A DNA stretch of 45,134 nt. It comes from Bacteroidota bacterium (GTDB taxonomy: Bacteria; Bacteroidota; Bacteroidia; Palsa-948). The stretch lies in assembly GCA_016195025.1 (NCBI GenBank), contig JACQAL010000014.1, positions 1-45,134 of the forward strand, in the 5' to 3' direction. Both the position numbers and the translations under genes were made by a program. The first letter of the stretch is position 1. The number at the start of each line of letters is the position of its first letter. Positions 1-45,134 of the stretch are shown here, piece after piece. The notes under the pieces were generated by a model. That model ran no database searches. It saw nothing but the letters and a program-made list of their open reading frames with translations, and was not told the origin of the DNA.

Positions 1-519
1 TTTTGTTTTTTCACTCAACAATTTTTTGAACTCATCTATTCTTAATTCTCCCGCATCATTTATTGGGATTACTTTTAGTACCGCGCCTTTTTCTTCACAT
101 AGTGTTTGCCAAGGAAGGATGTTACTATGGTGTTCCATTTCTGAAACAATTATTTCATCCCCTGTCTTCACCAACTTTTTTCCAAAAGCAGTTGCCGCGA
201 GATTTATTGATTCTGTTGTTCCGCGCGTAAAAATTATTTCGTTGGGAGATTTTGCGTTAATGTGTTTCTGAATGGTTATGCGCGCATTCTCGTATTGCTC
301 CGTTGCATCCTGGCTCATGCGGTGAACCCCTCGGTGAATGTTTGCGTTCTGCTCTGAGTAATATTTTACAATCGCATCAATTACCTGTCTGGGTTTTTGC
401 GTAGTCGCTCCATTGTCGAAATATATCAATGGCTTTCCGTTCACCGTACGGGAAAGAATCGGAAAATCTTTTCGGATTTTCTGAACGTCAAGCGCGATAT
501 TTTTTTCTTTCGTTATCAT
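1..519 (-). CDS. sufS: Cysteine desulfurase SufS, N-terminal part (cut by window edge)
   Basis: SufS is a pyridoxal-phosphate enzyme that takes sulfur from cysteine for Fe-S cluster assembly by the SUF system in the cytoplasm. About 173 codons are visible and the frame stays open to base 1. The translation has the family's N-terminal blocks: YFDNGATTQKP near residue 34, HRGVHRMSQDATEQYE near 65 and EMEHHSNILPW near 123, with the conserved His pair that stacks near the cofactor. The catalytic Lys and Cys lie beyond the window. The ATG overlaps the sufD stop as ATGA, so the two genes are probably translationally coupled as the last genes of the suf operon. The identification is secure from context and motifs. 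Confidence 0.95.
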   Translation of the reverse strand, partial: MITKEKNIALDVQKIRKDFPILSRTVNGKPLIYFDNGATTQKPRQVIDAIVKYYSEQNANIHRGVHRMSQDATEQYENARITIQKHINAKSPNEIIFTRGTTESINLAATAFGKKLVKTGDEIIVSEMEHHSNILPWQTLCEEKGAVLKVIPINDAGELRIDEFKKLLSEKTK

Positions 520-1844
520 TTCTCTAATTTACTATTGACTAATTCCTCAAGATAATTTTTCAGCGATTCAATTTGTATTGTGTTCAAAATATCATTCGCG
601 AAAGCATTCAGCAGCAAACGCCTTGCACTTGCTTCGCCCAATCCTCGCGAACGCAGATAGAACAAAGCATCCTCATCTATTTTTCCGGTTGATGAGCCGT
701 GCGAACATTTCACGTCATCGGCATAAATTTCCAGTTCTGGTTTGGTGTTGATTGTCGCATCATCGGTCAGCAGAATATTTTTTGAACTCTGGTAAGCATT
801 TGTTTTTTGTGCATCGCGTTCCACAAAAATTTTTCCGTTGAAGACACCTGTGGATTTTCCATCGAGGATTCCTTTGTATAACTGGTTGCTTTGGCAATGT
901 GCTTTGCCGTGATACACGCGCGTATGGTTATCCACAAACTGGGAATCCAATGTAATGAACAAACCATTCAGATGCGTTTCGCAATTCTCGCCTTCAATGG
1001 AAATGTTCAACGTATTGCGCACCCAGTTGCTGTCAAGCGTAATAGTATTCGTGTCGAAATGCGAATTTTTTTTCTGAACTACTTGCGTGTTGTGCAGCTG
1101 AAACACACTTGAATTCTCATTCTGGATTTTGTAGTAATTCAGTTTGGCATCCTCTTCCGCAAAAACTTCCGCCACAGAATTTACAATCACACGCTTATTC
1201 ACGTTCAAGGAAATGCTATGCTCAATGATATGTGCTTCAGAGTTTTTTTCTGCGATGATTAAGTGCCTCGGGCTTGCCAGCAATTCATTTTCTCCGGTGC
1301 AGATGTGAATGATTTCTATTGTTTTTTCTAAAATAATGTTTGCCGGCAAATAAATAAATGCACCGTCAAACCACAATGCAGTATTCAACGCTACAAATGC
1401 ATCAGAGTTATTTTCAAGTGATGAACCCAAATATTTTTCCAATAAAGCTCTATGCAGAAACAAACCGTCATTCGCCATACTTCCCACCACAACTCCTTTT
1501 GGAAGAGTTGCGCTCAATGTAGAGTCCTTATATAACCATCCATTTACAAAAACTAGTTTGACGGAATTCTTGTCAACGGAAATTTTAATATAGTCAAGAG
1601 CGAGGTTGTGGACATCATTATGAACTGCAGAAAATGTTCCCGCAAAAAATTTTCTTACATCCGTATATTTATATTCCTCGTTCTTTCTCGTGGGAATTCC
1701 TGCATTCAGGAATTTTTCAAACGATTCTTTTCTTTTTTCTTTCAGCCAATCGGGTTCTGCAGAAAAAGTTTTTCCAAGAAGGAATTGAAATTCTTCTTCG
1801 AGTTGTAACGGAATTATTTTTTTATTTTCTATTATCGCTACCAT
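516..1844 (-). CDS. sufD: Fe-S cluster assembly scaffold subunit SufD
   Basis: SufD (442 aa) is the SufB paralogue that forms the SufBC2D scaffold on which Fe-S clusters are built. The N-terminal third is variable, as usual for SufD. The C-terminal right-handed beta-helix core is recognisable, ending with the block CSHGSSTGKIDEDALFYLRS, which carries the conserved Cys-Ser-His pattern, followed by a helical tail that contacts SufC. Its length is normal for Bacteroidota. The start lies 2 bp from the sufC stop and the end overlaps the sufS start, so it sits in the middle of a tight operon. No damage is visible. Confidence 0.95.
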   Translation of the reverse strand: MVAIIENKKIIPLQLEEEFQFLLGKTFSAEPDWLKEKRKESFEKFLNAGIPTRKNEEYKYTDVRKFFAGTFSAVHNDVHNLALDYIKISVDKNSVKLVFVNGWLYKDSTLSATLPKGVVVGSMANDGLFLHRALLEKYLGSSLENNSDAFVALNTALWFDGAFIYLPANIILEKTIEIIHICTGENELLASPRHLIIAEKNSEAHIIEHSISLNVNKRVIVNSVAEVFAEEDAKLNYYKIQNENSSVFQLHNTQVVQKKNSHFDTNTITLDSNWVRNTLNISIEGENCETHLNGLFITLDSQFVDNHTRVYHGKAHCQSNQLYKGILDGKSTGVFNGKIFVERDAQKTNAYQSSKNILLTDDATINTKPELEIYADDVKCSHGSSTGKIDEDALFYLRSRGLGEASARRLLLNAFANDILNTIQIESLKNYLEELVNSKLEK

Positions 1845-1846
1845 CT

Positions 1847-2599
1847 TTATGCGACTGCCACTTTTTTAATCCAGTCGTAACCTTTTTCTTCCAGTTCCAT
1901 CGCCAGTTCTTTGCCTCCTGATTTCACAATTTTCCCCTCGTAAAGTATATGCACAAAATCAGGAACAATATAATTTAGCAAACGCTGGTAGTGTGTAATC
2001 ACCACAAACGAACGCTCTTTCGAACGAAGTTTGTTCACGCCATTTGCCACAATGCGAAGTGCGTCAATGTCAAGCCCGCTGTCCGTTTCATCCATAATCG
2101 CAAGCGTTGGTTCCAGCATCGCCATCTGAAAAATTTCGTTGCGTTTTTTTTCTCCTCCTGAAAATCCTTCGTTCACCGAGCGGTTGGCAAGGTTGCCTGT
2201 GATCTCCACGAGCGCCTGTTTTTCTTTCACCATCTTCAGAAAATCTTTCGCGTCAATAGGAGAAAGATTTTTGTGTGCGCGGATTTCATTAATCGCTGTC
2301 TTCAGAAAATTAATGTTGCTCACACCGGGAATTTCCACTGGATACTGAAACGCAAGAAACAATCCTTCGCGCGCTCGGTCTTCAGACGACATCTCTAAAA
2401 TATTTTTTCCTTTGAAAATCACTTCGCCTTCAGTAACCTCATACTCTTTTTTCCCAGCGAGCACACTCGAAAGCGTGCTTTTGCCGGAACCGTTCGGCCC
2501 CATGATGGCATGCACTTCCCCTGCCTTCACTTCAAGATTTATTCCCTGCAGAATTTCTTTTCCCGGAATTCCCGCATGTAAATTTTTTATTGATAACAT
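1847..2599 (-). CDS. sufC: Fe-S assembly ATPase SufC
   Basis: SufC (250 aa) is the ABC-type ATPase of the SufBC2D complex; it is cytosolic and not a transporter. Visible motifs are Walker A GPNGSGKST at residues 34-42, the signature FSGGEKKRNEI near 147 and Walker B LAIMDETDSGLD near 168, all in the SufC-specific form. It also has the conserved switch His (VITHYQRLL). It lies between sufB and sufD on the same strand, 17 bp after the sufB stop. The length is typical of the family. Confidence 0.97.
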   Translation of the reverse strand: MLSIKNLHAGIPGKEILQGINLEVKAGEVHAIMGPNGSGKSTLSSVLAGKKEYEVTEGEVIFKGKNILEMSSEDRAREGLFLAFQYPVEIPGVSNINFLKTAINEIRAHKNLSPIDAKDFLKMVKEKQALVEITGNLANRSVNEGFSGGEKKRNEIFQMAMLEPTLAIMDETDSGLDIDALRIVANGVNKLRSKERSFVVITHYQRLLNYIVPDFVHILYEGKIVKSGGKELAMELEEKGYDWIKKVAVA

Positions 2600-2616
2600 G
2601 TTTTTTTGATTTTTTA

Positions 2617-4022
2617 TTATCCTACACTTCCCTCTAAACTTACCGCTAAAAGTTTTTGTGCTTCTACAGCGAATTCCATCGGCAATTGATTTAAAACTTC
2701 ACGGCAATATCCGTTCACGATGAGTGCCACTGCTTTTTCATTGTCAATTCCTCGCTGGTTGCAGTAAAAAATCTGGTCTTCCCCGATTTTACTTGTAGTG
2801 GCTTCGTGTTCGACTATTGCGGATTTATCTTTTATCTCTATATAGGGAAATGTATGCGCCCCGCATTTATCGCCCATCAGCAAGCTGTCGCACTGCGAAA
2901 AATTCCGTGCGTTGCTTGCGCCTTTCGCGACCCGCACCAATCCGCGATAAGAGTTATTACTTTTCCCTGCAGAAATTCCCTTGCTCACAATCGTACTTCG
3001 TGTATTTTTCCCGATGTGCGTCATCTTTGTTCCCGTATCGGCCTGCTGAAAATTATTTGTTACCGCAATAGAATAAAATCCGCCAACGGAATTATCTCCC
3101 TTCAGAATTACACTCGGATATTTCCATGTGATTGCTGAACCAGTTTCCACCTGCGTCCAGGATATTTTTGAATTTTCTTCCAGACAAATTCCGCGCTTCG
3201 TAACAAAATTATATACGCCTCCTTTTCCTTCTTTATCACCGGGGTACCAGTTCTGCACGGTAGAATATTTTACTTCTCCGTTTTTATGCGCCACGATTTC
3301 CACCACGGCAGCATGCAGTTGATTCTCATCGCGGGCGGGGGCAGTGCATCCTTCGAGATAGGAAACGTATGCGCCTTCATCGGCAATAATTAATGTTCTT
3401 TCAAATTGTCCGGTGCCTGCAGTGTTAATCCGGAAACATCGGAAAAGACCGCGCTGTTCAGTGACGCGTAAAAATTATCTGTATAAGGAACAACGCTTCC
3501 CATATATTTTTTCACGAGTTCGGGATGTTCCTGTACCGCTTCGCTGAACGAGCAGAAAATAATTCCTTTCTCGGCAAGCACTTCCTTGAAAGTTGTCTTC
3601 ACGGAAACGCTGTCGATCACCGCGTCAATCGCAATGGTGGACTCAACGCCAGTCAAACGTTTTTGTTCCTCAAGGGAAATTCCGAGTTTCTCAAATGTTT
3701 TTAAAAGTTCGGGATCCACTTCATCCAAACTTGCAACGGTTGCTTTTTGTTTTGGTGCCGCGTAGTAAATAATGTCTTGGAAATCGATGAGCGGCCATTT
3801 CAAATGAGGCCAGTGGCGGGGTTCTTCCATGGTGAGCCAATGACGGAATGCTTTCAACCTCCACTCCAGCATCCACTCGGGCTCGTTTTTCTTTTTCGAA
3901 ATAAAACGCACAATCTCCTCGCTCAAACCTTTCGGTGCCGAGTCCATTTCAATATTGCTCGACCAACCGTATTTATATTCGGTCGAAATTTGTTTTTCTA
4001 ATATTTCGTTTTTGTCATTCAT
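2617..4022 (-). pseudogene. sufB: Fe-S cluster assembly protein SufB, interrupted by a frame-breaking deletion
   Basis: SufB is the main scaffold subunit of SufBC2D. Two adjacent minus-strand frames give its two halves. The first, from 4022, runs through NSAVFSD and then goes out of frame to a stop at 3390. The second resumes from about 3435 with [21 protein letters not shown] and runs to 2617 with the usual C-terminal core. In SufB proteins these blocks are joined by about 19 residues (GSFVYIPKGVRCPMELSTY-like). Only two bases remain there, so about 55 bp are missing at 3436/3437 and the frame changes. The restored protein would be about 486 aa, the normal length. The rest is well conserved. 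SufB is normally needed for Fe-S assembly, so a consensus or assembly error, or a minority strain variant, is more likely than true loss. Confidence 0.9.
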
Positions 4023-4025
4023 TTT

Positions 4026-4095
4026 CTTTTGTCTGTCATTTCGAGCGAAGTCGAGAAATCTTTTTTATGAGATTCCTCGCTTTCCTCGGAACATG
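4026..4095. repeat. Dispersed palindromic element (TGTCATTTCGAGCGAAG family) between sufA and sufB
   Basis: The left arm reads TGTCATTTCGAGCGAAGTCG followed by AGAAATCT. The right arm reads AGATTCCTCG and ends CGGAA, close to the reverse complement. The same family recurs at 12250-12327, 13314-13352, 13684-13776, 25186-25240 and 25330-25365. It sits inside the suf operon, so the transcript would carry a long hairpin between sufA and sufB that could affect RNA stability or partial termination. That effect is inference. Confidence 0.75.
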
Positions 4096-4152
4096 CTTAT
4101 TTAGATTCATTCCAAACATTTTTTCGGGCAAAAAAATTTTGCCTGGTATTTT

Positions 4153-4479
4153 TTACACTGCAAAACTTTCTCCACATCCGCAGGTGCGCTGAGCGTTAGG
4201 ATTTTTGAATTCAAATCCTTTTCCGTTCAGTCCGCCTGAGAAATCCAACTCTGTTCCAACGAGATAGAGAAAACTTTTTTTGTCCACCACTATTTTCATT
4301 CCCTTGTCTTCAAAAACCTGATCGCCTTCTTTAATCTGGTTGTCGAATTCCATTTTATAAGAAAGTCCTGAACAGCCACCGCTTTCTACGCCCACACGAA
4401 TGAACGTGTCTGCAGGTTTGTTCTCTTCCTTAATTAATGCCAGCGCTTTTTGCTTTGCGCTTTCTGAAACTGTTATCAT
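4153..4479 (-). CDS. sufA: A-type Fe-S carrier protein (SufA/IscA/HesB family)
   Basis: This 108-aa protein belongs to the HesB/IscA family, which carries Fe-S clusters from the scaffold to target enzymes. The three ligand cysteines are present: C36 in SGGCSGL, and C100 and C102 in the C-terminal TCGCGESF motif. Length and spacing are standard. It is the first gene of the suf operon and is preceded by a good Bacteroidota promoter at 4505-4535, giving a leader of about 20 nt. I use sufA because of its operon position; the family alone cannot separate SufA from IscA or ErpA. Confidence 0.92.
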   Translation of the reverse strand: MITVSESAKQKALALIKEENKPADTFIRVGVESGGCSGLSYKMEFDNQIKEGDQVFEDKGMKIVVDKKSFLYLVGTELDFSGGLNGKGFEFKNPNAQRTCGCGESFAV

Positions 4480-4504
4480 AATTTATTTCCTTTTTATTTC
4501 TACA

Positions 4505-4535
4505 CAAAGATACCGAAAAGTAGGTAGATGGCAAA
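4505..4535 (-). promoter_or_regulatory. Promoter of the suf operon (TTTG-N19-TATCTTTG)
   Basis: On the minus strand TTTG (4532-4535) is followed by 19 bases and TATCTTTG (4505-4512). This matches the -33/-7 promoter of the Bacteroidota primary sigma factor. The -7 box is about 26 bp upstream of the sufA ATG, which suits a short leader, and it lies after the end of the upstream gene 4551-6098. Confidence 0.75.
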
Positions 4536-4550
4536 AGAAAAGTTGGAGTC

Positions 4551-6098
4551 TTATTCTTTCGATTTCTCCTCCACAATCTGCCTGAAATACCGATTCTCCG
4601 CCTTGCTCTGCGCCCATGAAACGAAATCGAAAAACTCAAACACAGGCTGTTCAAGAGGATCTTTTTCAAGTGACTTTAAGTCATTGTATAAGGAGCGGTA
4701 TTGTTCAGCCAAAACTTTTTTCTGTTTCTCTTTCATCAGCCGTTCCACGAATTTCAAAAACACATTTTCGAATTTATACGCACGCTCGCGATGTTTGAGA
4801 TAGCGGTGCGTAGCGCGGTAGGTATAGGGAATGAGCGATTCATTTTTAAGTTCGATGTGGACAATGAGATTAAAAATTTTAGTGAAGCAGTGAATGTCCT
4901 GGTGCTGTTCGATGGATTTATCGTTGAGGATTTTGTTGTTCCAGCGAAGCGCTTGAGAAAACTTTTCAGAGCCGAAACACGCCACGGCAATGCTCGAATA
5001 AAAATATGCTTCGCGGAGTTTGTTGATTTTACTTGAGTATTTATCCAATCCGTCCTCGATGACAGGAATTAGTTCCATTGATTTTTCAAAATCACCGAGC
5101 GTATTATATAAGGTAATCTCGATGCTGAAAGTGGAAGAGAAAAGTTTTATCTCCATGTCCTTGTTCTTGCGGATGTCGAACGTGTGAGGCACTTCACGAA
5201 GTTTTTTCAAGTAGAAAAATGCTTCCTCAAATTTTTTTAATTGGCTGGAGATATAAATGATGTTAGTGAGCACAGAGAAATAAATATTCGGCTCTTCTTC
5301 AAAAATGTGTTTGGAATTCTCAATGAGTTCTACGTTTTTCTTCAGATGCTCGTAACTTTTTTTGTAATCACCGATTCCAAAATAATATGCCATGTAGATA
5401 TGGTGGTAGAGATATTTTGTTTCGGTGGAAAGCGCTTCCGATTCTGTTTTGAGTAGCGTGTTGTCAATTATTTTTTTGAATTGCCGAAGTTCATCTATTG
5501 TTCTTGCTTTGCCCTGCTTGTATAAAATCATAAAGAGGTGGCTCTTGATGTTCCAATAGTCATTGAAGTTTTTTATTTTCTCTCCTATGAGTTTGTCTTC
5601 TTCAAGAAATTTATTTATGTGTTTTTCTGTTTTGCCAGAGTAGTTGTCTTTCTCAATTAATTTCTTTTCCCAGAGATAAATATCAAGCAAGGCAGAATAC
5701 TTTTCATACTTCACAGCGATTTTTTTTGCACTTGATAAAACTTTCGCGCATTGGTCGTACAGCGATTTTTTGCAAAGAATTTCTGCGTAATGGATTTCGC
5801 GTTTCAGTTCCGCATCAATGGAAGAGCCGGCATGATAAATATCCAATGAACGAAGAATGGATTCATACAATCTTGCTTTAGCTATACTGAATTTCTTGAT
5901 GAACTTTTCTTTTTTGAATTTCTCCAAAACTTTTGCCTCATCATATTCTTTATGATTTGCAATGGCATCAAACAGTTTCACATAATTGGTGTCGTTCGCA
6001 TCGTAATGGCGGGAGGAAAAGATTTTGAAATACCGGATCTCCGCTGGTAAGAGCGACCAAATCAGTTTATGCAAATCATCGGAAGCAGTTCTGGACAT
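4551..6098 (-). CDS. Large helical protein of unknown function (TPR-like)
   Basis: This 515-aa protein is not one I recognise by name. It has no signal peptide and no membrane segment, so it is probably cytosolic. The sequence is almost entirely helical and charged, with repeated pairs of helices rich in Tyr, Phe, Leu and Lys (for example KSYEHLKKNVELIENSKHIFEEEPNIYFSVLTN, given here as adjoining helices), which suggests a solenoid of tetratricopeptide type. The N-terminus contains the block SRTASDDLHKLIWSL. It reads toward the suf operon but has its own position upstream of the suf promoter, so it is probably a separate transcription unit. No catalytic motif is visible; a scaffold or interaction role is inference only. 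Confidence 0.8.
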   Translation of the reverse strand: MSRTASDDLHKLIWSLLPAEIRYFKIFSSRHYDANDTNYVKLFDAIANHKEYDEAKVLEKFKKEKFIKKFSIAKARLYESILRSLDIYHAGSSIDAELKREIHYAEILCKKSLYDQCAKVLSSAKKIAVKYEKYSALLDIYLWEKKLIEKDNYSGKTEKHINKFLEEDKLIGEKIKNFNDYWNIKSHLFMILYKQGKARTIDELRQFKKIIDNTLLKTESEALSTETKYLYHHIYMAYYFGIGDYKKSYEHLKKNVELIENSKHIFEEEPNIYFSVLTNIIYISSQLKKFEEAFFYLKKLREVPHTFDIRKNKDMEIKLFSSTFSIEITLYNTLGDFEKSMELIPVIEDGLDKYSSKINKLREAYFYSSIAVACFGSEKFSQALRWNNKILNDKSIEQHQDIHCFTKIFNLIVHIELKNESLIPYTYRATHRYLKHRERAYKFENVFLKFVERLMKEKQKKVLAEQYRSLYNDLKSLEKDPLEQPVFEFFDFVSWAQSKAENRYFRQIVEEKSKE

Positions 6099-6381
6099 GT
6101 AGCTTTAAATCAGATTAAAGTTTAATATATAAAGTTTAAAGTTCAATAACAAATGTAATAATTATGTTTTGGATATGTATATTAAAACAAGAATTGGTAA
6201 ATGGTCTTGACTTGTATAATTAAGTCGTTTTATTAAATGTTGAATGTTAGAAGATAATAGGTTAAAACATCAAATATCTAACATCTAATCTCAAACGACT
6301 ATTTTCTGATTAGTATAACTACTCCTCATTCTGATTTCAAAACCTCCTTTCGCCAACCGATATTTGTTTTACAAAAGAAAA
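6099..6381. other. Divergent intergenic region with an 80-bp inverted repeat
   Basis: No coding frame is credible here. Two genes diverge from it, so it must hold both promoters. At 6222-6301 an inverted repeat has outer arms AGTCGTTT (6223-6230) and AAACGACT (6293-6300) and inner arms TGTTAGAAGATA and TATCTAACATCT. The interior also has a microsatellite flavour (ATGTTGAATGTTAGA), like other short repeats in this window. A CAAATGTA at 6150-6157 could be a -7 box for the minus-strand gene, but I see no matching upstream box. Confidence 0.55.
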
Positions 6382-6450
6382 GGAGCCATATAGCCGGCAG
6401 ACAGGCATCAGGGAACTAAAGGGATGTTGCTTGCTGCCGGTGAGTGCTCC
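6382..6450 (+). promoter_or_regulatory. Structured RNA leader candidate before the LRR protein gene
   Basis: The outer stem GGAGC (6382-6386) pairs with GCTCC (6446-6450). The inner stem CCGGCAG (6394-6400) pairs with CTGCCGG (6434-6440). Inside it, GGCATC can pair with GATGTTGC in part, leaving the loop GGGAACTAAAGG. The structure ends 28 nt before the ATG at 6479, the usual place for a cis-regulatory leader. It matches no riboswitch class that I know, and it may instead be a copy of a dispersed palindrome. Confidence 0.4.
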
Positions 6451-6478
6451 GGAAAAATAAAAATTAAAACTCACTACA

Positions 6479-9055
6479 ATGAAAAAAATAACTCTCATGA
6501 CTGCAATACAAATAATGTGTTGCTTAACATTTTGCAATGCACAATATGTAACTATTCCCGATACAAAATTTGCCGATTGGCTGAATGCGCATATTCCTGT
6601 GGCAATGAACAACAATCAAATGGATACAACTAATTCTGTAGTCACTTCTCTTGCGAGGATTGAAATTGAAAACGATTCTGTTTTTGATTTAACTGGGGTT
6701 CAATATTTTTCTTCGCTTATTACTTTGGATTGTGGAAACGGAGTCTATGCATATGCTCCTAACAGATTAAAATTTCTTCCGCCACTACCTCCAACTCTTG
6801 ATACGTTGATTTGCGGAAGCAATCTTTTGGATAGTTTACCTTATTCTTTGCCGCCTACACTTAGATTTTTAAAATGTTATAATAATCCATTGCATCAGCT
6901 TCCTGTTTTGCCAAATGCGCTTACTTATTTAGAATGCTATTCTGATTCACTGAAAAATCTTCCTGCGCTCACGCCAGCACTTTATTTTTTGAATTGCGGA
7001 TTTAATTCTTTGGATAGTATTCCAACTTTACCGGGCACACTTCAAATATTATATTGTAATTCTGATTCGCTGTACGTGCTTCCCGCGCTTCCTAATTCAC
7101 TTGTTAGTTTAGATTGCGGAAATAATTTTTTGACATCTCTTCCTTCCTTACCAAGTTCCCTTCAAGGACTTGAATGCAGTAATAATGCGTTAGCAAGTCT
7201 TCCTGCTTTACCGTCATCGCTTTATTGGCTTGCTTGTGCACAAAATCAATTAGCTAATTTAACTGCATTGCCCAATTTGCTTTCAGAGCTGGATTGCGGA
7301 TATAATCCACTGGCAAATCTTCCTGTTTTGCCCGCTTCTCTTTATTGGTTGAGTTGTGAGCAAGATCAGTTATCCATTCTACCTGCATTGCCAAATTCCC
7401 TGGCTTATCTTTATTGTGAGAATAATCAATTAACAAATCTTCCTCCGCTTCCGAGTTCATTGGTAGATGTAAGATGTGATTTTAATTTCCTCACCTCACT
7501 TCCTGCTTTACCAAACCTTCTCATTTATCTTTCATGCCAGAACAATAATATTCCCTGCTTTCCTCTTTTTCCGAATTCAATTGTTTGGCTAAATATTTAT
7601 AACAATCCGTTCAACTGCTTGCCAAACTATATTCCGAATATGGATTTAACCACATTGTCATTTCCTCTTTGTTCTCCTGCCAATTCAAACGGATGTCCTC
7701 CGGCAGAGGGAATTGTGGGATTTACTTACAAAGACAATAACGGAAATTGCACGATGGACGCGGGAGATGGGGCTTTAATAAATATTCCAGTTCAGTTATA
7801 TGATAATGCAAATAATTTTCTCGCAAAAACTTTTACTGCAATCAACGGGGTATATGATTTTCCCCAGCCGGCAGGAACGTATACTGCTTCAGTAGATACG
7901 GTGGCAATACCTTTTGTCATGTCCCTTTGCGCAAATCCGGGATTGGATTCGGTTGTCACTACAACTTTACTTGATACAAATGTGAATTTTGCTGTTGCCT
8001 GCAAGCCTGGATTTGATGTGGGCGTTCAGTCCGCCACAACTGGATGTCAACTGATTTTTCCCGGTTTTCAGCACGAATTATTTATATCAGCAGGCGATAT
8101 GTCAAAACGATACAATCTTAATTGCGCAACAGGGGTGAGCGGGCAGGTTCAGATTTCTGTAACTGGCAACGTGAATTACATCGGGCCTGCACCGGGAGCT
8201 CTTATTCCTTCCGTTTCAGGAAATGTTTTCACTTATTCGATTTCAGATTTTAGTTTGATAAATAACTCTACTGATTTTAATTTGATTTTTCAGACCATGA
8301 CCAGCGCGCAGGCAGGAGATATAATTTGTGCGAGTGTAAGTGTGTCTCCTACAGCGGGAGATATTGACACGACTAATAATATTTATTCATATTGTTATGT
8401 TGTAGAAAATTCTCACGACCCAAATGAAAAAGAAGTTTATCCCAAAACTGTTCCGATTGGTTATCAGGGGTGGTTTACATATACTATTCGTTTTGAAAAT
8501 ACGGGCACTGCACCGGCTATGAATATTCATCTTACGGACACCTTAGATAAAAATTTAGATCCATCTACGCTGCAGGAAATTAATTACAGCCATACGAACA
8601 CGGCAATAGTAAATGGCAACGTCCTTGCGGTAAATTTTCCAAACATTAACCTTGCGGCTAATGCAACTGGCTTTGTTCAATACAGGATAAAACCCAAACA
8701 AACAATTGTAGGAAAATACATTCACAATATGGCATATATTTATTTTGATTACAATGAACCGATTGTAACAAATGACGCGGTGAGTTCTTTTCATGATATT
8801 CTACCTACCGGCACGAATGAATTAAAAGAAAATGAAATTTTTATTTTTCCTAATCCAACCTCTGAATTCATTTACTTAAACTATGCGAGAAAAAATCCGC
8901 AAGCACAATTTGAAATCCTTGATTTGCTCGGAAGAAAAATTCAAAGCGGAATGCTGCAAACCCGAATAGATGTTTCTTTACTTGAAAGCGGATTTTATAT
9001 GCTTAAGATAACGGATGGAGATTTCAGGTTCTCAGCCAGTTTCGTAAAAGAATAG
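6479..9055 (+). CDS. Secreted leucine-rich-repeat protein with T9SS sorting domain
   Basis: This 858-aa protein is predicted to be exported and anchored or released by the type IX secretion system. Residues 1-22 form a signal peptide ending CNAQ. Residues about 103-382 hold 14 repeats of 20 residues with the pattern LPxxLxxLxCxxNxLxxLPx, the short bacterial LRR type known from YopM/IpaH, here with a Cys in nearly every repeat. A single SdrD-B-like beta domain follows (GFTYKDNNGNCTMDAGDG, about 418-490). Next is a DUF11-like beta-sandwich block starting at SHDPNEKEVYPKTV. The last 75 residues are a T9SS type A sorting domain (FPNPTSEFIYLNY to FVKE). The likely role is adhesion or recognition at the surface; the ligand is unknown. 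It stands alone, with a structured leader upstream. Confidence 0.9.
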   Translation: MKKITLMTAIQIMCCLTFCNAQYVTIPDTKFADWLNAHIPVAMNNNQMDTTNSVVTSLARIEIENDSVFDLTGVQYFSSLITLDCGNGVYAYAPNRLKFLPPLPPTLDTLICGSNLLDSLPYSLPPTLRFLKCYNNPLHQLPVLPNALTYLECYSDSLKNLPALTPALYFLNCGFNSLDSIPTLPGTLQILYCNSDSLYVLPALPNSLVSLDCGNNFLTSLPSLPSSLQGLECSNNALASLPALPSSLYWLACAQNQLANLTALPNLLSELDCGYNPLANLPVLPASLYWLSCEQDQLSILPALPNSLAYLYCENNQLTNLPPLPSSLVDVRCDFNFLTSLPALPNLLIYLSCQNNNIPCFPLFPNSIVWLNIYNNPFNCLPNYIPNMDLTTLSFPLCSPANSNGCPPAEGIVGFTYKDNNGNCTMDAGDGALINIPVQLYDNANNFLAKTFTAINGVYDFPQPAGTYTASVDTVAIPFVMSLCANPGLDSVVTTTLLDTNVNFAVACKPGFDVGVQSATTGCQLIFPGFQHELFISAGDMSKRYNLNCATGVSGQVQISVTGNVNYIGPAPGALIPSVSGNVFTYSISDFSLINNSTDFNLIFQTMTSAQAGDIICASVSVSPTAGDIDTTNNIYSYCYVVENSHDPNEKEVYPKTVPIGYQGWFTYTIRFENTGTAPAMNIHLTDTLDKNLDPSTLQEINYSHTNTAIVNGNVLAVNFPNINLAANATGFVQYRIKPKQTIVGKYIHNMAYIYFDYNEPIVTNDAVSSFHDILPTGTNELKENEIFIFPNPTSEFIYLNYARKNPQAQFEILDLLGRKIQSGMLQTRIDVSLLESGFYMLKITDGDFRFSASFVKE

Positions 9056-9074
9056 TTCTCCAATAATTTTTCTT

Positions 9075-9111
9075 AGGTTTGTATCTAAAGTTTAAACTCA
9101 GGTACAAACCT
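9075..9111 (+). promoter_or_regulatory. Hairpin directly before the ricT start codon
   Basis: AGGTTTGTATCT (9075-9086) pairs with AGGTACAAACCT (9100-9111) with one mismatch, around a 13-nt loop. It ends one base before the ATG at 9113 and 20 nt after the stop of the LRR gene. It could serve as a terminator stem, though it has no T-run, or it could hinder ribosome access to ricT. Its function is inference. Confidence 0.45.
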
Positions 9112-9112
9112 T

Positions 9113-10294
9113 ATGTCTTGCTCAGGATGTTCAACCGGAAGAGGATGCGGCACTGCCAGCGGTGGTTTGCCGGGCGGATGCCGTAACAATGGCGCGTGCG
9201 GAATTGGCGGATGCAACAAACTGAATGTGTTCGACTGGCTGGCGGATGTGCAATTACCCTCTGAGCAAAAACCATTTGACTGCGTTGAAGTGCGTTTCAA
9301 AAATTCGCGCAAAGAATTTTTCCGCAACGTAAATAATCTTTCGCTTAAAGTCGGGGATGTGATTGCCACCGAAGCATCGCCTGGTTATGACATAGGAATT
9401 ATTTCTCTTGCAGGCGAACTCGTGCGCACGCAGATGAAAAAGAAAAATGTAAATCCTGAATCTCAAGAAATAAAAAAAGTATACCGCATTGCAAAGCAGA
9501 CAGACATTGACAAGTGGAAAGAAGCGCAGGCGCTCGAAGCGCAAACGCAGGTGAGGGCGCGCACAATGGCATTGTTCCTCCGGCTTCAAATGAAAATTTC
9601 AGATGTGGAAATTCAAGGCGACAAAAGCAAAGCGATTTTTTATTACACGGCTGAAGGAAGAGTAGATTTCCGCCAGCTGATAAAAGATTATGCGGGCGCA
9701 TTCAGAATGCGAATTGAAATGAAACAGATTTCTCTCCGCCACGAAGCAGGAAGATTAGGTGGTATTGGAGATTGCGGAAGAGAGCTTTGCTGTTCCACCC
9801 GGCTAACAGATTTCCGCGCGGTGAACACAACGGCTGCGCGCTACCAGCAATTGTCCATCAATCCTGTCAAACTCGCAGGGCAGTGCGGAAAATTGAAATG
9901 CTGTTTGAATTATGAATTGGATTCTTATCTCGATGCAATAAAAGATTTTCCGAATACAGAAATTCCACTCGAGACGCAGAATGGAAGAGCATTTCACATG
10001 AAGACGGATATTTTCAGGCGCACAATCTGGTATGCGCACGAAAATGACAGAAGCGTTTTTGTACCGCTTTCTGTAGAGCGTGTGAAAGAAATTATAGCAA
10101 TGAACAAAGAAGGAAAAAAACCCGAAGAGTTAAAAAAAGCAGAAGCATTTGTTCCGAAAATAAAAGAACCCGATTATCAGAATGTGGTAGGACAGGATAG
10201 CATTTCGCGCTTTGATAAAAATAAAAACCGCGACAGAGACAATAATAGAAACAGAGGAAGGAATAGAAATAACCGCAACAGGAATCGCAGATGA
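9113..10294 (+). CDS. ricT: RicT/PSP1-family protein with Cys-rich N-terminus
   Basis: This 393-aa protein has a PSP1 C-terminal domain. In Bacillus the homologue RicT (YaaT) is part of the RicA-RicF-RicT Fe-S complex that affects RNA maturation. The first 40 residues hold six cysteines (C3, C6, C12, C23, C29, C34) in CSGCSTGRGC and CRNNGACGIGGC contexts, a likely metal or Fe-S site. The core has the family blocks GGIGDCGRELCCSTRL and AGQCGKLKCCLNYE. The C-terminus is a low-complexity Arg/Asn tail (RDRDNNRNRGRNRNN) suited to nucleic-acid binding. The stop overlaps the gldH start as ATGA, a pairing common in Bacteroidota. Its exact role there is not established. Confidence 0.88.
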   Translation: MSCSGCSTGRGCGTASGGLPGGCRNNGACGIGGCNKLNVFDWLADVQLPSEQKPFDCVEVRFKNSRKEFFRNVNNLSLKVGDVIATEASPGYDIGIISLAGELVRTQMKKKNVNPESQEIKKVYRIAKQTDIDKWKEAQALEAQTQVRARTMALFLRLQMKISDVEIQGDKSKAIFYYTAEGRVDFRQLIKDYAGAFRMRIEMKQISLRHEAGRLGGIGDCGRELCCSTRLTDFRAVNTTAARYQQLSINPVKLAGQCGKLKCCLNYELDSYLDAIKDFPNTEIPLETQNGRAFHMKTDIFRRTIWYAHENDRSVFVPLSVERVKEIIAMNKEGKKPEELKKAEAFVPKIKEPDYQNVVGQDSISRFDKNKNRDRDNNRNRGRNRNNRNRNRR

Positions 10295-10785
10295 GAAAAA
10301 AGTTGGCAGTCGGCAGTCGGCAGTTGGCAATAGTTCTGCTGGTGTTTATGCTTTCTGCTTGTGATTCAAACAGAGTTTTTGAAGACAACACCGATATCCC
10401 CGATTATAACTGGGATGTGAAAAATAAAATTTCGTTTGATGTAGATATTCCCGATACTACTTCGCTTTATAATTTATATGTGAACGTGCGCAATGCGAGT
10501 CATTATCCGTATGCCAACCTTTACATTTTTGCCACCATCACTTTTCCTAATGGAAAAACAAGAAAAGATACCGTTGAATGTATTCTTGTCGATGAAAACG
10601 GGCAATGGAAGGGCGATGGCGCGGGCGATATCTGGGATAATCAAATTCTCTGGATGCCGAAAGTGAAATTCCCTCTGGCTGGAAAATATCATTTCCAGTA
10701 CGAGCATGCTATGCGCACGGAGCAAGTTCCGTTTATTATGGATGTGGGTTTGCGCGTGGAGAAAGCGAAGAAGAAAGAAAAATAA
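10291..10785 (+). CDS. gldH: Gliding motility lipoprotein GldH
   Basis: GldH (164 aa) is a Bacteroidota lipoprotein needed for gliding in Flavobacterium and linked with the T9SS. The signal peptide ends in the lipobox LSAC at residues 21-24, so C24 would be lipidated. The mature part has the family blocks VYFxDNTDIPDYNWDVKNK-like (here VFEDNTDIPDYNWD), YVNVRNASHYPYANLYIF and GDGAGDIWDNQ. The gene overlaps ricT by 4 bp. The start of the signal peptide is encoded by a GGCAGTCGGCAGTTGGCA microsatellite-like repeat (10301-10331), giving LAVGSRQLAI. This is odd for a signal peptide and suggests that a repeat element was co-opted. Confidence 0.9.
   Translation: MRKKLAVGSRQLAIVLLVFMLSACDSNRVFEDNTDIPDYNWDVKNKISFDVDIPDTTSLYNLYVNVRNASHYPYANLYIFATITFPNGKTRKDTVECILVDENGQWKGDGAGDIWDNQILWMPKVKFPLAGKYHFQYEHAMRTEQVPFIMDVGLRVEKAKKKEK
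10301..10331. repeat. GGCAGT-type short tandem repeat inside gldH
   Basis: Copies of TTGGCAGT/CGGCAGT stand in tandem within codons 4-14 of gldH. The same motif family appears in lnt at 42528-42558 (AGTTGGCAGTAGCCAGTTGG). Both copies keep the reading frame open. Confidence 0.7.
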
Positions 10786-10832
10786 TGTTGATAATTCTTT
10801 TCCATTCATAGTCAAGAATAACTTTTCCTCTG

Positions 10833-10840
10833 TATTTTTG
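10833..10840 (+). promoter_or_regulatory. Possible -7 promoter box before the lutB-like gene
   Basis: TATTTTTG fits the Bacteroidota -7 consensus TAnnTTTG and lies 16 nt before the ATG at 10857. No clear TTTG stands 18-19 bp upstream, so the call is weak. Confidence 0.3.
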
Positions 10841-10856
10841 ATTTCGATTTTTATTT

Positions 10857-12242
10857 ATGGCAGTTTCCACCGCAGAAAAATTTCTGGATGACGCAGAAAA
10901 AAAAGTGTTCGACCCCGAACACCGCAGGAAACTTTTTTTCAATATTTCACAGTATGATAAAAAAGTTGTAGAAGGGAAAAAACAATTTTCTGATTTAGAA
11001 CTTGCGAAGGAGCGCGCTTCTGCTTTGAAAGCAAAAGCAATTGACAACCTCGATAAATATTTAATTGAGTTTGAAGCGAACTTTATCAGGCGCGGAGGAA
11101 AAGTGATTTGGGCGCGCGATGCAGAAGAAGCGAATCAGGAAATTCTGAAAGTGCTCAAGCGCTACAATACAAAAACCGTGGTGAAATCAAAATCCATGGT
11201 CACGGAAGAAATTCACATCAACGAAGCGCTGGAGAAAGAAGGAATTGAATCATTGGAAACTGATTTGGGAGAATTCATTGTTCAACTCAGAAAAGAAGCG
11301 CCTTATCACATCGTGACTCCCGCCATGCACCTTTCGAAAGAAGATGTGGCAAAAACATTTCACGAGCAAAAAGGAACGCCAGAAGATTTTACTCCTGTGC
11401 AAATCACCGCATGGGTTCGGAAATTTCTCCGCGAAAAATATGTTTCTGCCGAAGCGGGAATCACGGGTGGAAATTTTCTCATCGCGGATATTGGAGGAGT
11501 TGCACTCACAGAAAACGAAGGCAACGCATGGCTTTCTATGGCGTTTCCAAAAGTTCACATCGCGATTGTCGGAATAGAAAAAATAATTCCTTCGCTTGCG
11601 GATATGGAATTATTCTGGTCCTTGCTCGGAACTTTCGGCACGGGACAAAATGTTACGGTGTATAATTCCATTCTCACAGGCCCGAAACAAAACGGAGAAG
11701 TTGACGGCCCTGAAGAAATGTATGTGGTTCTTCTCGATAACGGACGAAGCAATGTTCTTGAACAAGTTGAACAGCGAAGAGCATTGCATTGCATTCGTTG
11801 CGGTGCATGTTTGAACGGTTGCCCGATTTATCAGGGAGTTGGCGGGCATGCGTATGCTTCTCCTTACAGCGGACCGATTGGTTCTGTGCTCACTCCGCAA
11901 TTATGGGGAATGAAAGAGTTCAAGCATTTGAGTTATTCATCTTCGCTCTGCGGAAAATGCACCGAAGTTTGCCCGGTGAAAATTGATTTGCATAAATTGC
12001 TGTTATATAACAGAAGAGACGCAGTAAAAGAAAAAACTTCTTCTTCCACGGAAAATCTAATGTGGGTTTTCTGGAAGAAGGCGATGATGAAACGTAAAAC
12101 GATGGAAAAAGGCGGAGCGACTTTGAAAAATTTTATGCTCAACCAGTTTTTCAAAAAGCAATGGGGAAGCCGAAGAGAACTTCCGAAAGTTGCACCGAAA
12201 TCTTTCAACCAGATTTGGAAAGAATCACATGGAATGAAATAA
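10857..12242 (+). CDS. lutB: LutB-like iron-sulfur protein (lactate utilisation family)
   Basis: This 461-aa protein matches LutB/YkgF, the Fe-S subunit that works with LutA and LutC in L-lactate oxidation. An N-terminal LUD domain (about residues 60-300; includes AEAGITGGNFLIADIGGVAL) precedes two ferredoxin-type 4Fe-4S motifs, CIRCGACLNGCPIYQ near 313 and CGKCTEVCPVK near 365. A C-terminal helical segment follows. Length is normal. The partners lutA and lutC are not adjacent: gldH is upstream and trpS downstream. It may be supplied by distant partners or act in another electron-transfer step. The family assignment is strong, but its role in lactate use is inferred. Confidence 0.85.
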   Translation: MAVSTAEKFLDDAEKKVFDPEHRRKLFFNISQYDKKVVEGKKQFSDLELAKERASALKAKAIDNLDKYLIEFEANFIRRGGKVIWARDAEEANQEILKVLKRYNTKTVVKSKSMVTEEIHINEALEKEGIESLETDLGEFIVQLRKEAPYHIVTPAMHLSKEDVAKTFHEQKGTPEDFTPVQITAWVRKFLREKYVSAEAGITGGNFLIADIGGVALTENEGNAWLSMAFPKVHIAIVGIEKIIPSLADMELFWSLLGTFGTGQNVTVYNSILTGPKQNGEVDGPEEMYVVLLDNGRSNVLEQVEQRRALHCIRCGACLNGCPIYQGVGGHAYASPYSGPIGSVLTPQLWGMKEFKHLSYSSSLCGKCTEVCPVKIDLHKLLLYNRRDAVKEKTSSSTENLMWVFWKKAMMKRKTMEKGGATLKNFMLNQFFKKQWGSRRELPKVAPKSFNQIWKESHGMK

Positions 12243-12249
12243 AAATAAT

Positions 12250-12327
12250 GCGTGTCATTCTGAGCGAAGCGAAGAATCTTCTTCGTCTGGCACAAAAGGA
12301 AATTTCTCCCTTTGGTCGAAATGACAG
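12250..12327. repeat. Palindromic element of the TGTCATTTCGAGC family before trpS
   Basis: The left arm GTCATTCTGAGCGAAGCGAA continues GAATCTTCTTCG. The right arm runs AAATTTCTCCC to GGTCGAAATGACA. The ATG at 12321 within the right terminus is in frame with trpS but is probably not the true start. Confidence 0.75.
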
Positions 12328-12335
12328 AAAAAACT

Positions 12336-13304
12336 ATGTCTAGAATTTTAACCGGCATAACACCCACAGGAGTTCCGCATCTTGGAAATATTCTCGGAGC
12401 GATTGCGCCCGCAATTGAACTTTCCAAAAAGAAAGAAAATGATTCTTTTCTTTTCATTGCTGATTTACATTCTTTAATTTCTGTTAAAGACGCGGCCGTA
12501 AGAAGAGACCATACTTATTCAGTTGCCGCAGCATGGCTGGCGTTTGGTTTTGACACTGAGAAAAATACTTTTTACCGTCAGAGCGATGTGCCGGAAGTTT
12601 GTGAACTCACCTGGTATCTTTCATGTTTTACTCCTTACCCGATGCTTGCAAATGCACATTCATTCAAAGAAAAATCAGAAAGATTATCAGAAGTGAATGC
12701 CGGGCTTTTCACATATCCTGTGCTGATGGCGGCCGATATTATTTTATATAATGCGAATTTTGTTCCCGTGGGCAAAGACCAAAAACAGCATTTGGAAATG
12801 GCGCGCGATATGGTAACTGCATTCAATAATTATTACGGAGAAACATTTGTAATGCCCGATGCGCTAATTGATGAGCGCGTGATGGTTGTTCCCGGAACTG
12901 ACGGACAAAAAATGAGCAAGTCATACGGCAATTACATAAACCCTTTTCTTCCTGAGAAAGAGTTGAAGAAAGTTGTGATGGGCATTGTCACCGATGCAAC
13001 TCCGCTCGAAGCGCCAAAAAATCCTGACAAGGATAACGTGTTCAAGTTATACGAACTTCTCGGGAACGAATCGCAGACAAAAGAGATGCGGGAAAAGTAT
13101 TTAAAAGGAGGATATGGTTATGGCCACGCGAAGACAGCATTGTTTGAACTCATCCTGGATAAATTCAAAACCCCGCGCGAGGAATTCAATCGTTACATGA
13201 ATGATAAAGCCGAACTGGATAAAAAACTTTTGCACGGAGCGGAGAAGGCAAGAAAAATTGCGCGAACGACTTTGAAAAGAGTGCGGGAGAAATTAGGATA
13301 TTGA
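12336..13304 (+). CDS. trpS: Tryptophanyl-tRNA synthetase
   Basis: TrpRS (322 aa from this start) charges tRNA-Trp. The class I HIGH-type signature is TGVPHLGN near residue 11 and the KMSKS loop is GQKMSKSYGN near 190, with the usual SDVPEVCEL and MAADIILYNA blocks between. I chose the ATG at 12336 because the family starts MSRILTG. In-frame starts at 12312 (TTG) and 12321 (ATG) lie inside a palindromic repeat element. No shared operon with the lutB-like gene is evident, since the palindrome separates them. Confidence 0.95.
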   Translation: MSRILTGITPTGVPHLGNILGAIAPAIELSKKKENDSFLFIADLHSLISVKDAAVRRDHTYSVAAAWLAFGFDTEKNTFYRQSDVPEVCELTWYLSCFTPYPMLANAHSFKEKSERLSEVNAGLFTYPVLMAADIILYNANFVPVGKDQKQHLEMARDMVTAFNNYYGETFVMPDALIDERVMVVPGTDGQKMSKSYGNYINPFLPEKELKKVVMGIVTDATPLEAPKNPDKDNVFKLYELLGNESQTKEMREKYLKGGYGYGHAKTALFELILDKFKTPREEFNRYMNDKAELDKKLLHGAEKARKIARTTLKRVREKLGY

Positions 13305-13313
13305 ATTATTGCG

Positions 13314-13352
13314 GCTGTCATTTCGAGCAAAGCGAGAAATCTCCTGATGTTG
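13314..13352. repeat. Half copy of the palindromic element, left of the GIY-YIG gene
   Basis: The sequence CTGTCATTTCGAGCAAAGCG continues AGAAATCTCCTGATG. It matches the left arm of the element at 13684-13776 in the same orientation, so the GIY-YIG gene lies between direct copies. Confidence 0.75.
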
Positions 13353-13377
13353 AGCAAAGGCATTATTGAGAAGTAAA

Positions 13378-13683
13378 ATGAGGCAACATAATTATTACGT
13401 TTATATTTTAACGAATAAGCATAAAAACGTTCTTTATATAGGAGTGACAAATAATATTATGAAGAGATTGTACGAACACACGGTAGAAAAATCTAAAAAG
13501 AATTCATTTGCTGTTAAATATAATTGTGAATATTTGGTTTACTATGAGCACCACATAAGCATTGAACAGGCAATCGCAAGAGAAACAGAAATAAAAAAAT
13601 GGAGAAGGGAAAAGAAAGATAAATTGATTAATTCATTTAATCCGAAATGGAAGTTCTTAAACGAAGAAATAATGTCATGGTAG
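13378..13683 (+). CDS. GIY-YIG nuclease-domain protein
   Basis: This 101-aa protein is a stand-alone GIY-YIG domain of the small UPF0213/YhbQ kind. It has YYVYILTN (the GIY strand), LYIGVTNN (the YIG strand), the following Arg in MKRLYEH, and the catalytic-type Glu in AIARETEIKKWRREKK. A nuclease on DNA is expected from the family, but the substrate is unknown for these single-domain forms. The ATG at 13378 is preferred over an upstream TTG. Direct copies of a palindromic element lie on both sides, 13314-13352 and 13684-13776. This suggests that the gene and the repeats move or are maintained together, as with REP elements and their dedicated nucleases; that link is inference. Confidence 0.85.
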   Translation: MRQHNYYVYILTNKHKNVLYIGVTNNIMKRLYEHTVEKSKKNSFAVKYNCEYLVYYEHHISIEQAIARETEIKKWRREKKDKLINSFNPKWKFLNEEIMSW

Positions 13684-13776
13684 AAATTCTCATTTCGAGC
13701 GAAAGCAAGAAATCTCCTGATGATATGCAGAATCTTTATCGGGAGATTCCTCACCCGAGGCGGGATTCGGAATGAC
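13684..13776. repeat. Full palindromic element, right of the GIY-YIG gene
   Basis: The left arm TCATTTCGAGCGAAAGCAAG continues AAATCTCCTGAT. A short loop follows, and then the right arm ATCGGGAGATTCCTC to GGATTCGGAATGACA. This is the most complete copy of the family in the window, about 90 bp long. Confidence 0.8.
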
Positions 13777-13789
13777 AGATAAGTAAATT

Positions 13790-14212
13790 ATGGCACCAAA
13801 AAAAAAATTACTCATACATAACGACTATGATTTTTTTCTTTTTGGAATCAGTTGCGGAGAAAAGCCCTATCGCTTGTGCTGGGCGCTGAACAATCAACTG
13901 AAAGCAACATTTGCAAAAGATAAAGACATGGAAGTGCAGGAGAAAAACCAAACTACCCAGACAAAATTTCCCATGTTTGCTTTTCGAAATGAAGCAATGT
14001 TTACGGATTACAGAATCATATTGAACAAAGCCGAAAATAAATTCCTGGTTCCTGAATTCAAGCAGGCAGATTATTTACTCATGGTGCAGGGAAGCATTCC
14101 GTCCGTTGAAAAGAATTCCATACTGAAAAAAGTGAAAGACGTTACCTTCGTGCAAACCGCATTCGAGATAGACCCGAAGAAAATTAAATCGAAAGAAAAT
14201 TTTGTATTCTGA
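13790..14212 (+). CDS. IPExxxVDY family protein
   Basis: This 140-aa protein belongs to a Bacteroidota family named after its IPExxxVDY motif, seen here as VPEFKQADYLLMV near residue 91. It starts MAPKKKLLIHNDYDFFLFGISC and has no signal peptide or membrane segment. Its function is not known. It ends 4 bp before the pyk start, and this neighbour is typical of the family. In many Bacteroidota the order is acpP-fabF-rnc-IPExxxVDY-pyk. Here the acpP-fabF half is about 23 kb away, so the cluster has been split. Confidence 0.82.
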   Translation: MAPKKKLLIHNDYDFFLFGISCGEKPYRLCWALNNQLKATFAKDKDMEVQEKNQTTQTKFPMFAFRNEAMFTDYRIILNKAENKFLVPEFKQADYLLMVQGSIPSVEKNSILKKVKDVTFVQTAFEIDPKKIKSKENFVF

Positions 14213-14216
14213 AAAA

Positions 14217-15644
14217 ATGATCAAGCATAACAAAACAAAAATTGTCGCAACGGTCGGTCCTGCTTCTTCATCGGAAACAGTTCTGAAAAGAATGATTGAA
14301 GAAGGCGTAGATATTTTCCGCATTAATTTTTCTCACGGCTCGTATGGTGATGTAAAGAAAATAATATCGCACATCCGCGCGCTCAATAAAAAAATGAATA
14401 CCAATATCGGCATACTTGCCGATTTGCAAGGACCGAAAATCAGAATCGGAAAAGTTAAGAATGATAATGTCCTTCTGAAAGAAGGAAAAGAAGTTGTTTT
14501 CACTTCTTACGATGGATTGGGAGATGAAAAACGTTTACACGTTCCTTATGTACATTTCGCAAAAGACGTGGCGGTGGGCGACAGCATTCTGATTAATGAC
14601 GGAAAGTTTTTGCTGGAAGTAGTTGGGACAAATAAAAAAGATAAAGTAAAAGCAAAAATAATTACAGGCGGAGAACTTTCCTCGAACAAAGGCGTGAATC
14701 TTCCCAACACAAAAATTTCTCTGCCGTGCTTAACTGAAAAAGATTTAAAAGATTTAGATTTTGCTTTGGAAAATGATGTGGAGTGGATTGGACTTTCGTT
14801 TGTGCGCTCAGTTACGGATGTGGTTGATTTGAAAAAGAAAATAAAAGAGAAACATAAACATGCGCGCGTCATAGCAAAAATCGAAAAACCCGAAGCGCTG
14901 AAAGAAATTGACAACATCATTGACCTTGCAGATGGAATCATGGTGGCGCGCGGAGATTTAGGCGTGGAACTTCCGATGGAGCAGGTGCCGATGATTCAGA
15001 AAATGCTGGTGGAAAAATGCATCAGCGCCTCAAAGCCCGTCATCATCGCCACACAAATGATGGAAAGCATGATTGAAAATTTTACTCCCACCCGCGCGGA
15101 AGTGAACGATGTTGCCAATGCGGTGATGGACGGAGCGGACGCGGTCATGTTAAGCGCAGAAACTTCTGTTGGAAAATATCCCGTAGAAGTTATCATCGCC
15201 ATGCAGAAAATAATTGAGCGCGTGGAACAGGAAACAAAAATTTATTACCGCGAGCACCCGCCTCTTTTGAAAACCCAAACTTTTATTTCTGATTCTATCT
15301 GCTACAACGCCTGCGTAATGGCTCACCAGGCGAATGTTTCCGCAATTGTTACTATGACAAATTCCGGTTACACTGCTTTTAAAATTTCTTCGCATCGTCC
15401 GCACGCGAATATTTTTGTATTCACGGATAATCGTACCCTTCTCTCTGCGCTGAGTTTGGTTTGGGGTGTTCGCGGATTTTACTATGATAAATACGAGAGT
15501 ACCGATAAAACAATGAATGACCTGAAAGATTTTTTGAAACGCGCAGGGCATGTGAAAACCGATGACCTAATCATCAACACCGCAAGCATGCCGTTGATTG
15601 AGAAAGGAAGAACGAATATGCTTCGGCTGAGCCACGTGGAATAA
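14217..15644 (+). CDS. pyk: Pyruvate kinase
   Basis: Pyruvate kinase (475 aa) converts phosphoenolpyruvate and ADP to pyruvate and ATP. Visible blocks are TKIVATVGPASSS at the N-terminus, FRINFSHGS, ILADLQGPKIRIG, the metal- and substrate-binding MVARGDLGVELP near residue 245, and the signature region around IIATQMMESM and MDGADAVMLSAETSVGKYP. A C-terminal alpha/beta domain is present, so the enzyme is complete. The ATG at 14217 is preferred over an in-frame TTG at 14202 that overlaps the upstream gene. It is probably co-transcribed with the IPExxxVDY gene. Confidence 0.97.
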   Translation: MIKHNKTKIVATVGPASSSETVLKRMIEEGVDIFRINFSHGSYGDVKKIISHIRALNKKMNTNIGILADLQGPKIRIGKVKNDNVLLKEGKEVVFTSYDGLGDEKRLHVPYVHFAKDVAVGDSILINDGKFLLEVVGTNKKDKVKAKIITGGELSSNKGVNLPNTKISLPCLTEKDLKDLDFALENDVEWIGLSFVRSVTDVVDLKKKIKEKHKHARVIAKIEKPEALKEIDNIIDLADGIMVARGDLGVELPMEQVPMIQKMLVEKCISASKPVIIATQMMESMIENFTPTRAEVNDVANAVMDGADAVMLSAETSVGKYPVEVIIAMQKIIERVEQETKIYYREHPPLLKTQTFISDSICYNACVMAHQANVSAIVTMTNSGYTAFKISSHRPHANIFVFTDNRTLLSALSLVWGVRGFYYDKYESTDKTMNDLKDFLKRAGHVKTDDLIINTASMPLIEKGRTNMLRLSHVE

Positions 15645-15651
15645 AAAAATT

Positions 15652-15677
15652 AAGCCGCCCGATCCCTCGGACGGCTT
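15652..15677. terminator. Hairpin between convergent pyk and the 15732-16046 gene
   Basis: AAGCCGCCCGA (15652-15662) pairs with TCGGACGGCTT (15667-15677) with one mismatch and a 4-nt loop. On the minus strand it is followed by a run of T, so it is a good intrinsic terminator for the minus-strand gene and may also stop pyk transcripts. A smaller hairpin (CCCG/CGGG) lies near 15700. Confidence 0.7.
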
Positions 15678-15731
15678 ATCCCCATGAAAAACCCCCATCT
15701 CCCGTGAACCGGGAAAAGGAATTTATCTTTA

Positions 15732-16046
15732 TCAGAGTTTTACCTCGTGAATTCTGTGTATTGGTATTACAATTCCCTGTTTCAAAATTACGCGCTTGTC
15801 CGTGAGTCCCCAGATGTGCGTTTCAATCTGACGGATGCATTCGTCATCTTCAAAAATTAATTTTGTCTTCCCCTTGAATGTGTTTCCGAGAACAACTGCG
15901 CGTTCGAGCAGAATTTTTCGCTGTTCAATCGCGTCCGAAGACATCAGAACTTCCTCTGTTGGAAAACGGAGTGTGTTGATGTCTTCTTTGTTAATCGGTG
16001 AAATAATTGTTGCGGTAGACGTTGGGCTCATGTTTTGTGTTTTCAT
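15732..16046 (-). CDS. Small conserved protein of unknown function
   Basis: This 104-aa protein has no signal peptide or membrane segment. The N-terminal 25 residues are low-complexity Ser/Thr. The remainder, from TLRFPTEEVLMSSDAIEQRK to PIHRIHEVKL, alternates strands and one helix and looks like a compact alpha/beta domain. I believe similar short proteins occur in other Bacteroidota, but I cannot name a family. It is transcribed toward pyk and is 89 bp away from tilS on the same strand. Confidence 0.7.
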   Translation of the reverse strand: MKTQNMSPTSTATIISPINKEDINTLRFPTEEVLMSSDAIEQRKILLERAVVLGNTFKGKTKLIFEDDECIRQIETHIWGLTDKRVILKQGIVIPIHRIHEVKL

Positions 16047-16135
16047 TTTCTAACGCCAGAATGTTTGAAATGTTTTAAGGATTTAGACGAATAAGGCAAA
16101 ATCAAAGACGAACGCTGGGATATTTTCGCTTTTCG

Positions 16136-17512
16136 TCAGGCAACCCGTGCAACCTTGTAAATTTTCTTTGTGCGCGGAGTGATTTTATGGCGCTCGTCAA
16201 TGCGGTGGCCGATAACCCATACTATATTAGTAGAAGATTCCAGCACCCATGTTTCTTCCTTATTATTGAGCGGGAGTTTAATATCAATAAAAAAGTCGCT
16301 GAGTTTCTTTTTCCCTTTCATGCCTAAGGGAAAAAAGAAATCGCCCTGCTTCCATTTGCGGAGCGTTAACGGAAATTCAAGTTTCGCCAAATCAATATAA
16401 GCCGTCTGCGGAGATTTGTCTTTCACTTCGGAAATATTTCCATCCATAATTTCCATCTTCAGTTTCAGATTTTCATTCTGAAATTCGGTTTGATTTTTTT
16501 TCAGAAGAAACTTTTCTTTGTCCCCCTTCGAAGGGGGTGCTCCGACTTGTCGGAGCGGGGGATGTTCTTGCGCAGGATGTGTTGGTGTCAGAATAAAAAA
16601 CTCCCTGTCTTTAATCAGCCGATAGGTTGGTGAAAGGAATTTTTTCCCTGCTGTCGTGTACATTCTTTGCGCAATGAGTTCTGTGGTTTCCGGATTGAAA
16701 TCGTATGCGCGGAGAATTTCATGGAGAACGGTTTCGGCATGACCGCTGTCTTTGAGTTTTTTAATGTTGAGGAGAATATTTTTCCCATCTTCCACAATGA
16801 TTTCTTTTTTCTTTTCCTCGATAAACTTTTTGAAAATATCTCCCGCTTCTTTGAAGTAAGATAATTCTTTGGTGATGGTTTTTTCAAATCCTTTATTCAA
16901 CCTTTTCAGAGAAGGAATTAAATGATGGCGGATGGAATTGCGCAAATATTTATCGGTGAAGTTGGAACTGTCTTCCCTCCACTGCAGTTTATTTTCATCC
17001 GCATAATCGTGAATCATTTTCTTGTTTGCAAAAAGCAGTGGGCGGATAATATTTCCCTGCTTCACCTGAATACCCTGCAATCCTGCAATTCCTGTTCCGC
17101 GCAAAAGATTAATGAAAAATGTTTCGATGGAATCATCCAGATGATGAGCCGTTGCGATGCAATCATATTTTTTATCCTTCGCCAATCGCTTCAGCCATTC
17201 ATAGCGCAATTCGCGGGCAGACATCTGGATGGAAATTTTTTTTCTCTCCGAATATGCTTTTGTGCTGAATGACTTTTTATGAAATGCAACTTTGTATTTC
17301 CCTGCCACTGATTTTACAAACTCCTCATCTTCTTCCGATTCTTCTCCCCGCAATTTAAAATTACAATGCGCAATGCCGAATGAAAATCCCGCTTTGAAAA
17401 ACAAATCGCACATTACAATAGAATCAACGCCACCGCTTACGGTTAGCAGATAACTACGGGAATTATCTCCCAGTTTTTCTTTCCGGATAAAATTTAAAAA
17501 TTGTTCCAGCAT
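16136..17512 (-). CDS. tilS: tRNA(Ile)-lysidine synthase TilS
   Basis: TilS (458 aa) modifies C34 of tRNA-Ile2 to lysidine so that it reads AUA. The PP-loop SGGVDS is at residues 26-31. The blocks GIAHCNFKLRGEES, ATAHHLDDSIETFFINLLRGTG and RPLLFANKKMI follow, then the TilS C-terminal domain ending WVIGHRIDERHKI. I start at the ATG at 17512; the upstream TTG is less likely. An in-frame palindromic insertion of 42 bp (16521-16562) adds HPPLRQVGAPPSKGD between the central and C-terminal domains, a place where an extra loop is tolerable. The gene is otherwise intact. Confidence 0.93.
   Translation of the reverse strand: MLEQFLNFIRKEKLGDNSRSYLLTVSGGVDSIVMCDLFFKAGFSFGIAHCNFKLRGEESEEDEEFVKSVAGKYKVAFHKKSFSTKAYSERKKISIQMSARELRYEWLKRLAKDKKYDCIATAHHLDDSIETFFINLLRGTGIAGLQGIQVKQGNIIRPLLFANKKMIHDYADENKLQWREDSSNFTDKYLRNSIRHHLIPSLKRLNKGFEKTITKELSYFKEAGDIFKKFIEEKKKEIIVEDGKNILLNIKKLKDSGHAETVLHEILRAYDFNPETTELIAQRMYTTAGKKFLSPTYRLIKDREFFILTPTHPAQEHPPLRQVGAPPSKGDKEKFLLKKNQTEFQNENLKLKMEIMDGNISEVKDKSPQTAYIDLAKLEFPLTLRKWKQGDFFFPLGMKGKKKLSDFFIDIKLPLNNKEETWVLESSTNIVWVIGHRIDERHKITPRTKKIYKVARVA
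16521..16562. repeat. Double palindrome inserted in frame in tilS
   Basis: It contains two perfect palindromes: CCCCCTTCGAAGGGGG (16522-16537) and GCTCCGACTTGTCGGAGC (16539-16556, 2-nt loop). Outer CCCC/GGGGG flanks close the unit. Its length of 42 bp is a multiple of three and it has no stop in the tilS frame. Confidence 0.8.
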
Positions 17513-17591
17513 AAAATGAAATTCCAAAATACAAAACTCAAATTACAAATAATCCCGATAACTATCTGGACAAATAGTCAAATTCAAAACA

Positions 17592-18899
17592 TCAAACCAA
17601 AGAGTTCTGGTATTCTTTGGAATTTGTTTTTTCGGATTTGGGATTTTCTGCGCCTAGCGCAGAGAACATTCCTTTCGCTTTCAGCAAACACTCTTCGTAT
17701 TCTTCTTCGGGAATTGAGTTGGCGGTGATGGCGCCTCCGACCGAGAAGGATAAATAGTTGGAAACGGAATTATAGAGAATACTCCGGATGACAACGTTGA
17801 AATCAAAATCTCCTTCAGGTGTAATATAGCCAACCGCTCCGGAATAAAGCCCGCGCTTTGTTTTTTCAAACTTGTCAATCAGTTTCATCGCGCTGAGTTT
17901 TGGTGCGCCTGTCATGGAACCCATAGGGAAAGCGTTTTTGATTACACCGGTAAAATGAACTCCGTCTTTCATTTCTCCGCTCACGGTGGAAATCATCTGG
18001 TGCCATTGTTTGAACGAATAAATGCCGAAGAGCTCTTCCGTTTTTACATTCTCGCACGTTCTGGACAAATCGTTCCGCACTAAATCCACTATCATCACAT
18101 TCTCGCTTTTATCTTTTACGCTGTTTGCTAATTTTTCTTTTTGCAGCAAATCTTCTTCAAAAGTTTTTCCCCGCCTTGCAGTTCCCTTAATCGGCTGGGA
18201 AATTATTTTCTTTCCTTCCTTCTTTAGAAACCGTTCGGGGCTTGCGCATAGTAAATAATTATTGTTCCTCCTGTAAAATGCAGAGAAAGGCGCTTGCGAA
18301 GTTTCATTCAGTTTCAAAAAAACTTCTGCGGGATTTATCTCTGCAGTATCAGAAAAAAATTCCATGCAGTAATTCATTTCGTAAATATCGCCTCGCTGAA
18401 TGTGTTTTTTAATTCTCGTTATGGTTTGAATGTAATCTTGTTTTGAAATTCTTTGTGAGATTTCAAGGGACAAGGGGCAAGGGACAGGGGGCAAGGAGAA
18501 ATTCAGAATTTTATAAAACAAATTCTCAATTTCATTTTCCAAAGAAACTTCCGGCAGAAATCCAATTTCAACTTTATTTTTCCTGACAATGAAAACATAT
18601 TTCGGCTGAAAGAAATGCGCTTCACCTCCTGTATCCATTTGTAAATGGGAAGCCGGATACGATAAAAACCCAAACAACCAGTCCTGTTTTGATTCGTAAA
18701 AATTTTTCAGCATATCGAAACAGTTCTCCTTGCAAATAATTTCTTCCGCGCAATCAAGCGCAACAAGCATCTCGGTTTCGCTGCCGTTATATTCATTGCT
18801 CTGAAGAACACCCGCGCGCGAAAAACCCGATGCGCAATGCAAAATATTTTCTTTGAAAATGTTTACATCACTTATTTCAAAGTGCAGCCATTTTCTCAT
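17592..18899 (-). CDS. pabB: Aminodeoxychorismate synthase component I (PabB)
   Basis: This 435-aa chorismate-binding enzyme makes 4-amino-4-deoxychorismate for folate synthesis. The motif SQPIKGTARRG has Lys in PIKGT, which marks PabB, where TrpE would have PIAGT. Other blocks are MIVDLVRNDLSRTC, GSMTGAPKLSAMKLID and GLYSGAVGYITPEGDFDFNV. The C-terminus is complete. A GGGACAAGGGGCAAGG-type repeat (18467-18497) lies in frame in the N-terminal half and encodes SLPPVPCPLSL. tilS follows on the same strand. A possible promoter at 18904-18933 lies so close that the message would be almost leaderless. Confidence 0.92.
   Translation of the reverse strand: MRKWLHFEISDVNIFKENILHCASGFSRAGVLQSNEYNGSETEMLVALDCAEEIICKENCFDMLKNFYESKQDWLFGFLSYPASHLQMDTGGEAHFFQPKYVFIVRKNKVEIGFLPEVSLENEIENLFYKILNFSLPPVPCPLSLEISQRISKQDYIQTITRIKKHIQRGDIYEMNYCMEFFSDTAEINPAEVFLKLNETSQAPFSAFYRRNNNYLLCASPERFLKKEGKKIISQPIKGTARRGKTFEEDLLQKEKLANSVKDKSENVMIVDLVRNDLSRTCENVKTEELFGIYSFKQWHQMISTVSGEMKDGVHFTGVIKNAFPMGSMTGAPKLSAMKLIDKFEKTKRGLYSGAVGYITPEGDFDFNVVIRSILYNSVSNYLSFSVGGAITANSIPEEEYEECLLKAKGMFSALGAENPKSEKTNSKEYQNSLV
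18467..18497. repeat. GGGACAAGGGGCAAGG tandem repeat inside pabB
   Basis: Four irregular copies of GGGACA/GGGGCA with AAG spacers keep the pabB frame. Flanking TTGAAATT and ATTTCAA suggest a small inverted repeat next to it. Confidence 0.65.
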
Positions 18900-18903
18900 T
18901 CGG

Positions 18904-18933
18904 CAAAAGTAAATTAACTTGTTAAAGTATCAA
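18904..18933 (-). promoter_or_regulatory. Possible pabB promoter (TTG-N19-TACTTTTG)
   Basis: On the minus strand TTG (18931-18933), 19 bases and TACTTTTG (18904-18911) fit the Bacteroidota promoter. The -7 box ends 4 bp before the ATG, so transcription would start at or next to the start codon. Confidence 0.45.
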
Positions 18934-18983
18934 TCTGGCGCTGGCTGTTATTGGTACATTAGTATCCATTCGTAATTTAGTAG

Positions 18984-19142
18984 GTGGCAATCAGCAAAAT
19001 ACATGCCCTGAAACTTTCAACAAGCCCAAAATTCATCGAAGAAATTGCTACATTCGTCTATTATAAACAGGAACTGGTCGAAATGTTTTCTTTACTGCTT
19101 GTTATTTACAATATAGTGCTTAAACTTGTAATTGATTGGTAA
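18984..19142 (+). CDS. Possible small ORF or gene remnant
   Basis: A 52-codon frame from a GTG reads MAISKIHALKLSTSPKFIEE and on to LLLVIYNIVLKLVIDW. It has a plausible amphipathic helix followed by a hydrophobic stretch, and some resemblance in feel to the start of a transposase-type protein, which I cannot confirm. It sits in the 250-bp gap before the T9SS gene. It may be spurious. Confidence 0.25.
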   Translation: MAISKIHALKLSTSPKFIEEIATFVYYKQELVEMFSLLLVIYNIVLKLVIDW

Positions 19143-19152
19143 TGTTCTGCAC

Positions 19153-20466
19153 ATGAAACAAAAACTATCTGCCACAGGACAGATCCCGACAAAGTCGGGA
19201 CGCGCAATCATATTTTCTTTTTTTGCTTTACTTGCACTGCTTGCATGGCAAAATAATTCTTATGGGCAGGCAATACTGAAGTTCGGAGGAACAGCAACCT
19301 ATATTAAACTTTCAAATGGCACAAGCGGAACTCCAATTTATCTTGTTGTTGACAACCCTGCCAACACTGCTATTCAGGGAGCTTCAAGCACTGCAGGATG
19401 GATTATTTCAGAAAGCGATTTTAACTATGTGAAATGGGATGCCGGAACAACAGTTGCTTCTTATATAATTCCTTTCGGTTATAACACAAGCGACTATATT
19501 CCTTTCACTTTTAATAAAACTTCTGCGGGCAGCGCTAACTTTTATGCCTCTACCTATCATACAGCAGCATCAGACAATTTACCATACGCATATTCTTCAC
19601 CTACTGCAATATTTCAGGGCACCGGAGGAACCTTTACCAATGATGTGATTGACCGCTGGTGGAGAATCAATGTTTCGGCTGCTGCAACGGCCGATATGAC
19701 CTTTTCTTATCCTTCAGCCGAAAATACTTTAGCCGCATCAAATACCGATGTTATCAAACCCCAGCGATGGAATGGCACCGGATGGGATGCGCCCGTTGGA
19801 GCCGGAAGCAATGCTGTTACAAGTGGTGTGGGAACTGTTAATTCAGGAAGTATATCCAGCTTTTCTCCATGGGTGCTTTCCCGCGCAAGCAATTTTCTTC
19901 CTCTCGAATGGCTCTCTCTTTCTACCGGATGCGACAGAGCTGATGTAATTATTAAATGGAGCACCGCCACCGAGCAGAACTCCGATTTTTTTACGGTGGA
20001 AAAAAGTTCAGACGGAAATAATTTCACCGCCATTGCCGCTGTGCCCGCGTCAGGCAATTCAAGCACGGTGAAAAATTATTCGGCAGTTGATCGCGATGCG
20101 TACGGAACTAATTTTTACCGCGTGCGCGAAACCGATCATGACGGAACTTTTTCCCTCAGCGAAACAGTTGCCGCCAGCGGATGCGCGGGCGATAACGTGA
20201 ACATTTACGCAGAAGGCGGAAGCATTATGATTGACATTGCCGCGGCTGAAGACGGAAAATATGCCATTGAACTTTTCACCGTGCTGGGGCAGCGGCTGGA
20301 TGCCGAGCAGCGCACGGTTCTGAAAGGAAACAATCATATTAAACTTATGCCCGAACTTGCCAGCGCGGTTTACTGCGTGAAGGTTTACCCCATTGGAAAT
20401 TCCTACGGGGTGAGCGGCAACAACAATACAATAACAAAAAAAGTTTTTATACGTTCAACAGAATAA
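19153..20466 (+). CDS. Secreted T9SS-sorted protein with Fn3-like domain
   Basis: This 437-aa protein has a long N-terminal signal region with the hydrophobic stretch AIIFSFFALLALLAW ending near NNSYGQ (residue about 38). A 200-residue beta-rich region of unknown type follows. Next is the Bacteroidota Fn3-like block starting LPLEWLSLSTGC with IKWSTATEQNSDFFTVEKS and YRVRETDHDG. The last 80 residues resemble a T9SS sorting domain (YAIELFTVLGQRL to KKVFIRSTE). I use the ATG at 19153. Codons 11-16 are formed by a palindrome (TCCCGACAAAGTCGGGA), an in-frame insertion just before the hydrophobic core. Function unknown; surface exposure is inferred. Confidence 0.85.
   Translation: MKQKLSATGQIPTKSGRAIIFSFFALLALLAWQNNSYGQAILKFGGTATYIKLSNGTSGTPIYLVVDNPANTAIQGASSTAGWIISESDFNYVKWDAGTTVASYIIPFGYNTSDYIPFTFNKTSAGSANFYASTYHTAASDNLPYAYSSPTAIFQGTGGTFTNDVIDRWWRINVSAAATADMTFSYPSAENTLAASNTDVIKPQRWNGTGWDAPVGAGSNAVTSGVGTVNSGSISSFSPWVLSRASNFLPLEWLSLSTGCDRADVIIKWSTATEQNSDFFTVEKSSDGNNFTAIAAVPASGNSSTVKNYSAVDRDAYGTNFYRVRETDHDGTFSLSETVAASGCAGDNVNIYAEGGSIMIDIAAAEDGKYAIELFTVLGQRLDAEQRTVLKGNNHIKLMPELASAVYCVKVYPIGNSYGVSGNNNTITKKVFIRSTE
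19184..19200. repeat. TCCCGAC palindrome inside the signal region of the T9SS gene
   Basis: TCCCGAC and GTCGGGA are perfect 7-bp arms with an AAA loop. A near copy (TCCCGACAAATCGGGA) lies in intergenic DNA at 24366-24381. Confidence 0.75.
20434..20460. repeat. First copy of the AAAGTTTTTATACGTTCAACA repeat, at the 3' end of the T9SS gene
   Basis: The last codons of the T9SS gene (KKVFIRST) contain AAAAAAAGTTTTTATACG plus TTCAACA. The same string starts the two leader blocks at 21064-21184 and 21701-21832. Confidence 0.75.
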
Positions 20467-20475
20467 AAACAGAGT

Positions 20476-21057
20476 ATGGAACCCATTGTGCTGAAACATA
20501 AAAAAGCCGTTGAGATGACCGATGACGAGTTCGCGCAGTTTTGTGCCGAGAACCGCGATTTGCGAATTGAGCGCAACAGCAATAAAAATATTTTAATCAT
20601 GAGTCCCACCCATTCTTATACCGGGAAACACAATTCGGAAATTATCCGCCAACTTTCTAACTGGAATCACAAACATAAATCCGGTTATGTTTTTGATTCA
20701 AGCACAGGATTCACACTATCCAATAACGCCATGCGCTGCCCCGATGCAGCATGGCTTAAAAAAGAACGGTGGGATGCACTCAGCGAAAAAGAAAAAAAAT
20801 CATTCGCTCCGCTATGCCCCGATTTTCTCATAGAACTAAAATCAGATACCGACTCGCTTCCCGAACTCAAAAACAAAATGCAGGAATGGCTCGCTCAGGG
20901 CTGCCGCCTGGGCTGGCTCATTGATATTGACGCGCAAAAAATTTACATATACAAGCCCGGCACCGAAGTGAAAACCATGAGTGGCTTTGACGGCAAACTT
21001 TCAGGCGAAGAGGTATTGAATGGCTTTGAACTTGATTTAACGGAACTAAAATTATAA
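20476..21057 (+). CDS. Uma2 family endonuclease-like protein (DUF820)
   Basis: This 193-aa protein belongs to the Uma2/DUF820 family, a PD-(D/E)XK nuclease fold. Visible residues are PDAAWLKKERW near 97 and PDFLIELKSDTD near 120, which give the D and ExK catalytic pattern, followed by GWLIDIDAQKIYIYKP. The fold and metal site are expected from the family, but the biological target is not known. The gene starts 9 bp after the T9SS gene stop, and the toxin-antitoxin pair follows, so it sits among accessory cargo genes. Confidence 0.88.
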   Translation: MEPIVLKHKKAVEMTDDEFAQFCAENRDLRIERNSNKNILIMSPTHSYTGKHNSEIIRQLSNWNHKHKSGYVFDSSTGFTLSNNAMRCPDAAWLKKERWDALSEKEKKSFAPLCPDFLIELKSDTDSLPELKNKMQEWLAQGCRLGWLIDIDAQKIYIYKPGTEVKTMSGFDGKLSGEEVLNGFELDLTELKL

Positions 21058-21063
21058 AGCAAC

Positions 21064-21184
21064 CAAAAACATTTTTATACGTTCAACAATGATACAGATA
21101 ACTAATCACTACGAATTTACGAATGGGGCTGCTTATTCGCAGATTCGTTTTCATTCGCTATCAGCACAACAATAATCAACGCCA
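21064..21184. repeat. Leader block, copy A, before the antitoxin gene
   Basis: A block starting CATTTTTATACGTTCAACA then ATGATACAGATAACTAATCA, CTACGAATTTACGAATG and later ATTCGCTATCAGCAC runs to the antitoxin ATG (…CAACGCCAATGAAAA). It is largely repeated at 21701-21832, which runs to the ATG of the next gene. Confidence 0.8.
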
Positions 21185-21403
21185 ATGAAAACATTAATTG
21201 CTCCGCTCAGAAACGAAAAACAAGCAGACCTGTTTCTGAAAATATTTAAAAAGATGGGCGTGAAAGCAAAACTCTACAGCGAAGAAGAAATGGAGGACTT
21301 TGCGCTGGCAAAACATGCACAGGAAGCGCTCAATGAAAAAGAAGAACTTCCGGTGGAAGAACTATACGAATACTTGCGCAAACAGGGAGTTGAAATGGAC
21401 TAA
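21185..21403 (+). CDS. Antitoxin of a type II toxin-antitoxin pair
   Basis: This 72-aa acidic protein is followed after 6 bp by a RelE/ParE-type toxin gene, the usual antitoxin-toxin order. The sequence is helical (RNEKQADLFLKIFKKMGVK, then an acidic helix EEEMEDFALAKHAQEA), ending VEELYEYLRKQGVEMD. I see no clear DNA-binding fold. The role is inferred from position, size and charge. Confidence 0.75.
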   Translation: MKTLIAPLRNEKQADLFLKIFKKMGVKAKLYSEEEMEDFALAKHAQEALNEKEELPVEELYEYLRKQGVEMD

Positions 21404-21409
21404 AGCCGG

Positions 21410-21694
21410 ATGAATGTAAAATACAAACCCAAGTTCAGAAAAGACCTTGGGAAAATTAAAGACAAAGAAACACATAAAGCGATATACCGCGCATTAAAGA
21501 ACATAGAAAAAGCAAACCATGGCTCACAAATTAACAATATAAAGAAACTGAAAAATTATGAAACCCTATACAGAATACGAATTACAATAGATGCAAAAAG
21601 GGACTACAGAATGGTAATAAGAATAAAAAACAATAATGTATTGCTTCTGCGGTTCTTGCCGCGCAAAAAAGTATATTCACAAAAACCATATTAA
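21410..21694 (+). CDS. RelE/ParE superfamily toxin
   Basis: This 94-aa basic protein has the RelE/ParE pattern: an N-terminal helical pair (YKPKFRKDLGKIKDKETHKA), then strands KLKNYETLYRIRI, KRDYRMVIRIKNN and LLLRFLPRKKVYSQ. The Arg in YRIRI and the Arg/Lys cluster near the C-terminus are the kind of residues used by RelE for mRNA cleavage, but ParE-like gyrase inhibition cannot be ruled out. It follows its antitoxin gene by 6 bp. The pair sits between two copies of the same leader repeat. Confidence 0.82.
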   Translation: MNVKYKPKFRKDLGKIKDKETHKAIYRALKNIEKANHGSQINNIKKLKNYETLYRIRITIDAKRDYRMVIRIKNNNVLLLRFLPRKKVYSQKPY

Positions 21695-21700
21695 CCATAG

Positions 21701-21832
21701 CAACAAAAAAAGTTTTTATCCGTTGAACAATGGTACAGATAACTAATCACTGCGAATTTACGAATGATAATACAATGGATGTTATTCGAAGATTCGCAAC
21801 TATTCGCTATCCGCACAAATAACCCAACACCA
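21701..21832. repeat. Leader block, copy B, before the long surface protein gene
   Basis: It starts AAAAAAAGTTTTTATCCG, then TTGAACAATGGTACAGATAA and CTAATCACTGCGAATTTACG, and ends ATTCGCTATCCGCAC and CAACACCAATGAAAAAA. It matches copy A at 21064-21184 up to and including the start codon context. Confidence 0.8.
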
Positions 21833-24154
21833 ATGAAAAAAATAATTTTACACTCCGCACTGTTACTCTCCGCCTTCTTTCTCCCTTTAGGGCAGGGGCT
21901 TCTTGCGCAGAACATTTCCGTTAATACATCTGGTGCTGCAAACAGTACGCTAAGCATGCTCGAAGTGCTGCAGATAAGCACTACTGCAAGTACAAAAGGA
22001 TTACACATAGCGCACAGCGGAGCAATTGCCGGAACGGGTTATGGAATATGGGCGGAAAAAACAGGGGCATCCACAACAAATATTGCCGGCTATTTCAGTG
22101 CATCAGGCGCAACAAATAATTATGCGTTGATTGTTCCAAGCACCGGTGGAAGGGTAGGTTTTGGAACCATTACACCATTATATGGCGTACAGGTAGATAA
22201 TACTGGCGATGTACCGTTTTTATTTTTTAATACAACATCGGGTGTAAATAAAAGAACAAGGATAAACTTTGGACAAACCGGCACACTGGGTATGGAAATA
22301 GGCAGTGACTATTCAATGAACAATACGAATGATTTATATTTCTATAACCGCGCAACAGGAGCCACAGGCGGATACATGAATCCAGGAACCAGTATTTGGT
22401 TTTCTGCTAGAAGCACTAGTGCTGACTTTTATATGACCAACGCGGGTAATACAGGAATCGGAACCATAACACCCGGCACAACAAAACTAGATGTGGTGGG
22501 TCCTGCAACCGGAAGCGGTATAACAATTTATGCAGATGGAGGCGGAGATATTGTTTCGGCAAGCGGTGGTTCACTTTTCTTTGATGGAAATTATAGTTAT
22601 GCCGGAGGAAATTATATCAGGCCCATAGGAGGAGCAAACACTCAGGGCTTTTATACATCCGGCACTCAAAGAATGAGGATATTATCTGGCGGACAAATTT
22701 TAGTGAATAATACCGGAGCATCAACTTATGCGAGCGATTTATTTGAAGTGTTAGGCAACGCAACTTATCCGGATCCTGTAAATGGACTTACATCAGTCAC
22801 CACAGGTACTGCGGTGTATGGTGAAAACACTGCTGCATCAGGAGGAAGTACGGGTGACGGTGTTGATGGATATACAGCACAGTACTCTGGTTATGGTATG
22901 TGGGGAGGAAATGGCAATGCAGGAGTTGCGGGTTCTTATAACGCAATAGGAATTCGAGGCGATAATACTGCCGCGGCAGTAGCGGGAGCAGGAGGTTCTG
23001 GTGTTGCAGGTTCATCAAGTCAGCCAACTAGTGCGGGGACAATAGGATGGAACTTTAATTCTACAGGAACAGGGCTTGTTGGTTTAGGAAACAATTTGGC
23101 CACAGCTACTTTTTTAACGGTCGGAAGCGGAGGTGCTTTCACAGGTAATCAGGTTGGGCTTTACGCAAATCAACCAACAGCCAGTAATACTCTTTCCGGT
23201 TCAGGATATAATAGCGGGAATTCTTATGATGGCGTATTGTGCGATGCGAATGTGTCTTCTTCTTCTTATCACTTCGGATTACATGGTACTCTTCAGGGTT
23301 CGGGTTCAACTCGTTCTGGTGCTGTTTTAGGTTACAAAGGTACTTCGGGCGAATGGGGGTCTATTGGTTATAGAACTTCTGGTAGTGCCAACTATTCTGG
23401 TTATTTTGTAGGCACTGCCATTGGTAATAATGTTGGCACAGGAAGAATGGCAAATTCTATTCCACAACAACGAACAAGTATGGGAATAGGTGTGTATGGT
23501 GATGTGGGAAGTTGGATAAGAGGAAATATTTATGGTCTGAATATTAAAGGTGAAAGATATAGTATGTATGTCGATGGAAAATCTTATACTAATGATGTGA
23601 TTGCGCAATTAAATGATAATGGACCGGGTGCGGACAGAACTGTTTCTTATGTTCCTACTTCCACCAGCGTGGATGTGTATGCTAAAGGAACAGCAGCGCT
23701 TACTAATGGAAAAGCATTTGTAAGGTTCGACAGAAACTACAGTTCCATGGTTTCTTCAGAAGTTCCGGTAATTGTTACCGTAACACCTATGGGAAAAAGC
23801 AGCGGAGTGTATATTGAATCGGTAAGCGCAGAGGGATTCACCGTGGTTGAAAACAATAACGGAACATCCAATGTGCAATTATCATGGATTGCTGTAGGCA
23901 CCAAAAAAGGATATGAAAAAGTTGAAACCCCAAAAGAACTGCTTTCTCCTGAATACGATTCCAACATGAACGAAGTTATGTTTAATGAAAATGATTTAGA
24001 GCATGCAGGAAAACCCATGTGGTGGGATGGCAGCAAATTAAGATTTGATGCTACTCCCCTAGAGCCAGTTGCTGTAAAAGATGAAAGCATTTACGGACAC
24101 GCAACTCTAGCCCCTCCTCCGAGAAAACCATCTAAATCCGCAAGCAAGCAGTAA
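21833..24154 (+). CDS. Long secreted surface protein (tail-fibre-like repeats)
   Basis: This protein has 773 aa from the ATG at 21833 (the open frame begins further upstream in the leader repeat). A signal peptide KKIILHSALLLSAFFLPLGQ ends near LLAQ. The body is rich in Gly, Ser, Thr and Asn, with motifs VGFGTITPLYGVQVD and TGIGTITPGTTKLDV, which are typical of long Bacteroidota surface proteins resembling phage tail fibres. The C-terminal part (GTAALTNGKAFVRFD, PVIVTVTPMGKSSGVYIES) looks like a small beta-domain. The end KPSKSASKQ has no T9SS sorting motif. A fibrous adhesin-like role is inference. Confidence 0.78.
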   Translation: MKKIILHSALLLSAFFLPLGQGLLAQNISVNTSGAANSTLSMLEVLQISTTASTKGLHIAHSGAIAGTGYGIWAEKTGASTTNIAGYFSASGATNNYALIVPSTGGRVGFGTITPLYGVQVDNTGDVPFLFFNTTSGVNKRTRINFGQTGTLGMEIGSDYSMNNTNDLYFYNRATGATGGYMNPGTSIWFSARSTSADFYMTNAGNTGIGTITPGTTKLDVVGPATGSGITIYADGGGDIVSASGGSLFFDGNYSYAGGNYIRPIGGANTQGFYTSGTQRMRILSGGQILVNNTGASTYASDLFEVLGNATYPDPVNGLTSVTTGTAVYGENTAASGGSTGDGVDGYTAQYSGYGMWGGNGNAGVAGSYNAIGIRGDNTAAAVAGAGGSGVAGSSSQPTSAGTIGWNFNSTGTGLVGLGNNLATATFLTVGSGGAFTGNQVGLYANQPTASNTLSGSGYNSGNSYDGVLCDANVSSSSYHFGLHGTLQGSGSTRSGAVLGYKGTSGEWGSIGYRTSGSANYSGYFVGTAIGNNVGTGRMANSIPQQRTSMGIGVYGDVGSWIRGNIYGLNIKGERYSMYVDGKSYTNDVIAQLNDNGPGADRTVSYVPTSTSVDVYAKGTAALTNGKAFVRFDRNYSSMVSSEVPVIVTVTPMGKSSGVYIESVSAEGFTVVENNNGTSNVQLSWIAVGTKKGYEKVETPKELLSPEYDSNMNEVMFNENDLEHAGKPMWWDGSKLRFDATPLEPVAVKDESIYGHATLAPPPRKPSKSASKQ

Positions 24155-24159
24155 AGATT

Positions 24160-24420
24160 ATTTCCAACGTACGCGTTAAGCTCTGCTTAGTGCGTGAGTA
24201 AAAACCAAAGCCCCTTGATTTTCCCCGCTGGCGCGCGTTTGCAACGCGTGTCAAGAGGTTTAGCATTTGTAATGCAAGCATAAAAAACCAAAGCCCTGTG
24301 CTCCGTAGGAGTGGCTATGCCACAAAATATGCGCGGGGTTTTTGTTTAAGAACTCACCCCAACCCTCCCGACAAATCGGGACAGGTCTCTTTAAAAAAGA
24401 GAGGGAGTAGAGAAAAAAAA
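24160..24420. repeat. Cluster of dispersed palindromic repeats after the surface protein gene
   Basis: This gene-free stretch of about 290 bp is made of mosaic short repeats. CGTACGCGTTAAGCTCTGCT stands at the left. AAAAACCAAAGCCC occurs twice. GCGCGCGTTTGCAACGCG is a hairpin, and GGAGTGGCTATGCCACA another. The pair AAAACCAAAGCCC and GCGGGGTTTTTG could act as a terminator. TCCCGACAAATCGGGA is at 24366-24381, and CTCTTTAAAAAAGAGAGG lies near the end. No gene is visible. Confidence 0.6.
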
Positions 24421-24423
24421 GTT

Positions 24424-24431
24424 TATCTTTG
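24424..24431 (+). promoter_or_regulatory. Possible -7 promoter box before the protease-like gene
   Basis: TATCTTTG is a perfect Bacteroidota -7 box 16 nt before the ATG at 24448. The region 18-19 bp upstream is purine-rich and has no TTTG, so only half a promoter is visible. Confidence 0.45.
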
Positions 24432-24447
24432 TATAAAAAGAGAAAAT

Positions 24448-24807
24448 ATGGGTTCTACTATAAAACATTTTATTGTCAAAGAAAGCCGCAAGGCAAATAA
24501 AAAAATTCAAGTTGAGTTTTTAATTGATTCGGGCGCTGTGTATAGTTTAGTTCCGGCAGAGCAATTAAAAAAACTTGGCATTAAACCATATAAAACTCTT
24601 GATTTTGTTTTAGCAGACGGAAGCAAAATGACACGGCAGGTTGGTGATGCTTATTTTGAATATCAGGGAGAAGGCGGGTCAGCGCCTGTAATCTTTGGAG
24701 AAAAAGGCGATGAGCCGCTGCTCGGAGTTACCACGCTCGAAAGTTTAGGATTAGTATTGAATCCTTTTAAACGAGAGTTATATCCGATGCGAATGCTGAT
24801 GGTGTAA
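24448..24807 (+). CDS. Retropepsin-like aspartic protease (clan AA)
   Basis: This 119-aa protein has the single-domain retropepsin layout. The catalytic motif is FLIDSGAVYSLVP (Asp-Ser-Gly, about residue 28), with PVIFGEKGDEPLLGVTTLESLGLVLNP-type strands split over the second half and a C-terminal KRELYPMRM. Such proteins work as dimers, with one catalytic Asp per chain. Close relatives are common in bacteria next to toxin-antitoxin genes and mobile cargo, but the substrate is unknown. I use the ATG at 24448; the longer open frame from 24298 runs through repeat DNA. A pair of strong palindromes follows the stop. Confidence 0.75.
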   Translation: MGSTIKHFIVKESRKANKKIQVEFLIDSGAVYSLVPAEQLKKLGIKPYKTLDFVLADGSKMTRQVGDAYFEYQGEGGSAPVIFGEKGDEPLLGVTTLESLGLVLNPFKRELYPMRMLMV

Positions 24808-24814
24808 ATTTCCC

Positions 24815-24905
24815 GTACGCGCTCCGATGCATCGGAGTGCGGGAGTCCCGATTTTATCGGTCCGAAGGACTCTCGGAGGAGTCCCATCGGACTCCTTCGG
24901 AGGAT
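24815..24905. repeat. Nested palindromes after the protease-like gene
   Basis: CTCCGATGCATCGGAG (24822-24837) is a perfect 16-bp palindrome. TCCGAAGGA (24861-24869) pairs with TCCTTCGGA (24893-24901), with further GGAGTCC/GGACTCC pairing between. CGTACGCGC at the left edge is shared with 24167 and 25957. A terminator function for the protease gene is possible. Confidence 0.7.
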
Positions 24906-24907
24906 AC

Positions 24908-25185
24908 AGAGCCATAAAAAAATATAAAACCTCCCGTTTACTTGCAGGGAGAAGAAGCAGTGCGTTTTCGTTTATCGCGATTTCATTTAACGAGTAAGAC
25001 ATTGCTGCTTTACATACAACAAAACGCTTGTCAAACACTACTGATTTACTGGAAGTTAAAAAATGTTAAATAGGACGAATGCCCGTAATTCTCCTATGAG
25101 TTTTATGTTTTCTCCTATGAAGTTTCAGTTTTTATAGAGGAGGGGAATGAAAAAATAATTTCAGCGGAATAAAATTTTGAAAATA
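24908..25185. other. Gene-free stretch with a short 21-bp spaced doublet
   Basis: No convincing gene is present. TTCTCCTATGA occurs at 25089-25099 and again at 25110-25120, exactly 21 bp apart, the same spacing as in the arrays further right. The rest is AT-rich without a pattern I can name. Confidence 0.4.
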
Positions 25186-25240
25186 ATTTTGGGAGATTCC
25201 TCATTTCTCCACCTATGGCGGATTCATTCGGAATGACATT
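25186..25240. repeat. Palindromic element, inverted half copy
   Basis: GGGAGATTCCTC to TTCGGAATGACA matches the right arm of the family seen at 13684-13776. Together with 25330-25365 it forms an outward-facing inverted pair around about 90 bp. Confidence 0.7.
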
Positions 25241-25329
25241 TTTTGATTGATAAGGCGGGTGCGGACATTGGATTTTTTCTTTTTACAAAAATTTGCTTGT
25301 CCGCGCCAATTTTACTCTCTGATTTTAAC

Positions 25330-25365
25330 CTGTCATTCCGAGCCGGGCGAGGAATCTCATTTTTG
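25330..25365. repeat. Palindromic element, forward half copy
   Basis: CCTGTCATTCCGAGCCGGGC plus GAGGAATCTC matches the left arm of the family, in the orientation opposite to the copy at 25186-25240. Confidence 0.7.
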
Positions 25366-25413
25366 TTTCAGGTGAGCATAAAAAAATTCAGAAGTTTTTC
25401 CTTCGTTTTAGCT

Positions 25414-25772
25414 ATGACAAATCAGCATTTCGTTTTCGTAGTGATTTTAAAGCATCCTGACAAAAACGGATACATCTTTCCTAAAAACGTTAATGATTTG
25501 TTACAAGACGTTTACATTTTGACGCAGGACGTTAAGATAAAGTGACAAGACGTTAATGTTTTTTAGCGGGACGTTAAGATAAAGTGACAAGACGTTAAGA
25601 TAAAGTGACAAGATGATATCATCCCGTCACAAATTGTAACGATAAAGTGACAAGATGATATCATCCCGTCACAAATTGTAACGATAAAGTGACAAGATGA
25701 TATCATCCCGTCACAAATTGTAACGATAAAGTGAAAGATTGTTTACGTTTTTTCCAAATGACAGAAATGTTG
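25414..25772. repeat. 21-bp periodic array 1 (about 17 units)
   Basis: Units of 21 bp can be set out from about 25457 to 25772, with weaker ones from 25414 and a one-base slip near 25457. A common unit reads GTGACAAGACG then TTAAGATAAA. From 25605 to 25730 a dimer (GTGACAAGATG/ATATCATCCC and GTCACAAATTG/TAACGATAAA, 42 bp) is repeated three times almost without change. Column 18 is T in all 12 units from 25500 to 25751, and a palindrome GATGATATCATC occurs in the dimers. The array belongs to the same family as array 2. Confidence 0.9.
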
Positions 25773-25794
25773 AAATTTGTGGCGGGCAAAAAAT

Positions 25795-25953
25795 TTACTG
25801 TATCACAATCTTTTTCTCGTAAATGGCATCGTTGCTGGTGGCAACAACCGTGTAAATTCCGGGTAATAATTTTTGCTGGGGGTCAATAGCAATCACTTCT
25901 TTGTCATTGTAGATGATAGCGACTTTGGAATAGCATTCTCTTCCGAGAAAATC
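25795..25953 (-). pseudogene. Remnant of a T9SS C-terminal sorting domain
   Basis: On the minus strand a frame without its own start reads DFLGRECYSKVAIIYN to LLPGIYTVVATSND to YEKKIVIQ and a stop. This is the final 50 residues of a T9SS type A sorting domain (DxLGR, LPxGxYxV, KKIVIQ). The 5' side is cut at a CGTACGCGC repeat (25955-25978), so the body of the gene is gone. It lies between the two 21-bp arrays. Confidence 0.75.
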
Positions 25954-26065
25954 CCCCGTACGCGCCCGTACGCGCTAAGCTAGGAAAGTTCTCTCAAAAA
26001 ACCACAAATTTCAAGGCAAAAAGAAATTTTTCAGAAATTAATGCGATTTTAATCTAAAACTCAAA

Positions 26066-26443
26066 GTGACGAAATCATATGGTTTAGTGAAGAAACCATC
26101 TGATTTAGTGACGGAACCTACTCATTCCTTCACTAAACGTACTGTTCCGGTAATCAAATGTTATTATTTAGTCGCTTTTTCATGTGGTTTCGTGAAGAAA
26201 CGTTTTCTTTCGTTGAAGAAAAGGCGCGGTTGAATAAGCGAACCGTATCATTCATTCTCTCAACCAAATCATGTAGCAACAAAATCAAATCTTTTGTTAA
26301 AGAAAAGAATTGATTGCATGAAGGAATGCAGTGATTTGTTTGCCTTAACATATCATTTCACCTGAGAAACATTTCTTCCTGTTAAGAAAACATGCGGTTG
26401 CCTTAGCGAAACAGATATTCTTATTGCTTTATGCCATCTTCCT
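26066..26443. repeat. 21-bp periodic array 2 (18 degenerate units without indels)
   Basis: Eighteen consecutive 21-bp units from 26066 keep perfect register. The general unit is GTgAaGAAA (columns 1-9), then YCATaT (10-15), then gaTTT and a variable base (16-21). By my count column 18 is T in 18 of 18 units, column 9 A in 17, column 15 T in 16, column 2 T in 16 and column 8 A in 15, while the rest varies strongly. Columns 6-21 form an imperfect palindrome (GAAAYCATATGRTTTC). AAA and TTT columns lie about 10.5 bp apart, one helical turn. The array ends about 35 bp before the glycosyltransferase start. In-frame stops on both strands argue against coding. Confidence 0.92.
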
Positions 26444-26478
26444 GGAGGCAATAATTTCCTTACTTTTATTTTTTTTAC

Positions 26479-28086
26479 ATGAAACAACTGCGTTTGTTTT
26501 TTACTGACCGCAATACTAAATACGGTGTTATTTTTATTCTGCTCTTTCTGTTGCTGTGCGGAATTTACCAGTATCATTTAATTCTTTTTTTTCGCCCGCA
26601 GGGGTTTCATCAGTGGAGGCAGACGATTGGGCTGTCCATTGCCTTGAATTATTATTCTAACGGCATGAACTTTTTTCTGCCGGAAGTTAATCATCTTTTA
26701 GCAGACGGAGGCAAAACAGGATATGCAGTTGCCGAATGCCCGCTGCTGTATTATTTATATGCGGTGTTATGGAAGATTTTTGGCGTTCGTGAATTTATTC
26801 CGCGCCTCATAAGTTTGCTGCTTGTCTTCGGAGGTTTATTTTCAGTTTATAAAATTGCGGCAAAGCGGCTCGGCATTTTTTGGAGCATGCTGCTGCCCTT
26901 ATTCATTTTTACTTCTCCCGTTGCCGCGTATTACAGCATCAGTTTTCTTCCCGATAGTTCTGCCTTCGGAATTGCGCTCATAAGTTTATATTGCTTTGAC
27001 CGCTTCAGGTCAACGCAGGAAAACAAATGGATGTATTTATTTTTTGCTTTATCGCTGCTTGCGGGACTTTTGAAAACCACTTCTGCCATGTTCTTCGCGG
27101 CTGTGTTTGTGGTTTTTCTGCTCGAGAAAACAAAAATAGTTTCGTTTGATAAAAAAATATTTAAAGGCGGCTACAAGGAATTTATTTTATTCTTTGTTGC
27201 GCTGGCAGGAATTGCTTCGTGGTATTTATGGGCAGCGCATTACAATGAAATTCATGATGCCCATATTTCTGATAGCCGGATTCTTCCTATATGGAGTTTA
27301 ACCAAAGACGAAATACTTACTGTTATTCGCGATGTATATGAAATTAACTGGTACCAGTTTTTTTGCCCGCAAACTTCTTTTCTTTTTATTTTTCTCACAG
27401 CAGGAATATTTTTTCTTAAAAAGAATTCAGATTCTTTTTTATGGCTCCTTTCTCTCTTGCTGGTTGTGGGCGCAATTATTTACATCCTTCTCTGGTTTGC
27501 CGTTTGGGGAAGGCACGATTACTACATGTTCCCGCTGTTTCTTTCGCTGATAGTGCCGCTGATAACTTTTTGGGATTACCTGAAAAAAAATTTTCCATCT
27601 CTGCATGAATCCAGGGCATTAAAGATTCTTGTTTTCATTTTTTGGGGATATAATGTATGGTATTGCAGCAATAATGTGCGCCTGCGAAACGGAATTGGCG
27701 CGGGAGAGTTGGTTTTAACTTCCACTAATTTGGAAAAAGGATTCTGGGATTGGTATTCATGGGACCACAACACGAGAAGAAAAGCATACGAAACAATTGA
27801 ATCGTATAACAGGGAAATCGGCATAATGCAGAATGATTTGGTGATTTCATTGCCCGATGAAAGCGTATGCATAACCCTTTACCTGATGAATCAGCGGGGA
27901 TGGAATGAATACGGGGATTTCCGTTTTGAAAACCCAGGAATAAAAAACAAAATTGATTTGGGAGCGAAATACTTATTTGTTGGCGATTCTACGTTGCTGA
28001 CTCATCCGAACATTCAGCCCTTCACACAGCATAAAATAGGGCAGTATGAAAATATTTCTGTTTATGATTTGAGGGCGTATAAATGA
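26479..28086 (+). CDS. GT-C type membrane glycosyltransferase (family 39-like)
   Basis: This 535-aa polytopic membrane protein has about 10-12 hydrophobic segments, the first at residues 15-35. The first large extracytoplasmic loop carries GFHQWRQTIGLSIALNYYS and PEVNHLLADGGKTGYAVAECP, in the place where GT39/PMT-like enzymes hold acidic catalytic residues. The C-terminal 130 residues are soluble. Such enzymes move sugars from polyprenyl-phosphate donors onto lipids, glycans or proteins on the outer side of the inner membrane. It is convergent with two further GT-C genes, which points to a surface-glycan locus. Donor and acceptor cannot be read from the sequence. Confidence 0.75.
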   Translation: MKQLRLFFTDRNTKYGVIFILLFLLLCGIYQYHLILFFRPQGFHQWRQTIGLSIALNYYSNGMNFFLPEVNHLLADGGKTGYAVAECPLLYYLYAVLWKIFGVREFIPRLISLLLVFGGLFSVYKIAAKRLGIFWSMLLPLFIFTSPVAAYYSISFLPDSSAFGIALISLYCFDRFRSTQENKWMYLFFALSLLAGLLKTTSAMFFAAVFVVFLLEKTKIVSFDKKIFKGGYKEFILFFVALAGIASWYLWAAHYNEIHDAHISDSRILPIWSLTKDEILTVIRDVYEINWYQFFCPQTSFLFIFLTAGIFFLKKNSDSFLWLLSLLLVVGAIIYILLWFAVWGRHDYYMFPLFLSLIVPLITFWDYLKKNFPSLHESRALKILVFIFWGYNVWYCSNNVRLRNGIGAGELVLTSTNLEKGFWDWYSWDHNTRRKAYETIESYNREIGIMQNDLVISLPDESVCITLYLMNQRGWNEYGDFRFENPGIKNKIDLGAKYLFVGDSTLLTHPNIQPFTQHKIGQYENISVYDLRAYK

Positions 28087-28098
28087 TATTGTTTAGAA

Positions 28099-29943
28099 TC
28101 ATTTTTCGCGAAGAATTTCATATTTCAAATCATCAATAAAAATTTCTTTATCGGTATTCGGAAGCCAGACAAAAATTTTAACTGTATCGCTCTTGCTTCT
28201 TATTGCCGATGTCGGGATTTCCAATGAAATATTGCTCCATTTCCCGGGCGTTGATTCTACACAATAAAAATCCAAATCCTTATAGAAATATACGCCTGTG
28301 TCGCATGTAAAAGTAAGTGCGAGTAAATTCTCCTTTACACCAACTTCACTCTTTGAAAAAAATTTTACAGATGCCATTCTCTTTCCGGTAGTAGTATCCT
28401 TTAAAATTTCTTCTGCACGGAGAGAGAGAGCAGGAGAAAATGAATGCTGTTGATTTAATAGGAGAGAATATTTTCCGCTAGCAGCAACAGATGTTGAGTA
28501 AAAAGCATTTTCTTTTTCCACACTGTTTTCGAAATTTAATTCTTTAATTGTAGTATGCAAAAGCATTTTTTCATTTTCATATTCTGGAAGCCCCATGTGT
28601 GCGCTCTCAATATCAGGTTCTTTTAAGCATTGCCAAAAGGTTCCCGGCACATCTGTTTTCAGGAAAGAAAGCCAATAAGATTTTTTAGTCATTGAAGCGC
28701 AGGTGATATATCCATTCTCATATTGCCATTCCTGAAAAACATTTAAAGAAATTAAAAGTGTGGCAACTGTTAAAATCACTCCCCGCACAAGATTTTTTTT
28801 GCTGAGAAAGAAATTATAGCATGATGCCATCGTAATGGCAAGCAGGGAATAGATATCAATATAGGCGCGCAGACCGAATCCTCCATGCCACCACGCCCAC
28901 CAGCAATGTAGTACATAAATAAAAATTACAAGTATGATTAAAATTGGCAATCGCATCTGTTTGATTTTTTCCTTCATTAAAAAAATCCCAATGATGCCGA
29001 ACAACATTATTGGAGTATAAAGAAGCCATCCGTTTCTATATCCAAAAAGCCCTGCCATGATATGCGGGTTGTTGCAAAAAAATCTGTCGCCCGTGTATGA
29101 AAAGTAGAGCCATTCTCCTGTAATATATTTCCAGTAAATAAGCTGAGGAATTCCGGGGAGAATAAAACAAAGCAGAATAATAAATGCTTTCCCAAGATTA
29201 TTTTTTAAGAGATGCAGTTTTTCTTTTGCAGAATGCAAATCAGTTATTCCGTACAACACAGGAAAGAGTATGAATAAAATCAAATTTGGCCGGATGATAA
29301 CGAGTAATCCTCCTGTAAATCCTAATAAAGCAGATATTTTTTTTGTCGGATTAGAATGCCATTTGACCGTTGACCACAAAAACAAACAGGACACAAAAAA
29401 TACATATGCATGTGCCATCAATGCCTCTGCAGTTGCATAATAAAGAAGATTTGTTCCGAAGAAGAGAGAAAAAATAACTAATGAAACTATTTTATCCGAA
29501 AAATAATTCAACAAAAGTTTTCTTAGAAAAATAAATCCGATGATAAGATATATTAATGTCCCGAATTGGAGAAAAACCTGATAGGGCACTGAAAACCCAT
29601 CTTGCGGTTCGTTTGCAATTCCTGCATATAAATGCCCGAGAAAGAAAAAAGGCGCGTATAAAAAACTTACACCCATTGCCGTTTTAATTACTTTTCCTCC
29701 GTTATGCGCGGTCTCGGGCCAGAATTTCAGAACAAAAAAATTTGGATTCTTCTCAATAAAATGCATGGTAATGTCTTTATAAATAAAAACAGCCGGCAAA
29801 TAATCATAATAGGAAACAACATCCCAGACAATAGGATTTTTATCCCAGCGCTTATTGGCAACGAAAGAAGAAACCCAGTACATTACAATCAGTAGAATGC
29901 AAACTTTGCTGAGAAGATTTTTCTTTGAAGAAAGAAGGTTCAT
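28099..29943 (-). CDS. GT-C type membrane protein with C-terminal beta-sandwich
   Basis: This 614-aa protein has a membrane part of about 10 segments (residues 10-430). Its first loop contains WDVVSYYDYLPAVFIYKDI, with the acidic residues typical of GT-C enzymes. The last 130 residues (from FENSVEKENAFYSTSV to IFIDDLKYEILREK) look like a soluble beta-sandwich of carbohydrate-binding type with the closing DDLK strand. It overlaps the preceding gene as ATGA and is the last of three overlapping genes. A similar C-terminal domain occurs in the upstream protein, so the two are related partners. Glycosyl transfer outside the inner membrane is likely, but the specificity is unknown. Confidence 0.72.
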   Translation of the reverse strand: MNLLSSKKNLLSKVCILLIVMYWVSSFVANKRWDKNPIVWDVVSYYDYLPAVFIYKDITMHFIEKNPNFFVLKFWPETAHNGGKVIKTAMGVSFLYAPFFFLGHLYAGIANEPQDGFSVPYQVFLQFGTLIYLIIGFIFLRKLLLNYFSDKIVSLVIFSLFFGTNLLYYATAEALMAHAYVFFVSCLFLWSTVKWHSNPTKKISALLGFTGGLLVIIRPNLILFILFPVLYGITDLHSAKEKLHLLKNNLGKAFIILLCFILPGIPQLIYWKYITGEWLYFSYTGDRFFCNNPHIMAGLFGYRNGWLLYTPIMLFGIIGIFLMKEKIKQMRLPILIILVIFIYVLHCWWAWWHGGFGLRAYIDIYSLLAITMASCYNFFLSKKNLVRGVILTVATLLISLNVFQEWQYENGYITCASMTKKSYWLSFLKTDVPGTFWQCLKEPDIESAHMGLPEYENEKMLLHTTIKELNFENSVEKENAFYSTSVAASGKYSLLLNQQHSFSPALSLRAEEILKDTTTGKRMASVKFFSKSEVGVKENLLALTFTCDTGVYFYKDLDFYCVESTPGKWSNISLEIPTSAIRSKSDTVKIFVWLPNTDKEIFIDDLKYEILREK

Positions 29944-31862
29944 TGGAATTCAATTTTAAAATCATCAACAAAGAATGTTTTCTTTGATTTATTCCAGACA
30001 TAAAGTTTAATACTGTTTTCAGGGCTCACTAAATCGGCAGAAGGAATAAATTTTGTTTCAAATAGGTTCCATTCATTTTCTCTAGATGCATCCATTTTAA
30101 TTTCTTTTCTTTCCCAAGATAAATTATTGCCGGCAGGATTATTTATCTCCATTACAAAAAACACATCGCTTAATTTTTGGGGAGAAAAAATTTTTAACTG
30201 AATTTTTATTTCCTGCAGGTCAGCATAATTTAATTTTTTATTAACCGTTGCGCTGAATTCATTTCTTTCGGAAAGTTTTGAACTAAATTTTCCCGATGAA
30301 GATTTTTCCTGCGTGAGTGTATTTTCGTTATCAAGTTCCCCCCTTTGCTCCATATCAAAAAATTCAACATAGGTTTTTTTAGTTTTATGTATTCTTTCCC
30401 TGCTGAATACATAAACTGCAAATTTATTTCCCCCCAGCACAGTGAATTCTTCTTTTGGCTTAAATACTTTCAGCAAACTGAAATTTGTATCGTTCATAAT
30501 TGTATCCAGCGGAATTCTGGCTTCGTTTGCACCATAATGAGCGTCCCACACAATCAATGATTTTTCCGGTACGGTTGTAATTCCCCATTTCTTTATTGCG
30601 GGATACAATGACCACAATTCAACTACTCTATTAGTATCGAATACGTCAAGCGAAAGTACATGACCAAGGAACGGATGCAGGTAATATATCCTCTGGGTTT
30701 TATACTTAGAATTTTTAATCCATTCTCCCGCTTTTTTTATTACCATTTGTTCGCCTTCAATCCTATAAGGAAAATAATATTGTCTGAATGGAACGCAGAT
30801 AACTATCGCCATGAAAGCGCAAACAGCAATTAATTTCACTTTTGATTTTTTAAAAGGAGAAAAAATGAAGTTTAATCCTCGCAGTCCAACAAGAGCCGCT
30901 ACCGGAATAATGCCCGCCATTACGCGAATTAACCCGAGCGAACCCGCAATGCCTTTCCACCAAAAAACAGAATGCGCTACAAAAACAATTACAAACGATC
31001 CGTAAATAAGAAAAGATTCTTCAGCAAAGAAATTTTTTTCACGAGCTGTATTTTGTGATTTCAGGAAAAACAACCGATAAAAGAAATAAACGATGCCGCA
31101 AAGAAGCACCAATGTTAGCGGCTTGCCGAAAATTTCATCATAGTTGTTTACAAAATGTAAAAGTTCTCCATGGCCATATAGGTCGCTGTTTTGTCCAGTA
31201 TACGGATTTTGGTTTTTTATCCAGAAAAGGTCATGATAATAAAAATATCCAATAATAGAAAATGCAATGGTTCCAAAAGCAAGGAAAGGGAACATGAAAA
31301 TTTTTCTTCTGTAAATTAAAACAATAAAAAAAAATGGCAGTATCAAATATCCTTCTGAACGCACATAAGGCAAAAATGAAACTAACATGGCGGATAGAAA
31401 AAAACTTTCTTCAAAAGTTAAATAAACAGCAAGCATTAATACAAAACCGAAAAAGGGTTCGGTCAAACCGCTGTTCATGGTTGGAAAATAAATAGATGAA
31501 AAAAGCAATAAGAAAATTACGGCAAGAGGAATTTTCATCTTCAGTTTTTTTGCTGTCAGGTAGCATAGCAATGAAGAAAATATTCCACACAGAATATTAA
31601 AAACATTTATTCCTAACAAGCCGAACTGTGAAAACGGGGAACTTATTAAGGTGAAAAAAGGTTTTCCCCAACTATAAAGGAATAATTGCGGATGTTTCCA
31701 TGAATACCGCGATACCATATAATGCCTTAACCCATCCCCCGAATCAAAAGTTCCTTCAGAAAAATATGCTATAACAAAAAAGAAAATAAAAAGCACAATG
31801 AAGAGCGAAGTCAGCAAAATCTGTTCGCTTATTTTATCCCGTATGGAAAAAACCTTACTCAA
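29940..31862 (-). CDS. GT-C type membrane glycosyltransferase with C-terminal beta-sandwich
   Basis: This 640-aa protein has about 10 membrane segments after residue 12. The first loop FDSGDGLRHYMVSRYSW has the Asp pair expected for GT-C catalysis, followed by YSWGKPFFTLISSPF, typical of mannosyltransferase-like GT39 members. The C-terminal 140 residues (from VEFFDMEQRGELDNENTL to FFVDDFKIEF) form a predicted beta-sandwich like that of the 614-aa neighbour. The start overlaps the GH16-like gene by 8 bp and the end overlaps the next gene by 4 bp, so the three are an operon. The substrate is unknown. Confidence 0.75.
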   Translation of the reverse strand: MSKVFSIRDKISEQILLTSLFIVLFIFFFVIAYFSEGTFDSGDGLRHYMVSRYSWKHPQLFLYSWGKPFFTLISSPFSQFGLLGINVFNILCGIFSSLLCYLTAKKLKMKIPLAVIFLLLFSSIYFPTMNSGLTEPFFGFVLMLAVYLTFEESFFLSAMLVSFLPYVRSEGYLILPFFFIVLIYRRKIFMFPFLAFGTIAFSIIGYFYYHDLFWIKNQNPYTGQNSDLYGHGELLHFVNNYDEIFGKPLTLVLLCGIVYFFYRLFFLKSQNTAREKNFFAEESFLIYGSFVIVFVAHSVFWWKGIAGSLGLIRVMAGIIPVAALVGLRGLNFIFSPFKKSKVKLIAVCAFMAIVICVPFRQYYFPYRIEGEQMVIKKAGEWIKNSKYKTQRIYYLHPFLGHVLSLDVFDTNRVVELWSLYPAIKKWGITTVPEKSLIVWDAHYGANEARIPLDTIMNDTNFSLLKVFKPKEEFTVLGGNKFAVYVFSRERIHKTKKTYVEFFDMEQRGELDNENTLTQEKSSSGKFSSKLSERNEFSATVNKKLNYADLQEIKIQLKIFSPQKLSDVFFVMEINNPAGNNLSWERKEIKMDASRENEWNLFETKFIPSADLVSPENSIKLYVWNKSKKTFFVDDFKIEFQ

Positions 31863-33843
31863 TGGTCAATTCGTATAATTCCCCCATAATATCTCTCTTC
31901 GGAAACGGAATATATTCCTGTTTGAAAGGAATAGGCGGCCACCATTCCGATAAATGATATTCCTGCGTAATCACAGCAATCATCTGATTGTTCGGAATGG
32001 AAGTAATATCCTGCGCCATGTAGCCAACCACGCGCAATTTATTTTTTTCAGGACCAATCCGCCAGATAATATAATTGGGCGTCCATTCAAACTGGTAATA
32101 ATAATACGGGCTTTTAAAAAGTTCATCATCTTTTGCGGGCGTGCGCGTGGTGAGCGCCTGGTAGCCGTTATCCCACCGGAATATTTCATACTTGGTGCTG
32201 TCAAAGTGAACGGAATCCAAACCAACGGTATACCATCGGCAATCTTTGCAAGTCATGTCCCAGTTGGTACAGGCAACAACAATGTCATCGGTTTTCTGCG
32301 CGTCCTCAACATATAAATCAGGATTTACTTTATAATATTCATTCGGCCAATAGCGGCTTGTCTTCACCAGTTCAAAATCAATTTCCGAATAATATGTTTG
32401 CGGAGAACGGGGCGCATCATTTCGTCCATCTCCTTTTTTGGTGTAACCGCTGTTGCAGGTTCTGCGGTAATTCCATTTTCCTTCATCCTGAAATAAAAGC
32501 CAGAAAGCATTCGTTAAACCATCCCACACATTGTATTTATTAATGAGTTCCGGAAATTTTATTTTGGCGGTGATTTTTCCATAGGTAAAACCAATTCTTG
32601 ATTTAATTCCCATGTTTGATTTATGCGCGTCAGATAAATTTTTATTGCCCGGGTTTATTATTTCAATTGCTTTTTTATTTTCATCGTACCGAACATTCGC
32701 GCAGGGATTTTCTGTATTGCGGATGAAATCTTTTTTTAAAGCAGTACTTGAAAATTTTTTTTCTGCCTGCTGATATTCTTCCAGCGTGTAACTTGAATCA
32801 TTCACATCTTTAAGCAGGGGAATGGTGTTCATCGGAAATTTTATTGCCGTAGTAAAAAACTGGGCGAACTGCGCATTCATGTATAAATCCTTATTCCATC
32901 CGCAACTTCCTTCAGCAGGAATTTTTCCTGCGCCCGGATATTCCAGCCCATCGGCATAAATTCCTGAAGCAAGATTCAGCGAAGCATTCACCGTAACAAA
33001 ATTTGAATCGAGAAAAACTTTTGTATCGGGAAAAGAATCTTTATTTATTTTATCTGAGAAAAACCAATAGGGAGAAATAAAATTTCCATCGGGAGAAGTT
33101 TGATTGATATGCTGAATGCAGGAAGGAATTTTTTTCAGGTCAGTTTCAGAAGTAACAACAATCATCAAACTGTATTTTCCCATTCTCGGATTTCTTTTCC
33201 AGCGGTTATTTTCTTCTGACTTGGAATCATTATTTTTCAAACTCCATTTTGCATCAAGAATTAATTGTTCGTCAATACTCAGTTTATTTTGTTTTGCCTT
33301 AGCAACAATGGAGGCATACCATTCTTTTGTGGCTTTAATATTTTTTACCGTCTTATGAATGCTGTCTTCATTAGAAAAAGATTTTTCAAACGGCTGCCCG
33401 AAATATTTTTTTTCATTGCGCGGATTGCCGATAATTTTTATAGAGTCCGTAATTTTTTCCTCAATGGAGGAAACAGATTTAAATCCCGTCACCGTATCTT
33501 CCCATGAACCGTAAAAATTTTCAGAAGCCAGAGGGTTATGAAGTTTTGTCGTGTCTTTATTCTCGGGGAACTTATAACTTTCATTCTGATAATAAATTTT
33601 ATAAAAATATTTTTTGCTTCTGTTTCCTTTAACATCAAAGGAAATTTTAAAATTCCCGGAAGGAATCTGCCTCTTCGTTGGAATTTCTATTCCCCTGTAA
33701 AGGGCTTCCGTTAAATCTGCCTGCATAATATGATTGGTGAATTTCCCAAAATCATATTCTACATTCATGATTTCAGTTTTCCGGCAGGAAGAAAAAGAAA
33801 TAATAATAAATGAAAAAGTTATAAGGCGGCAGAAAAGTTTCAC
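31855..33843 (-). CDS. GH16-like lipoprotein
   Basis: This 662-aa protein begins with a signal peptide and lipobox-like SFSSC (Cys about residue 20), so it is probably a lipoprotein. The C-terminal 270 residues resemble a family 16 glycoside hydrolase/lectin jelly roll: SRIGFTYGKITAKIKFP, then YSEIDFELVK, which fits the ExDxE catalytic motif, and YYYQFEWTPNYIIWRIG near the end. The N-terminal 370 residues are not recognised. It is the first gene of an operon with two GT-C transferases, so a role in trimming or remodelling the glycan they make is likely but unproven. If the motif is not catalytic, a sugar-binding role is the alternative. Confidence 0.72.
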   Translation of the reverse strand: MKLFCRLITFSFIIISFSSCRKTEIMNVEYDFGKFTNHIMQADLTEALYRGIEIPTKRQIPSGNFKISFDVKGNRSKKYFYKIYYQNESYKFPENKDTTKLHNPLASENFYGSWEDTVTGFKSVSSIEEKITDSIKIIGNPRNEKKYFGQPFEKSFSNEDSIHKTVKNIKATKEWYASIVAKAKQNKLSIDEQLILDAKWSLKNNDSKSEENNRWKRNPRMGKYSLMIVVTSETDLKKIPSCIQHINQTSPDGNFISPYWFFSDKINKDSFPDTKVFLDSNFVTVNASLNLASGIYADGLEYPGAGKIPAEGSCGWNKDLYMNAQFAQFFTTAIKFPMNTIPLLKDVNDSSYTLEEYQQAEKKFSSTALKKDFIRNTENPCANVRYDENKKAIEIINPGNKNLSDAHKSNMGIKSRIGFTYGKITAKIKFPELINKYNVWDGLTNAFWLLFQDEGKWNYRRTCNSGYTKKGDGRNDAPRSPQTYYSEIDFELVKTSRYWPNEYYKVNPDLYVEDAQKTDDIVVACTNWDMTCKDCRWYTVGLDSVHFDSTKYEIFRWDNGYQALTTRTPAKDDELFKSPYYYYQFEWTPNYIIWRIGPEKNKLRVVGYMAQDITSIPNNQMIAVITQEYHLSEWWPPIPFKQEYIPFPKRDIMGELYELTIE

Positions 33844-33872
33844 TGTAAAAATTTTGTAAATGTAAAGTAAAA

Positions 33873-35666
33873 TTAAACCCGCTCTTTCTCTTCCATTCGC
33901 CTGCGGATATCTTCCAGTTCTCCTTTGGGAATTGCGCTGATGAGCCGCTGGGTATATTCGGTTTTAGGATTTGCATAAATGGAATCCGATTCTCCCATTT
34001 CCACAATTTTTCCCTGCTCCATCACCAGCATGCGGTCGCTCATGAATTTTGCCACCGATAAATCATGCGTAATGAAAATATAAGTAAACAAAAATTCTTT
34101 TTGCAACTGCCGGAGAAGATTCAGCACTTGCGCCTGAATAGATACATCGAGCGCGGAAACGGACTCATCGCAAATAATAAAGCGCGGATTGAGTGCCAGC
34201 GCGCGCGCAATGCAAATGCGCTGCCGCTGCCCGCCCGAAAATTCATGCGGGTAGCGGTAAAAATGCGATTCGTCCATGTTTACTTTTTTCAGAAGTTCTA
34301 TTGCCCAGTTTTTTCTTTCCCAATCGGAATGATAAAGTTTATGCACGTGCATGGGTTCGGTAATGGCTTCGCCAATGGTGATGCGGGGATTCAAAGAAGA
34401 GTAGGGGTCCTGAAAAATAATCTGCATGTGCCTGCGCAGCGGGCGCAGTTGGTTGATGGATAATTCCATTATGTTTTTTCCTTCAAATGAAATTTCTCCT
34501 TCGGAAGGTTCTATTAACCGCAGAATAGTTCTGCCGAGCGTGGTTTTTCCGCAGCCGGATTCTCCCACGAGACCGAGCGTTTCACCCGGGTAAACATCGA
34601 ACGAAACATCGTCCACTGCTTTCACAAATTCTTTCGAGCGTCCGAAAATTCCTTTGCGTACGGGAAAATATTTTTTCAGATGTTTTATTTCGAGAATCGG
34701 CTTCTGAGAATAAATTTCTTTATGCCTGTTTTCGCGCTCGCGCCTCGATATAATTAATTTGCTGGTCACTTGCTCAATGGTGAACTGGCTTTCGGTGAGT
34801 GTTCCGTCTTCGCGCGTTAACATGAAATCAGAAATCGTAGGCAGCCAATGATACCTTCTGTTCAGAGGAGGGCGGCAGGCAAGCAGCCCTTTTGTGTAAG
34901 GATGCTGCGGGTTGGCAAAAATTTTCCAAACACTTCCTTCTTCCACAATTCTTCCCTTGTACATTACAATCACGCGGTCGGCAAGTTCGGCAATCACGCC
35001 AAGGTCATGCGTGATGAACATGATAGACACATCGCGTTCGCGCTGAAGTTTTTTCAGCAGTTCCAAAATGGTGTGTTCAACGGTTACATCGAGCGCTGTG
35101 GTGGGTTCATCGGCTATGAGAATTGCAGGGTTGCAGGAAATTGCCATGGCAATCATGATGCGTTGGCGCTGCCCGCCCGAAAGTTGATGCGGGTAAGTAG
35201 CATACATTTCTTCGGGACGGGGCAACTGCACTTCGCGAAAAAGTTCAATTGTTTTTTGTTTGGCGGTTTTTAGCGTGCACTTTTGGTGAAGGAGAATGGC
35301 TTCCGCCACCTGGTCTCCGCAACTGTAAACCGGGTTGAGCGAAGTCATTGGCTCCTGAAATATCATCGCGATTTCGTTTCCGCGATAGAGGCGCAGTTGT
35401 TCTTCGGGAATACTTGCCAAATCAACCGCTCCGTGCTTCTTGCTGTGATAAATCATTTCTCCGCCAGTAATTTTTCCTGGCGGACTTTTTATCAAATGCA
35501 TGATTGAAAGTGCTGTCACTGATTTTCCCGTGCCCGATTCTCCGACAATGCCAAGAATTTCTCCTTTGTGAAGCATGAAAGAAATTCCGTTCACCGCGCG
35601 CACGGTTTCATCTTCCGTGCGGAATTCGGTAACAAGATTTTTTACTTCGAGTAATCTGGGTCCCAT
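33873..35666 (-). CDS. Fused double ABC ATPase of oligopeptide-transporter type
   Basis: This 597-aa protein has two complete ABC domains. The first has Walker A GESGTGKS, signature [12 protein letters not shown] and Walker [13 protein letters not shown]; the second has [20 protein letters not shown] and [12 protein letters not shown]. The pattern is that of the Dpp/Opp/Gsi family (DppD and DppF fused), whose permeases import peptides or related compounds. No permease or binding-protein gene is adjacent, so partners must be elsewhere. I use the ATG at 35666, where [11 protein letters not shown] fits the family start, rather than the upstream TTG. It diverges from atpG. Confidence 0.9.
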
Positions 35667-35806
35667 AATGGGGCGAAGACGCAATTGAATGTTGGCTAAT
35701 TTACATTTTATCTTGTTAACAAAAACGGATTGGCAATTCTTTTTATCTTCGCTCGCCTTTTAAATTTAATTTATAATCTATAATTTTTAATTCATAATTT
35801 CCTGCT

Positions 35807-36694
35807 ATGCCGAGTTTAAAAGAAGTCCGCACGAGAATTGCTTCCACCATTTCCACGCAGCAAATCACCAGCGCCATGAAAATGGTGAGCGCTGCCAAAC
35901 TCAAGCGCGCGCAGGATGCCATTCTTCAACTTCGACCGTATGCGGCAAAACTGAAAAGCATTCTTGAAAATGTTACCTCTTCATCGGGCGGAGCCTCCGG
36001 TGGAGTTTTTGCAAAAGAAAGGTCGGTGAAAAATGTTTTGCTGGTGGCAATTACTTCCAACCGCGGGCTATGCGGGGCATTCAATTCAAATGTTATTAAA
36101 ACTGCAAACCGGCTGATACGCGAAGAATACAAAGGAACAAAGGTGAGCGTGATTTCCATCGGCAGAAAAGCAAATGACTATTTTAAAAAAACCGAATACG
36201 GAATTGTGGGCTCGGATTTGCCGCGGGGATTGAATGAACTTTTCGACCACCTGACTTTTGAAAAAGTGCTGCCTGTTGCCGAAACCATTATGAAACGTTT
36301 TTCTGAAGGACAATTCGACAAAGTGGAATTAATTTATAACCAGTTTAAAAATGCCGCTTCGCAAATGATTTCGGTGGAGCAATTTCTTCCGGTGGCAAAA
36401 CCTGCTCAGGAAAAACAAGAAAAACAAGTTTCGGTAGATTATATTTATGAACCTTCGCAGGAAGAAATCATAAAAGATTTAATTCCCAATGCGCTGAAAA
36501 CACAACTCTACAAAGCGCTGCGCGATTCGCTTGCATCAGAGCATGGCGCGCGCATGACGGCAATGCATAAAGCCACCGACAATGCAGGAGAAATTCTTCG
36601 CGACCTTCGCCTTACTTACAACAAAGCCCGCCAGGCAACCATCACAAAAGAAATTCTGGAAATTGTTGGCGGAGCGGAAGCATTGAAGAACTAA
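35807..36694 (+). CDS. atpG: ATP synthase gamma subunit
   Basis: AtpG (295 aa) is the rotor stalk of F1-ATPase. The N-terminal helix MPSLKEVRTRIASTISTQQI and KMVSAAKLKRAQ, the middle SNRGLCGAFN and the C-terminal AMHKATDNAGEILRDLRLTYNKARQATITKEI-type block are characteristic (the last runs to VGGAEAL). The length is standard. In most Bacteroidota atpG follows atpA within the atp cluster, but here no other atp gene is in the window and the upstream neighbour is a divergent ABC ATPase. The gene itself looks intact. Confidence 0.97.
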   Translation: MPSLKEVRTRIASTISTQQITSAMKMVSAAKLKRAQDAILQLRPYAAKLKSILENVTSSSGGASGGVFAKERSVKNVLLVAITSNRGLCGAFNSNVIKTANRLIREEYKGTKVSVISIGRKANDYFKKTEYGIVGSDLPRGLNELFDHLTFEKVLPVAETIMKRFSEGQFDKVELIYNQFKNAASQMISVEQFLPVAKPAQEKQEKQVSVDYIYEPSQEEIIKDLIPNALKTQLYKALRDSLASEHGARMTAMHKATDNAGEILRDLRLTYNKARQATITKEILEIVGGAEALKN

Positions 36695-36696
36695 GA

Positions 36697-36768
36697 AGTA
36701 AGATTTTAGAAGTGAGAAGTGAAATGCGGTATTTACTTTTAACTTCTCACTTTCAACTTTTCACTTTT
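36697..36768. repeat. AGAAGTGAGAAGTG inverted repeat between atpG and the TonB-C gene
   Basis: TTTAGAAGTGAGAAGTGAAA on the left and TTAACTTCTCACTTTCAAC with TTTTCACTTTTT on the right form imperfect inverted arms. It lies between convergent genes and could terminate both. The motif is microsatellite-like, as at 38083. Confidence 0.6.
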
Positions 36769-37161
36769 TCAATGCGCCTTCACCGGAAAATCCATTATCA
36801 GGTTTGATTTCACCTTCACGCCCATTGTTACACCCGGAGCGAATTTTAATTTCTCCAAAAGTTTTTTTACTTCATTGCCAACTCCCGAGCCAACATCGCT
36901 GAGGATTTTTATATTTTTTATGGTACTGTCGGGCATCACATCAAAACTTAATTCCACCGTTCCTTCAATATATTTTTTCTTTGCCTCTTCGGAATATTTT
37001 GTGTTGTACAAAACATAGTTATATAATTCCTGTTCGCCTTTGGGATAATGCGCTTCCTGCGATGAAGTCACCGTCATATTTTGTTTATCGGAAGAAGAAC
37101 TGCTTTGAGAAAAGCAATAAGAAGAAAACAGCAGGCAGAAAAGAGAAAAGAATTTTTTCAT
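36769..37161 (-). CDS. Exported TonB C-terminal domain protein
   Basis: This 130-aa protein has a signal peptide ending near SYCFSQ (residue 19), a Ser-rich spacer, and a TonB-C domain: HYPKGEQELYNYVLYN, then YIEGTVELSFDVMPDS and KLKFAPGVTMGVKV. Full TonB has a membrane anchor and Pro-rich linker, both absent here, so this is a free periplasmic domain of the kind often found in Bacteroidota. It overlaps the purN stop by 4 bp and is probably co-transcribed with purN. Its partner is unknown. Confidence 0.8.
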   Translation of the reverse strand: MKKFFSLFCLLFSSYCFSQSSSSSDKQNMTVTSSQEAHYPKGEQELYNYVLYNTKYSEEAKKKYIEGTVELSFDVMPDSTIKNIKILSDVGSGVGNEVKKLLEKLKFAPGVTMGVKVKSNLIMDFPVKAH

Positions 37162-37727
37162 GATTTGTTTTTTAAAAGTTGTTCAATCGTTTTCGGGTAC
37201 CACGCATGCTCGAGTTGATGAATTTTTTTTGCCAGCGATTCGGAAGTTTCATTTTTCTCCACTTCGCATTTCTTTTGTAAAATAATTTCTCCTTCATCGT
37301 AATGCTCGTTCAGAAAATGAATTGTGATGCCGCTTTCCTTTTCTCCTGCGTCAATCACCGCTTTGTGAACGTTCAATCCATACATTCCTTTGCCTCCAAA
37401 TTTAGGAAGAAGCGCGGGATGAATATTTACAATCTTATTTGGAAATGCGTGAAGGATGCTATCGGGAATTTTCCACAGAAAGCCGGCACAAATAATCAAA
37501 TCAATTTTTTCGTCCTGTAATTTTTTCAGCAAATGATTCTCGTTAGAAAATCCTTCCTTATTAATAAGGAAGGATGGAATATTGCTTTGCCGGGCGCGGT
37601 TCAAAACATTTGCTTTGGGGTTATTGCAAACAATTAAACTTATTTTTACCTTACTTCCCCTGAAATAATCAATAATATGCTGAGCATTAGTGCCTTCTCC
37701 CGAAGCGAAAATCGCAAGCCGTTTCAT
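37158..37727 (-). CDS. purN: Phosphoribosylglycinamide formyltransferase PurN
   Basis: PurN (189 aa) transfers a formyl group from formyl-tetrahydrofolate to GAR in purine synthesis. The N-terminal FASGEGTNAQ binds the phosphate. The catalytic region is NIHPALLPKFGGKGMYG with the Asn and His, and the Asp is in EHYDEGEIILQ. The length is standard. It diverges from acpP with 86 bp between, where the acpP promoter lies. Confidence 0.95.
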   Translation of the reverse strand: MKRLAIFASGEGTNAQHIIDYFRGSKVKISLIVCNNPKANVLNRARQSNIPSFLINKEGFSNENHLLKKLQDEKIDLIICAGFLWKIPDSILHAFPNKIVNIHPALLPKFGGKGMYGLNVHKAVIDAGEKESGITIHFLNEHYDEGEIILQKKCEVEKNETSESLAKKIHQLEHAWYPKTIEQLLKNKS

Positions 37728-37757
37728 ATATAAGAAGTAAACCTACTAAAATTCTTT

Positions 37758-37787
37758 TTTGCCGTTAAAACGGAACTTATATCTTTG
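37758..37787 (+). promoter_or_regulatory. Promoter of acpP (TTTG-N18-TATCTTTG)
   Basis: TTTG (37758-37761), 18 bases and TATCTTTG (37780-37787) match the Bacteroidota primary-sigma promoter. The acpP ATG is 26 nt downstream. Confidence 0.78.
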
Positions 37788-37813
37788 CCGGACAATTTCA
37801 AAATCTCATTCAA

Positions 37814-38059
37814 ATGACAAAAGTAGCAGACATTGACGCAAAAGTTAAAGCCATCATTGCCGACAAACTCGGAGTGGATGAAAAAGAAATTACTCCGCAG
37901 GCAAGTTTTACCAATGACCTTGGCGCTGATTCGCTCGATACCGTTGAACTCATCATGGAGTTTGAAAAGGAATTCAACATTGCAATTCCTGACGAGCAGG
38001 CAGAAAAAATCAGTACCGTTGGCGAAGCCATCGAGTATATTAAGAAGAACATTAAATAA
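37814..38059 (+). CDS. acpP: Acyl carrier protein
   Basis: AcpP (81 aa) carries acyl chains on a phosphopantetheine arm during fatty acid synthesis. The attachment serine is S40 in [16 protein letters not shown]. Charge and length are typical: acidic, four helices, ending EYIKKNIK. It is followed by fabF after 93 bp, the classic pairing, and has its own strong promoter. Confidence 0.98.
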
Positions 38060-38082
38060 TTTTTCTTTTTGAAGATAAACCT

Positions 38083-38139
38083 GAAAGTCAAAAGTCAGAA
38101 GTGTGCATTATCTTTTGGCTTTTGACTTTTGGCATTTAT
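38083..38139. repeat. AAAGTCAAAAGTCAGAAGT inverted repeat between acpP and fabF
   Basis: AAAGTCAAAAGTCAGAAGTG on the left is answered by CTTTTGGCTTTTGACTTTTG on the right, about 12 bp apart. It may act as a processing or attenuation stem so that acpP is made in excess over fabF. Confidence 0.65.
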
Positions 38140-38152
38140 CAGCATTGCTGAA

Positions 38153-39403
38153 ATGGAATTAAAACGGGTTGTCATAACAGGCATTGGCGCAGTTACTCCG
38201 CTCGGGAATAATGTTTCCGATTATTGGAATGCATTAGTGAACGGAGTCAGCGGTGCTGCGCGCATTAGTCGGTTCAATCCCGAAAAATTCAAAACACAGT
38301 TTGCCTGCGAAGTAAAAAATTTCAAAGCCGAAGAACATTTCGACCGCAAAGAAGCCCGCAAGCTCGATCCGTATTCTCACTATGGAATTGTTGCCGCAAC
38401 GCAGGCATTTAACGATTCGGGATTGGATAAAGAAAAAATAAATCTTGACCGCTGCGGAGTTATCTGGGGTTCAGGCATTGGCGGGCTTGAAACTTTTCAG
38501 CAGGAAGTTTCCGGTTTTGCGAAAGGCGATGGCACTCCGCGCTTCAATCCGTTCTTCATTCCAAAAATGATTGCGGATATTTGTGCGGGACATATTTCTA
38601 TTCTCTACAGTTTTCGCGGACCAAACTATACCACTTGTTCCGCCTGCGCATCTTCCACCAACGCAATGATTGACGCGTTCAATTATATCCGCCTTGGAAA
38701 AGCCGATGTGTTTATCACAGGCGGTTCCGAAGCGGCAGTGAATGAATCAGGCGTTGGAGGATTTAACGCAATGCACGCGCTCTCGGTGCGAAATGATTCT
38801 CCGCAAACGGCTTCGCGTCCGTTCGATAAAGACCGTGATGGATTTGTTTTAGGCGAAGGCGCAGGCGCGTTGATTCTCGAAGAACTTGAACACGCAAAAG
38901 CGCGCGGTGCAAAAATTTATGCCGAAGTTGCCGGAGGAGGAATGACTGCCGATGCGCATCACATCACTGCTCCGCATCCCGAAGGTTTGGGTGCGCTCAA
39001 CGTAATGCGAAACGCCTTGAGCGATGCAAATATGAAACCGGATGAAATAGATTACATCAACGTTCACGGAACTTCCACTCCGCTTGGCGACATTGCCGAA
39101 TCAAAAGCCATCAAAGGAGTTTTTGGCGAGAGCGCATATAAATTAAATATCTCTTCCACGAAATCAATGACCGGGCATTTGCTCGGAGCGGCAGGAGCAA
39201 TCGAAGCCATTGCTTCCATTCTTGCTGTGAAAAATGATATTGTTCCTCCTACAATAAATCATTTCACCGATGACCCTGAGTTTGATACGAAACTAAATTT
39301 CACTTTCAACAAAGCGCAGAAAAGAATTGTTCGTGCAGCTTTGAGCAACACCTTTGGTTTTGGCGGGCATAATGCTTCGGTGATTGTGAAAAAATTCCAG
39401 TAA
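38153..39403 (+). CDS. fabF: Beta-ketoacyl-ACP synthase II (FabF)
   Basis: FabF (416 aa) condenses malonyl-ACP with acyl-ACP in chain elongation. The catalytic Cys is C165 in TTCSACASSTNAM. The two active-site His lie in NVHGTSTPLGD and MTGHLLGAAGA, and the Lys in TKSMTGH. The ATG at 38153 (MELKRVVITG) is the family start; an upstream TTG in the repeat is unlikely. In related genomes rnc follows fabF, but here a cyclophilin gene does. Confidence 0.97.
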   Translation: MELKRVVITGIGAVTPLGNNVSDYWNALVNGVSGAARISRFNPEKFKTQFACEVKNFKAEEHFDRKEARKLDPYSHYGIVAATQAFNDSGLDKEKINLDRCGVIWGSGIGGLETFQQEVSGFAKGDGTPRFNPFFIPKMIADICAGHISILYSFRGPNYTTCSACASSTNAMIDAFNYIRLGKADVFITGGSEAAVNESGVGGFNAMHALSVRNDSPQTASRPFDKDRDGFVLGEGAGALILEELEHAKARGAKIYAEVAGGGMTADAHHITAPHPEGLGALNVMRNALSDANMKPDEIDYINVHGTSTPLGDIAESKAIKGVFGESAYKLNISSTKSMTGHLLGAAGAIEAIASILAVKNDIVPPTINHFTDDPEFDTKLNFTFNKAQKRIVRAALSNTFGFGGHNASVIVKKFQ

Positions 39404-39452
39404 GAAATTCTTGCTGCAAGATTCCAAAATTCATTGTAGTTTCGCTTTCTCT

Positions 39453-40282
39453 ATGAGAAAATTTATTTTAAAATATTCTTTGGCTGTTTTTTCCATCTGC
39501 CATTTGCCATCTTGCATTTTACATGCTCAAGATTCCACCCGCCTCATTCTCATCGAAACTTCCTATGGAAATATTAAACTTAAACTTTACAATGAAACTT
39601 CTCTTCATCGGGATAATTTTTTAAAGTTAATCGGAAAACATTTTTACGATTCTCTTTTGTTTCACCGCGTGATAAATACATTTATGATTCAAGGCGGTGA
39701 TCCGGATTCAAAAAATGCTCCGCCTGAAAAAATGCTGGGCGATGGCGATGCGGGCTATTTAATCCCTGCTGAGTTCAATCAAAAACTTTTTCATAAACGC
39801 GGAGCGCTTGCTGCCGCGCGTGATGGCGATGAAGTGAATCCGGAGCAAAAATCATCCGGCTGCCAGTTTTACATTGTGCAGGGAAGAATTTTTACCGATA
39901 GTTTGCTCGACCTCGTGGAAAAAAGAATTACGCACATGAAAGCATATAATAATGTGGTGAAAAAACCGGAGAACAAAAAACTTCTGGAGAAATACTGGCA
40001 GTTCATGCAGCAGCAAAATCCTGACAGCATGTTCGCGGCAAAGAAAAAAATTGACGCTCTCACCGAAGAAGAATTTGCAAAACTTCCTCGTATAAATTTT
40101 CTCAAGAACAAAGAAATGCATACAAAACCATTGGCGGAGCTCCACACCTGGATGGAAGCTACACGGTGTTCGGAGAAGTAATTGAAGGAATGGATGTGGT
40201 GGATAAAATTGCTTCTGTTCCAAGAAACAGAATGGACAGACCATTGACTGATGTAAGAATGAGAATTTCTATTATCAAATAA
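39453..40282 (+). pseudogene. Exported cyclophilin-type peptidyl-prolyl isomerase, frameshifted near its end
   Basis: The N-terminal 243 residues give an exported cyclophilin: a signal peptide, ETSYGNIKLKLYNE, FHRVINTFMIQGGDP and GCQFYIVQG, with an extra helical insert (HMKAYNNVVKKPENKKLLEK to KIDALTEEEF) before the last strands. After KEMHTK the frame is lost. The neighbouring frame continues TIGGAPHLDGSYTVFGEVIE to MRISIIK and a stop at 40282. One A missing from the run at 40124-40127 explains it, as adding it gives HTKTIGG. A sequencing error in a homopolymer is likely. The signal peptide is partly encoded by a CATCTGCCATTTGCCATC repeat (39494-39522). pheS starts 3 bp after the stop. Confidence 0.88.
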
Positions 40283-40284
40283 TT

Positions 40285-41319
40285 ATGCGGGATAGAATTG
40301 ATAAGTTACTTTCTGAAATTGAAGAATTGGAAATAAAATCCAAAGAGCATCTGGAAGAATTTCGTTTGAAGTATCTGGCGAAGAAAGGAATTCTTGCTGC
40401 GATGTTTGATGATTTCAAAAATGTGGCAGTGGAAGAGAGAAAAGAAGTAGGGAAAAGATTAAATGAACTGAAAACAAAAGTTCAGGATAGATTCAACCAG
40501 CTCAAAGAAAAATTTGAAAGCACGGAAGAAACTTCTTCCGAAACAGATTTGACAAAACCTGCCGAACCGATTTATTTCGGTTCGCGCCACCCGATTTCCA
40601 TAGTGAGAAATCAGATTGTAGAAATTTTTTCTAGAATTGGTTTTACTGTGAAAGAGGATAGAGAAATTGAAGATGACTGGCATAATTTTTCCGCGCTCAA
40701 TTTGCCCGAAGACCATCCGGCAAGAGATATGCAGGATACATTCTTCGTGAAATTCCAAAATCCAAATAACAAATCCCAAATCGTTCTGCGTACGCACACT
40801 TCTTCAGTTCAAATCCGCGTGATGGAAAATTCACAGCCGCCCATCCGAAGTATTTTTCCAGGAAGAGTTTACCGCAAGGAAAATATTTCCGCGCGCGCGC
40901 ATTGTTTTTTTCACCAGGCGGAAGGATTATATGTAGATGAAACTGTTTCGTTCGCGGATTTGAAGCAAACGCTTTTATACTTTGCTCAGGAAATGTTTGG
41001 AGAGAATACAAAAATTCGTTTGCGCCCTTCTTATTTTCCGTTCACCGAGCCGAGTGCGGAAGTGGACGTGACCTGTTTCATCTGCGGAGGAAAGGGCTGC
41101 AACATTTGCAAAGGCAGCGGCTGGGTGGAAATTCTCGGATGCGGAATGGTGCACCCGAAAGTTTTAGAGAATTGCAAAATAGATTCCAAGAAGTTTACAG
41201 GCTTCGCTTTCGGAATGGGAATTGAACGCATTGCTATGCTCAAATATCAAATCAATGACATCCGTTTGTTTTATGAAAATGATATTCGCTTTCTGGAGCA
41301 GTTTAAATCAGCGCTTTAG
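40285..41319 (+). CDS. pheS: Phenylalanyl-tRNA synthetase alpha subunit
   Basis: PheS (344 aa) is the catalytic subunit of the alpha2-beta2 enzyme. After a helical N-terminal arm (residues 1-90), class II motifs appear: RHPISIVRNQIVEIFSRIGF, LRTHTSSVQIRVM, FPGRVYRKENISARAHCFFHQ and the C-terminal FGMGIERIAMLKYQI. The region around CFICGGKGCNICKGSGWVE holds four cysteines, a zinc-type insertion found in Bacteroidota PheS. Its 3' end overlaps convergent lnt by 12 bp. pheT is not adjacent. Confidence 0.97.
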   Translation: MRDRIDKLLSEIEELEIKSKEHLEEFRLKYLAKKGILAAMFDDFKNVAVEERKEVGKRLNELKTKVQDRFNQLKEKFESTEETSSETDLTKPAEPIYFGSRHPISIVRNQIVEIFSRIGFTVKEDREIEDDWHNFSALNLPEDHPARDMQDTFFVKFQNPNNKSQIVLRTHTSSVQIRVMENSQPPIRSIFPGRVYRKENISARAHCFFHQAEGLYVDETVSFADLKQTLLYFAQEMFGENTKIRLRPSYFPFTEPSAEVDVTCFICGGKGCNICKGSGWVEILGCGMVHPKVLENCKIDSKKFTGFAFGMGIERIAMLKYQINDIRLFYENDIRFLEQFKSAL

Positions 41320-42894
41320 AAATCTGGCAGCAAGAGTAAAACAGAGAATCAATCCTGAAAGGTAAAAGCAAACTCTTCCGATAATATCTCCAAACTTTGT
41401 GTAAAAAGTTTTTTCAGAATTGCTGTTGATGCTTGCCTTAATAACTGCCGGCTTCCACCATTCTGTTTCCTGTGAAAAATCTCCGCGCTCGTTGATGAAG
41501 CAGGAAATTCCCGTATTCGCGGAACGCGCAATGCTTCTTCGCGACTCAATCGCGCGCAATCTTCCATAGAGCAAATGCTGTTTATATCCTGGCGTATCTC
41601 TCCACCAGCCATCATTCGTGATAATGAAAATTAATGCTGCTCCATTCTTAATGTAATCGCCAACATATTCTCCATAGATGGATTCGTAGCAAACAACAGG
41701 CGCAATTCCTTCTTTGCCTGTGAAAACAGTTCTTTCATCCTGCGTTCCCAAACTTCCGGACATTCCTCCCAAATCAATGGCAAGTTTTCCAAGAAATCCG
41801 AACACGGCAGGATACGGCATTCGTTCCACACCCGGAACTAATTTTGACTTGTGATAAATTTGAATTTTGTTTGAACTGTCAATTTGCAAGGCCGTATTGT
41901 ATGCATCGTAATAGCCATCCTCTTGTTTGAACTTGCGCGCGGTGACAGAAAGTTTTTCTCCTTCCTTATATAAATACCAGGTGGAAGCGCCCGTAATGAT
42001 TTTTAATTTCGGATACGGTTTCAAAAACTCTTTCAGAATTTTTATGCTTGCTGTTTGCTCCAAATCATTTTCCCAGATTTCTTCAGTGAGAGCGGTTTCG
42101 GGAAAAACTAAATAATCTGTAGTTGAATCTATTTTTTCTTTTGCAAGCGCGAGCATTTTATTCAACTGCTCTTCGAAATTCATCCCGCTGAACTTTTCGC
42201 TGTACGGGTCAATGTTCGGCTGAACACAAACAATGTTTACTGGATTTTCTTTTTCTTTGTATGAGTAATAAATAAAATAAGAAATAACAATTGGAATTAG
42301 AATCGCTGGAACAATCACAAAAACTTTTTTGGGTTTGCCATTCAGCCATTCGAAGAAAAATAAATTCAGAGCAAGCACCCATAAACTTCCTCCGGGAACT
42401 CCGGTGAATTCATACCACTGAATCCATGTATGGTTTTTTGCAAAAGCATTTCCAAGTGTGAGCCAGGGCCAGGTTAAATCCCAGCGGTGGTGAAAATATT
42501 CAAATGCAATCCAGGAAATTACAAACAGCCAGTTGGCAGTAGCCAGTTGGCAGTAGGCGGATTTTAACAGTCGTCTTTTTACTATATGAAAAATCCAGAA
42601 GACCATCGCCATTAAAAAAGAGTTGGCGAGAATTGCCATTGCCGCTCCGCCCAGTGAAGCATTGTAAACCCACCACGTGCTAGAAATATTCCAGATGAAA
42701 AAAGTTAGATAGGAAAGTCCGAACAATAAAGTCCTTCTTGCTGTTGTTTGTCCTGAGGAAAACGCGTGTTCAATTTTCAGGAGGGGAACAAATGCAAAAA
42801 ATAAAATCACCGGGAAACCAAACGGAGGCCAGGCAAGAAAAAATAAAATTCCGCTGAGAAGGGAAAGAAGAAAAAGTTTTTTTCTGGAAATCAC
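41308..42894 (-). CDS. lnt: Apolipoprotein N-acyltransferase
   Basis: Lnt (528 aa) adds the third acyl chain to lipoproteins at the inner membrane. About six membrane segments (residues 1-215) precede a nitrilase domain with the catalytic triad Glu in VFPETALTEE, Lys in YHKSKLVPGVERMPY and Cys in VVCYESIYGEYV. A last membrane segment follows. Bacteroidota make many surface lipoproteins, such as GldH here. An AGTTGGCAGTAGCC repeat (42528-42558) lies in frame and encodes AYCQLATANW in the loop before a membrane segment. Confidence 0.94.
   Translation of the reverse strand: MISRKKLFLLSLLSGILFFLAWPPFGFPVILFFAFVPLLKIEHAFSSGQTTARRTLLFGLSYLTFFIWNISSTWWVYNASLGGAAMAILANSFLMAMVFWIFHIVKRRLLKSAYCQLATANWLFVISWIAFEYFHHRWDLTWPWLTLGNAFAKNHTWIQWYEFTGVPGGSLWVLALNLFFFEWLNGKPKKVFVIVPAILIPIVISYFIYYSYKEKENPVNIVCVQPNIDPYSEKFSGMNFEEQLNKMLALAKEKIDSTTDYLVFPETALTEEIWENDLEQTASIKILKEFLKPYPKLKIITGASTWYLYKEGEKLSVTARKFKQEDGYYDAYNTALQIDSSNKIQIYHKSKLVPGVERMPYPAVFGFLGKLAIDLGGMSGSLGTQDERTVFTGKEGIAPVVCYESIYGEYVGDYIKNGAALIFIITNDGWWRDTPGYKQHLLYGRLRAIESRRSIARSANTGISCFINERGDFSQETEWWKPAVIKASINSNSEKTFYTKFGDIIGRVCFYLSGLILCFTLAARFLKR
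42528..42558. repeat. CAGTTGGCAGTAGC repeat inside lnt
   Basis: Two copies of CCAGTTGGCAGTAG stand in tandem in the lnt frame. The motif is related to the gldH copy at 10301-10331. Confidence 0.7.
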
Positions 42895-42916
42895 AGAACG
42901 AATGTAGCGAAATAAA

Positions 42917-42944
42917 AAATCCCACCTGAAACCAGATGGGATTT
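42917..42944 (-). terminator. Intrinsic terminator after tsf
   Basis: AAATCCCACCTG (42917-42928) pairs with CAGATGGGATTT (42933-42944) around AAAC with one mismatch. On the minus strand it is followed by TTTTTTATTT, so it ends the rpsI-rpsB-tsf transcript before lnt. Confidence 0.85.
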
Positions 42945-42966
42945 GAAGTGTTATAGTTTGTTAAAA

Positions 42967-43803
42967 TTACCCGAGAGCAATTCTTTTGAAAGCAACAACC
43001 TTTGCCTCTTTATCCGCTTCTGCCAGATACTGCGCAACGGTTTTTTTTGCTTCGCGGATATATTCCTGATTTAACAAGGTTGACTCGGAATAAAACTTAT
43101 TGAGTTTTCCCTGCGCGATTTTGTCAATCATATTTTCCGGCTTGCCTTCTTTGCGTGCAAGTTCGCGTCCGATTTCCAGTTCGCGGTCAATGATTTCCTG
43201 CGAAACATCATTTTTATCTATGGAAACAGGCGCCATTGCTGCAACCTGCATCGCAATGTTTCTTCCGACTTCTTCAGAAATATTTTTCGTGAAGCCAATA
43301 ATCACTGCCAATTTATTTCCGGGATGAATGTAAGAAGCAACTTTCTCTGTAGAAATTGTTTCATAGCGGGAAACGTCTAACTTCTCTCCGATTTTTCCAA
43401 CGAGTTCGCTGAGTTTATCGTTCATGGAAAGATTTCCTTCGTAAGAAAGTGTTTTCAGCACATCAACATTGTCCGGAAATTTTTCCAGCGCGATGGTTGC
43501 CACTTTTTCTACAAACGCTGCGAACTCCTGGTTGCGCGCCACAAAATCTGTTTCTGAATTCACGGAAACTAAAATTCCTTTTTTACCGTCTGCCGAAACT
43601 TTTGCAAGAACAATTCCTTCTTTCGCTTCGCGCTCGGCACGGCTTGCTGCAACTTTTTGTCCTTTCTTGCGGAGGATTTCAATTGCTTTGTCATAGTCGC
43701 CTCCTGCTTCGGTTAATGCTTTTTTACAATCCATCATCCCTGTGCCTGTAATCTGGCGAAGGCGGTTCACATCGGCTGCTGATATTGTTGCTGTCATTGT
43801 CAT
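42967..43803 (-). CDS. tsf: Elongation factor Ts
   Basis: EF-Ts (278 aa) recycles EF-Tu by GDP exchange. The UBA-like N-terminus VNRLRQITGTGMMDCKKAL and VNSETDFVARNQEF core are diagnostic. It follows rpsB by 21 bp, the conserved order, and ends in a terminator at 42917-42944. The length is normal. Confidence 0.97.
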   Translation of the reverse strand: MTMTATISAADVNRLRQITGTGMMDCKKALTEAGGDYDKAIEILRKKGQKVAASRAEREAKEGIVLAKVSADGKKGILVSVNSETDFVARNQEFAAFVEKVATIALEKFPDNVDVLKTLSYEGNLSMNDKLSELVGKIGEKLDVSRYETISTEKVASYIHPGNKLAVIIGFTKNISEEVGRNIAMQVAAMAPVSIDKNDVSQEIIDRELEIGRELARKEGKPENMIDKIAQGKLNKFYSESTLLNQEYIREAKKTVAQYLAEADKEAKVVAFKRIALG

Positions 43804-43824
43804 AGCTAAAAAAATTTCTACTTA

Positions 43825-44646
43825 TTATTTTATTTTCCCTTCTTCTTCCATCGTAAGTTTCTTCTCAATCTTTTTCACTTTTTCTTCTCTTTCTTTTTGT
43901 TCTTCTTCAGCTGCGGCTTCAATCATTGATTTTTCTTTGTCGCCCGAATCTTTGTCTGCTTTTCTTTCTGCCAAACCTTCTTCAATAGCTTTTGTGATTA
44001 CGCCAACAATGAGTTCAACGGAAGTTGCCGCGTCATCATTAGCCGGAATCGGGAACTCAACCACATTCGGGTCAGAATTTGTATCTACGATTGCGAATGT
44101 GGGAATGTTCAACCGTTTTGCTTCCGCAACCGCGATGTGTTCAATGTTCACATCCACTACGAAAAGTGCAGCGGGAAGGCGAGTCAAATCTGCAATGCTT
44201 CCAAACAAAGTTTGAAGTTTGTCGCGGTGACGGCTCAGCATTAATCGTTCTTTCTTATTCATTGAATCCATTGTGCCGTCTGTTTTCATTCGGTCAATGG
44301 TTGCCATTTCGCGGATGCTTCTGCGAATGGTTACAAAGTTTGTGAGCATTCCACCGGGCCAGCGCTCGGTAACAAAAGGCATGTTCACGCTTTTTGCTTT
44401 TTCGGCAACTGCGTGCTTGATTTGTTTTTTTGTTGCAACGAAAAGAATTTTTCTTCCGCTCTTTGCAATTTGCTTGAGAGCAGCAGCGGCTTCTTCAAGT
44501 TTCGCTTGAGTTTTGTTCAGGTCGATGATGTGAATGCTGTTTTTGTCTCCGAAAATATAAGGAGCCATTGCAGGATTCCATTTGCGGGTGAGGTGCCCGT
44601 AGTGTGCGCCTGCATTCAGAAGTTCGTCAAAAGTTACGCGTGACAT
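43825..44646 (-). CDS. rpsB: Ribosomal protein S2
   Basis: S2 (273 aa) is a small-subunit protein. The blocks LLNAGAHYGHLTRKWNPAM, GRKILFVATKKQIK, RWPGGMLTNF and PTFAIVDTNSDPNVVEFPIP are standard. The C-terminal 45 residues are a charged tail rich in Glu and Lys, common in Bacteroidota S2. It lies between rpsI and tsf as expected. Confidence 0.98.
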   Translation of the reverse strand: MSRVTFDELLNAGAHYGHLTRKWNPAMAPYIFGDKNSIHIIDLNKTQAKLEEAAAALKQIAKSGRKILFVATKKQIKHAVAEKAKSVNMPFVTERWPGGMLTNFVTIRRSIREMATIDRMKTDGTMDSMNKKERLMLSRHRDKLQTLFGSIADLTRLPAALFVVDVNIEHIAVAEAKRLNIPTFAIVDTNSDPNVVEFPIPANDDAATSVELIVGVITKAIEEGLAERKADKDSGDKEKSMIEAAAEEEQKEREEKVKKIEKKLTMEEEGKIK

Positions 44647-44703
44647 TTATTGTTTGATTAAGTTTATTTTTTATGAGAGAATTTTGTTTTCAAAGTTTTA
44701 TTT

Positions 44704-44770
44704 CGGAAGGTTGGATGGTTGGAATGATGGATGGCTGTAAAGACAAACATCCAATATTCCATTCTTCCAT
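44704..44770. repeat. GGTTGGATGGTTGGAATG inverted repeat between rpsI and rpsB
   Basis: GAAGGTTGGATGGTTGGAAT with GATGGATGG on the left is answered by CATCCAATATTCCATTCTTC on the right. It is microsatellite-like and lies inside the ribosomal-protein operon. Confidence 0.55.
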
Positions 44771-44776
44771 TGTATA

Positions 44777-45134
44777 TTAACGTTTAGTGAACTGGAATCG
44801 TTTGCGTGCTTTTTTCTGTCCGGGTTTTTTGCGTTCCACTTTGCGCATATCGCGGGTCATCATTCCATCTGCGCGAAGCAATTTTTTTGTTTCGGGATTG
44901 GAATCAATCTTCACCATAGCTCTTGCTATTGCAAGGCGAATGGCCTCTGACTGGCCGGTGATTCCTCCACCTTCAACAATAATATCAATATCATATTTAT
45001 TCAGGCAATCCAGTTTAACAAGCGGCTGAGTTACCTTAGCATGCAAAACCATTGAAGGAGAATATTGCTTTGATTCTTTATTATTGATAAGAATTTTTCC
45101 GCTGCCTTTTGTTACGAGCGCGCGGGCGATGGAG
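44777..45134 (-). CDS. rpsI: Ribosomal protein S9, N-terminus beyond the window
   Basis: The frame is open to the right edge and reads SIARALVTKGSGKILINN and on to the C-terminal KKPGQKKARKRFQFTKR, whose basic end reaches the P-site tRNA in the ribosome. About 118 residues are visible and only the first few are missing. The order rpsI-rpsB-tsf on the minus strand is the usual Bacteroidota arrangement. Confidence 0.97.
   Translation of the reverse strand, partial: SIARALVTKGSGKILINNKESKQYSPSMVLHAKVTQPLVKLDCLNKYDIDIIVEGGGITGQSEAIRLAIARAMVKIDSNPETKKLLRADGMMTRDMRKVERKKPGQKKARKRFQFTKR

Follow-up and report, generated by a model that had tools for sequence, protein, structure and literature searches.

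Two blocks of 21-bp direct repeats lie close together ahead of a glycosyltransferase gene in a Bacteroidota contig, and they raise the question of what such arrays are, whether they belong to a wider family of loci, and which function could hold them in phase. The two blocks, here termed array A and array B, were analyzed in the window, i.e., the whole stretch of 45,134 nucleotides, and were compared with related loci in the same genome and in other genomes. The starting point was a sequence-only reading of the window, which had described both blocks and proposed that they represent a family of loci.

Arrays A and B in the Window

The features of the window, together with the related loci discussed below, are listed in Table 1.

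Table 1. Positions of arrays, repeats, and neighboring genes in the window and at related loci.
Feature	Location	Strand	Remarks
Spacer before array A	24930..25483	.	Recurs together with array A at C21
Array A	25484..25751	.	12-13 phase-locked 21-bp units, self-reverse-complementary consensus
42-bp higher-order units inside array A	25605..25730	.	~3 nearly perfect copies
Stretch separating arrays A and B	25770..26014	.	Bounded by 13-bp inverted repeat
Array B	26066..26464	.	19 degenerate 21-bp units, no phase jump
PMT_2-type glycosyltransferase gene	26479..28086	+	Begins 15 bp past array B
Second-family neighbors of control-region arrays	L169, L200, L202, L203, L210
Diverged family-I relative beside control-region array	L207
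CarboxypepD_reg-domain protein beside control-region array	L208
~110 bp dispersed repeat	L050 5705-5816, L056 6827-6938, L058 6466-6576, L062 6847-6957, L098 2669-2777, L100 2542-2650

Array A was found where it had been proposed, with its ends trimmed. The phase-locked part covers 25484-25751, positions 25414-25483 contribute little, and the array extends to 25766 if one phase jump is permitted. The unit given in the sequence-only reading, GTGACAAGACGTTAAGATAAA, is matched exactly at 25584-25604. Column 18 is T in 12 of 12 units between 25500 and 25751, as had been reported, and A at column 9, described earlier as present in most units, was counted in 8 of 12. In array B, the corresponding values were 19/19 units for T18, 16/19 for A8, and 17/19 for A9, and the one-base offset between the registers of the two arrays was likewise reproduced.

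Chance had been considered an unlikely origin of the periodicity, and this was borne out by shuffling. Column identity at 21 bp reached 0.467 for array A and 0.442 for array B, compared to a maximum of 0.313 among 300 shuffles with the best of 16 periods taken.

Two properties had been overlooked. The consensus sequences of A and B are both self-reverse-complementary, with the strongest dyad symmetry (0.86) in array B. The 42-bp units within array A are nearly perfect (99% matches by TRF), and each of them holds the 26-bp imperfect palindrome GTGACAAGATGATATCATCCCGTCAC.

The glycosyltransferase gene adjoining array B lies outside the array-linked protein families described below, and its homologue in genome G006 (46% identity) is without an array. 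Array B is best read as an orphan array ahead of this gene.

Several other repeats were noted in the vicinity. A perfect 13-bp inverted repeat (25770-25782 and 26002-26014) bounds 245 bp between A and B, and a dispersed 29-bp repeat, CTGTCATTCCGAGC...GAGGAATCTC, lies at 25331-25359 and occurs on many contigs of the genome. A 76-bp repeat rich in inverted sequence is shared, with 96% identity, by positions 24842-24917 of the window and ~4997-5072 of locus L033, where it disrupts the beginning of a small ORF while apparently keeping the frame.

Likeness Between Arrays

The profiles of A and B had been proposed to be related, and their similarity exceeded that of column-permuted controls (0.55 versus a mean of 0.30, p = 0.0025), so that the condition named beforehand as refuting the proposal did not apply. 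The step from two blocks to a family of loci proved correct in kind and understated, the class comprising dozens of loci in this genome; the part that did not stand is that these form one sequence family. The profile of array A is nearest to arrays on contigs C21 (0.92), C4 (0.77), and C62 (0.68), and the best match of array B (0.65) is locus L124 in another genome, but most array pairs are similar only at the level of chance. Arrays A and B share a format, not a sequence. Common to the arrays are the period, the dyad symmetry, the length, and the linkage to genes, while the unit sequence is private to each locus.

A count of further arrays in the genome, which had been suggested as a check, gave about 20 arrays per Mb, even in control DNA taken away from family-I genes, the genome-wide number being an extrapolation from such stretches of an assembly of 79 contigs. 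Several arrays sit at contig ends, and arrays probably break assemblies. At the end of C4 (L030 3568-3808) and the start of C62 (L031 1-265), pieces of a type-A array with 90% identity were observed together with insertion-sequence ends, and the C4 end opens an ORF which, judged by eye, resembles the start of an IS30-type transposase. Because of these insertion-sequence ends and the IS30-like ORF start, a mobile element may have inserted into the array at this point.

Linkage of Arrays to Family-I Genes

A second copy of the locus pointed to a partner gene. Window positions 24930-25742, comprising the spacer and array A, recur on the reverse strand at C21:64031-64856 with 80% identity, and there the array copy lies upstream of a 207-aa ORF that is absent from the window. 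The C21 ORF gave no Pfam or NCBIfam match, and tblastn found 15 further paralogues in the genome. A profile built from the resulting 16 sequences, termed family I, gave 28 matches in the genome, including a few fragments. No family-I gene was detectable in the window. Since the sister locus at C21 retains its gene, array A appears, by sequence comparison, to be what is left of a module that has lost its gene.

When the neighborhoods of the family-I genes were scanned with periods from 15 to 30, nearly all contained a period-21 array, with a different unit sequence in each. Linkage was evaluated for 56 untruncated family-I loci, drawn from this genome, its genus, and other Bacteroidota, against control windows of 3.6 kb. 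A locus, i.e., the gene with up to 1.5 kb on each side, was counted as positive if its best period was 21 with a score of at least 0.45. Arrays were present at 47 of the 56 loci and in 14 of 220 control windows (12/151 in this genome, 2/69 in four other genomes), giving a Fisher p value of 3e-31, which treats non-independent paralogues as independent and was obtained with a detector and threshold chosen on the first loci. The control counts still include two matches inside ORFs (L159 and L209) that were discounted on visual inspection.

Among the nine misses, L129 and L127 gave a top period other than 21, the latter carrying a 31-unit 21-bp array in addition to another repeat. At L129 (3816-4278), which belongs to the GC-rich genome G058, the array beside the family gene has a period of 22 instead of 21.

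Among 395 genomes drawn from the phylum, six besides the present one matched most of the family-I profile (loci L226-L231). The top period was 21 at all six fetched loci, including one in a single-contig genome; these loci are counted within the set of 56 and are no separate sample, and a second match in G308 lies outside the count. The class of 21-bp arrays recurs across the phylum Bacteroidota. The genomes are mostly MAGs, and the relatives include the Bacteroidota MAGs palsa_966 and NC_groundwater_1592. No array was detectable at L153 and L154, two remote relatives in Methylococcales MAGs (24-27% identity).

PADLOC gave only stray matches to defense systems, in single members. At six family-I loci, the array or gene has a dispersed repeat of ~110 bp with 95-100% identity no more than a few hundred bases away (Table 1).

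Other Array-Linked Genes and Partner Proteins

Linkage was not confined to family I. In a second protein family, 15 of 19 loci, 14 of them outside this genome, were accompanied by 21-bp arrays, and the two families co-occur among genomes (p = 2e-4). Many control-region arrays in this genome adjoin other small-protein genes, including those in Table 1, although L200, L202, and L203 were picked for fetching since they carry second-family genes. Other arrays adjoin long secreted-type ORFs or contig ends.

The partner proteins have 200-300 aa and are mostly basic, with a median pI of 9.4. Family-I members consist of a helical N-terminal domain and an Fn3 beta-sandwich; in the AlphaFold model of L134 (pLDDT 88), a four-helix N-terminal domain is followed by the Fn3 domain. 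The helical domain alone (pLDDT 94) gave no significant Foldseek match. VIA-align related it to four-helix domains of FAT and p130Cas (Z of 8.9 at most) and to a DGR accessory protein (Z 6.4), matches that were set aside as falling within the range of common bundles. No DNA-binding fold was recognized in the partner proteins, and the Fn3 domain is generic.

Anatomy of the Arrays

The arrays had a median of 13.75 units and an interquartile range of ~12-15. Dyad symmetry reached p < 0.05 in 37 of 54 arrays. In degenerate arrays, phase was retained at ~40% divergence, with 0.9 phase jumps per 100 substitutions, a value that phase-locked detection biases toward few indels, though 210 bp of flank were searched on each side. 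Array B has accumulated 161 substitutions and not a single phase jump. In neutral bacterial DNA, indels would be expected to be several times more frequent. Column conservation in old arrays was more uneven than binomial expectation, 3.2-fold in the case of array B.

Phased A-tract bending was ruled out, the A/T content being without a 10.5-bp harmonic. Coding heptad repeats were ruled out for arrays A and B, as none of the six frames is open through either. Across the 54 arrays, 1.31 of 6 frames were open on average compared to 0.99 after column permutation, and 17 arrays had none open, so that a few arrays could be coding.

Inheritance and Promoters

The array occurs on either side of the gene according to clade, and its side changed only 3 times on the protein tree, compared to 17.9 times when shuffled. 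As the side varies by clade, the array is not simply a promoter operator. The Bacteroidota -7 box was present in the gap to the upstream array in 1 of 28 genes versus 111 of 331 long ORFs (p = 4e-4), the gaps being variable in length and on average slightly shorter than the 200-bp control stretches.

Array sequence turns over faster than the gene. Similarity of arrays correlated weakly with similarity of proteins overall (Mantel r 0.16, p 0.0005) and was mostly at chance below ~70-75% protein identity; even proteins that are 70-80% identical may carry arrays alike only at chance level. The nine closest paralogue pairs showed dS of 0.32-0.95 and dN/dS of ~0.2-0.3, a sequence signature that points to purifying selection on the family-I ORFs.

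Among close paralogues, homology extends over the ORF and falls to near chance straight before the ATG in most pairs and past the stop codon in several. Two exceptions were observed. The pair L033/L054 retains ~100 bp past the stop, and L097/L098 share an 80-bp leader before the ATG that is identical at 79 of 80 positions, whereas their ORFs are only 80% identical, a pattern resembling that left after a recent exchange.

Proposed Explanation and Alternatives

The array is tentatively explained, with not far from an even chance of being right, as the cis half of a Bacteroidota module of which the adjoining ORF is the other half, the array forming a DNA platform read by a dimer. Arrays A and B would be two members of the class without a gene. 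What was directly observed is that the arrays pair with a gene, hold to one period, carry dyads, and keep to a fixed side. The platform is supported by the linkage to both gene families, the significant dyads, the retained phase, the uneven column conservation, the side kept on the protein tree, the mostly basic partner proteins, and the purifying selection on their ORFs. Because 21 bp corresponds to two helical turns, every unit would present the same dyad on the same face of the DNA. A dimeric protein, which presumably reads the array with a two-turn stride, would then bind in neighboring positions over ~10-20 units, coating the locus or drawing it into clusters. The sequence could drift while period and dyad persist, leaving each module with a DNA address of its own. 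Once coated, the array would regulate the adjoining ORF, in whose gap to the array a standard promoter is lacking, or insulate it, and would travel with it.

It is possible that the product of the adjoining gene is itself the array reader. Such reading of its own array by the partner is awkward, because proteins of 70-80% identity have arrays with chance-level likeness. Also counting against the proposal are the arrays that occur without any family gene and the lack of a recognized DNA-binding fold in the partner.

A smaller but appreciable probability was assigned to the array being the end that an ORF cassette uses for recombination or mobility, recognized, like attC, by its shape and not its sequence, with the small gene as cargo. 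This would account for the patchy number of modules in the genus (28, 12, 11, 11, 0, 0, and 0 family-I matches per genome), for paralogue homology that in most cases ends at the ATG, and frequently at the stop codon, at dS 0.3-0.8, and for the two congeners (L106 and L124) with different modules adjoining the same ABC-2 permease gene. The near absence of standard promoters from the gap would likewise suit a cassette. However, no linked recombinase was seen, counts of RAYT and reverse transcriptase do not track the modules, and no relatives were found in phage, plasmid, and viral collections. Single-copy loci in distant genomes retain the array, and its 10-20 dyads far exceed the need of a recombination site.

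A further reading, considered rather improbable, is that of a system which dictates spacing and symmetry while leaving the sequence free; the module itself would build or maintain a new 21-bp phased dyad array from flanking DNA, as a private address read by its own helical/Fn3 protein.

It is quite unlikely that the array acts as RNA, with hairpins repeated along a transcribed leader or trailer that stabilizes mRNA or binds protein. Single strands do fold more favorably than after column permutation (mean z -2.1), and a promoter situated upstream of the array would suit the promoterless gap. On the gene-sense strand, however, there was no excess of G.T over A.C (-0.012 +/- 0.024 for upstream and +0.05 +/- 0.03 for downstream arrays), and within-unit covariation was little (mean z -1.2), being present in a minority of arrays and not in array B. 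Hairpins, moreover, need no exact 21-bp period. The lack of G.T bias and the little covariation favor recognition of duplex DNA over RNA hairpins.

Neutral minisatellites arising by slippage or unequal exchange, with incidental gene linkage, would explain why units are private and homogenized to differing degrees among arrays, why outer units are more diverged, and why arrays probably break assemblies, but this reading is strongly disfavored by the gene linkage, by the dyads, by phase kept at high divergence with uneven column conservation, by the almost exclusive period of 21 in ~650 kb of control DNA from the same genome (with a few others of 18, 27, 30, and 34), and by the return of period 21 in distant genomes.

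Novelty and Meaning

Bacterial repeats are usually classed by a common sequence, whereas here it is period, symmetry, length, and gene neighborhood that persist across a phylum. With unit sequences that differ from locus to locus, the class is invisible to sequence searches. In the open-access full text searched, no account of 21-bp arrays with private sequences and linked genes was found.

If the partner proteins read the arrays, the result would be DNA-protein pairs in large number, each private; should the arrays be mobility ends, they would represent a new cassette system. On either reading, an unannotated protein family acquires a testable DNA partner.

Comparison with Known Systems

A CRISPR array was ruled out, as the units follow one another head to tail without spacers. 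REP/BIME elements are short intergenic palindromic repeats of alternating orientation whose sequence is common genome-wide. The present arrays are likewise short, intergenic, and palindromic in their repeats, but differ from REP/RAYT systems in having units private to each locus. RAYT was rejected as the maker of the arrays, Y1_Tnp matches numbering 0 in G001, which has 12 family-I matches, and 8 in G003, which has none. An origin from DGRs or retroelements was rejected as well, there being no RVT_1 match in G000.

An integron attC consists of a single folded site of 55-150 bp that is invariably located 3' of its ORF, in rows of cassettes beside an integrase. Integron cassettes resemble the modules in their small promoter-poor ORFs, their private site, and the preservation of structure rather than sequence. 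By description, the arrays are set apart from attC by their 10-20 phased units, by their position on either side of the gene, and by their dispersed loci.

Plasmid iterons and centromere-like arrays are direct repeats of ~20 bp, or two turns, bound cooperatively by an adjacently encoded protein. Like iterons, the arrays have direct repeats spaced by whole helical turns (21-bp phase), and they carry dyads. Plasmid iteron systems have one conserved iteron sequence and a recognized Rep or Par protein; here, in contrast, units are private and the partner shows an Fn3 match and an unmatched helical bundle, with no known DNA-binding fold.

PARCEL elements are coding repeats of 25 residues (75 bp) within ORFs (Roske et al. 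2010, PMC2996958). They are comparable in forming tandem arrays with DNA dyad symmetry that are dispersed and variable in sequence, and they differ from arrays A and B, which have a period of 21 and no open frame.

The BrickBuilt minisatellite-MITE of Porphyromonas gingivalis has a period of 23 and a shared consensus (Klein et al. 2015, PMC4596501); it possesses a leader and a tail with inverted-repeat ends, and no partner gene family was described for it (PMC4596501). Both systems occur in Bacteroidia, with numerous intergenic arrays at scattered sites, in which direct repeats of ~20 bp follow one another without spacers and dyads or stem loops are predicted. As regards the terminal inverted repeats of BrickBuilt, the 13-bp inverted repeat in the window, to which this comparison is limited, lies between A and B and not around an array. 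The period in A, B, and nearly all related arrays is 21 instead of 23, and in place of a consensus shared across the genome, the arrays described here have private unit sequences and a fixed gene partner.
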